Shown: piece by piece, positions 1 through 64,000 of the stretch | Layout of the letters: every line of letters begins with the position of its first letter | Numbering within the stretch: position 1 is the first letter of the stretch | Assembly: GCF_000001735.4 (NCBI RefSeq) | Contig: NC_003070.9 | Coordinates: 1,674,001 to 1,738,000, forward strand | DNA length: 64,000 nt | Direction: 5' to 3' | DNA from: Arabidopsis thaliana | Lineage: Eukaryota > Streptophyta > Magnoliopsida > Brassicales > Brassicaceae | Notes under the pieces: model-generated | Databases searched by the model: none | What the model saw: only the letters and a program-made list of their open reading frames with translations | Told to the model about the DNA's origin: nothing | Translations under genes and position numbers: made by a program

Positions 1-1934
1 CTGTTGATTATCTGTGAATTGTATTTATCAAGAGAAAAAAATATTTATATATATATATAACCTATAGAAATTGAATTTTGTAAGTTGAAATCCATGTAGT
101 TACCATAACGTTTTTACCAATCCTGGCATTTTTATCAACAATGGCTCGTCTTATTCGACTCTTTTCACCGATCCCTATTCGAATCTCTATCTTCTTCTCC
201 TTCCCTTTTCTTCTCACATCTTCTTCCATCTTTAAAACACATTTCGTGACCAAAAAATATTGTTTTAAAACTTTATAATATGGTATTAATTAGTCTAATT
301 TCGATCCAAGAAACCTGGTTTACCTCATAAATATCAGAACCGACAATGATCGAATCCTCTACAATCACTTCATCAGCGATTCTTGTTCTCATTCCAACCA
401 CCGATCCTCTGATGACACATTTCTGCACATACAAGAAGATGACGAAATTCTTCAAGCTTTTGATTAACAACGGCTGCTAGGGTTTCAAGGATTTGAAAGA
501 GAGTTTTGCAAATTACATCTAGAATGCACCCGTCTCCGATAATACTGTTGGTTATTACAGCTACACTCATGGAGCTTGGAGGCAAACACCGAGGCATTGT
601 GTACAGAGGACATTGTCTGTCGTAGAATCTGTAACTACAAGAAAAGAAACGTTAACTTGAATCACAAGTTATTTTATTTCGAACCATTTATCTCTCACAA
701 GAGTTTACATTACTTGAGATCCAATCTACACCTCTTAATACTCTCCATGTTAGCTCTATAGTAAGCTCCAATGCTCCTCACATCTTCCCAATATCCATCA
801 AACATATGAGCTTTCACCTGAAAAACAGAGTTTCAGACAAATCTATAGCCTATGAACTGCTTCTTGTCTCTCTATCTCTTAACCTTTACCTTCATTCCTT
901 CAGAGATCGCACCAGGAATGATTTCGCTGGCCAAGTCTTTCGATTTTATTAAACATTCTCTCAGAAGCTTCACCATCTGTTCTCGACCGATCACGTAAAT
1001 TCCTGCGCTTGGGACAGAGCAAGAAGACGTTCCATCACTTCTTGTCGCTGTTCTGTTCGCCACCTGCATTATAACATTAGTCGGCAGATGATTCTGAATC
1101 ATACATAACATTCTAGAAATATCTAACTCACAGAGATTAAATCTTGTTGACCCTTGATAGTGAATCTAGTGACAGCATTTGTGGAATCAACTTCCATGAA
1201 ACCGAAACCAAAGTCATGGTCTGTAACAGAGCTTAGTCCAACAATGGTTATATCCGCTCTGCTTCTTCTATGATCTTCGATTAGCATCTTATAATCCATT
1301 TTGTATAGATGATGCCCAGGAAGAACCAAGAACTCTGTAACTGGAAACTCTTCAAATACCCACAAGCATCTTCTTATCGCATCAGCAGTTCCCTTTTGTT
1401 AACATACATAGAGATAAAGATTTCGTGAAGAACACGAAACAGATCTAAAAACAGGGGAAAAGGGATTTTAAAGTTTTACTAAACCTGAAACCATCCTTGA
1501 TCTTCTAGGCTCTGATAAGCGGCAATGACTTCAACGAATCTGTCTTTTCCGAGTCCAAATCCACTGTAAGCTTTGGAGAGATGTGAATTGAGAGAAGTGG
1601 AATTAAACTGAGTGATTGCATAGATCTTGGTGATGCCACTGTTGATGCAATTACTGATGACTGCATCAATAAGTCTATAGTTTGCTGCAATAGGGATTGC
1701 TCCTTTGGATCTTGTTTTGGTAAGTGGATAAAGCTCAGAATCTGATCCTCCTCCGAACACAATGGCCGCAACACTCTGGTTCAAAGGAAGGTGCTGAGAG
1801 TTTGAAACAGAGAGGTTTGGAATGAAAAGCTGCTTCAAGTTATAGTTATGTCTCCATTGATGATGATCACTAGTCGATCTTACCATATGGAGATTGGTAA
1901 ATTTGGTAATAAAAGAAGAAGAAGAAATCTGCAT
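1..1934 (-). CDS. APS2: ADP-glucose pyrophosphorylase small-subunit-like protein APS2 (3' end outside window)
   Basis: Exons on the minus strand: 1485-1934, 1132-1392, 890-1063, 732-817, 517-634, 324-422, 104-229 and 1-11 (cut by the window edge). All phases close, giving 441 codons so far. The protein has an N-terminal plastid-transit-like stretch, a nucleotidyl transferase domain and the start of the left-handed beta-helix. The family makes ADP-glucose from glucose-1-phosphate and ATP for starch synthesis in plastids. The fold signatures WFQGTADAIRR, LYPLTKTRSKG and ANYRLID are visible. Key positions are substituted: the catalytic Asp of the family motif GDHLYRMDY is His here (GHHLYKMDY), and the glycine-rich loop reads GGGSDSEL instead of GGGxGTRL. 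The reading frame is intact, so it is not a plain pseudogene. I recall APS2 being described as having little or no catalytic activity, which fits. The ATG at 1934 heads the open exon. Confidence 0.93.
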
Positions 1935-2519
1935 TTTCGATTATGAGCAGAGATGATTCAAGAAACAAGAAAATTGGGTTTGAGATTTGAGGAGATAAAG
2001 TGCTCGTTTTTGTTTTCGAGATTGAAACGTGTGATGGTGAAAATCGTCCGACATTTTCTGTTCCAGACATATTTTAGCTTTGCCTTTGCTTGTGAAACTA
2101 TATCTTCTTAAAACCTCTTTAACTTGTCCTGTCTCTTAAGATTTGATTCCTAGCTTCTTCTTCTTCTTCTTTTTTTTTTTTTTTTGTTCGTTATTTTAAA
2201 GAGGCATATTCTTATATTCGATCTAAGCTAATTACAACAGCAAAAGAGAGAAGAAAACGAAAAAAGGAGATCTAGGAGAAGTTTGAAAAAGAAAATTCGT
2301 AGGTTTTGAGATGAAGTGTCTGTATCACATGAATCATGTGCAAGTGTGAAACTCATATAAATCTTATAATAAATATTTTTAAATTAGTTTCATAGATATA
2401 TAAGAAATATTCAAATATTTGATACAAAAATATTAAATCCATTAAACTTTTTCTATCTTATGCAAAAGCAAACATTTTTACCAACCAATTTTTAACCATA
2501 GCTTATAGTTTTTTTATAT
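1935..2519. other. APS2 upstream region
   Basis: This is the upstream and leader DNA of APS2, which reads away to the left. It holds a (CTT)n/poly-T tract around 2155-2185 and otherwise AT-rich sequence. I see no supported gene here. Confidence 0.5.
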
Positions 2520-3150
2520 GCTTATGTATTTTTTGTCTAGGCGCAATTAGTTTTCGTCGTTTTAAAAAGTGAACACTCAAGATATATATTTTTAAAATAA
2601 ATAGTAAAATTAACATAGTTTTAGTTAAGAATTTATTAATTATTTTCTGAAAGTTTAAGCGTTAAAATTGTTTTGAATTTTGGTGAAAATCGTTATTATT
2701 TTTAAAAAATGAGTTTAAGTGTTAAATCTATATTACGCGAAAACCATATTGGACTTCAAACACCAGCTTACGGACCAACTAAGGACATGATGCGTAGGTA
2801 CGGTTAGTTTTCGACGTTTTTAAAATTGAACACTTAAACCAATTTTTAAAATTAATATTGAAATTAACATAGTTTGAGTTTAATGTTTTTAAAAGTTTAA
2901 ACGTTTAAAATCGTTTTAAATTTTACAGAAAATTATTCTTATTTTTTAAAATTGAATTTAAGTGTTAAATCTATATTACGCGAAAACCATATAGAACTTC
3001 GAACACCACTTACGGACCAACTAAGGACATGATGCCTAGGCGCAGTTAGTTTTCGACGTTTTTAAAATTTAATACTTAAACTAGTTTTTAAGAAGTTTTA
3101 ACATGGTTTTCGTTGAAAATATGTTATTTATTATTTAAATATTTTAGTGA
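2520..3150. repeat. Three-copy tandem repeat, period about 245-256 bp
   Basis: The motif TTAGTTTTCG(T/A)CG followed by a run of T/A and a GAACACTTAA-like stretch recurs at about 2547, 2803 and 3046. The first two copies also share a downstream block with ATTACGCGAAAACCATAT and GGACCAACTAAGGACATGA (at about 2733-2790 and 2976-3031). The third copy is partial and fades by about 3150. I do not recognise the family. The array lies between APS2 and the B3 gene and carries no credible ORF. Confidence 0.8.
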
Positions 3151-3506
3151 ATTAAAATGGGAAATTCGTTTCATCAAGAAGAAGGAAAGTTTGGTGGCTG
3201 CAAAAAAAAGAAAAGGAAACTGATCACAACGGTTAGAAAAGTGACCGTTACTGTTATTTTTTACTGCAGAACAATTATTTATTAGAGAAAATTAATTATT
3301 ACTAAACTAAAATCATTAATAATATCAAATATTCAATGAAGCAAAAACCTAAACACAATCTCGAGACTCCTAATGAGAATTTGAATCTAAATAAAACGAA
3401 GCTGATGATATATTCTTAATTAAAAAAAAAACCCATAGAACCTCCCTAAAAACACACACCCGAGCTTACTTGTGCACCAATCCATCATTAGCTTTGTCTT
3501 TGATCG

Positions 3507-4270
3507 TTAACCGGACTCAGTTGGCGTAAGAGGAACCATAGCGAGATTGAGCTGGTCATCAAAGTGGAAAGACCAGATGCGAATCTCATTGCCTTCCTTT
3601 AGACGGCATCCTTTGACCACATTATACCGCCCTGAAACCAAAATGTATAGAGGAGAGGTCCCCATGTTCCATCTCCTCAAATTCAACATATATTCCCTTC
3701 GATCAAAATTTACGAGTATCACGTCTACTCCTTCTTCACGTTCCTTATTGGCATGTTCTTCTATGATCCTTTTTTCGTCGGGGTTCAAGAATTCAAAATC
3801 TATGATCTGGCTGAAAGGCATGGAGAGACGACGGTGATGTGGTTTGACATTGGTTGCAGTCAGTTCTTTATTTATGACATTTATAGGATTTTCTCCGTAC
3901 TTTACCCTCATCAACCGCACCAGCCACTCCGGTGTTGGCTCTCTCGTCCCAGAAGAAGATGCTCCTGCATCAAAACGACAGTTGGCCTTGCGTGTTGCTA
4001 TCTTAGGTTTTTCTTCTGTTGGTGGGAGCAAAAGAGGACATCTCTTGCGCTTTGATGTAGATTTCGTTTGTGGTCCATCAATAATATTGGCTTTAGGAGG
4101 GTCCTCTTTAGTCACATACTCCTCTGGTGCACTAGGTAGAGATAGGAATCCTCAAGGTTCTCTTCCTTAGTGGAACTTGAATGAAAACTCTGGCTTCCCT
4201 CTCTATTGCCTCCAAAACACTCTGTTTCGTCTCCACAGGCAGTGAATGGCTCATCATGAATAGCACCCAT
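3507..4270 (-). CDS. B3-domain protein of the DUF313 type, 5' end uncertain
   Basis: The reading frame 3507-4151 encodes a basic, low-complexity linker followed by a DUF313-type B3 fold starting at PEWLVRLMRVKYGENP and ending with WSFHFDDQLNLAMVPL. DUF313/B3 proteins are plant-specific, presumed nuclear DNA-binding proteins. The frame has no ATG before the domain: its first ATG (about 3911) lies inside the B3 start, and an in-frame stop sits at 4152-4154. A good ATG at 4270 opens a different frame that runs 52 codons to a TGA at 4112. One splice model fits: exon 4221-4270, an 89-base intron with GT at 4220 and AG at 4132, then exon 3507-4131, giving 224 residues. The alternative is a small frameshift making this a decaying paralogue. 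I recall a locus here annotated as a B3 (DUF313) protein. Confidence 0.65.
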
Positions 4271-5285
4271 GGTGCACCTTCTTCCTCTTCTCGACTAACC
4301 ATCGTTTATCCTTCTCGTACGTGTCTTAAACGCCTAATTAATATGCCAACACACACACATATATATATATATAGGGCAAGAGTTCTCCCAATTCTATCAG
4401 GATTTGGAGGAGGTCAAATAGCCTAAGCTTTTTTCTTCTGTTCCTATAATCTATATGGGATTAGCTAGAGAAGCGAATTTCGAGATTATCCACTTTTTTT
4501 TAAAAAAGAAAAATTGTTTTCCTTCGTTTTTAATGAATAAAACAAATTCTAGTGTTAGCAAAACAAAAGATTAGGGTTTAAGGTTTAGCTATAAGCCTAT
4601 AAGGGTTTTTCAATTGGTTAAAAGAGATATTCAAAGGTCTTGTTTTGCTTACGGGATAATCCATATTAAATTAAACCACTCACCTAAAACTAAAACCACA
4701 CACTCTCTTCCTCTTACATTTCTGTAGCTTATTTCTTACAGCTCACGTAACAAAAAGAAACGGTCATGATTCGTTGCACTCACATAAGGTAAATAAGGAA
4801 ACCGAGTCTGACTTATATACTGTATGCCTCTGAGAGACAAAAACAGAGCCGGTATTGTGTAAGTTTTTCCGGTTTGGTACATTTTTCTCTAAACCAAAAT
4901 GACATGGACCAAGTGGTAAAAAATCACACAGAACCGGTAGAAACTTTGTTGAGAAAATCTCTGTTGCCAAAGCATCATCATCTCTAATGTAGTAGATCCG
5001 TCGAGAGTAAGAACTCTGACTAGAAAAATATGGAAAGAGATAATGGAAAACGTGACTGAATAAAATTCGATTTGTTTATACAATAACAAACCCACGTTTG
5101 TAGACTTGGAAAAGAGACACCTTTTATTTTTTTTTATGAACTCTTTGGTGCTAGATCATAATTGTATTCCAAAAGTTTTTTCTGTTGTGTGTAAAAAGCC
5201 CGGATTTAGAGAGAGATTTAGTTTTTTTTTTTTTTCCGGCACTTGGGTCCTTCAAAGTCTCCGCCTTCTGCCGTGTTGAAGTTCG
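4271..5285. other. Divergent intergenic region, B3 gene to URH2
   Basis: It contains a CA/TA microsatellite near 4352-4373, a T/A-rich stretch, and a TTAGGGTTTAAGG telo-box-like motif near 4571-4583. Nothing protein-coding is supported. The part next to 5286 includes a T-tract at about 5220-5236 and is the URH2 leader or promoter. Confidence 0.5.
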
Positions 5286-7527
5286 ATGGCGATAGGAGAC
5301 CGCAAGAAGATTATCATCGATACTGATCCTGGAATCGGTATATACTTATCTCCTTTTCATTGGATTCGATTTGGATCTCTGTTTCTCTACTGTCATTGCC
5401 CAATATCTTTGAATCTTCTCGGATTTAGAAAATTTTGGGTTTTACTGGATTCTCTCCACTTAGTGGAACTACTTGGTTTTACTGAATCTTGGTTTACGAA
5501 AACTCTGGGAAATTAGAGATCTGAGTTTTTTTTTAAGCGTTTGACTTTACTTAAGAGAGCTATCATGAGTTTATTCTCACTGGATTTGATGATGTTGTAG
5601 ATGATGCAATGGCGATATTCGTAGCTTTAAATTCACCTGAAGTTGATGTCATTGGCCTCACTACTATCTTTGGAAACGTGTATACCACTCTCGCCACTCG
5701 AAACGCCTTGCATTTGGTACCATTTCTACACCATTTTTCTCATATGGATCTCATTACGAAAATGAAGTCAATAACATTTCTTGGTTGATCTAATCATCAT
5801 TGTTCTATATGCATATCTACTAGTTGGAGGTTGCGGGTAGGACCGATATTCCGGTGGCTGAAGGAACACATAAAACCTTCTTGGTATGTTTCCACTTTAT
5901 GGCCTTTGATATGTTTTTGTGAGAAAGATGGATGCTATGTAATGTGTTTGAGATTCAATATATGTTTTCTAGATCTTTAGTAAGAATAATAATTCACACA
6001 AATGTGTTTAGTTCCAATCTGTGTTATAAATCAAATGGTAAGTTATATTGTGTCTTTTTCACATGTCATACCACTTAGATTTTTTAGCATTGATAACTTG
6101 TTGTCTTTTCTTCTCTAAAGAACGATACGAAGCTTCGAATAGCTGACTTTGTTCATGGAAAAGATGGGCTTGGCAACCAAAACTTCCCTCCACCTAAAGG
6201 AAAACCAATTGAAAAGTCTGGACCTGAGTTTTTAGTTGAACAAGCAAAGCTTTGCCCTGGTGAAATCACGGTTGTTGCTTTGGGACCACTAACAAATCTC
6301 GCGTTGGTAAGACTTTCTCATCCGCAATTTTTATATTCCGGTTCTTACTTATCTCTGTTCCTATCATCTTATCGGAGATTTCATTACCTTGATAATGCAG
6401 GCTGTTCAGCTTGATCCAGAGTTTTCGAAAAATGTCGGACAAATTGTTCTTCTTGGTGGAGCATTTGCAGTAAACGGAAATGTAAATCCAGCTTCGGAAG
6501 CTAATGTAAGTTCCTTCACCCGTTAAAGTAATGTGATATTCATACACATAACACATCACTTTCTATCAAAAACTCTTCTTTTAGTTTTCACATCTGTTTA
6601 ACCAATTTTTTGGTTAGGGTAGATTTTTGGCGATCCCGAAGCTGCAGATATTGTGTTCACATGTGGGGCCGATATAATTGCTGTGGGAATCAATGTGACC
6701 CATCAAGTTATTATGACAGGTTATCTTGGATAATCTTTTTTCCTTATTTGATGTTTTATATTGAAAATATACAAATGCTGTCAACAGAACCGTGATGATC
6801 CTGATTGTTGCCTTTATGGCTCGAGGTTTTCATTACTTGTTGCGACCAAGAACATAATTTAGTTAAACAGAGCTTTCTAATGGCTTTTTTCCCGGTGTTT
6901 CTGCTGGATTTAGCTGATGACAAGGACAAACTAGCATCATCGAAGGGGAAATTAGCTCAATATCTCTGTAAAATCCTTGATGTGTACTATGATTATCATC
7001 TCACGGCTTACGAAATCAAAGGTACGATAATGATAATCATTTGTATGTGTGTTTATTTCATTTGGTAATAAGTTCAGTTGTACACAAAATTATATAACAA
7101 GAATTTCCACGACTACGTATTTTTATCTTAACCTCTTCTTTTTTGTGTGTGTGTGGGGCAGGTGTGTACCTTCATGATCCTGCGACGATCCTTGCGGCTT
7201 TCCTTCCTTCTCTATTCACTTATACAGAAGGAGTTGCTAGAGTGCAGACAAGTGGTATCACTAGGGGACTCACTTTACTGTACAACAATCTTAAGAGGTA
7301 AGTTTTTTTCATACATACAATACAAACATTCAAAATAGACAGTTGTGTTATATATAATAGAGGATGTAAATGTCATGTGTGGTGATGGAAAAAAACTTGT
7401 TGTTGTGATGTGAACCAGGTTTGAGGAAGCGAACGAGTGGTCAGACAAACCAACGGTAAAAGTGGCAGTGACGGTTGATGCTCCTGCAGTCGTGAAGCTC
7501 ATAATGGATAGGCTTATGGAGTCTTAA
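5286..7527 (+). CDS. URH2: Nucleoside N-ribohydrolase 2
   Basis: Nine exons: 5286-5337, 5601-5716, 5824-5883, 6121-6306, 6401-6505, 6623-6719, 6914-7021, 7162-7297 and 7419-7527. They sum to 969 bases, 322 residues plus stop, the usual length for the family. The N terminus carries the Ca2+-binding signature DTDPGIDDAMA, split by intron 1 between GI and DD. The family features GGAF, GPLTNLA and the GIN(V)T segment are also present. The enzyme hydrolyses ribonucleosides to ribose and base in the cytosol. From the literature, URH2 works with its paralogue URH1 in purine nucleoside (xanthosine/inosine) breakdown. The protein has no signal peptide or membrane segment. The ATG at 5286 is the first in frame with the signature and sits 11 residues before it. 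Confidence 0.95.
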
Positions 7528-8482
7528 ACCATCTTGGGTCGTTAATTAGTTATCTCTTTCTCTTTGATGTTTCACTATTGCGAGCCATTTCTCTTGTTAA
7601 AAATAAGGCTCCTCTTGCTGCATTATTTATTTATTGTTTAATCTTTATTAAAACGAATATTATTATGTTACCAATTACCAATAATAAAGTTAAGATTTTT
7701 CCTCCGATTCCATGACTCTTCTACTACATTCAAATCTGTCACATGATTGTCCCACTTGATCCTAGTAAGGAACATGACAAGTAGTAACATTTAAGACATT
7801 TTGATATTAACTACAACAGCTGGAATAGAAGAAATCTTGAGAAAAGTCGTTACACATTCATTACTTAACTGACGAATGATATTATGTGAAAAGAAAACAT
7901 TAATAGTACTATCTTAAGATAAAAAATGCAATTATGAAATTTCATATTGCCTGCCAATTGAAAAATAATGTTACCTATTGTTGAAATAAGATGCCATGCA
8001 TTCGCATTTTGCACGATCTGCATGTAAATAATTAACAATAAAAAAAAACGAGAGAAATCAGAAAACTAAAGGACCTAATAATAAATTAATAAAAATAAAA
8101 CAAAGGAACGTGACAAGGACTGAGAGTATAAATATATAATAATTATCTGTCTCTCTCTCTCTCAACTTTGACTGCGTCTTCCTTGGAGAATCACAAAACA
8201 AAAACATTCGTTTTTTTGTTGTTGTTGTTGTTGTTGTTTCTCTTGAGAAGCTCTCTGAAGAAGAAGACTCATGGAAACCAACAAAGACCAAGACTTTCGC
8301 TTCCGTACACTTGTCGTCTTCATATTTCTCTCTCCCTCTTCTCTTCTCTTTCTCTCTCTCTCTCTCCCACCACCACGACGTGCTCTCCTCTCATTATCAT
8401 TCTCTCTCACTCTCCCTTTTCTCTTCTTCACCATTCGTCCCCATTCCCATATTCTCTCGTTCTTGAATTCCTCTGATTGTCG
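7528..8482 (+). promoter_or_regulatory. 5PTASE13 promoter and long pyrimidine-rich leader
   Basis: A TATA-box-like TATAAATATATA lies at 8127-8138. It is followed by a (CT)n run at about 8150-8163, a (GTT)n run at about 8218-8237, and a long CT-rich tract at 8320-8370. If transcription starts about 30 bases after the TATA box, the leader is roughly 320 nt and contains an upstream ATG at 8271. No separate gene is supported in this interval. Confidence 0.6.
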
Positions 8483-8495
8483 ATGGATTCGCTAA
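8271..8495 (+). promoter_or_regulatory. Upstream ORF overlapping the 5PTASE13 start
   Basis: An ATG at 8271 opens a 74-codon ORF that runs past the main ATG (8483) in another frame and stops at 8495. It lies downstream of the TATA-like box at 8127. The peptide is rich in Leu, Phe, Ser and Pro because it reads the CT-rich leader, so its sequence may be incidental. The overlap is what matters, since it would hinder initiation at 8483. I see no splice pair that clearly removes it. Confidence 0.5.
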
Positions 8496-11400
8496 TTATC
8501 GAAGAAGAAGACGAAGAGGCGTTGGCCACGCTCGTCCCTGTTCCTCCGCGGCGTAAAACGCATTCCTATAGCCTACAATTCGATCACAAGCCTCACCATC
8601 AGATCCGCAAACACAGCCTGGACGAGGTTCCTAGATCCGCTACATTAGCATCCGAAGCCGTTTATTTCGATTCCTCCGACGACGAATTCTCCACCGGAGG
8701 TAACATCACAGAAAACGCCGCTGATGAAACCAACGCCGGAGCTGAGGAGTACACCATCGTTAATCCTCCTCCCAATGTCGGTCTTGGGGATGACGACACC
8801 GAGCCATTACCTGAATTTATCGGCGCTGGTGGCGGTTCCGGGATATTTAAGGTCCCGGTGCGCGCGGCGGTGCATCCCGGACGTCCGCCGTGTCTTGAGC
8901 TGAGGCCGCATCCGTTGAGGGAGACGCAGACTGGGAGATTCTTGAGGAACATTGCTTGTACGGAGACGCAGCTTTGGGCTGGTCAAGAGAATGGTATCAG
9001 GTTTTGGAATTTGGAAGATGCGTATGAGGCTGGGTGTGGGATTGGTGGCCAGGTCCCGCGAGGGGATGAGGATACGGCGCCGTTTCATGAGTCTGTTACT
9101 ACTTCTCCAACAATGTGTTTGGTGGCTGACCAAAGCAACAAGCTTTTGTGGAGTGGTCACAAGGATGGCAAAATCCGGGCTTGGAAGATGGATCAGAGCT
9201 CTGTTTCTCATGATGATGATGATTCTGATCCTTTCAAGGAGCGTGTCTCCTGGCTAGCTCATCGTGGTCCTGTCAATTCCATTGTCATTAGCTCTTATGG
9301 TTAGTTGTTTTTGCTTTAGACTATGATTGATTGATCTGAAAAATATGTTCTTTCTCTAATCTTGCTTATGCTTGTGGTTGTGATGTAGGTGATATGTGGT
9401 CATGTTCTGAAGGAGGTGTTATAAAAATATGGCCTTGGGATACGTTAGAGAAATCTCTGCTGCTTAAACCGGAGGAGAAACACATGGCTGCTCTATTAGT
9501 GGAGAGATCTGCCATTGACCTAAGGAGCCAAGTTACTGTAAATGGGACATGTAGCATATCTTCCTCAGAAGTCAAGTTTTTGTTAGCTGATTCAGTAAGA
9601 GCTAAAGTGTGGGCTGTGCAGTCACTCTCATTCTCAATCTGGTAAGTAGGCTTTTATTTTTCTCACATTGGTTGAAGGACTGGGTCTTTTCAGTCACTTG
9701 TTGATGATCATTATGAGAGATTTATGTGCGCAGGGATGCTCGGAGTAAAGACCTTCTGAAAGTTTTAAATGTTGACGGGCAAGTTGAGAATCGTGGGGAT
9801 CTGCCACCTATACAAGACCAACAAGTTGATGATGAAATGAAACTGAAGTTCTTCTCAGCTTCAAAAAGGGAAAAGCCACAGGGCTTTCTGCAGCGATCAC
9901 GTAATGCCATAATGGGAGCGGCAGGAGCTGTTCGCCGAGTCGCCACTAGAAGTGCAGGAGCGTTTTCGGAAGATACTAGGAAAACAGAAGCTATCGTGTT
10001 AGCTGTAGATGGAACAATTTGGACTGGAAGCATAAGTGGCCTAATTGTTCAGTGGGATGGAAATGGAAACCGCTTGCGAGATGTGAATCACCATCACCGG
10101 CCTGTTTTGTGCTTTTGCACTTTTGGTGATCGAATATATGTGGGTTATGCAAGTGGCTACATCCAGGTCTTGGATTTAGACGGAAAGCTAATTTCAAGCT
10201 GGGTTTCACACAATGAACCTGTGATAAAGCTAGCAGCAGGTGGTGGTTTCATTTTCAGTCTGGCCACTCATGGTGGAGTACGAGGATGGTATGTGACATC
10301 TCCAGGACCCCTGGACAACATAATCCGAACGGAATTGTCTCAGAAGGAAACTTTATATGCCAGACAAGACAATGTTAGAATTTTAATTGGTACCTGGAAT
10401 GTTGGTCAAGGAAGGGCTTCACATGATGCACTTATGTCGTGGCTGGGCTCTGTCACTTCAGATGTAGGCATTGTCGCTGTTGGGTTGCAAGAGGTGGAGA
10501 TGGGGGCAGGCTTCCTTGCCATGTCTGCTGCTAAAGAAACGGTAACTCCTTTTATTCCATTTGACTTTATTTGGACTAAAACTTTTTCCACAACGCGAAG
10601 CACTTGAAGGTCAAAGTATCACCTCATATTTGGGACGCGTGTAGGTTGGACTTGAAGGAAGTGCCGTGGGGCAATGGTGGATTGATGCAATTGGAAAAGC
10701 CCTTGATGAGAAAAACACTTTCGAGCGTATGGGTTCAAGGCAGTTGGCAGGACTTCTGATATCTCTTTGGTAAGTGAATGTTCTGTCATGACATGTTGCA
10801 TTCTCGTGCTTGTCATTCAACACTTTTGCAAGGTTTCCAATCAGCAGTTGTGTATCATCTATGATTAACCAACCTATTGTGTGCTGTAATTTTCTGCTTT
10901 AGGGCGAGGAAGGATATTAGAACTCATGTTGGAGATCTTGATGTTGCAGCAGTTCCATGTGGTTTTGGCCGTGCCATTGGCAACAAGGTATGTCTTACTT
11001 CAATTCCCACTTCTTCAAATCTGATTATGATACTACATACATTCAGGCCTTTAGGATTCAGTACTTCAGTTTTTATTTGTTCTTGTGAAGTTGCAAATGA
11101 GAAAGTTATATATGAAATGTGTTGCTTACTTACAATGTTTATGACCCACTGAATGATAACACAATTACAGGAAAAAACTTAGCCTTTTGCCACAATGTGT
11201 AATCTCTTCTATCTGGCTAAGATGTAGATGACAATGCGATATAGATGTTAATTCAAATTTAGTTCTCTATGAGGTACTTGTTCCGTTTACACGCATTAAT
11301 GTCCTACTTGTCAAATAGGGAGGTGTAGGTCTGAGAATCAGAGTTTATGACCGAATAATGTGCTTTGTGAATTGCCACTTGGCTGCACACTTGGAGGCGG

Positions 11401-13153
11401 TTAATCGCAGAAACGCAGATTTCAATCACATTTTTCGATTGATGGTCTTTTCCCGAGGACAAAATCTAAGTAACGCTGCAGCTGGTATGGTGCCGTACCT
11501 GTTTTTGTCTTGCTCACTTGGCTTTTCCACATATTTATTTTGGCTGCTTTATTCTTCTGGTTTGCCATGGGCCCTCTCTCTTGCAGCTGGTGTCTCAACT
11601 TCAGCTTATACAACAAAGAGTAACACTGTATGTTCTTATCATATCACCTTTACTCCTGAGTTTATGTTGTTTGCTCCTTAAATTTGTATTTAACATGTTT
11701 CTCTGTTTTCCAGATTCCAAGCACCGGCGCTGAAGAAATCAAGTCTGATCTTGCAGCAGCAGACATGGTCGCATTTTTTGGCGATTTCAACTATAGACTG
11801 TTTGGTATAACCTATGATGAAGCAAGGGACTTCATTTCACAGCGATCCTTCGATTGGCTCAGAGAAAGAGACCAACTTAGAGCAGAGATGAAGGTTGGAA
11901 AAGTCTTCCAAGGAATGCGCGAGGCATTAATCACTTTCCCTCCCACTTACAAATTTGAAAGGAATCGCTCAGGCCTTGGAGGTAAAAGTGGATTTGATAC
12001 ATAAGATATGAATTTGAAAAAATTGAAGCAGTTTTGCTCTGCTCTGTTCTCTGCATTTTTTCCTCTGTTTTGTAAGAGATGGTGGCTCCAAAAAAACTGA
12101 ATCTTTCTGTGCTGTGTACTCTCCAGGATATGATTCAGGGGAGAAAAAGCGAATTCCTGCGTGGTGTGACCGAGTTATATATAGAGACACTCAATCTAGC
12201 CCATTCTCTGAGAGCAATTTGCAATGCCCTGTAGTTTCATCAGTCATAATGTATGGTTTCATGACGACCTTTCTGATGTTTCTCGCTTTTTCCGGTCTCT
12301 TCAATGTGTTTTCTCCATTCTAACTTCCCACCTGCGTGTTTCAACAGGTATGAAGCTTGCATGGATGTTACTGAGAGCGATCACAAACCCGTGCGCTGCA
12401 AATTTCATGCGACAATAGCTCATGTTGATAAATCTGTGCGGAGACAGGAACTGGGGAAAATAATAAGGTCTAATGAGAAGATTTTATCCATATTCGAAGA
12501 TTTAAGATTTGTTCCAGAAACTTCTGTGAGCACCAACAACATTGTTCTTCAGAGTCAGGACACAGTCATCCTAACAATCACAAACAATTCACCCACGAGC
12601 CAAGCCATATTTAACATTCTGTGCGGTGGCCAGGCTGTAGTTAAGGATGACGGAGAAGATGCTGACTACAATCCACGAGGCTCCTTTGGTCTACCACGCT
12701 GGCTCGAGGTATTAAATTCTCTTTTGACGCCAAATGAAGATTCTTGTAGTATTCAAGATTTAGTGATATACAAGAATTTTTTTCTTTTAGGTTTCTCCCG
12801 CAGCAGGGATAATAAATCCAGAAGGATCCGTAGACGTTAAAGTTCATCACGAAGATTTTTACTCAATGGAGGAATATGTTGATGGCATCCCACAGAATTG
12901 GTGGTGCGAAGACACTCGAGATAAAGAAGCAATCCTGATGGTGAACATTCGAGGAAGCTGCTCAACAACATTGAGAAGCCACTCTGTCAAAGTCCGTCAC
13001 TGCTTCTCAGCCAGAGTATGTCTCCTTGAGAACAGACCCACGAACCTAACAAAGAACTTAGGTGGTTCACGTCGTTACCCAACAGATATTACCCGTAATG
13101 GAAGCACTAGACCAAGAACTGAAGACTCGGTTAGACGAGGTAAAAGCCGGTGA
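8483..13153 (+). CDS. 5PTASE13: Type II inositol polyphosphate 5-phosphatase 13 (WD40 + IP5 catalytic domain)
   Basis: Eleven exons: 8483-9299, 9389-9641, 9734-10541, 10645-10769, 10903-10987, 11319-11484, 11587-11627, 11714-11981, 12127-12250, 12348-12708 and 12791-13153. They total 3411 bases and give 1136 residues, the length I recall for 5PTase13. An acidic N terminus is followed by WD40 repeats (roughly residues 140-560) and a 5-phosphatase domain (roughly 570-920). That domain carries GTWNVGQG near 577, GDFNYRL near 789, PAWCDRVIY near 865 and SDHKPV near 906, which are the catalytic and metal-binding motifs of the family. The C-terminal 200 residues follow. The enzyme removes the 5-phosphate from inositol phosphates or phosphoinositides. 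Published roles include cotyledon vein patterning, blue-light responses and interaction with the SnRK1 kinase. It is convergent with the ankyrin gene, 282 bases apart. Confidence 0.96.
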
Positions 13154-13435
13154 TGAGCTCTTGTGACTTTGACAGTTTTAACTAGATCTTAGAGCAGAAG
13201 AACAACAAAGTCATCACAAGACAAATGCATCAGGTGAAGAATCGCTTTTATTCATTCGTTGATTCTTTAGAAAATTCATTTTGTGTCAGAAATTGTAGAT
13301 TTGCTTTGAGACTGTTCCTCAGGTAGCATGTATTCAACTTTTGTATCTCCTCACTTGAATCTAAACTACAGGTACGTGACCCATGTATACATTTGTTACT
13401 CTTACACTAAATTGCCTGTTCTGGAGATTTTAGTC

Positions 13436-15501
13436 TCAGAGTGCATACATTCTCTTGTTGAATTCGCCGTTGAGAATCTCTGACTCTGAAGGCATATGAG
13501 ATAGTGAGAAAGATTTCGATTTGCTTCTCTCTTTCCTTAAGCTTTTCAGTTTAGATTCCTCGATCCTATGCATGACCACACAGTAACACATTGCACCTAT
13601 CGTGGTTAGCATAATCGTCCCGCCAATAATCGTTGCACAAATCGCCAGCCAAATGTCCTCCTTACCCACAACGATAAACGAAAGAGAAACAAAGGCTACG
13701 GATATGAACAAACAAGCCAACCACATGAGCTTGTTGATCACAAACACAAGATTCTTCTTTGCCTTCTGCTCAATCACCACAACTGAAGTCTGCACCACAA
13801 CAACAGCCAAAGATATGAACAGCGCCAAGCTGTCAAATATGAAGAAGACTAAAAACGGGGCTTTGCCGGCTATGCGGGCTTCTCCTAATAACAACAGTCC
13901 CTTTGTTCTGTCTTCTTCATATTGCCCAGGAATGGTGAAGATTGCTGCAAATGCAACTGTTGCAATTAGGACAGCCACAACGGTTGCAGAGTTTATAGCG
14001 TTGTTTAAACCATTGATGTGAAGCTTCTTCAGTCTCTTTGCGATTCTCCGCACCCTAACACCCGTTTGGCGAGACTGTTGGAGCTGAGACTGTACCTCGT
14101 GTTTAATGTCACTGACCGTTTGGTTAAGTTGCTTAGCCGGGTTTCGAGGCTTCCCAAGATCTTTAGCTGTTGCAGCTCCTGCTTCCTTCAGAACCGACAC
14201 AAGCTCTGGATTTCCAATCTTTTCGGCTATATCAAGTGCAGTATCTCCAGCCTTATTCATAGCATTAAGGTTAATTCCATCAAATGATACCAAACATCTC
14301 ACTATCTGCAAGCAAAGGCAAAATGCAGTTCATCAGAATTCTTGTAGATTGAGAAACTGAGGGGAGGGGGAATTAGCGATGATGATACCTTAATACGGCC
14401 TTTGTTTGTGGCAGTGTGCAACGGCGTATTCCCTTTACTATCCTCAACACTCAAAATCGCAGGATCAGGTTTCACCAACTCAAGAACAATCCCTTCGTTC
14501 TGACCTTTGACAGCCATGTGAAGCGCTGTTTGTCCCTTCTTATCAGTTCTAAACCCGATGCTTGCATCATTACCTATCAAAGACTTAACCACTTCTCTGT
14601 GCCCCATTCGCGCTGCAGAATGAAGTGCGGTTTTACCATTGTTCTTAGCTATCTTAGCTAAATGAGAATCCGTCTTTAAAAGAAGATTCACCACATCAGT
14701 GTGTCCTTGTGAAGCAGCCGTGTGCAATGCAGTTGTACACGATAGATCCACCGTCATAGCCAGATTCGGAAATGTCTCCAACAATTTCTTCAATGCCTCT
14801 GCAAAAGACAGCACACATTCAAAGATATATGTCAAGAAGGTGTACAACAATAACAAGGTCTTCAAGTTATTATCAGATTCTCTAAAGTTTCATTTACCAA
14901 TATGGCCTTGTTTTGCAGCGACATGGAAAGGATCAAAACCGTTGCGAGCTTTAACTGATGCAGTATCAAGATCCATATGTTTCAACATCTCTTCAACAAC
15001 TAATGAATGCCCATTTTCTGCTGCACTATAAAGAGGGGTCTCTCCTTCTAGATTCTGCTTTGATGACAACTCCTTCAACTCTTCAATGCCGTTACAAGCT
15101 CGAATCAATTCCATAACCTTTCCCAAATTCCCCGTTCGAGCTGCGAGATGAAGAGGAGAATCTCCTCTTTTACCAGGTGAGTCAGTCTTCTTCTTCCTCT
15201 CACCACCAACATTCATGAAACTTAACTGTCTCTCCATTACTACCCTAAAGCTTTTCTGCTTCTCAACAAACCCACGAAAGCTTCTCTGCCTCTCCATTGC
15301 CCTCTCCTGTTTCTCCATTGCTCTTCCTTTGATTCCATGTTTCTCAACAACATTCACAGCTAGGAAACTAACTTGCTTGTCCAAAGCTCTTCCCTTTCTC
15401 ACCTGATTCTCTGCACCAACGCATCTGAGACTCTGCTGTTCCTCCACAGAGTTACCTCGAACGCTCTCTTGCTTCTCCATAACAGGAACCAGAGAACTCA
15501 T
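13436..15501 (-). CDS. Ankyrin-repeat membrane protein with PGG domain
   Basis: Exons on the minus strand: 14898-15501, 14389-14798 and 13436-14305; 627 residues. Residues 1-112 are basic, with a repeated E(K/R)Q-x-SFR motif. Ankyrin repeats follow from about 113 to about 380 (GDSPLHLAARTGN, TTALHTAASQGH, KTALHSAARMGH, QTALHMAVKGQN, NTPLHTATNKGR). A PGG domain begins around NNAINSATVVAVLIATVAFA at about 437, followed by three more hydrophobic spans, making four transmembrane segments. The architecture is that of the ACD6/ITN1 family of plasma-membrane proteins linked to stress and defence signalling. I do not know this member's specific role. The ATG at 15501 is used because the same frame further upstream, up to about 15693, has no ATG. 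Confidence 0.92.
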
Positions 15502-16263
15502 GGTATGCTTCTCCCTTAGATTACACAAAGATCTTGAATAACAACTTTTTCTCCCAAATCTGAAAGATGCCAACTTTGTTTGAAGAATCCGTGAGCTCTT
15601 TTCCAGCAACCCGTGTTTCGTAATAACAGAACCAGCTTGAAAATGGAAAACCCTGACTTCCCTGTGATTTCCAGATTTCTTGTAAAGATTCAAACCGATG
15701 TGATGAAAGAAGAGAGAGAAAAAAAAAAAAGGTTGCAGCTGATTTCAGTAGAGTGTAGCTGAAACCCAATAGATTGATTTGTAAATCTCAATGCTTTTTG
15801 TGGGCAAATCATGTAAGATTCTCAGGATATAGAGATAGAGAGAGAGACTGTGATGAGTGACTGCATCTTCAGCTGTTTTCTTTATTAATTTCGCTAAACT
15901 TCCAAAATCTTTAGTAATATTAGTGATTACTTTTTCTTTTGAGTTTTGAAGCAACAAATTCTTAATTACTATGTCAATTATCTCCAGTTTAAAACTTTAT
16001 ATCCAGTTAAAGCTTCTTTTCTCTAATTTCTTTATATTTTTGTTGTCCAAATCAAAGACCAAAAAGCAAAAGCACAATGTGATGGTGACAACAAGTCAAA
16101 GTCTTCCACTTTGTTGGTTACTGAAAATAATATTTTATTAATAAAAAAAAAAAAATTGTATGTTACAGAAATTGGTGATCATATACCTTGTTACAGAAAA
16201 CTATTTGAAAAATCAGTTTCCTAATAACATTTCACAGTGATATCATCTTAACCCCAAATAAAT
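15502..16263. other. Upstream region of the ankyrin gene and 3' region of polygalacturonase 1
   Basis: It contains poly-A/T tracts (about 15718-15730 and 16140-16155) and a (GA)n run at about 15832-15846. The right part is the 3' flank of the polygalacturonase gene. I see no ORF worth calling. Confidence 0.5.
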
Positions 16264-19200
16264 TCATCGATTTAGACAACTAGTAGGTTGAATAACACCA
16301 AGATTTTTCCCAACAGCATTGAAGCACAAGGAAGTAGCAGGAGTTCCTTTGTTGTAAGTAAGCTTTATGTCTTGTAATGTGATTCCCGTGCATGGATTGC
16401 TCTTGCTACACACCAGCTTCATTGCTTCCTGCGTCGCCGAAGTTCCTTGTATGTTCTTGTACGTCACTTGGGTTATCTTCACCCCCGAATGCTAATACAT
16501 ACCATAAACATAATAAATCTTTAGTTATTTGACTAAGTTGATAATTTGATATAGCATATTTGATTAGTCTGAAATTGATCAAAAATATGATATGGATATA
16601 CCTCAGTAGGGCAACCTTGGTTGGACGGACAATAGTTTTGGTCGATTATGATAGGGTTTTGGACGTTCCTCATGATTAGATTTTGAAAGAAGACGTTTCT
16701 AACGAATCCGGTACTCGGCCTCGCCCATGACTTTATCCTCACGCCGTTTTGTGATCCGGTGAATACCGAACTCGATACTGTCACGTTCTCTACTCCGTCT
16801 TCGTTTAACTGCTTTGCCAAACTCCCGATGCTGCCAGTCATCACATCATCATATGAGTTGTGACCAGAGTGAGTGAAGGCAATATTGCTAGTTTTTTTTT
16901 TGTTGGAAATTCATGATTCCTAACAATTAATGATATATTTACATAATTTACTCTAAGGAATTAGACGGTGGTGTATACCTAACCCCGTGACCTGGGCCAC
17001 AAGCAAGCTTGGAAATTAGGAAGTTGCGGGTCCCCTGACCGATAGCAACACAATCGTCTCCGGTCTGAACGGTGCTTCCGGTTAATGTGACTCCAGTGGA
17101 GAACTGAACGGTGAAGCCGTCAGTGTTTGGGCTGTCTCCGGGAGCCACCAGCCTAATGTTACGGACGGCCACATTGGTGCAACCGTTGAGGGTCATATGG
17201 CTAACCTGGCTGTTCATCGATTTCACTCCACTTATGATCACGTCTTTTGCGGAGTTGAACGATATTGACTACAGTAATTAATATATAAACGCCATAGATT
17301 AATAATAAGATTATAAATATTTCATTTTATTTTGACCAAAGAATCCATTTCCTTGTCCAAAAATCATTATCATAATAGTTATTATATGCTTATAAAATAA
17401 ATTCCTAAAAATGGCATGGATAGATCATATTGAAAATTAAATGTGCCTGAATTAATATAGTTGAAAACTATCAACTAATTCCTTTTTTTTTTTAATCGTA
17501 AGTAAATGATTGGAATAAAGATATGTTATTTGACTATTAAAAAAAATATATTGACTTATTTAGTTATTACTAATCAATAATGATTAAAGCTATTTGTTGC
17601 TCTTTTGCATTCTGGTGGCGCTTATGTATGAATGTCAGATTGTTGTTTTTATTTACAATAACTATAGATAGAGGAGAAGCATATGTACCCTAACACCGGG
17701 AGGACAATTCTGGCCAGATTTCCGGCAAGACCAGAACCCACTACCTCGAGCGTCAAAAGTCCCACCGACCAGTGAGAATCTGTTAACCTTGTTGAAGAGA
17801 ATCCAGGAACCGGAATTGCCAAAGGTCCTATAATCTTCCGGAGCAACGACGGTTCCGGTCACTTGAAATGTGATTTTGCTCTTGCATGGCCCTCCAAACG
17901 TTATTACCTTCAACAAAAATGTCCCCGTGGGGACCACCACCGTGGCTGATGCTGCCGAGCCACAAGCCCCTTGCCATGCCTTTAGGAATGCTGCTGTGGA
18001 ATCGGTGACTCCGTCTGGTTTGGCCCCGAAGCTCACGACGTTGAAAACAATGGAGGCGCTGCTCGAGACATCGATGAAGGTGAGAAGTGTGAAGATAAGT
18101 GGAAATGTTATAGCTGATTTTGTCATTTTTTATATGTGAGTTTGAGTTTATGTTTGTGTTTGTGTTTGTGTTTGTGTTTGAATTGATTTGATTTGATGCA
18201 TGGGTATATATAGGGAGAGAGAGCATAATTATTTTGGTTCGTTATTGGAGTCTATGGTACAATTAAGTACATGTGATATCTATATGATAAGAGGTTGTGA
18301 ATATTTTATGATTGATAAAAGAGTTTACATTTCCAATCATTAGGTGCACACATGGTTGATATCGTACTTTTAGGAGCAACGGTCGTTGTATGAACGATGA
18401 CATTTTTGCACATTATCAATTTCCCATATAACATGGGCCATATACGTATGTGTATATGTATTATATTCTTGGTACATGTTGTTTTTATATATTGATGAAC
18501 AAAATAAATACGTGGAAACCCACTCAGCGATTGATTAGAACATAAACCGTATATAACGTTAATTCTATAGAGAACCAACAATACTAAATGAAGAAAACTA
18601 TCATTTGTGCATAAATAGAAACTCAGCCATAAACTAAGAGAAAGAAACTCAACCAAAACCCCTATAGAGTGCAGAGTTGATTTTTTTTTTTTTTTTTGTT
18701 ATCGACACAAAATTTACAAACTCCTGAAAGAACTACCATAAAAATAGGAATTCTTTATAAAAAAAATAGTAGTAACAAAATTAAATGAATAATATCTATC
18801 CTAATCTTTAGAGTATTCTTTTTATCAATAAAGTATTACTTTTCTCCAAGAAGGTAAAATGATCATGGAACAAAATCCTTAAAAACTTTAATTTTATCAA
18901 AATTTCAACAAAGAGAAGAACAATATAATCCATTAAAAGAACAATTTGTCATCTGCCATTTCCTTGCAGCTATATGCAAAACTTATGTTTTGGAAGTATT
19001 AGGAACACTTTCAGAACCAAGATTTTCTGATCGAAGGCCAATATAAACAAACATTAAGTAGTTGAGCAAATCTTACAATCTTTCGATTTGTACATATATG
19101 CACATTACGGGTGAATGTTGTTATAGTTAGCCATTTTATACTCTCTTTTTTTTTAACGACCATATACAAAACGGTAATATTGTGAAATTAAATTTAAAAT

Positions 19201-19420
19201 GTAGGTAAAAAGTGATCAAAATATGTATAAATGACGACATCACCTCATTTTTATATGAGATGACATGTGATCAACTTAGCAGTTGACCGAAAAAAAAAAA
19301 GACGTGTGATTAACTAGCTCACAAATTATTGAAACCAACCCAATCATATTCGTTAATCATTCTGATCAGAATTACAGAAAGTCAATATTATATATATTAG
19401 CTAATTGTAGTTGTTGACAT
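16100..19420. repeat. Segmental duplication unit A (polygalacturonase 1 plus promoter)
   Basis: This block matches about 20200-23150 over the whole gene and its upstream DNA. Shared non-coding landmarks include GGTTCGTTATTGGAGTCTAT (18235 here, 22150 there), CACATGGTTGATATCG (18349 and 22311) and ATTATTGAAAC near the distal edge (19325 and 23086). Introns have diverged much more than exons. Edges are approximate because they were judged by eye. Confidence 0.8.
16264..18126 (-). CDS. Polygalacturonase (GH28), tandem copy 1
   Basis: Exons on the minus strand: 17689-18126, 16979-17268, 16602-16830 and 16264-16491; 394 residues. An N-terminal signal peptide of about 24 residues predicts secretion to the cell wall. 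All four GH28 active-site motifs are present: NTDG (about 193), DDC (about 217), GHG (about 238) and RIK (about 271). The enzyme cleaves alpha-1,4-galacturonan in pectin. A TATA-like element (TATATA, near 18206-18211) lies about 80 bases upstream of the ATG. Exon sizes (438, 290, 229, 228) are identical to those of its neighbour at 20286-22058, so the pair arose by tandem duplication. I recall the locus as AT1G05650. Confidence 0.94.
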
Positions 19421-20285
19421 TTTGAATTCAACAGCCCTAAATATGATTCTTGCGCCGCTCTAGTTGAATTCATTGATTGGTTGTTGTTGTATCTACAGAA
19501 TGAATAAGAGGTAAGACGAGAGAAGAGACAACAGTCGAACGGAGAATCTGCTACAAGGTAGAGAGACCGAGGAAGCAGGTGATTCCCATGTGAGATTCTT
19601 TTAGTCCTAAGCCCTGAAGAGTGTGACCATCTTTAGCTCTTAAACTATTTAGCAACCATATACATACACATTATTCCTTTTCTTTTCTTTATTAATTAAA
19701 AAAAAAAGTTTCCAAAATATATAATCATCACAAATGGGCTTTGTAACGGGCCAATACAACTTCTCGGATTACAAAAAACGGAAGCAGAAGCTCCGGCAAA
19801 AATTCTTTTTCTCAGTTTCTTCTAGATTTGTCTTATATTTTGCTTTTAAAGCCAGCTCTCTGCTGACCGGAAAAAAAAACAAGTACTGTACAATGTTATT
19901 GTGATAAGTCAACGTCTTCCAGTTTCTCAGTTATTAAATTTTATTTACTAATGAAAATATAGCTAAATAATTTGTAATTGCTTGACAAAAAAAAATAAAA
20001 AAAATTGTAATTTTGTTGAGAAAAAAAAATTGTAATTTTGTAAGCTGCAGTTTTTTTTTTTTTTTTTTTGAAAAGTTGATCAGTTGTTACAGAAACAAGA
20101 ACCTTTGGTACTCTCAAACCGATTGATATCCAAAACTGATTTGCATCGAATCACCGTTCTAATTAATCTAATAATCGTCACGGTAACATTACAATTGAAA
20201 GATGAAAGGTCAAATCCCTAATAACATTTTACCATTTCATCTTACAACAAATTAAATAACTTTACACCAAGATATTAATTTGATA
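18127..20285. other. Intergenic DNA between the two polygalacturonases
   Basis: The left part (to about 19420) is the promoter side of copy 1 and belongs to the duplication, with a (GTTT/GTTTGT) microsatellite at about 18138-18180 just upstream of the ATG. The part from about 19440 to 20060 is unique by eye, and includes a tract near 19500-19640 and several poly-A/T runs (19979-20070). No gene is supported. Confidence 0.5.
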
Positions 20286-23150
20286 TCATCGGTTTAGACA
20301 ACTAGTAGGTTGAATAACACCAAGACTTTTCCCAACAGCATTGAAACAGAAGGAAGTAGCAGGAGTTCCTTTGTTGTAAGTAAGCTTAATGTCCTGTAAT
20401 GTGATTCCTGTGCATGGACTGCTCTTGCTACACACCAGCTTCATTGCTTCCTGTGTCGCCGACGTTCCTTGTATGTTCTTATATGTCACTTGGCTTATCT
20501 TCACCCCAGAATACTAATACATACGAAAACATAATTAATCGTTAGTTATTTGACTAAGTCGTTATAACATATTTGGATTGATCTGATAAAAGAATGCGAT
20601 ATGGATATTGGATATATACCTCATTAGGGCAACCTTCGTGAGTAGGACAATAGTTTTGGTCGATTATGATTGGGTTTTCGACGTTCTTCATGACTAGGTC
20701 TTGGAAGAAGACGGTTCTAACGAATCCGTTACTCGGCCTCGCCCATGACTTTATTCTCACGCCGTTTTGTGATCCGGTGAATACCGAACTCGATACTGTC
20801 ACGTTCTCTACTCCGTCTTCTTTCAGTTCCTTCGCCAAGCTCCCTATGCTGCAAATGCAATCGTCATCACATAATCATATGAGTTATTTGCTAACTTGAG
20901 TTTGAAATTCATTATTTTCTCAGAGTTAATAATTTATACTATTTGCAATTTGTTCATAGATCATTATGAAAATTAAGAGCGTGTGTTGTGTATACCTAAC
21001 CCCGTGACCCGGGCCACAAGCAAGTTTGGTGATGAGGAGGTTGCGGGTACCAGGGCCGATAGCAACACAATCATCTCCGGTCTGAACGGTGCTTCCGGTG
21101 AATGTGACCCCGGTGGAGTGCTGAACGTGGAAACCGTCGGTGTTTGGGCTGTTTCCAGGAGCCACTAGCTTGACGTTACGGACGACCACATTGGTGCAAC
21201 CATTGAGGGTCATATGGGTGACCTGGCTGTTCATGGATTTCACTCCACTTATGATCACGTCTTTTGCCGAGTTGAACGATATTGACTACAATAATGCATC
21301 AAAGATTTTATGAGATTGGTTTCGCCGGTCAAATTTTAATATAGTAACTAGGACGTAGCCAAATGGAGTTTAATACATAATTAAAAAAATGTTTGCTTAT
21401 TCTTTTCTTTTTTTTCAATGTTTGTTTATTCATCTTACAAATTTAGAATTTTTATAATATATTGGATTATAAATATGTTATTTTTTAAATAAGCCTAATA
21501 TTTTAGTTGACGTACATATATTTATATATCACGCATATATATGTAAGTATGCATTTAAATTCAAACTAGAGAGGAAAAACACTAAAAAGTTCAAACTAGA
21601 GATAGAGGAGAGATGCATACTCTAACACCGGGAGGACAATTCTGACCAGATTTCCGGCAAGACCAGAACCCATTAGCTCGAGCGTCGAAAGTCCCACCGA
21701 CCAGTGAGAATCTGTTAACCTTATTGAAGAGAATCCAGAAGCCAGAATTGCCAAAGGTCCTGTAATCTTCCGGAGCAATGACGGTTCCAGCCACTTGAAA
21801 TGTGATTTTGCTCTTGCATGGTCCTCCAAACGTTATTACCTTCAACAGAAATGTCCCCTTGGGGACCACCACCGTGGCTGAAGATGCTGAGACACAAGCC
21901 CCTTGCCATGCCTTGAGGAATGCTCCGGTAGAATCGGTGACTCCGTCCGGTTTGGCACCGAAGCTAACGACGTTGAAAACGTTGGAGGCGCTAATCGAGA
22001 CATCAATGAAGGTGAGAAGTGTGAAGAGAAGGGAAAATCTTATAACTGATTTTGTCATTTCTTATATGTGAGTTTGAGTTTGTGTTTGAATTGATTTTGA
22101 TGCATCATGCATGGGTATATATCTATATAAAGCGAGAGAGAGCATGATTGGTTCGTTATTGGAGTCTATGGTACAATTAAGTACATGTGCGTTACGTTTT
22201 TATCAAAAAAAAAAAAAACAATACATGTGCGATTTATATGATAAGGGGTTTGTGTATTTTTTTTTCATGATAGATAAAAAGAGCTTAACATTTCCAATTA
22301 ATCATTGGGACACATGGTTGATATCGAATTTCTAGGAGCAAAGGACGTGGTATCAACAATGACATTTTTGCACATATTTATCATATATTTGTATATATGA
22401 ATTATTTCTATTTCTATTTTTATTTTTATTTTTTCTTGAAGCGCGTCCAAAATTTACTCAACGGTGACTTATGAAACATAAATAGAAAATCAACTGCAGA
22501 CCCAAAAACCTGTTATGGATAAAATGTTCTATTGCTTTAGTGTCATAGCATCAATTTATCGATAAAATACGAACTCTTAAAAGAATTACAAAGAAAGCAA
22601 GAAATTCTTTAAAATGTAAGAAGTAACAAAATTAAATTAATAAATATTTATCCTAGTGTACATCTTTTTTTCTACACGAAGGTACTATAGAATGATCATG
22701 GAATGCATCATTACAGCATTTCCTTATTTCTGTTTTGAAAATATTAGGAACACTTTTACAATCAAGATTCTCTAAGTAAAATCCAAGATATACAATTCTG
22801 GACTTGAGCAATCTTTGCAATCGTTCGATTATATACACGTCACGGCCAATGTAATTAATTAGCCATATCTATAAGCCTTTTTTTAACGGTTATTATACCG
22901 TTAGTTGTGAATTTTTAAAATATGTTTTAAAATGTATAAAAAGGGGTAAATATATATGTGTACATGACGAAATCGCACACAAAATATATCACATGTCATG
23001 TGATTAACTAGATGTTGACCCAAGGAAAACATGTGATTAACTAGATGTTGACCCTAAGAAATCATGTGATTAACTATCTCACACATTATTGAAACTAATT
23101 CAATCATATCGTTAATCATTATAAACAAAATTACAGAAAGTCTATATATA
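20200..23150. repeat. Segmental duplication unit B (polygalacturonase 2 plus promoter)
   Basis: This is the second copy of the duplicated block. Its distal part contains a local repeat of the phrase CATGTGATTAACTA(G/T), with ATGTTGACCC between copies, at about 22997-23075. That phrase occurs only once in unit A. The expansion is therefore secondary to the block duplication. Confidence 0.75.
20286..22058 (-). CDS. Polygalacturonase (GH28), tandem copy 2
   Basis: Exons on the minus strand: 21621-22058, 20996-21285, 20620-20848 and 20286-20513; 394 residues, the same length and exon sizes as copy 1. It has a signal peptide, followed by NTDG, GDDCVAIG, GPGHG and VRIKSW, so the GH28 active site is intact. 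The predicted role is secreted pectin hydrolysis. Most differences from copy 1 are conservative, for example HVQHS for TVQFS after NTDGF. A TATATAAAG-type element sits in the shared promoter near 22123-22131. I recall the locus as AT1G05660. Confidence 0.94.
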
Positions 23151-23754
23151 TGAGCTCATTTTTTAAAATTATATGTTATATTTGCCAAGTTATATTTATG
23201 CTTGATTATTTTGTTATATATGTAACTCTTACCAACCAAACTATTCTTACCAAAATCTAGATTACGATTTGGGCGATGATTTTATACTTTGTTGGGTTAA
23301 AAAATGGTCTTTAACCTAAAACTACTTAAAGATAAATTGTGACATTCAGCGTAAAATAACTAAAAGAAACAAAAAAAATGGCATGCTTAGAAGATTCGGA
23401 TAATATATGTTTGAAGTAAAAATACACTAAAAAAACAAAATCAGCAACAAATATAAATGGAATTATGGAAGTAATAAAGAAACTTTCAACTAATGGCATG
23501 TGATTGCCGGAGCAGTTGACGGAGAAAGAGACGCTGGAGCTGTCGGATTATTATGCTATATAGAATTATAGAATATCAATACATGTATCCCAAATTTGAC
23601 ATCTTACTATCTTAGTAACAATGTTAAAATTGTAACATTTGTTCAAATATGACAAAAGTATCACAAATACATTTTGCATAATGCTCTGTTTCTACACGTC
23701 ATCACGCACTCTGTCCAAAATCTTACACCAAGAAAGTCTTGTTCTTGGATTGGC

Positions 23755-24400
23755 CTAAATGTGTAATGTGAAAGTTTCTTCATGTAGGTTTAAGGACTCC
23801 TGGAGAGATGATGTGGCTCTTGTCTGCAAAATCTGAAAAGAGAGTTATACAATATAAAGCAGTCCTGAAAAATAGAGACATAACTTATAGTCTTATACTA
23901 CCAAAAAGAAGAAATAAAACTAGTTTAAGCTCTCTTACATCTTCTTCACTGAGAAGTCCTTGGTGAGCATTAACAACATGATGTACCATGAGATCAGAAG
24001 CTGGCTCAACAGGATTAATAAACATATCCCTACAATTAAAAAGCAGGGATAAGCAAATAAGTAAGAAGCTTTTGTGTGATTAGAAATCCTTGAATGTCAT
24101 TTCAATTTCAAGGACCATTGTTTTCTTTTTGTTACCTCGAAGAGCACTAACAGGGTCTAGAACTTGAGATCTGGATAGGAAGCTGATGAAAATCGCCAAA
24201 ATAGAGCAGTTGCACCAGCATCAGTTCTTTTTTAGCAAATGATAAATCAGTAAGATTGTGAACCTGCAGAATCCTCACACATAAGAAAACAAACATGAAC
24301 GTTGAAGGAGGAGTTCACAGATACTCTTGTCTAAAGATGCAAGTTGCGTTTTTGGCAGAGCAGCAAAATCCTCCTGAACTGCTGCCGGTAGCTGTTTAAT
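23755..24400 (-). pseudogene. Exon-like sequences of an unidentified gene behind the PPR gene
   Basis: Three blocks have good splice signals and mutually consistent phase on the minus strand: 24136-24263 (AG before 24263, GT after 24136), 23939-24029 (preceded by TTTTTAATTGTAG, followed by GTAAGA) and 23755-23832 (preceded by CTCTTTTCAG, ending in TAG). Read as one frame they give segments such as FAKKELMLVQLLYFGDFHQL, then DMFINPVEPASDLMVHH and VVNAHQGLLSEED, with one in-frame stop inside the first block. A further coding-like stretch, QLPAAVQEDFAALPKTQL, lies at about 24315-24392. I do not recognise the family. This could be a broken host gene, or spliced 3' UTR of the PPR gene that still resembles its source. 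Confidence 0.45.
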
Positions 24401-24573
24401 GCACAAAAAGGATCATCTGCTAACAGATTGATCGGAAGCTTATTCTTGGTGTCAATCCAAAGAGCTCCTTAACGACCTGATGCTTCTACTACTCGGAAAC
24501 AGGCATCAATGTTTCCTCGAAAACCACATTCATTCTCACTAAGATTAACTTCTGAGTTCTGACCTACCACCAG

Positions 24574-26799
24574 CTAATTGGCTCCCCTTAGTTGCTCATC
24601 TACAAGGTAATTCTCTATTATTTCATCAATAGGATCTACAATTGTATCTGGCCTCTTGCCCTTGTATTTTGTATCACTGAAAAAGTCAAAAATTTCTTTA
24701 TCCGCAGCTAATCCTTCTCTTCTCATTTGGTCAAACACTTCTCTTGCCTCCAAGAATTTCTTCCTTTTCAAAAAACCTTTAATGAGAACGCTATATGTGC
24801 TGACAGAGACACTAAATCCTTTCCCTTTCATTTCTTGGAATAAAAACCATGCTTCCTTCATGTTCCTAGCCTTGCAATGGCCTTTAACTAAATTCTCATA
24901 CGTCTTACCATCAGGTCCTACTCCTCGCGAACACATGTCCTTATAAATTGCAGTTGCTGCCTTCAGGTTATTTCTAATACAATATTGCTTCACGAGAGAA
25001 TTAAATGTGGTTGCATTAGGCGCTATACCCTTTGCCAACATCCAATTTAATAGCTTCTCACCATCTTCCAACATCCCATGCAAACAAAAGCCATTCATTA
25101 GGACGTTGAATGTGACAATAGTGGGTTGAAGCCCTTTGCCGAGCATCTCCTTCAAAATCTCTTGAGCCTTATCCATCTCCCCTGATTTACAGTAGGCATC
25201 CATTAAGGTTGTATAAGTTACAGTGTCTGCATTAAGCCCCGCAGCTTCAAATTCTCCAACAAGTTTAACTGCCTCCTCAATATTACCCGACTTACATAGA
25301 CCATTGACAATGGAATTATAAGTAAAAATATTTGGCTGAAGACCTATTTTCCACATTTCATGGAGAAGTTCATTCGCTGAATCTAAGTCCCCTTCCTTAC
25401 AAAGCCCATCAATTAATGTGGTGTATGTAACAACATTTGGGGAGCACCCAGCCTGAATCATGTGATTGTGGACCCTAAAAGCATCTTTCATATGCCCTGC
25501 TTTGCAATATCCATTTATAAGTTCAGTAAAAGTAACGCTATCCGGCTCTAAACCCTTGCAAAACATTTCATGAAATAGTTTACCAGCCTCTACCATGTCG
25601 CCAATCTGACAAAACCCTGATATAATAGCAGTATATGTCAAAACATCTGGTGTAATATCCCGAGAGTGCATCTCATAAAAAAACTTCGATGCAGCCCGAA
25701 TATCCCCTCGCTTGCAAAAACCATCAATAAGAGTTGTGTATACTACAGTGTCAGGAAGTATTCCCTGCCTTATCATCTCTGAAAAAGCCTCCTCTGCTTC
25801 GGCTAGCTTACAAATTCTGCAGAGCAAACCAATTATACTACCATAAATATAAGAATTCGGCTTCAGCCCTTTCCGTTTCATTACTTCAATGAGCTTCCAA
25901 ACCTTGTCAAGTTCCCCAAACCTACAGTATCCATTTACCACTGTACTGTAACTGATTACATCAGGTGTGTAGCCCTTCAACTCCATAAGCAGGAGTAGAT
26001 GGTGGGCTTCTTTTATTCTCCCAAGTTGACAAACAAAATGAATGACGATGTTATAAGAAGCAACATTCCAGCAAACACCCACTTCCGGAAACTCCCTGAA
26101 TACTATGATTGCTGTTGCAGTTTTATAGCAATCTTTAGAAAGACGGGTAAGGTACACGTTGCAAGAATCAACAGACAAAACCAATCCGTAGTTCAACATC
26201 TTCTCAAATACTCTTCTCGCCTCACGGAGCAATCCGAAATCAACAAGTACTTGGAAGAAAACATCGAATACACGAGGATCCGAACCCCAGTCCTTGTAAG
26301 TGTATACTAAAAGATCAAAAAACTGTACAAAGGAATCAGTAACATTCAACTTTGGTCTCTCCCAGAAACTACTTATAAGAGACTGAGCCACTTTTAGATC
26401 CTTAGACGCCACAGCCAAATGAATAACAATGCAAAGAGATTCAAGGTTGGAGTCTCTGCGGGAGCGAGCCCAATCAAAGAAGTCAAGAACCAACCTGTAA
26501 TCACACTTAATCTTCATCAGAACCCAAATCAAATGATCAGTTTTGAATTTGCATTCATAAGGCTTTAAACTCCTCCTCAAAGGCTCAGCCCTACGAAGCT
26601 TAATCACATTAGTGATTTGATGTACAAATTCAGTGTCTCTCACTGAAGCTTTCTTTGGTGAATAATCAGGAAAAGGTCTCGTATCGGTTAAAGTTGAGAA
26701 ACTGAGTCCACGAGACTGAAGTGAAAAGAGTTGAATGAAATTTCTGAAGCTAGAAAGAGTACCTCTCTTCATCAACAAGCCAGTGAATGGCTTCTTCAT
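24574..26799 (-). CDS. P-class pentatricopeptide repeat protein
   Basis: Single exon of 741 residues. The first 50 residues are Arg/Ser-rich and poor in acidic residues, as in an organelle (probably mitochondrial) targeting peptide. From about residue 170 to 700 the protein is a chain of 35-residue PPR motifs of the type PDVVTYTTLIDGLCKEGDL, I estimate about fifteen, with no E or DYW extension. It is therefore a P-class member of the kind that binds organelle RNA for stabilisation, splicing or translation. The target is unknown to me. The absence of introns is typical of the family. The ATG at 26799 is the first in frame. I recall the locus as AT1G05670. Confidence 0.93.
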   Translation of the reverse strand: MKKPFTGLLMKRGTLSSFRNFIQLFSLQSRGLSFSTLTDTRPFPDYSPKKASVRDTEFVHQITNVIKLRRAEPLRRSLKPYECKFKTDHLIWVLMKIKCDYRLVLDFFDWARSRRDSNLESLCIVIHLAVASKDLKVAQSLISSFWERPKLNVTDSFVQFFDLLVYTYKDWGSDPRVFDVFFQVLVDFGLLREARRVFEKMLNYGLVLSVDSCNVYLTRLSKDCYKTATAIIVFREFPEVGVCWNVASYNIVIHFVCQLGRIKEAHHLLLLMELKGYTPDVISYSTVVNGYCRFGELDKVWKLIEVMKRKGLKPNSYIYGSIIGLLCRICKLAEAEEAFSEMIRQGILPDTVVYTTLIDGFCKRGDIRAASKFFYEMHSRDITPDVLTYTAIISGFCQIGDMVEAGKLFHEMFCKGLEPDSVTFTELINGYCKAGHMKDAFRVHNHMIQAGCSPNVVTYTTLIDGLCKEGDLDSANELLHEMWKIGLQPNIFTYNSIVNGLCKSGNIEEAVKLVGEFEAAGLNADTVTYTTLMDAYCKSGEMDKAQEILKEMLGKGLQPTIVTFNVLMNGFCLHGMLEDGEKLLNWMLAKGIAPNATTFNSLVKQYCIRNNLKAATAIYKDMCSRGVGPDGKTYENLVKGHCKARNMKEAWFLFQEMKGKGFSVSVSTYSVLIKGFLKRKKFLEAREVFDQMRREGLAADKEIFDFFSDTKYKGKRPDTIVDPIDEIIENYLVDEQLRGAN

Positions 26800-27212
26800 C
26801 GCTCTATCATAAACATCAAAAACTCACCGCGAGCTAAGTAGGTAGTCGAGTCCTGTGGAGAACAATCATTCGCTGATTTTTCGAAAACCCCCAAAGTCTC
26901 TGCACCAAAAAAAATTGACCCGACTCAAGCGGGTGATGGGTTTCGACGTATGTTGCAATGAGATTGAGAACTTGAATAAAAATACAAACTTTTTGTTTCT
27001 CTCTTTCTCTGTCTCTGAAGAGAAATTCTGAAAATGAAGGGCACGGCGTGCGATTAAAGACGACGATCGATTTGGGGATTTTGGTTGAAACGGCGTCGTA
27101 TATGCGAACGGTCATTTTAACGAACAAAACGATTCGCTTTTGAGCTAAAACCACTTAAAAGCCCATTAAGAATATCACTTAGGCCCATATTAAACAACAC
27201 AATTTCAATCAT
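26800..27212. other. PPR upstream region and UGT74E1 3' flank
   Basis: This short intergenic stretch has a (CT)n tract near 26995-27020. ORF-like readings on the minus strand begin without a convincing start and look like chance. Confidence 0.5.
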
Positions 27213-28715
27213 TCAACAAAACATAGAAACAAACTCATTGATGTTCTTATCAGAACTACCTCCTTCAGAAACAGCCTCTTGAGCCAACACTTTCCATTTC
27301 TCAGCATTCTTTCTAATCTCTTTACCTTGCTCTGCCTCCATAACTTCTTCCACACGTCTCACAAACTCTTCTCTTCTCACGAACCCATCACTGTCTGCTT
27401 TAACCCTAACTCCAACTTTCCACACATCCTCCATGAACTTAGCATTTGTAGGCTGATCTGCCCAATGAGGCATACCAATCATTGGAACTCCCAAACTCAA
27501 TCCCTCTAACGTCGAGTTCCATCCACAATGTGTCACGAAACAACCGATCGATTTATGTGTAAGAACTTCAAGTTGTGGACTCCAGCTCACGGTCAGTCCT
27601 TTCTCACCAATTTCCTCTATATAGTTTTCTGGAAGTTTTCTTCTCTCCGTCTCTCTCACAACCCACAAAAAGAAATGTCCGCTCTGTTTCAGACCCGCCG
27701 CTAGTTCTATCAGTTGATCTTTTTTTAGAACCACCAAGCTCCCAAATGATACATAAACAACTGAACTAGGCTGCTTTGAGTTGAGCCACTCCATGCATTC
27801 AGCGATTTTCGCACCGAAGAGGCTGAATCCGTAGTTTTTGTCTTCAGCCAGTCGCTTATCTAAATACATTGATGGAACAGTTGGTCCTATGTTCAGGACA
27901 GGCCACACGCTTTTAATCCATTTCAGCAACTAAAAGCAGCAAAAAAGAAAAAAGAAACACAAGACAAATTAACCATAATAAACCTTTAAGAGCAAAAAAT
28001 GTCAATTAGTATAGTATCACAATTCTTTTTGTTTATATCAAATCTAATAAAATTTTCTATTTATCGGTACCTTTTCTTCCAATTTATCGAAAGTGTTGCA
28101 CAAAACTATATCAACTCGATCAATGTTTGAGAGCTGATCGATCACAGTCCTTAGAATATATGGGTAAGAGGAAGATTCACAGAGGAAAGACGGCAAATCA
28201 TTCGCATTCAGAATCGGTAACGAAGGGAAAGATGCTAACGTCGAGTGACCATACTTTGTAGACGGTACAGAGAACGAGCCCTTGAATACATGATAGTAAA
28301 TAGCTGAGACAAGCCAAGGCTGCGTGAAAAACACGGCACCGCTCAAACCATAACTATGAGCTACATCCAGAAGCCACGGCATGGTGGAGTCGTACACAAG
28401 AGCCCTAGGAGGATTTCCCGATAGTTTCATGTCTTCTATCAACTTCGGTAAGCGGTTTTTGATGCTGGATTCTACTCTTTCCATGTACTCATCTAGGTCT
28501 TCTGATCGTTCCTGGCCTTCTTGGAAACCATTGGAGATGGGGACGACAGTGATTGTGTCGTGCTCTGTTTTGTACGGCGGAGAGGGCTTGTCGGAGACGA
28601 GGACAAGAGTGATCTTAAGACTTTTTGAGGCTAAGCGTTTACAGAATTGGGACATTGGAGTTATGTGGCCTTGTGCTGGGAAAGGCAAAACAATAACATG
28701 AGATCCTTCTCTCAT
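27213..28715 (-). CDS. UGT74E1: UDP-glycosyltransferase 74E1
   Basis: Exons on the minus strand: 28071-28715 and 27213-27929; 453 residues. It is a family 1 GT-B glycosyltransferase. The N terminus (LPFPAQGHITPM) carries the catalytic-base His of the GH-x-x-P motif. The PSPG sugar-donor box runs from WSPQ at about 331 through HCGWNSTLEGLSLGVP to DQ at about 374. It transfers glucose from UDP-glucose to a small acceptor in the cytosol. Its close paralogue UGT74E2 acts on indole-3-butyric acid, but this copy's acceptor is not something I can state. A TATAAATA element at 28771-28778 lies about 55 bases upstream of the ATG at 28715. Confidence 0.94.
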
Positions 28716-29195
28716 CTTTTTTTTTTTTGTCTTTCGTTCTTACTCTGACTCTGTTATGTGTGGGTGTGTGTATTTATAAGGTTGGGTTAGAGGACGACTT
28801 TGATTTTACGACTTTTCTTGTGACTACTATCCAAAAAGGTCAAACGTGGCTACCAAGATGTGTGGGGATAGACATCGATGATAATTCAACCTACCATATG
28901 ACCTTTGACTGCATAAGGCCGTCACATTTAAAGTAGCTTTAGGTGTGTAGTGTATATTTCATTTTTAAAAAAAAATGAGATGAATTTTTATAGAGTTATG
29001 CAAAATTTTATCCGGCTTGGATATTTTATTAAACCCTGGATTTTTAACTCACATGTTATCATTTGGAACTTGGAATTAATAGAGAGCTGAAGACAAATGA
29101 GAAACTATATTATTAGTTATTACTACAACAACAACAAGAATTACAATTGGACTTGCAAAAGACGATGTACTTTTGAACATATCAATTTAAATCAT
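28716..29195. promoter_or_regulatory. UGT74E1 promoter and UGT74E2 3' flank
   Basis: The TATAAATA on the minus strand (28771-28778) is the only element I would name. The rest up to 29195 includes a GTTGTTGTTGTAG-like stretch on the minus strand (about 29122-29136) and otherwise AT-rich DNA. No gene is supported. Confidence 0.6.
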
Positions 29196-30639
29196 TCAAC
29201 AAAACATAGAAACAAACTCATTGATGCTCTTATCAGAGCTACCTCCTTCAGAAACTGCCTCTTGAGCCAACACTTTCCATTTCTCAGCATTCTTTCTAAT
29301 CTCTTTCCCTTTCTCTCCCTCCATAACTTCTTCCACACTTCTCATAATCTCTTCTCTTCTCACAAACCCATCACCTTCTGCCTTAACCCTTACCCCAACC
29401 TTCCACACATCCTGCATGAACTTAGCATTCGTGGGCTGATCAGTCCAGTGTGGCATACCAATCATTGGAACTCCCAAACTCAATCCCTCTAACGTCGAGT
29501 TCCATCCACAGTGTGTCAAGAAACAACCGATTGATTTATGTGCAAGTACGTCAAGCTGAGGACTCCAGCTTACAATAAGTCCTTTTTCACCGATTTCCTC
29601 GACATAGTTTCTTGGAAGTTTGTGTGTCTCTGTCTCTCTCACAACCCACAGAAAGAAACGTCCGCTCTGTTTCAGACCCGCAGCGAGTTCCAACATTTGA
29701 TCTTCTTTTAGAATCACCAAACTTCCGAATGATAAATAGACAACAGAATTAGGCTCCTTTGAGTTTAGCCACTCCATGCATTCAGCGACTTTCGCATTGA
29801 AGAGGCTAAAACCGTAGTTCTTGTCTTCAGACAGTCGTTTGTCTAAATACATCGATGGAACCGTTGGTCCAATATTCAAGACTGGCCACAAGCTTTGGAC
29901 CCATTTCAACAACTACAAGCAGAGAAAATAAAACTTAAAACACTTCCTACAAAAGACAGAGACATGTTCCTCTATATGGATTTATATTCTGTACCTTTTC
30001 CTCCAATTTATCGAAAGTGTTGCACAACACTATGTCGACTCGATCAATGTTTGAGAGCTGATCCACCACAATCCTCAGTATATTCGGGTATGAGGACGAT
30101 TCGCAGAGGAAAGACGGCAAATCATTTGCAGTCAGCATCGGGAACGAAGGGAAAGATGCTAATGTCGAGTGACCGTACTTTGTAGACGGTACAGAGAACG
30201 AACCCTTGAAAACATGGTAGTAAATAGCTGTGACAAGCCAAGGTTGCGTGAAAAACACGGCACCGCTCAATCCATAACTATGAGCTACATCAAGAAGCCA
30301 TGGCATGGTGGAGTCGTACACGATAGCCCTAGGTGGATTTCCCGACAGTTTCATGTCTTCAACCAACTTCGGTAAGGTGTTTTTGATGCTGGTTTCTACT
30401 CTTTCCATGTAATCATCGAGGTCTTGTAATGGTTCCTCGCCTTCTTGGAAGCCGTTGGAGATGGGGAAGACAGTGATTGAGTCGTGCTCTGTTTTGTATG
30501 GAGGAGAGGGTTTGTCGGAGACGAGGACCAGAGTGAGCTTAAGACCTTTTGAGGCTAAGCGTTTGCAGAACTGGGACATTGGAGTTATGTGGCCTTGTCC
30601 TGGGAAAGGCAAGACGATAAGATGAGATCCTTCTCTCAT
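29196..30639 (-). CDS. UGT74E2: UDP-glycosyltransferase 74E2 (indole-3-butyrate glucosyltransferase)
   Basis: Exons on the minus strand: 29995-30639 and 29196-29912; 453 residues with the same exon sizes (645 and 717 bases) as UGT74E1. It has the catalytic His motif LPFPGQGHITPM and a PSPG box from WSPQ (about 331) to DQ (about 374), including HCGWNSTLEGLSLGVP. From the literature, UGT74E2 is induced by hydrogen peroxide and water stress, and glucosylates the auxin indole-3-butyric acid, altering shoot architecture and stress tolerance. A TATATATA-type element lies near 30717-30724. The intron is short (82 bases) compared with 141 bases in UGT74E1. Confidence 0.94.
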
Positions 30640-31401
30640 TTTCTCCTTCTTTTTAATCTTGTGTTGTTACTGACTCTAGTTTTTGTTGTGTGGGTGTTGT
30701 TGGTGTGTGTTATGGATATATATATGATTGGATTAGAGAACGACTTCGATTTTACTACGGCTTTGGTGGGGGACTCATTAATTGGACTACAATCCAAAAA
30801 TTGTCTATGTTCCGTGGCGACCAAGATGTGCGGAACAGTGACCGAGGTCGATGATAATGCAATTCACCGATATATGTTGACATAATTGTTTTAGTTTATT
30901 AGTTTATCGTTAGCATGTGACTTATGACATGTGATATATCAATATGTAACTCGCAACATACGTACGTGTATATCAGATTCTTTTTGTCATCTTCCCTGAG
31001 AGAGAGACACTGCATCTCAGCCTCTCAGCTATGTATTACTGTTGATGTCATTGCTTATGCAATCCGAATCCAAATTGTAAAATCAAAGAAAATTTTCTAT
31101 TTCTTTCTATTTACATTACCTGTTAATTCGTCCCCAAATATTTTTGATGTCACTCATTATTACAAAGGAACAAAATAAGGAACCGAAAACAGAAATAATG
31201 GGAAAAAAGACTACTTCGACAACTTCCGGCCTTTTTATATTTAACGCCGTCCCACTTTGGAACCCAATCTATCCACGTGGAGCTCTATCACTGGTCATTC
31301 TTAATTCTCTGGAGTTCACAAATTTATGCAAGAAAATAAAAAAATTGATTTTGACCGCCTCCGAGTCTTTTTACAACTTTTTAATTCGAATTTTGATAAC
31401 A
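30640..31401. promoter_or_regulatory. UGT74E2 upstream region
   Basis: Apart from the TATA-like element near 30717, it includes a GCAACATACGTACGTG stretch (about 30953-30968) and a CCACGTGG palindrome at 31273-31280, a G-box-like core. No coding sequence is supported. Confidence 0.45.
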
Positions 31402-32120
31402 TCTATATATACATTTTTGGAGCTATTTTAGTAAATAAATCCTTAAGTTGGGACTTATTTACAGTGGATGTCATTGATATTTAATTATTATAACTAATTA
31501 ATATTCTTAATTATTAGCATTTCTTTATCTAATATATTTCCATCAATTCTAATTACTTTTAAAAAGGAGAAATCTTAGGAATTTATTAATATTATACTTT
31601 ATTAAAAATAAATATTATAGTTAGTTAAACATTTAAAATATTTAACGGAAAAACGTTTTATAATATTTATAATATGTGAAATGTATAAAAATTAAATAAT
31701 CATTTGAAATAAAACTTTTAAATTGATGTGAATTATAAATTTTTTAATAAAAATATTATTCAAACAAAAAATAAAAAAATAATGTTTAATTTTACCGAAC
31801 GAGATTAGATGATAAGACGGGTTTATAATATTTATAATATATGAATTTTAAAACAATTAAATAACCATTTAAAATAAAACTTTTAAACTGATTTGAATTA
31901 TATATCTTTTAAATTAAAGTATTATTAAAACAAAAATAACAAAATAATTTTTAGTTTCGCTGAACGGGGTTAGATGGTATGACGAGTTTGGGTCGATAGG
32001 TAATACGAGACAGTATAGCATGGGTGAAATCTATTAGATATGTTTAATTTCACTGAACGAGATTAGATGATATGACGGCTTTGGATCGATAATAATACGA
32101 GACAGTATATCATGGGTGAA

Positions 32121-32157
<37 letters not shown>

Positions 32158-32438
32158 AAATATCATTATATTAATAAAATTAATATAATTAAAATTTGAA
32201 TTATTTAGTTATAATCTAAATTTTAACTTAATAAACTGTGTGTTATTCTTTCTATATTGTTAAACAGTAAAAAATAAACATAGTAATTGTATACTAAATA
32301 ATATATATATATATATATAAGAGTTGTACATTTAGAAAATATTAAAATGAATTATATTTATTTAATCTACTAAACAAATTAACTTTTTAGTTTTTAAAAA
32401 AGATATAACCCCGCGGTATACCGCAGATTAAAATCTAG
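31402..32438 (+). mobile_element. Non-autonomous Helitron (ATREP-like)
   Basis: The right end has the Helitron signature: a perfect 12-base palindrome GCGGTATACCGC at 32413-32424, ten bases of spacer, then CTAG at 32435-32438 followed by host T. The proposed left end starts TCTATATATAC at 31402 after host A, giving the expected insertion between A and T. Within it a motif of the type GAACGAGATTAGATGATATGACG recurs at about 31797, 31962 and 32056, and AT microsatellites lie at about 32126-32155 and 32301-32318. It encodes no Rep/helicase and no capture-like ORF. The right end is firm. The left end is my best choice, not proven. Confidence 0.7.
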
Positions 32439-33808
32439 TTAACTGATAATCTTGCTGCATAATATAGCCACCACTAAATTTACGGTTTACTATCAGAAAT
32501 CTGTTTTGTTCTAAATTAAATTAAATTCCAAGATCTTTATTTTCCTTTACTTGACACAATCGTTTAATTATTTGTCATTTTATTTTCTTAATTTTTAACC
32601 TAAATTAATTAAAAAAAAAGATGACTTGACCCTTATTTCATTATTTGTATCATATTAATTGGTCGGTCGTCGGTGTTATATTTTCACCGGCTAGTCGGTA
32701 AAGATAATGTGCTTATATTTGGTGACAAGGATTCACTAACTTTGATCTTTGGTGCAATTGAAGATCAGCCATATGTATTTCAACCTTATATTATCCCCCA
32801 AATCATTCCAACTTTTATTTTATAAACATTCGTGGCCTTCATTTTTCCACTCTGTTGTTTTCTCATACTTTTAATAATTTCTTTTGCCCATTTGTCTTTA
32901 TCATTCGAAGAACTCAGAAACAACTAACTCTTCATTCTTGATTCTCCCACTTAAACGACGGCGTTTTTGCTTAACGTTTATGTATGCAAGCAAATTTACA
33001 TACTTTTCGTGACCTTTGGTTTCTGTGTTGTGTGATATTTACTACGAAACCACTTGTCACCAAAGGTTCTTCTTTCTGTTAGCGTTGGGTTCGTGATTCC
33101 AAGATCAATGGTTGTGAACTTCACTAGTTAGAGATACTGAATCAAAGAGATGATTCTTCCGAGAATTGGGTAAATCTTCGATTCTGATTTTCTGGGTAAG
33201 AATGATCAAGACCCTTCCTTTATTTTCTTTTTTTGTTCTTGCCTAATAATTCTTATTCTCTGAATTTGATTTCTTTCTTTTAATGACTCAGAATCTTCCG
33301 TATTGGATGTTTTTGTTCCTGTTCTTGATAATCTCTTTATGACTGTATCTCTACCTCTGGATTCTCACTGTCACTGATGTTCATGTCTAATGAAGCTTCT
33401 TTAATTTAGTCTTGTTCGTGTCACTGTTCGATATTTTTAAATCAAAAGTTGCTAACTTTGTGTCAATGATTTGCTTAAGTAGGACTATTTTGAGTTTATG
33501 GACATTTGATTCTTAAATTCTGAGGTTGCATCAGATTAGGGAACTTGAATCTTGGTTACTGTAAATTTACTAGGAGAAACCTGAGATTGACTATTAACTC
33601 TGATATATAACTTATGTTTGCTTCTTGCATTTGATCTTAACAGATTAAAGAACACGTAACCTATTTTCAATTCGCGGGTTTGATTCCATAGCTTCTTCAG
33701 ATCATACATTCTCGCAAGTGTTCGATACGGGAGTAGAAGAAGAAGAGTCTTTCTATGCTCCTGATCATGATGTCTTGACTCTGCTTCAACCTAACTTCAC
33801 CAGCAACG
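32439..33808 (+). promoter_or_regulatory. BT3 promoter, leader and probable 5' UTR intron
   Basis: Upstream DNA of BT3. A probable leader intron runs from a GTAAGAATG donor at about 33195 to a TTAACAG acceptor at about 33643, inside non-coding sequence. After that acceptor an ATG at 33755 opens a seven-codon ORF (MLLIMMS) ending at 33778, 30 bases before the main ATG. I see no other gene. Confidence 0.55.
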
Positions 33809-35132
33809 ATGTCTAGTAGTACCAAGAACATTCCAAAACCTCCTCCTCTTCCTTGTATTACCTACCAGCGTTTTCAATCTAGTACAAGGAAACCTTCGAG
33901 CTTAATGCGCCTTGTGCCTAAAGAAGCACTTGAAACTTGGGATAAGCTTTTCAAGGAAGGATCTGGAGCAGATACATATGTTGAAACCGATAACAAGTCT
34001 CACTTTCCTGCCCATTCAAGTGTCCTGGTGAGTTTTATTAACTGGTAATTGAGCTCATTTTCCGGGCTTACTGATCAATATTACAAGGTTTTTGTCTTCT
34101 GCAGGCTGCAGCCTCACCAGTTATAGCGACACTTCTGAATCAATCGAGGGATAAGAATGGGAATACATACCTCAAAATCCATGGAGTTCCTTGTGAAGCA
34201 GTCTACATGTTCATTAGGTTTCTATACTCTTCCTGGTATGTTCTATGTGTTACAAATGCTTTCGTAATGCTTGTTTCTCCTTTGAACCATGCCTGATATT
34301 AAAACCTACAGCTACGAGGAGGAAGAAATGAAGAAGTTTGTGCTCCATTTATTGGTTCTGTCACATTGCTACTCGGTCCCATCTCTTAAAAGACTTTGTG
34401 TAGAGATTCTCGATCAAGGATGGATTAACAAGGAGAATGTGATCGATGTGCTTCAACTAGCGAGAAACTGTGACGTGACAAGGATTTGCTTTGTATGTCT
34501 TTCCATGGTCATCAAAGACTTCAAATCTGTATCTTCAACAGAGGGATGGAAAGTGATGAAACGCTCTAATCCTTTGCTCGAACAAGAGCTCATTGAGGCA
34601 GTCATCGAATCCGACAGTAGGAAACAAGAAAGAAGAAGAAAACTGGAGGAGAGAGAAGTGTATTTGCAGCTCTATGAAGCCATGGAAGCTCTTGTCCACA
34701 TATGTCGTGAAGGTTGTGGGACAATTGGACCTCGCGATAAGGCCCTTAAAGGAAGCCATACCGTGTGTAAATTCCCGGCGTGTAAAGGGCTTGAAGGTGC
34801 GCTCAGACATTTCTTGGGATGCAAGTCTAGGGCTTCATGTTCTCATTGCAAAAGGATGTGGCAGCTTCTTCAGCTTCACTCTTGTATCTGTGATGATTCT
34901 AATTCTTGCAAAGTTTCTCTCTGCTGGTAAGTTATATCGCACATTTCAGACAACGCCAACAACCTTAAGATACAGATGGTAATCGTTTTCTTAACCTTGT
35001 AGGAATTTCAAGGAGAAAATGAAGAAGCTTAGCAAGAAAGAACAATCTAAATGGCGATTGCTTGTAGAAAACATTATTAGGGCGAGGAACAGTCTCGGGC
35101 CCTTCTCGTCACGTTCTTCTGGTTTGATATAG
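33809..35132 (+). CDS. BT3: BTB and TAZ domain protein 3
   Basis: Four exons: 33809-34027, 34105-34235, 34312-34926 and 35003-35132; 364 residues, the known BT3 length. A BTB/POZ domain (about 50-150, [22 protein letters not shown] onward) is followed by a BACK-like linker. A TAZ zinc finger (about 215-320) follows, with the expected His/Cys pattern ([37 protein letters not shown]). The C terminus is basic and contains the segment that family studies link to calmodulin binding. BT proteins act in the nucleus and cytosol as scaffolds, bind BET-type bromodomain proteins, and act redundantly in gametophyte development and in nutrient and hormone responses. Confidence 0.95.
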
Positions 35133-35795
35133 AAACAGGTTTTAGATTTTAGTGTATAGCCAGTTAGACACAAAAAGAAAACGTACATAGGCGCAGGGTA
35201 TAGTGTATATTGCGCACCAATACGGCGCACAATAGTGGTTTTGAACAAACATTGTCTATATCAAGTTGGTTGTTATATACATGCCGAGTCGTGATTCGTG
35301 ACAGTAATGTGAAGAAGTTTTTGCATCATCACTCATTTTATGTTAGAAATTCAAATCAATAATATTGGTCCTAAACGACTTTATTTAGAGGCAGACAAAA
35401 AAGATATACATTAATGTTATTTATATCATGATTGTCATGACTTAACATATTTCAAGTTGAGTTATCTAGTGAAAATATATATATCCTAGTTCATGAAAAA
35501 TGAAAATCAACCTTCTTGAGTGTTATACTTCTTTTTGTAAGGATAATAATTGATATATACGGCGGGTCTCTCGTTGACTTTTGATGGTGATTTGACTTTG
35601 CAATGTCACCAAGAGCAAGTAGCTAATTTAAATCACTTTTAACTTCCAATTTGTTTATGTTTGGTCTTCAGACTTTACGTCAGAATAATTATTTTTGTGT
35701 CTTTAAATGAAAACTTCAAACTTCATCACATCAAAAATCTCAACCCCATTTTTAGTTGTCTTCTTTTTCCTTGTTTTTCAAGAAACCAGACGAAA
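35133..35795. other. BT3 3' flank and receptor kinase upstream region
   Basis: The DNA is AT-rich. The part up to about 35300 is the probable BT3 3' UTR. A TTGAC W-box core lies at about 35575-35579 in the upstream DNA of the kinase gene. No coding sequence is supported. Confidence 0.45.
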
Positions 35796-38700
35796 ATGGA
35801 AGAGTTTCGTTTTCTCTATTTGATATATTCAGCAGCATTTGCATTGTGTCTCGTCGTTTCTGTTCTTGCTCAAGACCAATCAGGTTTTCTTAACTGATTC
35901 ATTTATCTTTCAAACTATTTTCTAGTGAAGAAAGTCTAATCCTTTATTCTTTTCATAACTTTAACTCGTTGCGTGATCACAGGTTTCATAAGCATCGATT
36001 GTGGAATTCCAAGTGGATCATCGTACAAAGACGACACAACAGGTATAAACTACGTCTCAGATTCATCCTTTGTCGAAACCGGAGTCTCCAAATCGATCCC
36101 TTTCACAGCTCAAAGACAGCTTCAAAACCTGAGGAGCTTTCCCGAAGGTTCAAGAAACTGCTATACATTGATTCCAATACAAGGGAAGGGCAAGAAATAT
36201 CTCATAAGAGCTAGTTTCATGTACGGTAACTACGATGGAGAAAATGGTTCACCGGAGTTTGATCTGTTTCTTGGTGGCAATATTTGGGATACCGTCTTGC
36301 TCAGCAATGGGTCGAGCATTGTTTCCAAAGAAGTCGTTTACTTGAGCCAATCTGAGAACATATTTGTGTGTTTGGGAAACAAAGGCAAAGGAACTCCATT
36401 TATCTCGACTTTAGAGCTTAGGTTTCTCGGGAACGACAATACGACATATGATTCTCCAAACGGTGCTCTCTTCTTCTCTAGACGCTGGGACTTACGCTCT
36501 CTCATGGGTTCACCTGTTAGGTAAAGCTCTGTTTCTTGCTCTGTTTCGTGCTCTGTTTCATACTCTGTTTGATGCTCTGTTTCGTTAGCTCAAAGTTTAC
36601 TTTTTACCAGTTGAAACTTGAAATCTGAAGCTTTTTTGTGGATCAGATATGATGATGATGTGTACGACAGAATCTGGATACCTCGCAACTTTGGCTATTG
36701 TAGAGAGATCAATACCTCACTCCCCGTGACCTCAGACAATAATAGTTATAGTCTTTCAAGTTTGGTGATGAGCACAGCGATGACTCCAATAAACACAACA
36801 AGACCCATCACAATGACTTTGGAAAACAGTGATCCAAATGTCAGGTACTTTGTCTACATGCACTTCGCAGAGGTTGAAGATCTTAGTCTCAAACCGAACC
36901 AGACAAGAGAGTTCGACATCAGCATTAACGGAGTGACAGTTGCTGCTGGATTCAGCCCCAAGTATCTTCAGACAAACACGTTTTTTCTAAACCCTGAGAG
37001 CCAATCGAAAATTGCGTTTTCACTCGTTCGAACCCCAAAGTCCACTCTTCCGCCAATTGTTAACGCTCTAGAGATCTACGTCGCAAATAGTTTCTCGCAG
37101 TCTCTCACTAACCAAGAGGATGGTCTGTGCTAGTATAACATGACTAGCAAAGTTCAATCTTTTTTCTCAGTTTGATCAATGCATTCAATTGAAACTTACA
37201 GGTGACGCGGTTACGAGTCTAAAGACGAGTTATAAAGTGAAGAAGAACTGGCACGGAGATCCTTGTTTGCCTAATGACTACATTTGGGAGGGCCTTAATT
37301 GCAGTTATGATAGTCTTACTCCTCCAAGAATCACATCACTGTAAGTGTAGTCTAATTTTAATCGCTTCTTGATCAGTCGGTGGATTTTCTATATTGAGTA
37401 GGAAAAAAATTTACACTATTGGAGGCAGGAACTTATCATCAAGCGGGTTAACGGGTCATATATCTTCCTCCTTCTCTAACCTCACAATGATTCAAGAGCT
37501 GTGAGTTTACCTAATTCAAGATTCTGATGATACCTATAATTTTGTATTTTGTTAAAGAGTTTTTTCTGACTTGAACAAGACAACTCTATTATCAGAGACT
37601 TATCAAACAATGGCTTAACCGGAGACATTCCGGAGTTCCTCTCAAAACTGAAGTTCTTGAGGGTTTTGTAAGTTCTGGACATATCTTAACAAATGAGATC
37701 GATAATTATGGACTCTTAACTCTTAACAACATCTGCAGAAATCTAGAAAATAACACTCTTACCGGTTCAGTTCCATCCGAGTTATTAGAAAGATCAAACA
37801 CCGGATCATTCTCGCTAAGGCTAGGAGAAAATCCAGGACTCTGTACTGAGATTTCTTGCAGAAAAAGCAACAGCAAAAAACTCGTTATCCCGCTTGTCGC
37901 ATCATTTGCAGCATTGTTCATCCTCTTGTTATTGTCTGGTGTGTTTTGGAGAATCAGAAACCGGAGAAACAAGTCCGGTACAATTACAAATCTATCTCTA
38001 TATCTTTCCTTTTACATTCATATCTATCTGTTAATCACATTACCAATTGTTAAAACTTTCTTTTGCAAAGTAAACTCCGCACCTCAAACCAGTCCAATGG
38101 CGAAATCGGAGAACAAATTACTGTTTACCTTTGCAGACGTTATAAAGATGACAAATAACTTCGGTCAAGTCCTCGGCAAAGGAGGGTTTGGAACAGTCTA
38201 CCATGGCTTCTATGACAACCTTCAAGTAGCTGTTAAACTTTTATCAGAAACATCAGCTCAAGGATTCAAAGAGTTTCGCTCTGAGGTATTGTAGTAGAAC
38301 TTCAGATATGACAAATGATTCCAAAAAGATATACAAATCATAACCACCTAAATACATGTAGGTCGAAGTTCTTGTGAGGGTTCATCATGTTAACCTCACT
38401 GCGCTGATCGGTTATTTCCATGAAGGTGACCAAATGGGATTGATCTATGAGTTCATGGCTAACGGCAACATGGCGGATCATCTCGCGGGAAAGTATCAGC
38501 ACACATTGAGCTGGAGACAAAGGCTTCAGATTGCACTTGATGCAGCACAAGGTATGATGAAACAAAGTGTCGATCTTTTATATACTAGGTTATTAATTAA
38601 TCCAAAAGTTTAAATCTTTAACGAAAAATCTATGAAGGGCTTGAGTATCTTCACTGTGGATGCAAACCTCCAATAGTCCACAGAGATGTGAAGACTTCAA

Positions 38701-39245
38701 ACATATTGTTGAACGAGAAAAACAGAGCAAAGCTTGCAGATTTCGGACTCTCACGGAGTTTTCATACAGAGAGTCGTTCTCACGTATCCACCCTAGTCGC
38801 TGGAACTCCCGGATATCTCGATCCGCTGTCAGTTTTCTCTCTTATGTCTGCCATATTTGCCAAACATGGAATCTTTTTTTAGTGATTGTATGCTCCGTTT
38901 TGCAGATGCTTTGAGACAAATGGGCTAAACGAGAAGAGTGACATTTACAGCTTTGGAGTTGTTCTGTTGGAGATGATTACAGGCAAAACCGTGATCAAAG
39001 AGTCACAAACGAAACGTGTTCATGTGAGTGATTGGGTGATATCGATCTTGAGGTCTACGAATGATGTGAACAATGTTATAGATTCAAAGATGGCGAAAGA
39101 TTTTGATGTAAACTCTGTATGGAAAGTTGTGGAGCTTGCATTATCCTCTGTTTCGCAGAACGTCTCTGATAGGCCAAACATGCCACATATTGTTAGAGGA
39201 TTGAATGAGTGTCTTCAAAGAGAAGAGAGTAACAAGAACTATTGA
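35796..39245 (+). CDS. Malectin-like leucine-rich repeat receptor kinase
   Basis: Eleven exons: 35796-35883, 35983-36520, 36647-37122, 37202-37340, 37429-37500, 37596-37667, 37739-37977, 38071-38285, 38362-38551, 38638-38827 and 38906-39245; 852 residues. Layout: signal peptide (1-25), malectin-like domain (about 31-365), a W-x-GDPC motif (NWHGDPC), about three LRRs encoded by 72-base exons, a transmembrane helix (about 510-532) and a kinase (about 570-830). The kinase has the glycine loop [21 protein letters not shown] and DFGLS, so the catalytic core is intact. The activation-segment end reads GYLDPL where the family has GYLDPE. It belongs to the LRR-I (SIF/FRK-like) subfamily, which responds to biotic stress. 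I recall the locus as AT1G05700. Confidence 0.93.
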
Positions 39246-42197
39246 TGTCACAACGCAAAGGGTGTAGAATAAGTCAAGGGGTTGGAAACAGAAAGATGTT
39301 GAAAACTTGGGAGTGTTTATATATTTAAATTTTTGAAAGGCTTTTTAAAGTTTGTGTTGCTAATGCTATATCTAAAAGCCCAAAGTAATAATGTAATGGA
39401 ATAGAAAAGAATCCATAATAAATAGGAAAAAACAAAGAAAAAGTACCTAATCCGGTAGCCACAAGGAAAAAAGAGGACAAGAAGATGGTGACAACAAGAC
39501 AAAGACCGAAGCCGCGTAGGACCCCAAACGTACCTTTTAAATAAAACGCTGATTCCTTTCGGACTTTTGCGTCGCACGGTCTGTGCCGCTGTCCCCACAA
39601 ATCTCTATTTTTTACACACGCAATCTCTACCTCTGCGTCTGCGTTTCGAAACGTGACTCTTCTAACCGCTCCACGTGAGTGACTTTTAGAGCGAGTTTGG
39701 TGTCCGAAACCACGCGTGCGCGTCTCCTCAACGCCTGAGTCTCTCTATGAAGTTGCATTGACGTCAGAAAAATTAAATTTGTCTTACTTGAAACATAAAA
39801 ATTTACAGTAGTAAATTATCATTTTCATAACACTTCATTTATTCTCTTGTAGTTAAACAACGGATATACTAATGAAATGAACTCGTTCAATCTAATTAAA
39901 ATCTCATTATTAATGGTAGACGCTAGAGAATCTCATTATTGTAGGTGTTAATTTATGAAAATAATACATCACTTTCAATCACTGATTTGATTAGATTGAT
40001 GGATTTTATATACAGCCCATGTTTTTAACCTCTCTAGTTGAAATTTTGGTTGATTTTAAAGAGAAGAGAACAAAAATTCAAAGACGAAAAAAGCAAAAAG
40101 TGGAAAGTAGAAACAAAAAGACTGATGGTGCAGAGAGCTGGTCAAATATGTTGACAAAATAAAATAACCTTACAATGTCACTATCATCAATAAATGAAAA
40201 AATAGTTCTCTCTATCTATCTATAATAATAATAATAAAAGCAACTTCTACCTGGGACTGATATTAACTACGAAGACCTCTCACTCTCTCAATGGGTTGTA
40301 TAATAGCTGTCAAATTATGATGTATTTAGTCACAAGACAAAAGACTGATTCTGAACACTAAAGCCTAATTAGGGATTAGTCTTTACTCTTTAGTCATCTG
40401 TTTCATCTTTATTATTAAAGTTTGCAGGAGTTGTAGTAGATGGTGTGGGGGCAATATATGCAGAACATGCATGCTTCCAAAATGTCCTAACTACGTCACT
40501 TAAGGTTCCATTTTTTTCTATCTAAACTAAGAAATACTTATGTATCTATTAATCTACATCTAATTGGTTGTCAAAAAAAAATGTATCATAGAAGTCTTTG
40601 GAGCACATAAATAAAACATCTGGAGATTTTCTGAACATAATGTGAGGTCAAGAATTTGTGTGCAAAATTACAATTTTCAGGCATGAGTGGCTCTGATTTT
40701 GACCATTTGAATAAATTTGTAGCTTGTTATAACCTTTACACTCGTAAGGAAAAAATTATCAAAAAATATTGATAGTCGATAAAATTGAAAACTCTAGATT
40801 TATACAAATCAATAAATAAATTTGAAAATAATTAAATGAGAAGTAAATGACATTACTTCACCCAAAAAGAGTCTAGACGAAAAAGACAGACATAAAAATA
40901 AGTCCCCTTCTATTTGTTTGGAGCATAAACAAAAACAGACACAGTTTCTTCTCTCTCTCTCTCTGTCTCTTTCCTTTTCTCACGCCGAGATTTCTGCGAC
41001 TGCTCTAATCTTACGACCTTATAAGAAACGACGCTTATTTTCACTCTGCTTGAGCTCTTCATCGTGTCACACAGCACGATCTTGGACGTCGTTTTAAGCG
41101 CAAAACAAAGGAAAAAGACTGACGTTTATACATACTAAATACTGGTTTGGAGTTTTGCCTTTTGGACTCAGAAAACTCAAAAGAGAGAGAGAGACATTTC
41201 TGTATCTTATCGGGTTTTGTGTTGTCAGAAAGAAGCTCAAGGACAAAAAAAAAAGCAATTATTTTTAGGGTTCAAACGAAGCAAAATTTGGAACTTTCAG
41301 AAGTTGTGGGTGGTGGCTTCTTGAACAATAAAGCTTTTTCTTAGACTCTTCTTCCAATTTGTGACTCTACCTATCTCTCTCTCCGTAAGCTCTTTCTCTC
41401 TCTCTTTATTCGTTCTTTCTTTATTTGCTCTGTTTCTTTACTCCATTTTTGGCTTAATTACACCAAATTTAGTCTGCTAAAAGCTAATTTCAAGCATAAT
41501 TACTTATCTCTCCTCTTCTTGTTGCTAACCTTCAGTTGGATTAGGTTTTGATTTCGTTTATACGACAATCCCCGTGACTGAAAAAGTTACCAACTTTGAT
41601 AGATATCGTTACCAGATTCTACTCATAGTTTTGTTATTGTAATGCAAGAAGTTGAGTTCTTGTTTACATTAACTTCAATAATTCACTGAGAGTGACTTTT
41701 TGTTCTCCTCTGATCCGTGGAGGATTCTCTATATGTGTTTTGTTTTTTGGGGGGGTTTTCTCCTGTTTTTAGGGACTCTATTGATTCATGCATATATGAT
41801 GTTATTCTCTGTTTATGAGTTTATGCAAATAATCTAAGCAAGGTATGATAACATATTTAATCTTTTTGTTTGAGCTTATAATTGTGCTTAGAAATCTTAA
41901 AATAATGCTTAAGCTGATGTGAACTTGAGGCCTAGCCTCTGACCACAAATCCTAGCCTACTTCGTTGACCATACCTTTGTCTTGGCTTAATATTCTAAAT
42001 TTCTCTTCCAAATCCTGTCTCCCAATGCATTGGTTGGTCCAAAACAAGATCATCATTTCATAGATCTTGTAATCTTTCTGGTCTGTAATTTGCTCTAGGA
42101 TGGTAACCTTGTACCCTATGTAACATGTCTTGTTAGTATAAATTTTGGGTCATGTTGTGTTGATGACTCTTTAGCGCATTTCTTATTGACAAAAGGT
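39246..42197. other. Long intergenic region and bHLH leader
   Basis: Between 39246 and about 40900 I see no gene. A 91-codon minus-strand frame at 39325-39600 has hydrophobic stretches but no ATG at its head. From about 40940 the sequence is a CT-rich transcript leader of the bHLH gene. A probable 5' UTR intron runs from GTAAGC at about 41385 to an acceptor near 42098 (TTTGCTCTAG) or 42195. With the first acceptor the leader would contain a seven-codon upstream ORF starting at 42101. Confidence 0.45.
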
Positions 42198-43023
42198 ATG
42201 GAATTCTCTAGAGACGCTGGAATGATGATGGAGAATAAGCGGAATGTCTGCTCTCTCGGAGAAAGCAGTATCAAACGCCACAAGTCTGATCTCTCTTTCA
42301 GTTCCAAGGTTTTGCTTATCCTAGCTAGTTTTCATGGATTTCTCGGTCGAAATAGTCTTCGGTACAACAAATTGCATGGTAATGATCCGTCCATCTTTGT
42401 TCTCTTAATGGCAAACAGGAGAGGAAGGACAAGGTTGGAGAACGTATTTCAGCTCTTCAACAAATAGTTTCCCCTTATGGAAAGGTAACTTTGTTTTTTT
42501 TGGCAAGCAAATCAAAAGAATCTGTCTCTCAGCTCATACTTTTCTCTAATGTTCACAGACCGACACTGCATCAGTTCTTCTAGACGCGATGCATTACATA
42601 GAGTTTCTTCACGAACAAGTGAAGGTCTGCAGTTCAATACCAAGCATGATTCATTCATCTTTATCTGAGTTCCCATGTTCTTTTGTACAGGTGCTAAGTG
42701 CTCCGTATCTGCAAACGGTACCTGATGCTACGCAGGTGAGTATGATCTTGAATCTCAACTTCATTTATACTTAGTTCACTAGTTCTACTCTGCATCTGAC
42801 AGATCTTCACTTGGAACTTGAATACCTTGCACGGACTGATTTTCCCGTCTTTTGTAACCAGGAGGAGCTGGAGCAGTACAGCCTGAGAAACAGAGGATTA
42901 TGTCTTGTTCCAATGGAGAATACAGTTGGAGTTGCTCAAAGCAACGGCGCTGATATATGGGCGCCCGTGAAGACTCCTCTATCACCAGCTTTCAGTGTCA
43001 CATCTCAATCACCCTTTAGATGA
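42198..43023 (+). CDS. Small atypical bHLH transcription factor
   Basis: Five exons: 42198-42308, 42419-42484, 42559-42624, 42691-42735 and 42862-43023; 149 residues. The helix-loop-helix is clear ([20 protein letters not shown], then [19 protein letters not shown], residues about 45-85). The preceding basic segment reads [18 protein letters not shown] and lacks the His-Glu-Arg positions that contact the E-box. By family rules this is a non-E-box-binding or dimerisation-type bHLH in the nucleus. The two 66-base exons encode the core of the domain. The ATG at 42198 is the first in frame. I recall the locus as AT1G05710, probably bHLH153, but the number is from memory. Confidence 0.9.
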
Positions 43024-43676
43024 CCAATTCGACTAATCACCTACTACGATCTTTGTGTTAAGCCTAAAAAAGAATGACCAATTGTTATTTTTCTGATGAT
43101 GCCTCTGTAACATATATAGACAGAGAGCACATGATGTTGGTTTAGAACAGCTCATGGTTGGCAATGATTGTTATTATTATTCGACTGCTTAATGCATCCC
43201 CTTACTTTGGACTTGTGTAATATGCCCAAACAGGAACCAAATGATTTTAATGCAAAGTAATCTTTATCCCAAAAAATGCCTCAGATATCTTAAGCTTTTC
43301 TTTGTGTGATTCTTACCTACAGCATCCAATACATTATTCTAGATCTAAAGACCCAAGGCAAGCTTTCTTTCAGTGCTGAAGGTATGATCGTGGATTTCCC
43401 TAATACATATAGCTTTCTTTCAGTGCTTGTAATAGTGCCAAACTGCTGACCACAGAATTAAGATTATCCTTTCATAAGAACATTGGATTAAATACATTAC
43501 CACTGAGAATTGCAAAGGTTCAGAACATACAGACTGTTGATACCAAGGGACCAAATAGCTTGGACAAAGATAAGATAAGTCGGTCATAATGTGTTTTTAA
43601 CTACTAGATTGCAATGCTTTGGCATATGTAAATGTGACAGGGAGGATCATCCTCTTCAGCTCTACATGGGATAAAA
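43024..43676. other. Convergent 3' flanks of the bHLH and Sep15-like genes
   Basis: No gene is seen. A 17-base phrase, AGCTTTCTTTCAGTGCT, occurs twice 50 bases apart (43361 and 43411). Confidence 0.5.
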
Positions 43677-44849
43677 CTAACTTGCTGCAGTAGGCTTGAC
43701 CTTCTCTCGCATATACTGCAGTAGATGTTCGCGTTTCCAGTTGTCGATTCTGCAAAACAAGCAAATCAAGAAACAAAGAGGTCAGCTACAACCTTGGAGG
43801 AATGAAGTTGTGTTGCTGATAGAGGATGAGGTGTTAAAGACATCACTTATTCATGCTCACAACGAGAAAATCCTTTCAAAAACCAATTTAAACTAGAGGT
43901 CTAAGTAAATGATACAGCAGAATGTAACAGAGCAACGAGAGAGTGAGAATAGAAACTGCTGCAGATCCATGGATAGTTATATTTTTATCTACCAAGCTAA
44001 CATGGATATATCAGGTCACCTTGAACGTCTTAAATCAGGTCAACTCGTTCCCCCACCCAAACTCTAATACTAAAGATTCTAGCAAGGAGTTGAGCAAAGG
44101 GGGTTATAAAGCAACTTACCTAATTGATTCCTTATGTTCACCGTCTTCGTCGAGCATGATCAACTTGGGTGGTGAGTTGAAAATGTACTGAACTTTGACG
44201 CTAGGGAACTTTTCTTTCTCTTCTTCAATGAAACCAACAATTTCAGGATAGAAAACCAACTTCCTCATACACACCTCTAATATAGCGCCAGAATAGGTAA
44301 CCTGCAATGGCAAAAAAATGTAAACTTCTCTTCATTCATATCCATGTTATAGGAGATGTTTCTGTATTCATCTAATCTATTCCCATTAAAATTCAAAAGC
44401 ACTACAAATTACATGCCTAGTGATCGTACCTTGCTCATGGAATCCTCAGAATCATCAGCACAACATTTCAAGCAATCAGATACCAACTCTGCAAACAAGA
44501 TCAATCAATATAAGATAACCAATTTAGTAATTCCACTCCTCAAAACCAACTTTAGAGAGAATGATCTAGCTCATAAAATACACAAAAACTAAAATATAGA
44601 ATCTTTTGGGGGAAAAAAAGCAAAACTGCAGTAATTGAGATCAAATAAAGCACGCATAGAAAGGCACGAACCTTGGTCCTTAACGTATTCAGAGAGTGAG
44701 TGGCAATCGGAGCAGAGTGCAAGACCGCTAAACCCTAGATCCTCACATTCTTTAGTGCTGAGCTGCTCTTTTGCTGAGATCGTCGATGCCAATATCAAAA
44801 TCATCATCGCTGATAAAACAACCATCTTCGCCATCTCTCTCTGTTTCAT
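43677..44849 (-). CDS. Sep15/SelM-type thioredoxin-like ER protein
   Basis: Exons on the minus strand: 44672-44849, 44430-44488, 44120-44301 and 43677-43749; 163 residues. An N-terminal signal peptide (to about residue 27, ILILASTISA) is followed by a Cys-rich segment (LCSDCHSL, CLKCC) and the thioredoxin-like domain. Animal Sep15 (SELENOF) binds the folding sensor UGGT through the Cys-rich part and has a Cys-Gly-Sec redox motif. Here the aligned motif reads EVCMRKL, so the second redox position is Arg, not Cys or Sec. No in-frame TGA is read as Sec. The likely location is the ER lumen. The start at 44849 gives the length I recall. A second ATG at 44834 is possible. Confidence 0.9.
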
Positions 44850-45106
44850 CAACAGATCAAAGTCTTCGCAGATCCGACGCTACTCTAACTAATGTCGCTG
44901 CCTTGCTATGATCCGATCCGGTCAATTCCGGTTTTTTAAGTATCCGAAAAAGCAATCTTGGTATAGAGGAAACCATCTCCGGTTATAAATAAAAAAGTCT
45001 TAACCGACGTGAAAAGTGTTAAAACCCCAATTCACATTAGCCTGTTGCGATCTAAAACCTCTAAAACCCTAGAATCAAAATCGCCCATTCGAGATCGAGA
45101 GAGACG
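44850..45106. promoter_or_regulatory. Short divergent promoter (Sep15-like / DUF842)
   Basis: Only 257 bases separate the two opposed ATGs. A telo box (AAAACCCTAG) lies at about 45063-45072 and a related AACCTCTAAAACC stretch just before it. The region has several CCGG(T/A) motifs and no clear TATA box next to either start, which suits a housekeeping bidirectional promoter. Confidence 0.6.
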
Positions 45107-46159
45107 ATGGATCACATAGCGGCAGCGGAGGAGCAAATTGTAACGGAGAGGATTAGAAGAAAACTTGAAGAAGTTAATGCAACTGCTCAATCGCAACTCT
45201 CTCCTATTCAAGATCACATCAATTTCACCCTTCAGGTATATTAACAATCATATACCTTTTTGTAGCATTCCTGATCCTCCTACTCATAGGTGTATGTTAT
45301 TTGTGTGCTCGTGTTGATTTTGATTCGGGTGACCAATTTACCAATTCTGAAAAAGCCGAAATTTTCCTTCAACTTGTAATCGCAACAAAAGAGAAAAACT
45401 TGTCCTTTTGTTCCATATATTGTCCAATTCAAGGCATTAATCTGTTCTAGTTAAGTTCACTTGTGGACTTGTGGTATATCTCTTTTATAATGGGTTTTAA
45501 CTAAGTTTTCTGAGCTAATTTTTGCTGCCCTTTGATACAATCTGTCTAGTTAATAACATGAAAGTTTGTAGTCATGTTAAGTTCCTGGAAGCTGTGTCTT
45601 GTTGTAGTCATGTTAAGTAGTTCCTGGAAACTTAAACTTGACAGTTTTCATTATATCTCTACAGCTATATTAGTATAACTCAAGTTGTATGAAAGCGTAT
45701 TGTTTTCATATTTATTTGTTAAGTTGATGAATCAAACCCGGAAAATTGATCAATTGCAGCAAGCCTATTTCAAATGTGCATACGAGTGCTTTGACAGAAA
45801 TAGGAAGCAAGAGGAGATAGCCAACTGTGTTGAGCACTGCAGTGTTCCAGTTGTCAATGCTCAACAGCATTTCGAAGGCGAAATGTCTCAGTTTCAGGTA
45901 TAATATAATTTCAACTCACAAAAAATGCATAATTTTACAATGGACTGAGAAACTTGCAATTGTAATTATGATGCAGGAAAGGATGAACAGATCTCTCATG
46001 GTCTGTCAAGACAAATTTGAGGCTGCAAAGCTCCATAAGAACAGGGGAGATGCCGCCAAAGCTATGGAGAGTTGTGTGAACACATCCATTGAGGATAGTC
46101 TCGATACATTGCCTCATATTGTGCAGAGAATGAAGACGTCATTCTCCATTGCCGACTAA
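45107..46159 (+). CDS. FAM136A-like protein (DUF842), tandem copy 1
   Basis: Three exons: 45107-45235, 45760-45897 and 45977-46159; 149 residues. It is alpha-helical with the family's twin CX3C pattern (CAYEC and CVEHC, about residues 50-70). FAM136A proteins are conserved mitochondrial intermembrane-space-type proteins of poorly defined function, and twin CX3C motifs are typical of disulfide-relay substrates. A telo box in the leader (about 45063) fits co-regulation with growth and organelle biogenesis genes. It shares exon sizes 129 and 138 with the next gene. Confidence 0.92.
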
Positions 46160-46673
46160 TAATAATCCTCTGTTGGGAAAAAGGGGCATCTTTACTTTTG
46201 TCTCTTGCTAATCATATTCATGCCCTTTCACTATGACTCAATAGATAAACACAATGGATGGTAGGAGTTGTGTAGTGGTAAAGTATATCAGACCATAACT
46301 TTATATAAGATTATGAGGATCTTGAACAACAAGCTTTTCACAGTATGTGGTATGAGGAAAAACAAATCACCAGATCTGTATTCAACTGAAAGATCTTAAA
46401 ACCAATGTGTTTCGAAGAGGAAGAATAGGTAAAGCAAACCTTGTAGTTGTAGTTGTACTTTCTTTAAAGCTGAGGAGCTAATTGCAGGAACCAAAACGTC
46501 AGTCATAAATAATTTTGAATCGAACCAAACCCCATCCGAGTTTATTCGGTTTCAGTTTATCCTGAAGGGGTGTTTTTTGTCTTGTCGGTCGGAGAACCTC
46601 GCCTATATAAATAAATGCTTCCAATTTGAAGAGCAGCTAAACCCTAACCCTAAAATCTCCAGAGAGAGAGACG
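46160..46673 (+). promoter_or_regulatory. Promoter of DUF842 copy 2
   Basis: A TATA box (TATATAAATA) lies at 46605-46614. The leader carries a double telo box, AAACCCTAACCCTAAAA, at about 46639-46655, just before the ATG at 46674. The left part is the 3' flank of copy 1. Confidence 0.7.
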
Positions 46674-46801
46674 ATGGATCGCATGGCAGTTGCGGAAGAG
46701 CAAATCCTATTGGAGAGGGTTAGGAGAAAAATCGAAGAAGTAAATGCATCTGGTCAGTCGCAGCTCTCTCCTATTCAAGAACATATCAGTTTCACCCTTC
46801 T

Positions 46802-46834
<33 letters not shown>

Positions 46835-47309
46835 CTACAATCATTTAGTACAAGTATTGCTATATCTTTTAACAAACTAGGGCAGAAAAGTTAATTAGTT
46901 TTACTTTTGAGTTTCGCTAAAGATTTATGCACCTTTGATTGATGATGAATTGCAGCAAGCTTATTTCAAATGCTCAAACGAGTGCTTTGAGAAAAGAAGA
47001 AAGCCAGAAGTGACAACTAACTGTGTTGAGCTCTGTCGTGTTCCCGTTGCTAAATCTCAACAGCAATTCGATAGCGATATGGCCAAGTTTCAGGTACAAA
47101 AATAGTCCTTAACTGATCCCATTAAGCTTTTGCCATGTACTGAGAAACTTGCATTTGGTTAACTAATGCAGGATAGGATGAACAGATCTCTCATGGTATG
47201 TCAAGACAAATTCGAGGCTGCAAAGCTACTGAATATGAACAGGATTGATGCCGCCAAAGATATGGAGGGTTGCGTAAACGATGCAGCTGCAGCATTACTT
47301 GGCGGCTAA
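46674..47309 (+). CDS. FAM136A-like protein (DUF842), tandem copy 2
   Basis: Three exons: 46674-46802, 46956-47093 and 47172-47309; 134 residues. It is clearly a head-to-tail duplicate of the gene at 45107: the N-terminal blocks (VAEEQILLERVRRKIEEVNA) and RMNRSLMVCQDKFEAAKL are shared, and both CX3C motifs persist (CSNEC, CVELC). The C terminus is 15 residues shorter and diverged, losing the SIEDSLDTLPHI block and ending in DAAAALLGG. Intron 1 holds an AT microsatellite at about 46803-46830 and is much shorter than in copy 1 (153 versus 524 bases). The probable location is mitochondria. The function is unknown. Confidence 0.9.
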
Positions 47310-47522
47310 GCAACCAACGGTGTTTATTAGGGCTTTTAAAAGTTTTTTTGTATTTCTATACAGTTGATTTGGATTTACTTGTGCTGAGATAGACTATCGT
47401 TTAATTAAAATCTTAAAACCGGATCAAACCGGATTCTATTTTACCCGGTCTTATGTCCAAAGTCGGGTTTAGTTAGAGATAAAAGGAAAAAATCAATTTT
47501 AAAAAGTCACCATCTCAATCGA

Positions 47523-49025
47523 ATGGGTCTCCTTCCCGTCGTCGGAATTACTTCGCCGGCGCTCATCACCCACAAAAATCACGCCAATCCAAAGATACAG
47601 AGACATAATCAATCTACCTCCGAGACCACTGTTTCATGGACTTCTCGCATCAATCTCCTCACGCGCAATGGTCGATTAGCGGAGGCAGCGAAGGAATTCT
47701 CCGATATGACACTCGCCGGCGTAGAGCCTAACCACATCACTTTCATAGCTCTACTCTCCGGGTGTGGTGATTTTACCTCCGGAAGTGAAGCCTTGGGCGA
47801 TTTGCTTCATGGGTATGCTTGTAAACTTGGTCTTGATAGAAACCATGTCATGGTTGGCACCGCAATTATCGGCATGTACTCCAAACGCGGCCGTTTTAAG
47901 AAGGCTAGATTGGTTTTTGATTACATGGAAGATAAAAATTCGGTTACTTGGAATACAATGATCGATGGGTACATGAGAAGTGGTCAAGTCGATAACGCTG
48001 CTAAGATGTTCGACAAAATGCCTGAACGAGACTTGATTTCTTGGACGGCTATGATAAATGGCTTTGTTAAGAAAGGTTATCAAGAGGAAGCTTTGTTATG
48101 GTTCCGTGAAATGCAGATTTCTGGAGTAAAACCAGATTACGTTGCTATTATTGCTGCTCTTAACGCTTGCACAAACCTTGGTGCTCTCTCATTTGGATTA
48201 TGGGTACATCGTTATGTTTTGAGTCAGGATTTCAAGAACAATGTGAGGGTGAGTAATTCACTGATCGATTTGTATTGTCGATGCGGGTGTGTGGAGTTTG
48301 CTCGACAAGTTTTTTACAACATGGAGAAACGAACCGTAGTTTCGTGGAATTCAGTCATTGTTGGTTTTGCTGCTAATGGAAATGCACATGAATCATTAGT
48401 CTACTTCAGGAAAATGCAAGAGAAAGGCTTTAAACCTGACGCAGTCACTTTCACTGGGGCGCTTACCGCGTGTAGCCATGTAGGTCTAGTTGAAGAAGGT
48501 CTTCGATATTTTCAAATTATGAAATGTGATTACAGAATCTCGCCTCGAATTGAGCATTATGGATGCTTAGTGGATTTGTATAGTCGGGCTGGGAGATTGG
48601 AAGACGCTTTGAAGTTGGTGCAGAGCATGCCAATGAAGCCAAATGAAGTTGTGATTGGATCGTTGCTTGCAGCTTGCAGCAATCATGGGAACAATATCGT
48701 CTTAGCAGAGAGGCTGATGAAGCATCTTACCGACCTGAATGTGAAAAGCCATTCAAATTATGTGATTCTCTCGAATATGTATGCTGCTGATGGAAAATGG
48801 GAAGGAGCAAGTAAGATGAGAAGGAAGATGAAGGGTCTCGGTCTAAAAAAGCAGCCTGGGTTTAGTTCGATAGAGATTGATGATTGCATGCATGTGTTCA
48901 TGGCCGGTGACAATGCCCATGTTGAGACCACTTATATCCGCGAGGTCCTGGAGCTTATTTCTTCTGATTTGCGATTACAGGGCTGTGTAGTTGAAACCCT
49001 TGCTGGTGATCTCCTCAATGCTTGA
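47523..49025 (+). CDS. CLB19: Plastid PPR editing factor CLB19
   Basis: Single exon of 500 residues, the length of CLB19 (PDE247). An N-terminal plastid-transit-like segment (1-40) is followed by PLS-type PPR motifs (VSWNSVIVGFAANGNAHES, PDYVAIIAALNACTNLGALS). A C-terminal E-type extension (KPNEVVIGSLLAACSNHG onward, KKQPGFSSIEI) follows, with no DYW deaminase. Such E-class proteins select sites for chloroplast C-to-U editing and need a deaminase partner in trans. CLB19 is known to be required for editing of rpoA and clpP transcripts, and loss gives pale, seedling-lethal plants. The ATG at 47523 is the first in frame. Confidence 0.94.
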   Translation: MGLLPVVGITSPALITHKNHANPKIQRHNQSTSETTVSWTSRINLLTRNGRLAEAAKEFSDMTLAGVEPNHITFIALLSGCGDFTSGSEALGDLLHGYACKLGLDRNHVMVGTAIIGMYSKRGRFKKARLVFDYMEDKNSVTWNTMIDGYMRSGQVDNAAKMFDKMPERDLISWTAMINGFVKKGYQEEALLWFREMQISGVKPDYVAIIAALNACTNLGALSFGLWVHRYVLSQDFKNNVRVSNSLIDLYCRCGCVEFARQVFYNMEKRTVVSWNSVIVGFAANGNAHESLVYFRKMQEKGFKPDAVTFTGALTACSHVGLVEEGLRYFQIMKCDYRISPRIEHYGCLVDLYSRAGRLEDALKLVQSMPMKPNEVVIGSLLAACSNHGNNIVLAERLMKHLTDLNVKSHSNYVILSNMYAADGKWEGASKMRRKMKGLGLKKQPGFSSIEIDDCMHVFMAGDNAHVETTYIREVLELISSDLRLQGCVVETLAGDLLNA

Positions 49026-49796
49026 AATCCAGGAACCTCCACATCCCATTTTTTGTTCAAGTCCTGAGCGTGAGCATTTGCTCAAATTGGTTGACCGCAA
49101 AGAAGCCTTACAGTGGTCTTAGTCTTAGAGTCTTAGAGATGCTGAACGCTAGAATATACCTCATTACATAACCATTGTCGCTTCCTCCAACCTTTTTGCC
49201 AGGCCCTACCAATAAAGATCTGGGTGTATATCGCTATTTAAACCTGCTGAATAGAGGCCACACAAGGATATGGTGCTCCCGTGTTTTGTAAGCTTCGAAT
49301 CCAAGCTATGTGGCCTTGGCGGCCGTCTCCTCGTGCTAATAAGGTAACCTGAATCTATGTGCATTCTTCTGTGTCTTGTCATGTTATGTTGATGTTATTG
49401 CTGGTTACTGTCAAGTTAGTAAACAGTTCAATAACTCCCACATTTTGCAACACTTTGGTGTTCTGTTTGCGTGGATTTTGTGATACCTTGGGGCATTTTC
49501 TAGCATTTGTTTACCTAGCAGTGATCATAGCACAGGATTGATTCAGCGAAATGCATAGGCAGTACAACATCTATAAGACCTGCTAGCTTGAGTGTAATTA
49601 TTCCCAACAATATCCTTGTTAATGCATTTTTCGAAGATAGTGAGTTCTGTTCTAGGTACATCTGGTATTGTTAATGTTGTATCATAAAGGTTAAAGTATT
49701 TTGACGATTATATGTTACACATATCAGTTTATTCATAGAAGAATTTTCATAATTAAGAATGTACAATCAGCAGAATAGAGTCGTATACAAACACTT
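49026..49796. other. Intergenic DNA between CLB19 and RTM1 (convergent 3' flanks)
   Basis: No gene is recognised. Short frames near 49359-49541 look random. It probably holds the 3' UTRs of the two convergent genes. Confidence 0.5.
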
Positions 49797-50440
49797 TCAG
49801 CCCAGTACAATTTTTGACTCTGTTTCCTCTGCATTGCCCGTATCTATTTTGGGTAGAACTGTTTTTGGGCGGAGATAAACACCAATGTACTGTAGTCCCG
49901 AGGCATCATAAGTCCCATGGAAACCGCCGAACTGAGGAGATTTCCCGAGTTTAAAAGCAAATTTGTCGTTGCTCGAACCGGAGGTGCCAAAAGGACCGTA
50001 CTCGCTAGTGTTGGTATTGAATTTGAGAGACCTCATGTGAGGATTGTTGGCTTCATACTTGTAATACTCTCCACTGATTCCAGTTATGTACTCATGCGGA
50101 TAGTTGAGCTCTATCTGCTGGGTCCAAATCACATATTAAGTTATAAAAAAAAAGTTATAACCATGTTCTTAGCATTTTAGTTGGAAGTAGAAATTGTGAC
50201 GGAGAAAAAAGAAGAGTCAAAAATCAGACTTACAACGTCAAACATGTTGCCGGAAAATGGACCGTGACGATCGGATAAAACGAGTTTTCCGTCCATCACG
50301 AACTGGAATTGGATAGACATAATTCCAGCGACGCCATGAGATAGAAAAATCTGAGAGATGAAGCCATCGTGAGATCCTTCGTCCCAGTTTACAATTGTAG
50401 TGCTTCTAGCATCATGCTTCCCTACAGGTCCTATCTTCAT
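49797..50440 (-). CDS. RTM1: Jacalin-like protein RTM1 (restricted virus movement)
   Basis: Exons on the minus strand: 50234-50440 and 49797-50114; 174 residues, the known RTM1 length. It is a single jacalin-type mannose-binding beta-prism domain beginning KIGPVGKHD, with the family segments [25 protein letters not shown] and [20 protein letters not shown]1 acts in phloem sieve elements with RTM2 and RTM3 to block long-distance movement of potyviruses such as tobacco etch virus. The frame here is intact, as expected for a resistant accession. The exon 2 acceptor is a tandem CAGCAG, so a form with one extra Gln (175 residues) is possible. Confidence 0.94.
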
Positions 50441-51546
50441 TTTCCCTTTCTTTTTTTTTGTACGACCAAAACTCAAAAGCTCTTTTGTTTGGTTACATAA
50501 CGAAAATAGCATAACATTAATATATATACATGTAGAGATTCAAAGTTCTCTAACTCTGAAGTCTCAGATTGGAATATGCCTATCCAATTTGATATTAGTA
50601 ATTCATCTTACGATTCATTGTTTTATTGCATTTATCTTTGCTTCTTCTCTCCATTACCCAATTTGTTTTAATGAAATGACTAATAGATTTGTTACTAGAG
50701 ATTCTTTAAGATAATGTTCTTATTTTGACGCCTCAGATTGGAATATTCGTTTACAATCTTGCATAGCTTCATCTAGCAAATTATTTCCTTTCTTTCATTT
50801 GCTTTGACAAAGAGTCGAATTTTGAAAGAATGTATTGTCGGATGAAAATTATGTAATGCAATGATTATCTTAGTCTGTTAAAACGATTTACTACGTTGGT
50901 CGAGACATAAGTATAGTTTTTTCTAATGTCATTACAATTTCAATTGTATTTGGCTGTTTTTAAAGACAAAAATATTCAAGTTTTATACACATATTTAGAC
51001 TATATGTATTTAACTCAAAATAGGGTTTTATTTGCACGCCTCAGTAGTCATGATTAATAAGTTATTTATATACATAAATCTTGCAGGATAATATGTATTT
51101 ATTTGAATGTCTCATATTAGAATTATTTCAAAGAAAAAGGATTCTAGTAATTATTAAAAAAACTTGGTGCGGAGGATTCTAGTAATTTTTGATTAATACA
51201 TTTAAGAGAATTTTAAATTAGCAAAATGTTTTTCCGGATGGAGGTTATCCCAAAAACATCTTCTGATAGAAAAATAAATCTGTGAGATGTCGTTGTTGAG
51301 ACTTGAGAGTTGAGACCATATGGTCCCTATATTGAGGATTAATTGTGTTTGTGGGAAAATATATTCCCTGCTGGGCAACGAGGAATATGGTTGAACCAAT
51401 GATTATTTATATGCTTAATGCATGTGTATATATTTACAGACGCATCACACACACGTAAAGTAATTTTATTCATACAAAGTTCGAAAGATATTGATATAAA
51501 CGCATGTAGAGGCTGAAGAAGGTTTAAGATTAATACACAATTTCAT
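50441..51546. other. Intergenic DNA between the two jacalin genes
   Basis: Mostly AT-rich. At about 51200-51400 (minus strand) there is a possible decayed jacalin exon: the frame contains DISQIYFSIR where the intact genes have ISQIFLSHG, with matching flanking bases. The rest holds nothing I can support. Confidence 0.4.
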
Positions 51547-52250
51547 TTAACCCAAAACAATGTTTGACTCAGTTTCCTCTGCATTGCGTGTACCGGTAGG
51601 TTTAACAATTGTTGGTTGGAGATAAACACCGATATTTTGTAGTCCCGAGGCATTATATGTCCCATAGAAACCGCTGAACTGGCGAAATTTCCCTAGTTTG
51701 AATCTGAACTGTTGTTCGTGATTCCAAATCGAAGACTGAGAGCTCGAGCCGCCAAAAGGACCGTACTGATTAAGGTTGGTAGCAAATGCAAGAGACCTTA
51801 TCTGAGGGCCGCTAGCGCCATCGGACTTGAGATACTCTCCACTAATTCCTGTTATGTACTCATGTGGGCAGTTCAAAAGTATCTGCATAGCCCAAAATCC
51901 ACATTTTAATTTATATTAACCATGTTCGTGAGATCAATATATATAATTAAGTACATTAAGTTGTTGTTAGTAAATTTCGAATCTAGTGATTCGTGTACTA
52001 ATGAAGAAAAACAAAAACAGAACACACTCACAACGTCAAACATGCTGCCAGTATTCTGACCGTGGCAGGAGGATAAGAAAAATGTATCGTCGAGCATGAA
52101 CTGGAACTGGATAGAGAAAACACCGGTGGGACCATGAGATAGAAATATTTGAGAGATGATTCCATTGTGACTTCCTTCATCCCAATCGACCATTGTTTTC
52201 TTACCTGAATAATCCGTTCCCACTGGTCCTATCTTGATTTTCCCTTCCAT
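51547..52250 (-). CDS. Jacalin-like lectin, tandem paralogue of RTM1
   Basis: Exons on the minus strand: 52032-52250 and 51547-51882; 184 residues. It starts [12 protein letters not shown] and shares [31 protein letters not shown] and [15 protein letters not shown] with RTM1. It also shares the intron position (after MFDV) and the C-terminal [13 protein letters not shown]. It has an insertion relative to RTM1 in the middle ([14 protein letters not shown]). It is a presumed carbohydrate-binding protein of the cytosol or phloem. Whether it takes part in virus restriction is not something I can tell. I recall the locus as AT1G05770. Confidence 0.92.
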
Positions 52251-52760
52251 TTTCTTCTTTATGTGTTTTTTTTGTTCCCTCTTACTTTAAGGATAATGCA
52301 AGAGTTAATTTCTTATAAGTCGGTGTTTTTAGGATAATCTTGTTACATGATGAGATATTCCAATCTTGCATAACTTGTAAACAATATATATTCCTTACCT
52401 TTATTCCATGTCTATCTATTTAATAAGTCATAAATTGAAACATATCAAATAATCAAACCGTCAAAATTAATTGTAGTACAAAAAAAACCGTTAAAATTAA
52501 ACAAAAACCGTCAAAATAATCTTAGTAAAAAAATACCGTCAAGATTAATGTTTGTACCGTCCCACGAATCGGCTTATACCGCTCTTACAAGCAATCTTAT
52601 TTAACCCGCCGAGTCTAAGACCGAGAGTGCACTCGCTAGATCCAACGCCGGACTCAATCCATCCCTTAACCCTGAGCAAGATCTGTGTCTCTCGATTCCT
52701 GATTTCATCTAAAATCAATGGGCTCTCGATTTCTGTAAACTTCAATTCGGTGGTTTTGCC
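52251..52760 (+). promoter_or_regulatory. Divergent promoter region, jacalin gene / VMA21-like gene
   Basis: A short phrase CCGT(C/T)AA(A/G)ATTAA recurs at about 52459, 52489, 52509 and 52537 in AT-rich DNA. The leader of the VMA21-like gene probably starts near 52600. No other gene is seen. Confidence 0.45.
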
Positions 52761-54180
52761 ATGGCTGGAGTTATGCACAAGTTCCTTATTGCGTCAATGT
52801 TCATGTGGATTCTTCCTGTTGCCATATTATACGGATTCAACCACAATTTGCTTCCTGGTAATTAATCTCCTTGTTTTATTGCGATCCTCTCCAATTTTCT
52901 TTTGGTTGAGTTTTATCTTCTAGTTATGCTGATGCAATTTCGAGTTGGATTCATTCCAATATTGTTGTGTATGAAGTTCACAAATGTGCAACTTTTCATA
53001 TTTTGTTATCTACTATTTAGCTTTATAGTTGGATTGTAAAACAATTGAGCTAAATTTCGCATCTTAGCTTTAGCTTCATCGCTTCTTAGGAGTGAAAAGC
53101 CTAATGAGAATATGGATGTTTTCTATGAGTTTGTAAAGATCTCTCTGGTGATCATGATAAGTATCTCTCTGGCTCTTCATCTTCTTGATCTTTGACTCTT
53201 CCTCGAAGCTGTCCTTGGCGCACTTTCTTTGATTTAGAAGGCAACAACTGTCAATTCCCTAAATCTTTCTTGACAAATCATAACAACTTTGGTTAAAAGG
53301 TTTCGAAAACTCAACCTCTTCTTCAGTCTCTCTCTTTCCAAAAGGGAAAGACTGAAGTAGAGATTGGGTTTCCGATACCTTTTGGCCCATGTCGTTATGA
53401 TTTGTCGAGGAAGGTTTGAGAAATTGAAAGAAGATGCGCTAGGACAACTTGAAGGAAGGGTCAAAGATGAAGAAGATGAAAAGCCAGAAAGATCCTTATC
53501 ATTATAGCTAGAGAGATCTTCACAAACTCATAAAAATCATATATATTCTTACTAGGGTTTCCACTCCTAATGAGTGAAGTCAATGATGCCTTGAAGCAAA
53601 ACAACTTCATCTTCTTCGCTGGAGATCATAAACTACACAAATTCTTGAAATCTTTGGCTTCTACGTACACTCTTTTATGTAGAACTTTTCTCATGAAAGC
53701 AGTTTAATAGTTCCTTTTACTTGGCTATGGTGGTAGTTTTAGAAATTTTCTCTATTGTACAACTTTTTGAAACTGTACTCTCTTAGAATTGTCATATCAA
53801 TATAGCTTTTTGATGATCTTCACATTCATCCAATGCTCGTTGTTCCTTTGGCGTTGTCTGTCCCACATAAGTTTTATGTATTACTTGCTCAGCTCGTTAA
53901 TGTGATAAGCTGACCTCAATACTCACTATCAGTGTTTTGAGCTTGATCTTTAACAGGTTCAACGACATTGTCTCCTCATTCTCTAATTCTCTTGAGCGGA
54001 TTTCTTGCGGTGGTATCAGTGAACACAGTGATCGTGTTCTACATCTGTATGGCCATGAAAGAACCTGCAGATAAACACAAACCAGACGCTGCATTTCTCG
54101 CTGAGGCCAAAGATAGTGTGAACAAATTGACAAAAGGAGCCACAAGCAGTGATGATCATGCACTCAAAAAACAAGAGTGA
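52761..54180 (+). CDS. VMA21-like V-ATPase assembly factor
   Basis: Two exons: 52761-52857 and 53957-54180; 106 residues, the usual VMA21 size. Two hydrophobic helices (FLIASMFMWILPVAILYGF and ILLSGFLAVVSVNTVIVFYI) flank a short lumenal loop. The C terminus ends KKQE, a dilysine (KKxx) ER-retrieval signal as in yeast Vma21p. The protein is predicted to chaperone assembly of the V-ATPase membrane sector in the ER and cycle from the Golgi. The single 1.1 kb intron is unusually long for this window and contains a large inverted repeat (53074-53580). Confidence 0.9.
53074..53580. repeat. Long imperfect inverted repeat (foldback) inside the VMA21-like intron
   Basis: The left arm (about 53074-53340) and right arm (about 53345-53580) are reverse complements over nearly their whole length. 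By eye roughly five bases in six match, with one indel of about 20 bases in the left arm (around 53240-53260). Paired landmarks: CTTAGGAGTG at 53085 with CACTCCTAA at 53571, ATGAGTTTGT at 53126 with ACAAACTCAT at 53522, and GACAAATCATAAC at 53272 with GTTATGATTTGTC at 53394. The apex is near 53338-53348. Transcribed as intron RNA it would fold into a hairpin of about 240 bp. It could be a MITE-like foldback or an inverted duplication of the type that seeds young MIRNA or siRNA loci. Confidence 0.85.
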
Positions 54181-54599
54181 GAGCTTTCTTAATCCAATTA
54201 TGAAATGAAGAACAACATCTGGGTTGGATCGAATGGAGCAGACCTCGGGTTATCGAAATAGATTATTACAGGATTCTGTGAAAATTGAGGTTTAGGGTTG
54301 GTTAAACAAAGTAGCAGAAAAACATGTCGTGTATGATGAACAGAGAACTAATGTTATAACACAAAACTACGAACACTCTTGGAAGGATTAGACATTTGCC
54401 AGTTATTTCTTTCCTCAATACGTAATTGGTGTAATGAATTATTCCACAAACGAAGAAAAATTGACATAAGAACAAAAACAAAACACAAAAACTTGTATAA
54501 AATTTGTAGGAATTTTTTTTATAAAAATAATTTGAAAATTCAAAGCAATTTTTTTCTGATAAAAAACTAAAGTACTAAATTTACGTATGATAAAACAAA

Positions 54600-55310
54600 T
54601 TGAACTATCAAATGACGCTACCCAAATCCCAGTTAGTTTTCTTATAGTTTTGTAAATCTAAAACTAAAATAAATAAAAAATATTAAATATACATAACGAT
54701 TAGAAAACAAAATGAAATTATGAAATTGCTAACGATCAAATGACTACGTCAAATAACGAGATCCAAAGTCCGGTTAGATTTCATATCATTTTGTAAATCT
54801 AATCTAAAATACGCAAAAAAAAAAACAAATTGAACTTGTAACAAAATGACTAGATCAAGTGACAAGCGTTTTGTAAATCTAATCTAAAAACAAATCAGAA
54901 AATGCTAAATTTACATAACGATTAGAAACCAAATTGAACTTGTGAAATCGCTAACGATCAAATGACGGAATCCAAAGTCCGGTTAGTTTTCATATTGTTT
55001 TATAAATCTAGTCAAAAACAAAAAAATGCTAAATTCACATAACGATTAGAAAACAAATTGAACTTGTGAAATCGCTAACGATCAAATGACTAGGTCAAAT
55101 GACGGGATCCAAAGTCCGGTTAGTTTTCATATCGTTTTGTAAATCTAGTCTAAAAACGAAAAAAATAAAATGCTAAATTTACATAACGATTAGAAAACAA
55201 ATTGAACTTATGAAATTACTGACGATTAAGTGACTAAATCAAATAACAGAATCCAAAGCCCGGTTAGTTTTCGTACCGTATTGTAAAAATCTAGTCTAAC
55301 AAAACAAAAC
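54600..55310. repeat. Diverged tandem repeats with TCCAAAG(T/C)CCGGTTAG
   Basis: The phrase ATCCAAAG(T/C)CCGGTTAG recurs at about 54761, 54969, 55108 and 55251, with a diverged form at 54625. It is each time followed by TTTGTAAATCTA-like sequence and then ACATAACGATTAGAAA (about 54692, 54914, 55038, 55179). Unit length varies from about 130 to 220 bases through small deletions. The family is not recognised, and there is no coding potential inside. Confidence 0.75.
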
Positions 55311-55353
55311 AAAATAGACCAAAAAAAAAAAATTGTAGAAAAGACTTAGAAAT

Positions 55354-55575
55354 TCACCTGAAATCGTTCTTGAATTGATGTAACGCGTAACTCTTTTCCT
55401 TATTTGATACCTCTCGAAGTCGTCTTATCTGAGTCATCATCTCACGAATCTTTACCGTAGTCCTCCTTTGTTGTTCTCCATACTCAACCAAATTCCAAAA
55501 ATAGCCCTTGTATGATGACATCATCCAAAAGAGCCGTTGTGTGACATCATCACAAATAATCTCCGACGAAGCCAT
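55354..55575 (-). CDS. Hypothetical small ORF, copy of the segment at 55654-55977
   Basis: An ATG at 55575 opens 73 codons. The first 20 residues (ASSEIICDDVTQRLFWMMSS) repeat the C-terminal part of the neighbouring ORF. The remainder is charged and helix-like (REMMTQIRRLREVSNKEKS). No family is recognised. It may be the 3' exon of one gene with the next ORF, or a duplicated remnant. Confidence 0.3.
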   Translation of the reverse strand: MASSEIICDDVTQRLFWMMSSYKGYFWNLVEYGEQQRRTTVKIREMMTQIRRLREVSNKEKSYALHQFKNDFR

Positions 55576-55790
55576 TAATTGATCGTAGTCAGTTTCCGTC
55601 GTCTTGTCTCGGTCATCTCACGAATCTCCACCGTAGTCCTTTGTTCTCCATACTCAATCCAAAATAGCCCTTGTGTATGATGATATCATCCAAAAGAGCC
55701 GTTGTATGACATCATCACAAATAATCTCTGAAGAAACCATAAATCTATCGATCGTTGTCAATTTCCGTCGTGTTCTGTCATATCTCGGCC
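55438..55790. repeat. Direct duplication of about 175 bp within the hypothetical ORFs
   Basis: Units about 55438-55612 and 55613-55790 share CATCTCACGAATCT, CTCCATACTCAA, ATAGCCCTTGT, CATCCAAAAGAGCCGTTGT, GACATCATCACAAATAATCT and TTTCCGTCGT in the same order. The duplication explains the repeated peptide segment in the two small ORFs. Confidence 0.8.
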
Positions 55791-55977
55791 ACAACGTCAT
55801 CACCGTAACTTTGAATCCCTTACGTATAACTATAATTCCAGATTCACCTTCTTTAAACATCTCCTTGCCCTCTCTAATGATCGACTTAATTAAACATGAT
55901 CGGAGAAAAAAACTGAAGAGATACGAATAATTCCCAAAGCGATCGAGAAAGAGATTCATGACGGCTTCGATCGACAT
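55654..55977 (-). CDS. Hypothetical protein
   Basis: An ATG at 55977 opens 107 codons. An N-terminal hydrophobic or aromatic patch (FGNYSYLFSFFLR) is followed by KEGESGIIVIRKGFKVTVMT, then the segment VSSEIICDDVIQRLFWMISS that is repeated in the downstream ORF. No family is recognised. The ORF sits back to back with the Got1-like gene leader, about 260 bases away. Translation is unproven, but the stretch is longer than chance frames nearby. Confidence 0.35.
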   Translation of the reverse strand: MSIEAVMNLFLDRFGNYSYLFSFFLRSCLIKSIIREGKEMFKEGESGIIVIRKGFKVTVMTLWPRYDRTRRKLTTIDRFMVSSEIICDDVIQRLFWMISSYTRAILD

Positions 55978-56239
55978 ATATAATTTGGTCGAGAAGAAAC
56001 TCAAGTTTTTAAAAGAAGAAGGAGCAATTTAGGGTTTTGCTCTTCGAAGAATGAGAAGTTTGATTCTTAAGAAGAGATGAGTGGGGTTAATAAGGAAAGG
56101 TTATCATCGGAAAAAAAGGAAATTAAGGTGATTGATCACGTGGCTATAATGAATTAATCTGATTGCCCAATTAAAAAAAAAGGAAATTTATAAATATTAA
56201 TTTTTAAAAAATATATATATAAATATTAATTTTGATGAA

Positions 56240-56980
56240 AAGGAATTTGTAAAGAAGCGGTTCTCGTAATTTTTCTTCGGAAGTTGTCAAAGAACCGGCA
56301 GATCCTCGCTGCTCTTGCATTCGCTCACTACGGTAACACTCTATCATCTCCATCTCTGTTTTGAATTCGAGATTCGAACTCAAAGATTTCGTTTTGGAGG
56401 ATTGCAATCTTTTCAATCAAAAAAAAAAAGTAAAAAGATTGTAAAATTGATCGTTGATTGGGTGCGGATGATCTTTGGTCTTCTTGAGCTTAACTTGGGT
56501 TGACATCAGTTTACTGTTTTAAGAGATGAAAACCCACAAGGCATATAACTTTTCTAGGGTTTAGGGTAATTATATTTTAGGATCAATCTTCTCGAAAAGG
56601 AAGAAAAATTGAAGCTTGCTATGTCTCTTTACCTTGAGATATGAGAATCACAGGTCAAATTATGTTCTTGATAGATTCAGTTGTTGAGTTCATGTGTGGT
56701 GTTGGAAGAAGTCAAAACTCTAGTTCTAGATATAAGCTTGAAATTTGGACATGATTTTGTAGATGTAAGCTTGAAAATGGTTTAGGAGAGATGTTACTAG
56801 ATGCTTCCTTATGCCTTCTCTGAGACTTTAACATTTTGTTGACACTTTTGTTCTTTTTTATCTACATCTTTTGAATCATTTGTTTAAAGCTTTTGCTTAA
56901 CTCAAAAGTAATTTGTCTCAGCTTTTGCTTAATGGTGCCTTTTTCCTCTGGCAAACAGATCTCAGACTACAGTTACCAAG
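56240..56980 (+). promoter_or_regulatory. Leader and 5' UTR intron of the Got1-like gene
   Basis: A probable non-coding first exon ends at a CACTACG/GTAACA donor (about 56333). The intron runs to GGCAAACAG at 56958, 22 bases before the ATG. The interval includes a telo-box-like CTAGGGTTTAGGG (about 56555-56567). No coding sequence is supported here. Confidence 0.55.
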
Positions 56981-58406
56981 ATGGTGTACGAAATAACTGA
57001 GCAAAAAAGTAATTATTTCTTCACAATTATCGCTGTATAGCTTTTTCTTGTGCTGTTTCTGATGTACAACTCTTTTGGCAACGGATTTTCGTTAGTTCTA
57101 AGCATTTTGTCGGTCCTGTCGTTCACTTGTCTTTCTCTTGTCTTATAAACATTACTGAACAGATCAAGGTAGATACTGGGTCAGATTTCTTTATATACGT
57201 GTTATATCTCTTCTTTAGGAATTAAATCAGTAATAGAAATCACAAACTTCATTTTTCTTTGTCTTATGGCTTCCATTTCCTGAATGTTTGCAGAAGTTGG
57301 GTTGGGCCTCATTGGTTTTGGTTTATCCTTTACGTTTCTCGGAGTCATCTTGTACTTTGACAGAGGTTTGCTCGCTCTAGGAAACGTGAGGATATCCTTG
57401 TTATTTCTAAACATTAAATCTACACAAGGGTCCAACATTTGAGTCTCATTTGGCTTTTGTGTTCAGTTATTCTGGTTGATAGGTGTTGGCCTTTTACTTG
57501 GTTGGCAGTCGACTTGGAGAGTATTTACAAATGTTAATAACTTGAGGGTACGCATTGGACTAATTCTAATCTCTGTTAATTGTTTCTCTTGATGAACCTT
57601 TCATATGGACATATCAATATGTTCTTGCAGGGGACTATCTGTTTCGTCCTTGGACTCTTTCTAATATTTGTACGTTGGCCCATTATCGGCATTATCTTGG
57701 AGATATACGGTGTCATTGTCCTATTCGGGTGAGTGCATTTGTTTCTGTTGCTCATAGTTTCTTATCGAGTTTTTCACACATTGTGCTTTTAGATTTGACA
57801 TATTAAAGCAGACTGAAAAATGAGTAAACTAGTGGTTCTGGCACAGCACACTAGGATCTTTTGCCTACAGAATGATGATGTTTGACTAATAACAATCCAT
57901 ATCTGATGAACTCATTTCCTTTCACCAGTCACTTATTAATTTTATTCAGCTTCTTGCTTAAAGTTTTAGCCTGTTACAGTGTCTAACCAACATCACATGT
58001 ACTAACTTTGCAGCGGATTTTGGTCAACAGTAAAGGCATTTCTTTCCCAGATTCCTTTTGTCGGATGGATAATACAGTATCCTCTCATGGTAAGTAATCC
58101 ACAACAACACTTGCCTTTTCCTCTAATGCTCCTTTCTTATGCTTTTTGTACATTCAGAGCTTCCTGTCAGGGCCTTGTTCTTGAACAACATCCCGTGCTC
58201 CTGCCTCAATTTATTCAGTCCCTTGTGGTAGCTTAAGTTAGCCTTTCTCGGAAATGGATAGACCCAATGGACGTTTCCTGATATTTAGTTTGCACATGAT
58301 ATAGGGATGAACATAAAATGATTTAGAGCGATGGACTGAATTTTGTTTTGGAATGATCTGTTTATTTTTGCAGGTTCTTGAGCAACTTGTAAGAGGTGCT
58401 CGTTGA
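56981..58406 (+). CDS. Got1/Sft2-like vesicle-transport protein
   Basis: Six exons: 56981-57008, 57294-57385, 57467-57547, 57631-57728, 58014-58089 and 58374-58406; 135 residues. Four hydrophobic segments (GLIGFGLSFTFLGVILYF, LFWLIGVGLLLGWQST, GTICFVLGLFLIFVRWPIIG, IILEIYGVIVLFGGFW) and a short cytosolic tail ending RGAR match the Got1/SFT2 family. These are Golgi membrane proteins that assist ER-Golgi and endosome-Golgi vesicle fusion. The position and size agree with the locus I recall as AT1G05785. The last coding exon is only 33 bases. Confidence 0.92.
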
Positions 58407-59038
58407 AAAAGATCAATCTCAATCTCATGGCTCTTCAGCCGCTTAACGACATCAAAGCCTTTCTTTCTTTTTTGGGACATGACAGAGACTTTGCTCTGTT
58501 TTTTGTTTTTTTGGTAAACCTCACCTTTGCTCTGTTTTACATGTCTAATTTTGCTGTATATGCCAAAATACATTTTCCCTTAAATTGATTTATCTTCTCG
58601 TTAAGCAAGTATTTTCAACTATAACTCCAATCTTGTGCCAAATTTAATCAAATTCAGATGATAAGTTTTTTTTTTTAAACCTCCAATCTTGTCCCAACTC
58701 AATTTTCATTATGTAACGTGCGGATAATAATTAAGTAGTTTTGTAACGAATCAACGACATATTTAACATAAATTAAATTTTAACAGAATAAAAAGTGTTC
58801 ACGTTATTAAATTTTGTTTTTATTTGCGTACGGACATAAGTTCCTAAATGTGTCAGCCAAAGATCAAATTGTTTTCAGGATCAGACAGAGATCATCGAGT
58901 GCGGATTTTTCTCGGAGAGATGTCTCTTCGTGCTTTCTTGCTCGGCGAGGCATTGACCTAAACCCGCTTAATAATCTCCGACGAAGATCCAGGACACACT
59001 CGGCGTTAAGAGGGGAAAGAACCAAAAATCAAACAATC
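58407..59038. other. Got1-like 3' flank and lipase leader
   Basis: 58407 to about 58590 is the likely 3' UTR of the Got1-like gene. An AT-rich gap follows, and from about 58850 the leader of the lipase gene. A frame at 58814 runs in phase into the lipase start but has no family support, so the ATG at 59039 is preferred. Confidence 0.45.
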
Positions 59039-62000
59039 ATGTGGATTTCGAGGTTGAAGAGAGTTAGGAGAACGATTATGGTTCTGGGCGTTGCCAATTT
59101 CGTCGTGATTGTTTCCGGCTGCGTTCTTACTCTCGTTTCTGACGCAGATTGCGACAGCCCCGGACAACTATTTCCCCTCTTCGCCGTTTGTTTCGCTGCC
59201 GGCGTCAAACTCGCCGCCATGGTTAAGGTCGGTACTACTCAGGAACTCATGGCTATGACCATTATGGATTCTCCTACTCAGAACAACCACCAAAGAAAGG
59301 TTCTTTTCTCTATCTCTCTTCAATTCTCACTCTCTCTCAATTCTGAATTTCTTCTTTTTAAAAATCAAGTCTTTCTTCAAGGATTGGCGTTGACTTAACT
59401 TAATGTTAGATAGAGAATTGGTTCTGAGATTATGCATTCTGTTATGATTTATCTCTTCTTGTGTGTTGGATATGCAGTTGAAGTATAAGACCTGGCTTTG
59501 GTGGACTCGGTTTGCAATGGTGATTACTGTATTGCAATTTATTGGTGCCACTTACCTTTTATTCCGTCTCGCCAAATATGTTTCCCGTGATGGATTGCCA
59601 AGGAATTGCGTTTTAGGTAAACTAACACATTTTACATTCATGTGCTTTGTCTAAAGTCACATACTTGGCCATTTATAATCTTGAGATATATATTTGTTTG
59701 GGTTAAACATGGCATATCTTTTTGTTTCTATGCATTTTTTCTTGCTTAAGAATCTCTTTAGTAACTTCTTTGCTCAGGGTTATCTCCGGACACTGGTGGG
59801 TGGAAGCAAACACTTCAGGTTACCTTCTTGATCACTGTTTGCTTTGTTGCGCTGGCACAATGCTTTACGGGATCAGATATATTGCAATGGCGGTCTTTCT
59901 ATGCAACCCAAGATGATGCCTGGAAAGCTCACTACCAGGAAGTATTTGACCATGGAATTCGTGAAGTTTTGTGCTGTCTTGGACGTCGTGAATATATGCA
60001 AGTTTTGTTTTCCTGATTTAATACTGAAATCATTTATACTCATTTGTCCTGGTTCTGGAGATTTATAGCAACTTTACTAGTTCAGACTCTTAGAATTTGA
60101 TTGTCTGCTTCAGGGGTGTTATTGAGGAAGACGAAGTGTGTTCAGTTGCAAGACTCTTAGGTGATCTTGTTTCATATCGTGCATCTGGCACTGGCCATTT
60201 GGAATTTTTGGCAGGTTAATATCTGAAACTTATATAAGCTTGTTTGGTGTCGATGATTTTGTTTGTTGTTGTCAATTGTTAGTATTTAAGAAGGAAAAAC
60301 GTGGAGAAGTCTCTCAGGCTTTGAAGTTTCAGTTTTTCTAATATTAGAGTACTGGGGTCTGGAAGTCATTTTAATCATGCCTTGTCATAGTTGACAATAT
60401 TTGAAGAGAATTCTAACTCTCTGAAACCTTGATCAACAGTCGGCAACTAGATTTTGTGATATTGATCAAACCAGTGACTTCTCTCTTCTGTCTTTTAATA
60501 TTTTTCTAGAGTCATGGTATTATGTCATCGTAGATTACCTGAGTGATGAAGAGAGTTCCCTAAAGAAGTGCTTAAATTGATATGCTATGATGTACACTTT
60601 GTGTTGTAGTCTCTTGTCACTACTCTTCTTGCTAAGTAATCTCAGTGTGTGAACCTTATTATCTATTCAGGCCTTGCTCTGCTGCAAAGTAATAGCCAGT
60701 TTCCTGAATCATATGAGGACTGTATGGAAGCTCCAGCATTTCATCTTCAGGAGGCTGCTATGTTGCATAAATTTGCAGAAGCTGCTTATACTGTATGTTT
60801 GACAACACAGGCTCCAAAACTCTTCTTAAAATGGTAGATTTCTCTAACCTTCACGTGTTGTGCAGGGGCCGCTGCTTGATGTTGGGAGAAATCCTGCTTT
60901 ATTTTTATGCACATGGATTTGTAGACAAGGGATTTTAACACCTTGGAGCCGTAAATGGTATACTATACCTGGTTAGCTCGTTTGAAGAAACTCAACTTGT
61001 TTCTTTGAAGTTTACTCTTTCCAGTTTTCATACCTTTCCCTTGTGTCTGATCTTGATACGGACAAATACATATTATATCAATGTAAGAAACTTCCTTGCA
61101 ATTATTTGCAGGCGGCCTAAACTTGATGGTGATAATTGGTGGCGAGGTCATGCAGCTGCCTTCCTTAAGTTCATAAATTTTCCTGCTCATGTTCTTCGAC
61201 GAGGCCGAATTTGTAGGGTAAGTTTCTTCGTTTTCATCTTCTGTTCCAAAACCAAGAATGAAAATGGATTCATATGAATGTTGTGCCTCCTTTATATATG
61301 GTTCCACGACCAAAGCAAGCCATGGCAGAAAAATCTTGTATGCCTTGTTTCATTTGACATTAAATGGAAACGGGTTCACAGTAAAAAAAATAATTTTTAG
61401 TAGAAAACAAACTGTTATCGAAGTTGTTTGATATGTTTTGCATTTATCCATCAGAATCTTTCTCATCTATTCGTTTAATTATTCTATTGTGGCAGGAGAA
61501 GTGTAAAGCAACATACTTTGTTGTAGTCTTACATTATCTTAGATGTGTTGTAATTGCTGTTCGAGGAACTGAGACGGCTGAAGACCTCATAACTGATGGT
61601 TTAGGCCGTGCGTGTTCACTAACTGTTGAGGACTTGGATGGGCTAACAAAGTCAGTCTCTATCTCTTTCTTATACAAAAACAATATTTATGCTTGTGAGT
61701 TTGGATTCAAAATCAAAAACCTACGGTTTCACAAGTTAACTAATTATTAGTTGATGTGTAAATCTAAAAACATTTCTGCAGTTCTGTTAGTTTAGAACTC
61801 AAAACTTCGATATCTGATGTTTCAAGTCACGCATGCTTTCTCTTTCTTCTGATTTATGTTGAGGTCTCACTACACACTACTCCGCCTGTCAGTAGTAATG
61901 ATTCTCCTTTTTGCTGTTTCATGTGTTTTTCTGTCAGTCATGTACATGGTATGGATACATCTCGCAAACACTATGGACATTCAGGAATAGTGGAAGCTGC

Positions 62001-63365
62001 AAGAGATCTATTTATGCAAATAGAAGGAGACCCCAAATCTGGAGGTACGAGTTAAGCTATAACTGACCCTTGATGTTGTACCTTTGTGATATGTGTTCAT
62101 AAATTGCCACAATACAAGCTTCTTTACGCTAATATACAAATGACTACGCAGAGTCAGAATCAAGTGGGTTCTTGTCCTCATTGATTGGTGATGGTTGTGA
62201 GTGTGATGGCTACAGCATTCGCATTGTTGGGCATTCTTTAGGAGGTGCTATCGCCTCATTACTGGGAATTAGAGTACGTTTTTAATTAATAAAAGGTTAC
62301 ATGCCTTTCTTTAACATATCTTTCGTTTCTGAGTTCTTTTCTTTTTGCGGGTAGCTTCGTTGCAGATTCCCTAACCTATATGTATATGCCTATGGACCTC
62401 TCCCATGTGTAGATTCGGATGTGGCAGAGGCATGTTCAGAATTTGTTACAAGGTAAATTTTTGATCATGCTGATTTTAATGGTTTAGATTAAGTCACTAA
62501 TTGTTTAGCCCCTTGATGCAATTCTTAACAGCATTGTACTCGATAACGAATTCTCATCACGACTTTCATATGGATCAATCCGCCGGCTCCAAGTAGCAGC
62601 AATCAAAGTACTGTCTCAAGACCCAAAAGCTGATACAGCACTCATTTTCAGACTCGCACGCCGGTTCTTGTCTGCAAGCAAACGCCAACGAGAAAATGTT
62701 GAAGAAAAAACTTCAGAAGAAGCAATAGATGGTAACAACTTTAATCTCACTCTGATACTCATTCTTTTAGTTTCCCCCATCAAGAGAAATTACCTAATGA
62801 GAAATATTTGCTTCTTCTTGCTTTTCTTGGTAAGTTAACAATTCACCGGAAAGCCAACACGATCAAATATACCCAATATGGGAAGAAGCTGAAGCAGAAA
62901 TGCAGCAAGATAGCGAAGAGTTCATAAACCCATTTCACGGTATGGCCTCAGAGGATAATCCCGTGTCTCAGTTTATGGAAACAGGACCAACAAAAGAAGA
63001 CGATGATGAAGCTCCAGAGATGTTCATGCCCGGTTTAGTCATTCATATTGTACCCGAAGGAAACAACATGAGTGTGCCGATATGGCGAGGATGGCCAATC
63101 TGTGATGTGACGGATGGTTACAAAGCTTATGTTGCAAACAGAGAGAGCTTCAAAGAAATTATGGTTTCTCCATCAATGTTCCTTGATCATCTTCCTTGGA
63201 GGTAACTCTCTAAAACACAACTTTGATTTTTTTAAGTCAAAACAGAGCCTCTCTGAATCATTGCTACTGCAATTTATTGACTTCAGATGTAGACACGCGC
63301 TGCAGAAGGTTCTAGAATCTCGGAATCTCTTCTTCGATCTGACAAGTGAGACTGATATAGTATAA
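59039..63365 (+). CDS. Multi-pass membrane class 3 lipase (diacylglycerol-lipase-like)
   Basis: Fourteen exons: 59039-59299, 59478-59616, 59778-59997, 60114-60214, 60671-60792, 60866-60957, 61112-61217, 61496-61650, 61938-62044, 62152-62273, 62355-62452, 62532-62731, 62835-63201 and 63287-63365; 722 residues. Four N-terminal transmembrane segments (near residues 13-33, 45-62, 98-118 and 146-166) precede a class 3 lipase domain. Its nucleophile elbow is GHSLGG, at about 461. The membrane-plus-lipase layout resembles sn-1-specific diacylglycerol lipases. Intron 3 uses a GC donor (AT/GCAAGT at 59998). The C-terminal region holds an acidic insert (TKEDDDEAPE). The substrate is unproven. I recall the locus as AT1G05790. 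Confidence 0.9.
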
Positions 63366-64000
63366 CACAAGACATGAACAGGTTTCTCTAAACTTCGATT
63401 GAACAACACAATGTGCATATATGTTCTTCTTATTGAAACATCAAACAACATAATGAATGAACTTTTCATATATATCTTCAAAATCAAATTCGTTTTTTTT
63501 TTTTATAAAGTTGTTTGGAGGCCACTAAGAATTTCGAGATGCTTGTACAACTGTACAAGGGATCGAATCGAACCCGCTTGACGTGTTAGGACGAAACTAG
63601 AGATGTAGATTAGCATTGTCGGCTGGTCGTTATTTATATAATCTTTTTCGTATATAGATCATTACTTTTGTAGCAAGTTATAGCTTTATTTAGAATCAAA
63701 CTCAAGAACCCTCACTGCAGCTTCCTTGAAGAGAAGACTCGTCTCTCAATCTTCAAAAGTAAGGAAAATATGAATAAACCTCGAACCAAATTTGGCTGCA
63801 AACACTTGAATTAGTCATGCGAACAATAAAAGACAGGAGAAAAGCAAAAGTAATATTCAAACAAAGGTTTTTAGGTTAATATCTCAAGTTGCTTAGGATG
63901 CTCTTAAAAATCCACAGTTTTTTAAAATTGGGGAATCATTTGATAATTATTCCTTTGCATAATATTGAAAATTAAGAGTTGAAAAGAAGAGAAGCTGAGT
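63366..64000. other. Lipase 3' flank
   Basis: Probable 3' UTR followed by AT-rich DNA. I see no further gene before the window ends. Confidence 0.5.

Follow-up and report, generated by a model that had tools for sequence, protein, structure and literature searches.

A long near-palindrome inside an intron of a VMA21-type gene raises two questions: where its arms came from, and whether the RNA hairpin that it would form is kept for some function or is simply decaying. We examined both in a window of 64,000 nucleotides from Arabidopsis thaliana (the whole stretch of DNA analysed; positions are those of the window unless a chromosome or locus is named) and in a genome search covering 119,662,809 bases in 7 contigs.

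The foldback and its host intron

The host gene, which we take from its position to be AT1G05780, has a plus-strand intron of 1099 nt that runs from a GT at 52858 to an AG ending at 53956. These limits were set from the GT/AG borders, exon continuity, the paralogue and the Pfam VMA21 profile, which matches the downstream exon (exon 2; E 5e-8), and they bear out the first-pass annotation, which had placed the foldback in an intron of a VMA21-like gene. The paralogue lies on contig 2 (chr2), shares 84% amino acid identity and was the sole other genome match at E up to 1. A passage in a V-ATPase review gives Vma21a as AT1G05780 and Vma21b as AT2G31710 (PMC9280200), and AT1G05785 is named merely as a homologue in a passage of a wheat paper that has no bearing on the foldback (PMC10876783). 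The intron of the chr2 paralogue has the same place and phase but is 522 nt long and is without the foldback. The two introns differ by 577 nt, nearly the length of the span 53064-53646 (583 nt). Downstream of the VMA21-type gene, at 54957-55315, the window also holds a tandem array (period 144, 2.5 copies, 84% matches), and words resembling it extend upstream, by eye, to about 54520.

Arm alignment and repeat finding place the left arm of the foldback at 53064-53336 on the plus strand and the right arm, its reverse complement, at 53342-53600 on the minus strand. The proposal had been that the two halves of 53074-53580 are reverse complements almost to the apex. Its location was right and its limits slightly narrow: the left arm already begins at 53064, and similarity to the source gene continues past the foldback as far as 53646. 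The arms were aligned, as had been recommended: of 251 ungapped columns, 206 (82%) are identical and 45 differ, and 30 columns contain gaps. The largest indel is 18 nt. The alignment scores 217, whereas mononucleotide shuffling of the left side, repeated 500 times, never gave more than 28. Without gaps, repeat finding resolved the foldback into one block of 82% and another of 77%. Identity hardly varies from one end of the stem to the other (0.76-0.88 across ten blocks of 25 columns), with no patches of gene conversion seen between the arms, which meet at the apex with a loop of a few bases and no spacer. Searching the window for inverted matches to itself (E up to 1e-3, dust on) returned two, of which the foldback is the only large one, the other having arms of about 51 nt.

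The predicted RNA fold of 53050-53610 reaches -281.3 kcal/mol (z -23.4), and none of 100 dinucleotide shuffles did as well. When 53064-53600 is folded, 218 of the 222 predicted pairs span the apex, and the longest uninterrupted helix is 25 bp.

Source and arrangement of the arms

The first-pass annotation had suggested that the inverted duplication was made from a piece of coding sequence elsewhere and that a genome search with one arm might find a parental gene. The right arm with its flank, used as a DNA query (E up to 10), matched, besides its own sequence and the left arm, a single further place, chr4:529108-529238 (E 1.6e-16). This lies inside a minus-strand frame of 327 amino acids that matches the Pfam GeBP-like_DBD domain (E 7.1e-28) and belongs to a GeBP/storekeeper-type gene of the source family (L013), presumably AT4G01260. 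When the intron was compared by local BLAST with 25 GeBP-family loci (23 places, as L015/L026 and L034/L036 overlap), L013 gave four blocks of 65-176 columns, and a second GeBP-type chr4 gene (L014) gave weaker ones (77% over 82 columns).

The four blocks represent two segments of the gene, A and B, each present as a left and a right copy. The left copy of A (53079-53143, plus strand, gene-sense) covers the start of the GeBP DNA-binding domain and is 75% identical to L013 2099-2036, with a translated score of 49 against a shuffle maximum of 37. The left copy of B (53166-53337, minus strand, gene-antisense) is 78% identical to L013 1770-1944 (translated scores 76 and 74, shuffle maximum 50), and the right copy of A (53513-53646, minus strand, gene-antisense) is 75% identical to L013 2036-2166 (60 and 52, maxima 40 and 38). 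The right copy of B (53340-53479, plus strand, gene-sense) matches L013 1946-1784 at 67% with gaps, and its translated score against the chr4 protein, 45, barely exceeds the highest of 200 shuffles (43); the matches of the other copies are clearer. Judged from these matches, two GeBP/storekeeper-type coding segments from the lineage of the chr4 gene survive in decayed form in each arm, and the suggested origin in coding sequence elsewhere is thus upheld by the chr4 match, the four blocks and their translated scores.

The hint behind that suggestion was an open, charged peptide frame from about 53398 to 53507, which is real: within the right copy of B and beyond, a frame of 48 codons is open from 53361 to 53507. 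In the sense orientation of the gene, its peptide QLEGRVK-DEEDEKPE aligns to QLGGSVKVDEDDQEPQ in the chr4 protein, and we read the frame as a relic of that of the GeBP-type gene. The differences from the chr4 gene at codon positions 1, 2 and 3 are even (12/11/12 for the left copy of B and 13/12/10 for the right copy of A), and the arms have therefore drifted without coding constraint. We looked for an intact, constrained GeBP-type coding frame and found matches broken over frames with no codon-position bias; of six arm frames, one matched the Pfam domain, at E 0.015, which is under the cut-off. As a relic with differences spread evenly over codon positions, the open frame was ruled out as a working exon.

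Reading along the plus strand, one meets A-sense, B-antisense, the apex, B-sense and A-antisense in turn. Segments A and B are mutually inverted within each arm, unlike their order in the chr4 gene, and the 91 bases that separate them in that gene are absent from the arms. Because this inversion is shared by both arms, it was a rearranged gene fragment that was duplicated head-on, and the simplest history, we infer, is that a rearranged A-sense/B-antisense fragment came first and its inverted copy after. The right copy of A runs 46 nt past the foldback, which indicates that truncation or replacement has altered the left end. Instead of the present chr4 gene, the source may have been its ancestor or a sister gene since lost.

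Inverted arms located in an intron could also be those of a MITE or of a gene-capturing transposon with long inverted ends, and transposons can carry captured gene pieces in rearranged order. Against such an origin, no further genomic copy turned up: the three queries (left arm; right arm with its flank; segment B) matched nothing beyond their own locus and the chr4 gene, at a sensitivity at which copies diverged below about 78% could be missed. Left-arm DNA queries missed the 78% chr4 match, and a nearer source or diverged copies may have escaped the search. The many copies with terminal repeats that had been named as the mark of an ordinary MITE were, at this sensitivity, not seen. The flanks examined share exact direct repeats of at most 7 nt (two of that length, with the exact ends of the element uncertain), which make no convincing target-site duplication, and the arms join at the apex with no spacer. 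We consider a transposon origin highly improbable.

We favor instead, with a probability of about 0.7, an inverted-duplication locus that did not arise from a transposon. In this reading, part of a GeBP/storekeeper-type gene from the chr4 gene lineage, already rearranged, would have arrived in the VMA21 intron, undergone a head-on duplication that left a loop of a few bases, the outcome expected of replication template switching, and then decayed mostly neutrally for roughly 7-15 My. The features expected of inverted-duplication (proto-MIRNA) loci are present, namely adjacent reverse-complement arms in one predicted stem and homology to a coding gene that extends beyond a 21-nt site.

Decay and small-RNA potential

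The date follows from the divergence of the arms. Three-way alignments of the left arm, the right arm and the chr4 gene have 225 gap-free columns, in which the left arm has 23 changes of its own and the right arm 19, 31 set both arms against the chr4 gene, and 7 are three-way. The Jukes-Cantor distance between the arms is 0.205, or 0.10 per arm. At substitution rates of 1.5e-8 and 7e-9 per site per year, the 18% arm divergence would correspond to an age of ~7 My and ~15 My, respectively. The foldback would therefore not be very young.

If pairing of the plus-strand transcript had mattered, differences that preserve G-U pairs would be expected in excess. No such excess was found among the 30 transition differences between the arms, 15 of which preserve G-U pairing and 15 do not (binomial P 1.0), and the two strands of 53064-53600 fold equally well (plus -280.3, minus -279.6 kcal/mol). 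Both results speak against a functional hairpin kept for long. Within the 82-column ungapped block, no 21-nt window was conserved beyond expectation (P 0.84). Overall, we see no sequence sign of selection on an RNA hairpin or of kept function.

The first-pass annotation had proposed the hairpin as a source of DCL3/DCL4 siRNAs or as a young miRNA in the making. If transcribed as part of the VMA21 pre-mRNA, the foldback would form an imperfect dsRNA of ~220 pairs, a potential substrate for DCL enzymes; siRNAs cut from it would in part be antisense to GeBP-type mRNAs. We scored 21-mers from both strands of 53064-53646 against the middle parts of the 25 family loci with a TargetFinder-like penalty. 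The best hypothetical 21-mer (53255-53275, plus strand), over the codons for DLSRKIWG, has penalties of 1.5 for L013 and 2.0 for L014 and is not conserved beyond expectation; 33 windows for L013 and 32 for L014 fall within a penalty of 4. If diced, the foldback could act on the GeBP family.

These scores bear on the possibility of an active hpRNA or young MIRNA, in which the VMA21 intron, spliced or unspliced, is diced and its siRNAs silence GeBP-type genes in trans. The long, stable predicted stem would suit this role, as would 21-mer penalties better than the best scores of 20 mononucleotide shuffles (3.0-5.0). Precedents are the VIM4-VIM2 inverted repeat, which silences VIM1 (PMC13213937), and a GeBP-like gene named as a possible target of miR827 (PMC8091714). 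The complementarity, however, is due to homology and is what homology alone yields; no 21-nt window was retained above expectation, and neither the wobble balance nor the equal folding of the strands points to pairing selection. In the main texts of the literature searched, we found no report of small RNAs from the foldback locus, and no mention of AT2G20613. An active role in trans is thus unlikely in our judgment.

Alternatively, the hairpin could affect VMA21 in cis: folding might reduce the effective length of the intron, or intron siRNAs might direct DNA methylation. The stem covers about half of the intron, and a passage in PMC4597857, citing another paper, reports intron siRNAs that correlate with host expression. 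The paralogue, though, has its intron in the same phase at 522 nt with no foldback, and no pairing selection was detected; we give a cis role hardly any weight.

Membership in a known RNA family was rejected. An Rfam search (E up to 1) returned eight matches to hairpin families, none of which attained its gathering score; the best, to MIR821 on the minus strand, had an E of 2.4e-8 and scored 53 bits, where the gathering score is 249.

Related foldbacks and known systems

Large inverted repeats overlap GeBP-type sequence at two places among the 25 family matches (23 places). At chr5:16715939-16717311 (L038:2440-3812), presumably AT5G41765, near-palindromic inverted GeBP-type copies form arms of ~690 nt that are 82% alike. 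Like the foldback in the VMA21 intron, this is an inverted GeBP-type duplication with 82% identity between arms, but its arms are longer and it is apparently intergenic rather than intronic. It looks like a separate event, because the nearest relative of its arm elsewhere is chr4:100304-100749, at 70%. A passage in PMC8795450 names AT5G41765 with an atypical siRNA peak in Col-0. At about chr2:8885792-8886130 (L032:1241-1579), an inverted repeat with ~170-nt arms, 86% alike, overlaps the end of a minus-strand GeBP-type reading frame. Smaller inverted repeats occur in the flanks of three other loci (L017, L021, L030), and L032 contains an AT-rich one, in which positions 1-317 are strongly self-complementary with repeated ATTTACAAG-like words. 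We do not claim that foldbacks in the GeBP family exceed chance. The broader idea that this family repeatedly yields self-derived foldbacks (chr1 VMA21 intron, chr5, chr2), with intron siRNAs from the intronic one coupling the silencing of GeBP-type regulators in trans to the transcription of a V-ATPase assembly factor, seems to us very unlikely.

Read as a decaying inverted duplication, the foldback is a mid-age example, with its source family identified, of how plant small-RNA genes are proposed to arise by inverted duplication. With the two other GeBP-type foldbacks it forms a one-family series in which to ask whether function is kept or the repeats simply decay, and it would be a useful neutral reference if no small RNAs map there.

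Passages in PMC12825306 and PMC5910406 describe IR71 and IR2039 as endogenous inverted repeats that make siRNAs. Like these, the foldback is a single locus predicted to give a long, imperfect intramolecular dsRNA. IR71 is ~3 kb of dsRNA with demonstrated siRNAs, whereas the foldback has ~220 predicted pairs and is intronic. In Cvi-0, the VIM4-VIM2 inverted repeat lowers VIM1 expression (PMC13213937). There too, inverted gene copies are able to yield siRNAs against a gene family, as is predicted for the foldback, but the copies are two nearby inverted genes for which siRNAs and silencing were shown, and the foldback is a decayed fragment of a distant gene. Part of the account of a small-RNA locus map states that inverted repeats were computed genome-wide, and the foldback may therefore well figure in such a list.

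Another close parallel is the inverted-duplication (Allen) model, which is set out in a passage of PMC3237417 that attributes 11 of 142 A. thaliana MIRNA genes to this route. As in the model, the two arms go back to a portion of a coding gene located elsewhere in the genome. Unlike such MIRNA genes, the foldback has arms made of a rearranged two-segment fragment and shows no sign of a selected miRNA window. What appears to be new is the addition to this known kind of a low-copy, mid-age member whose source family can be traced.
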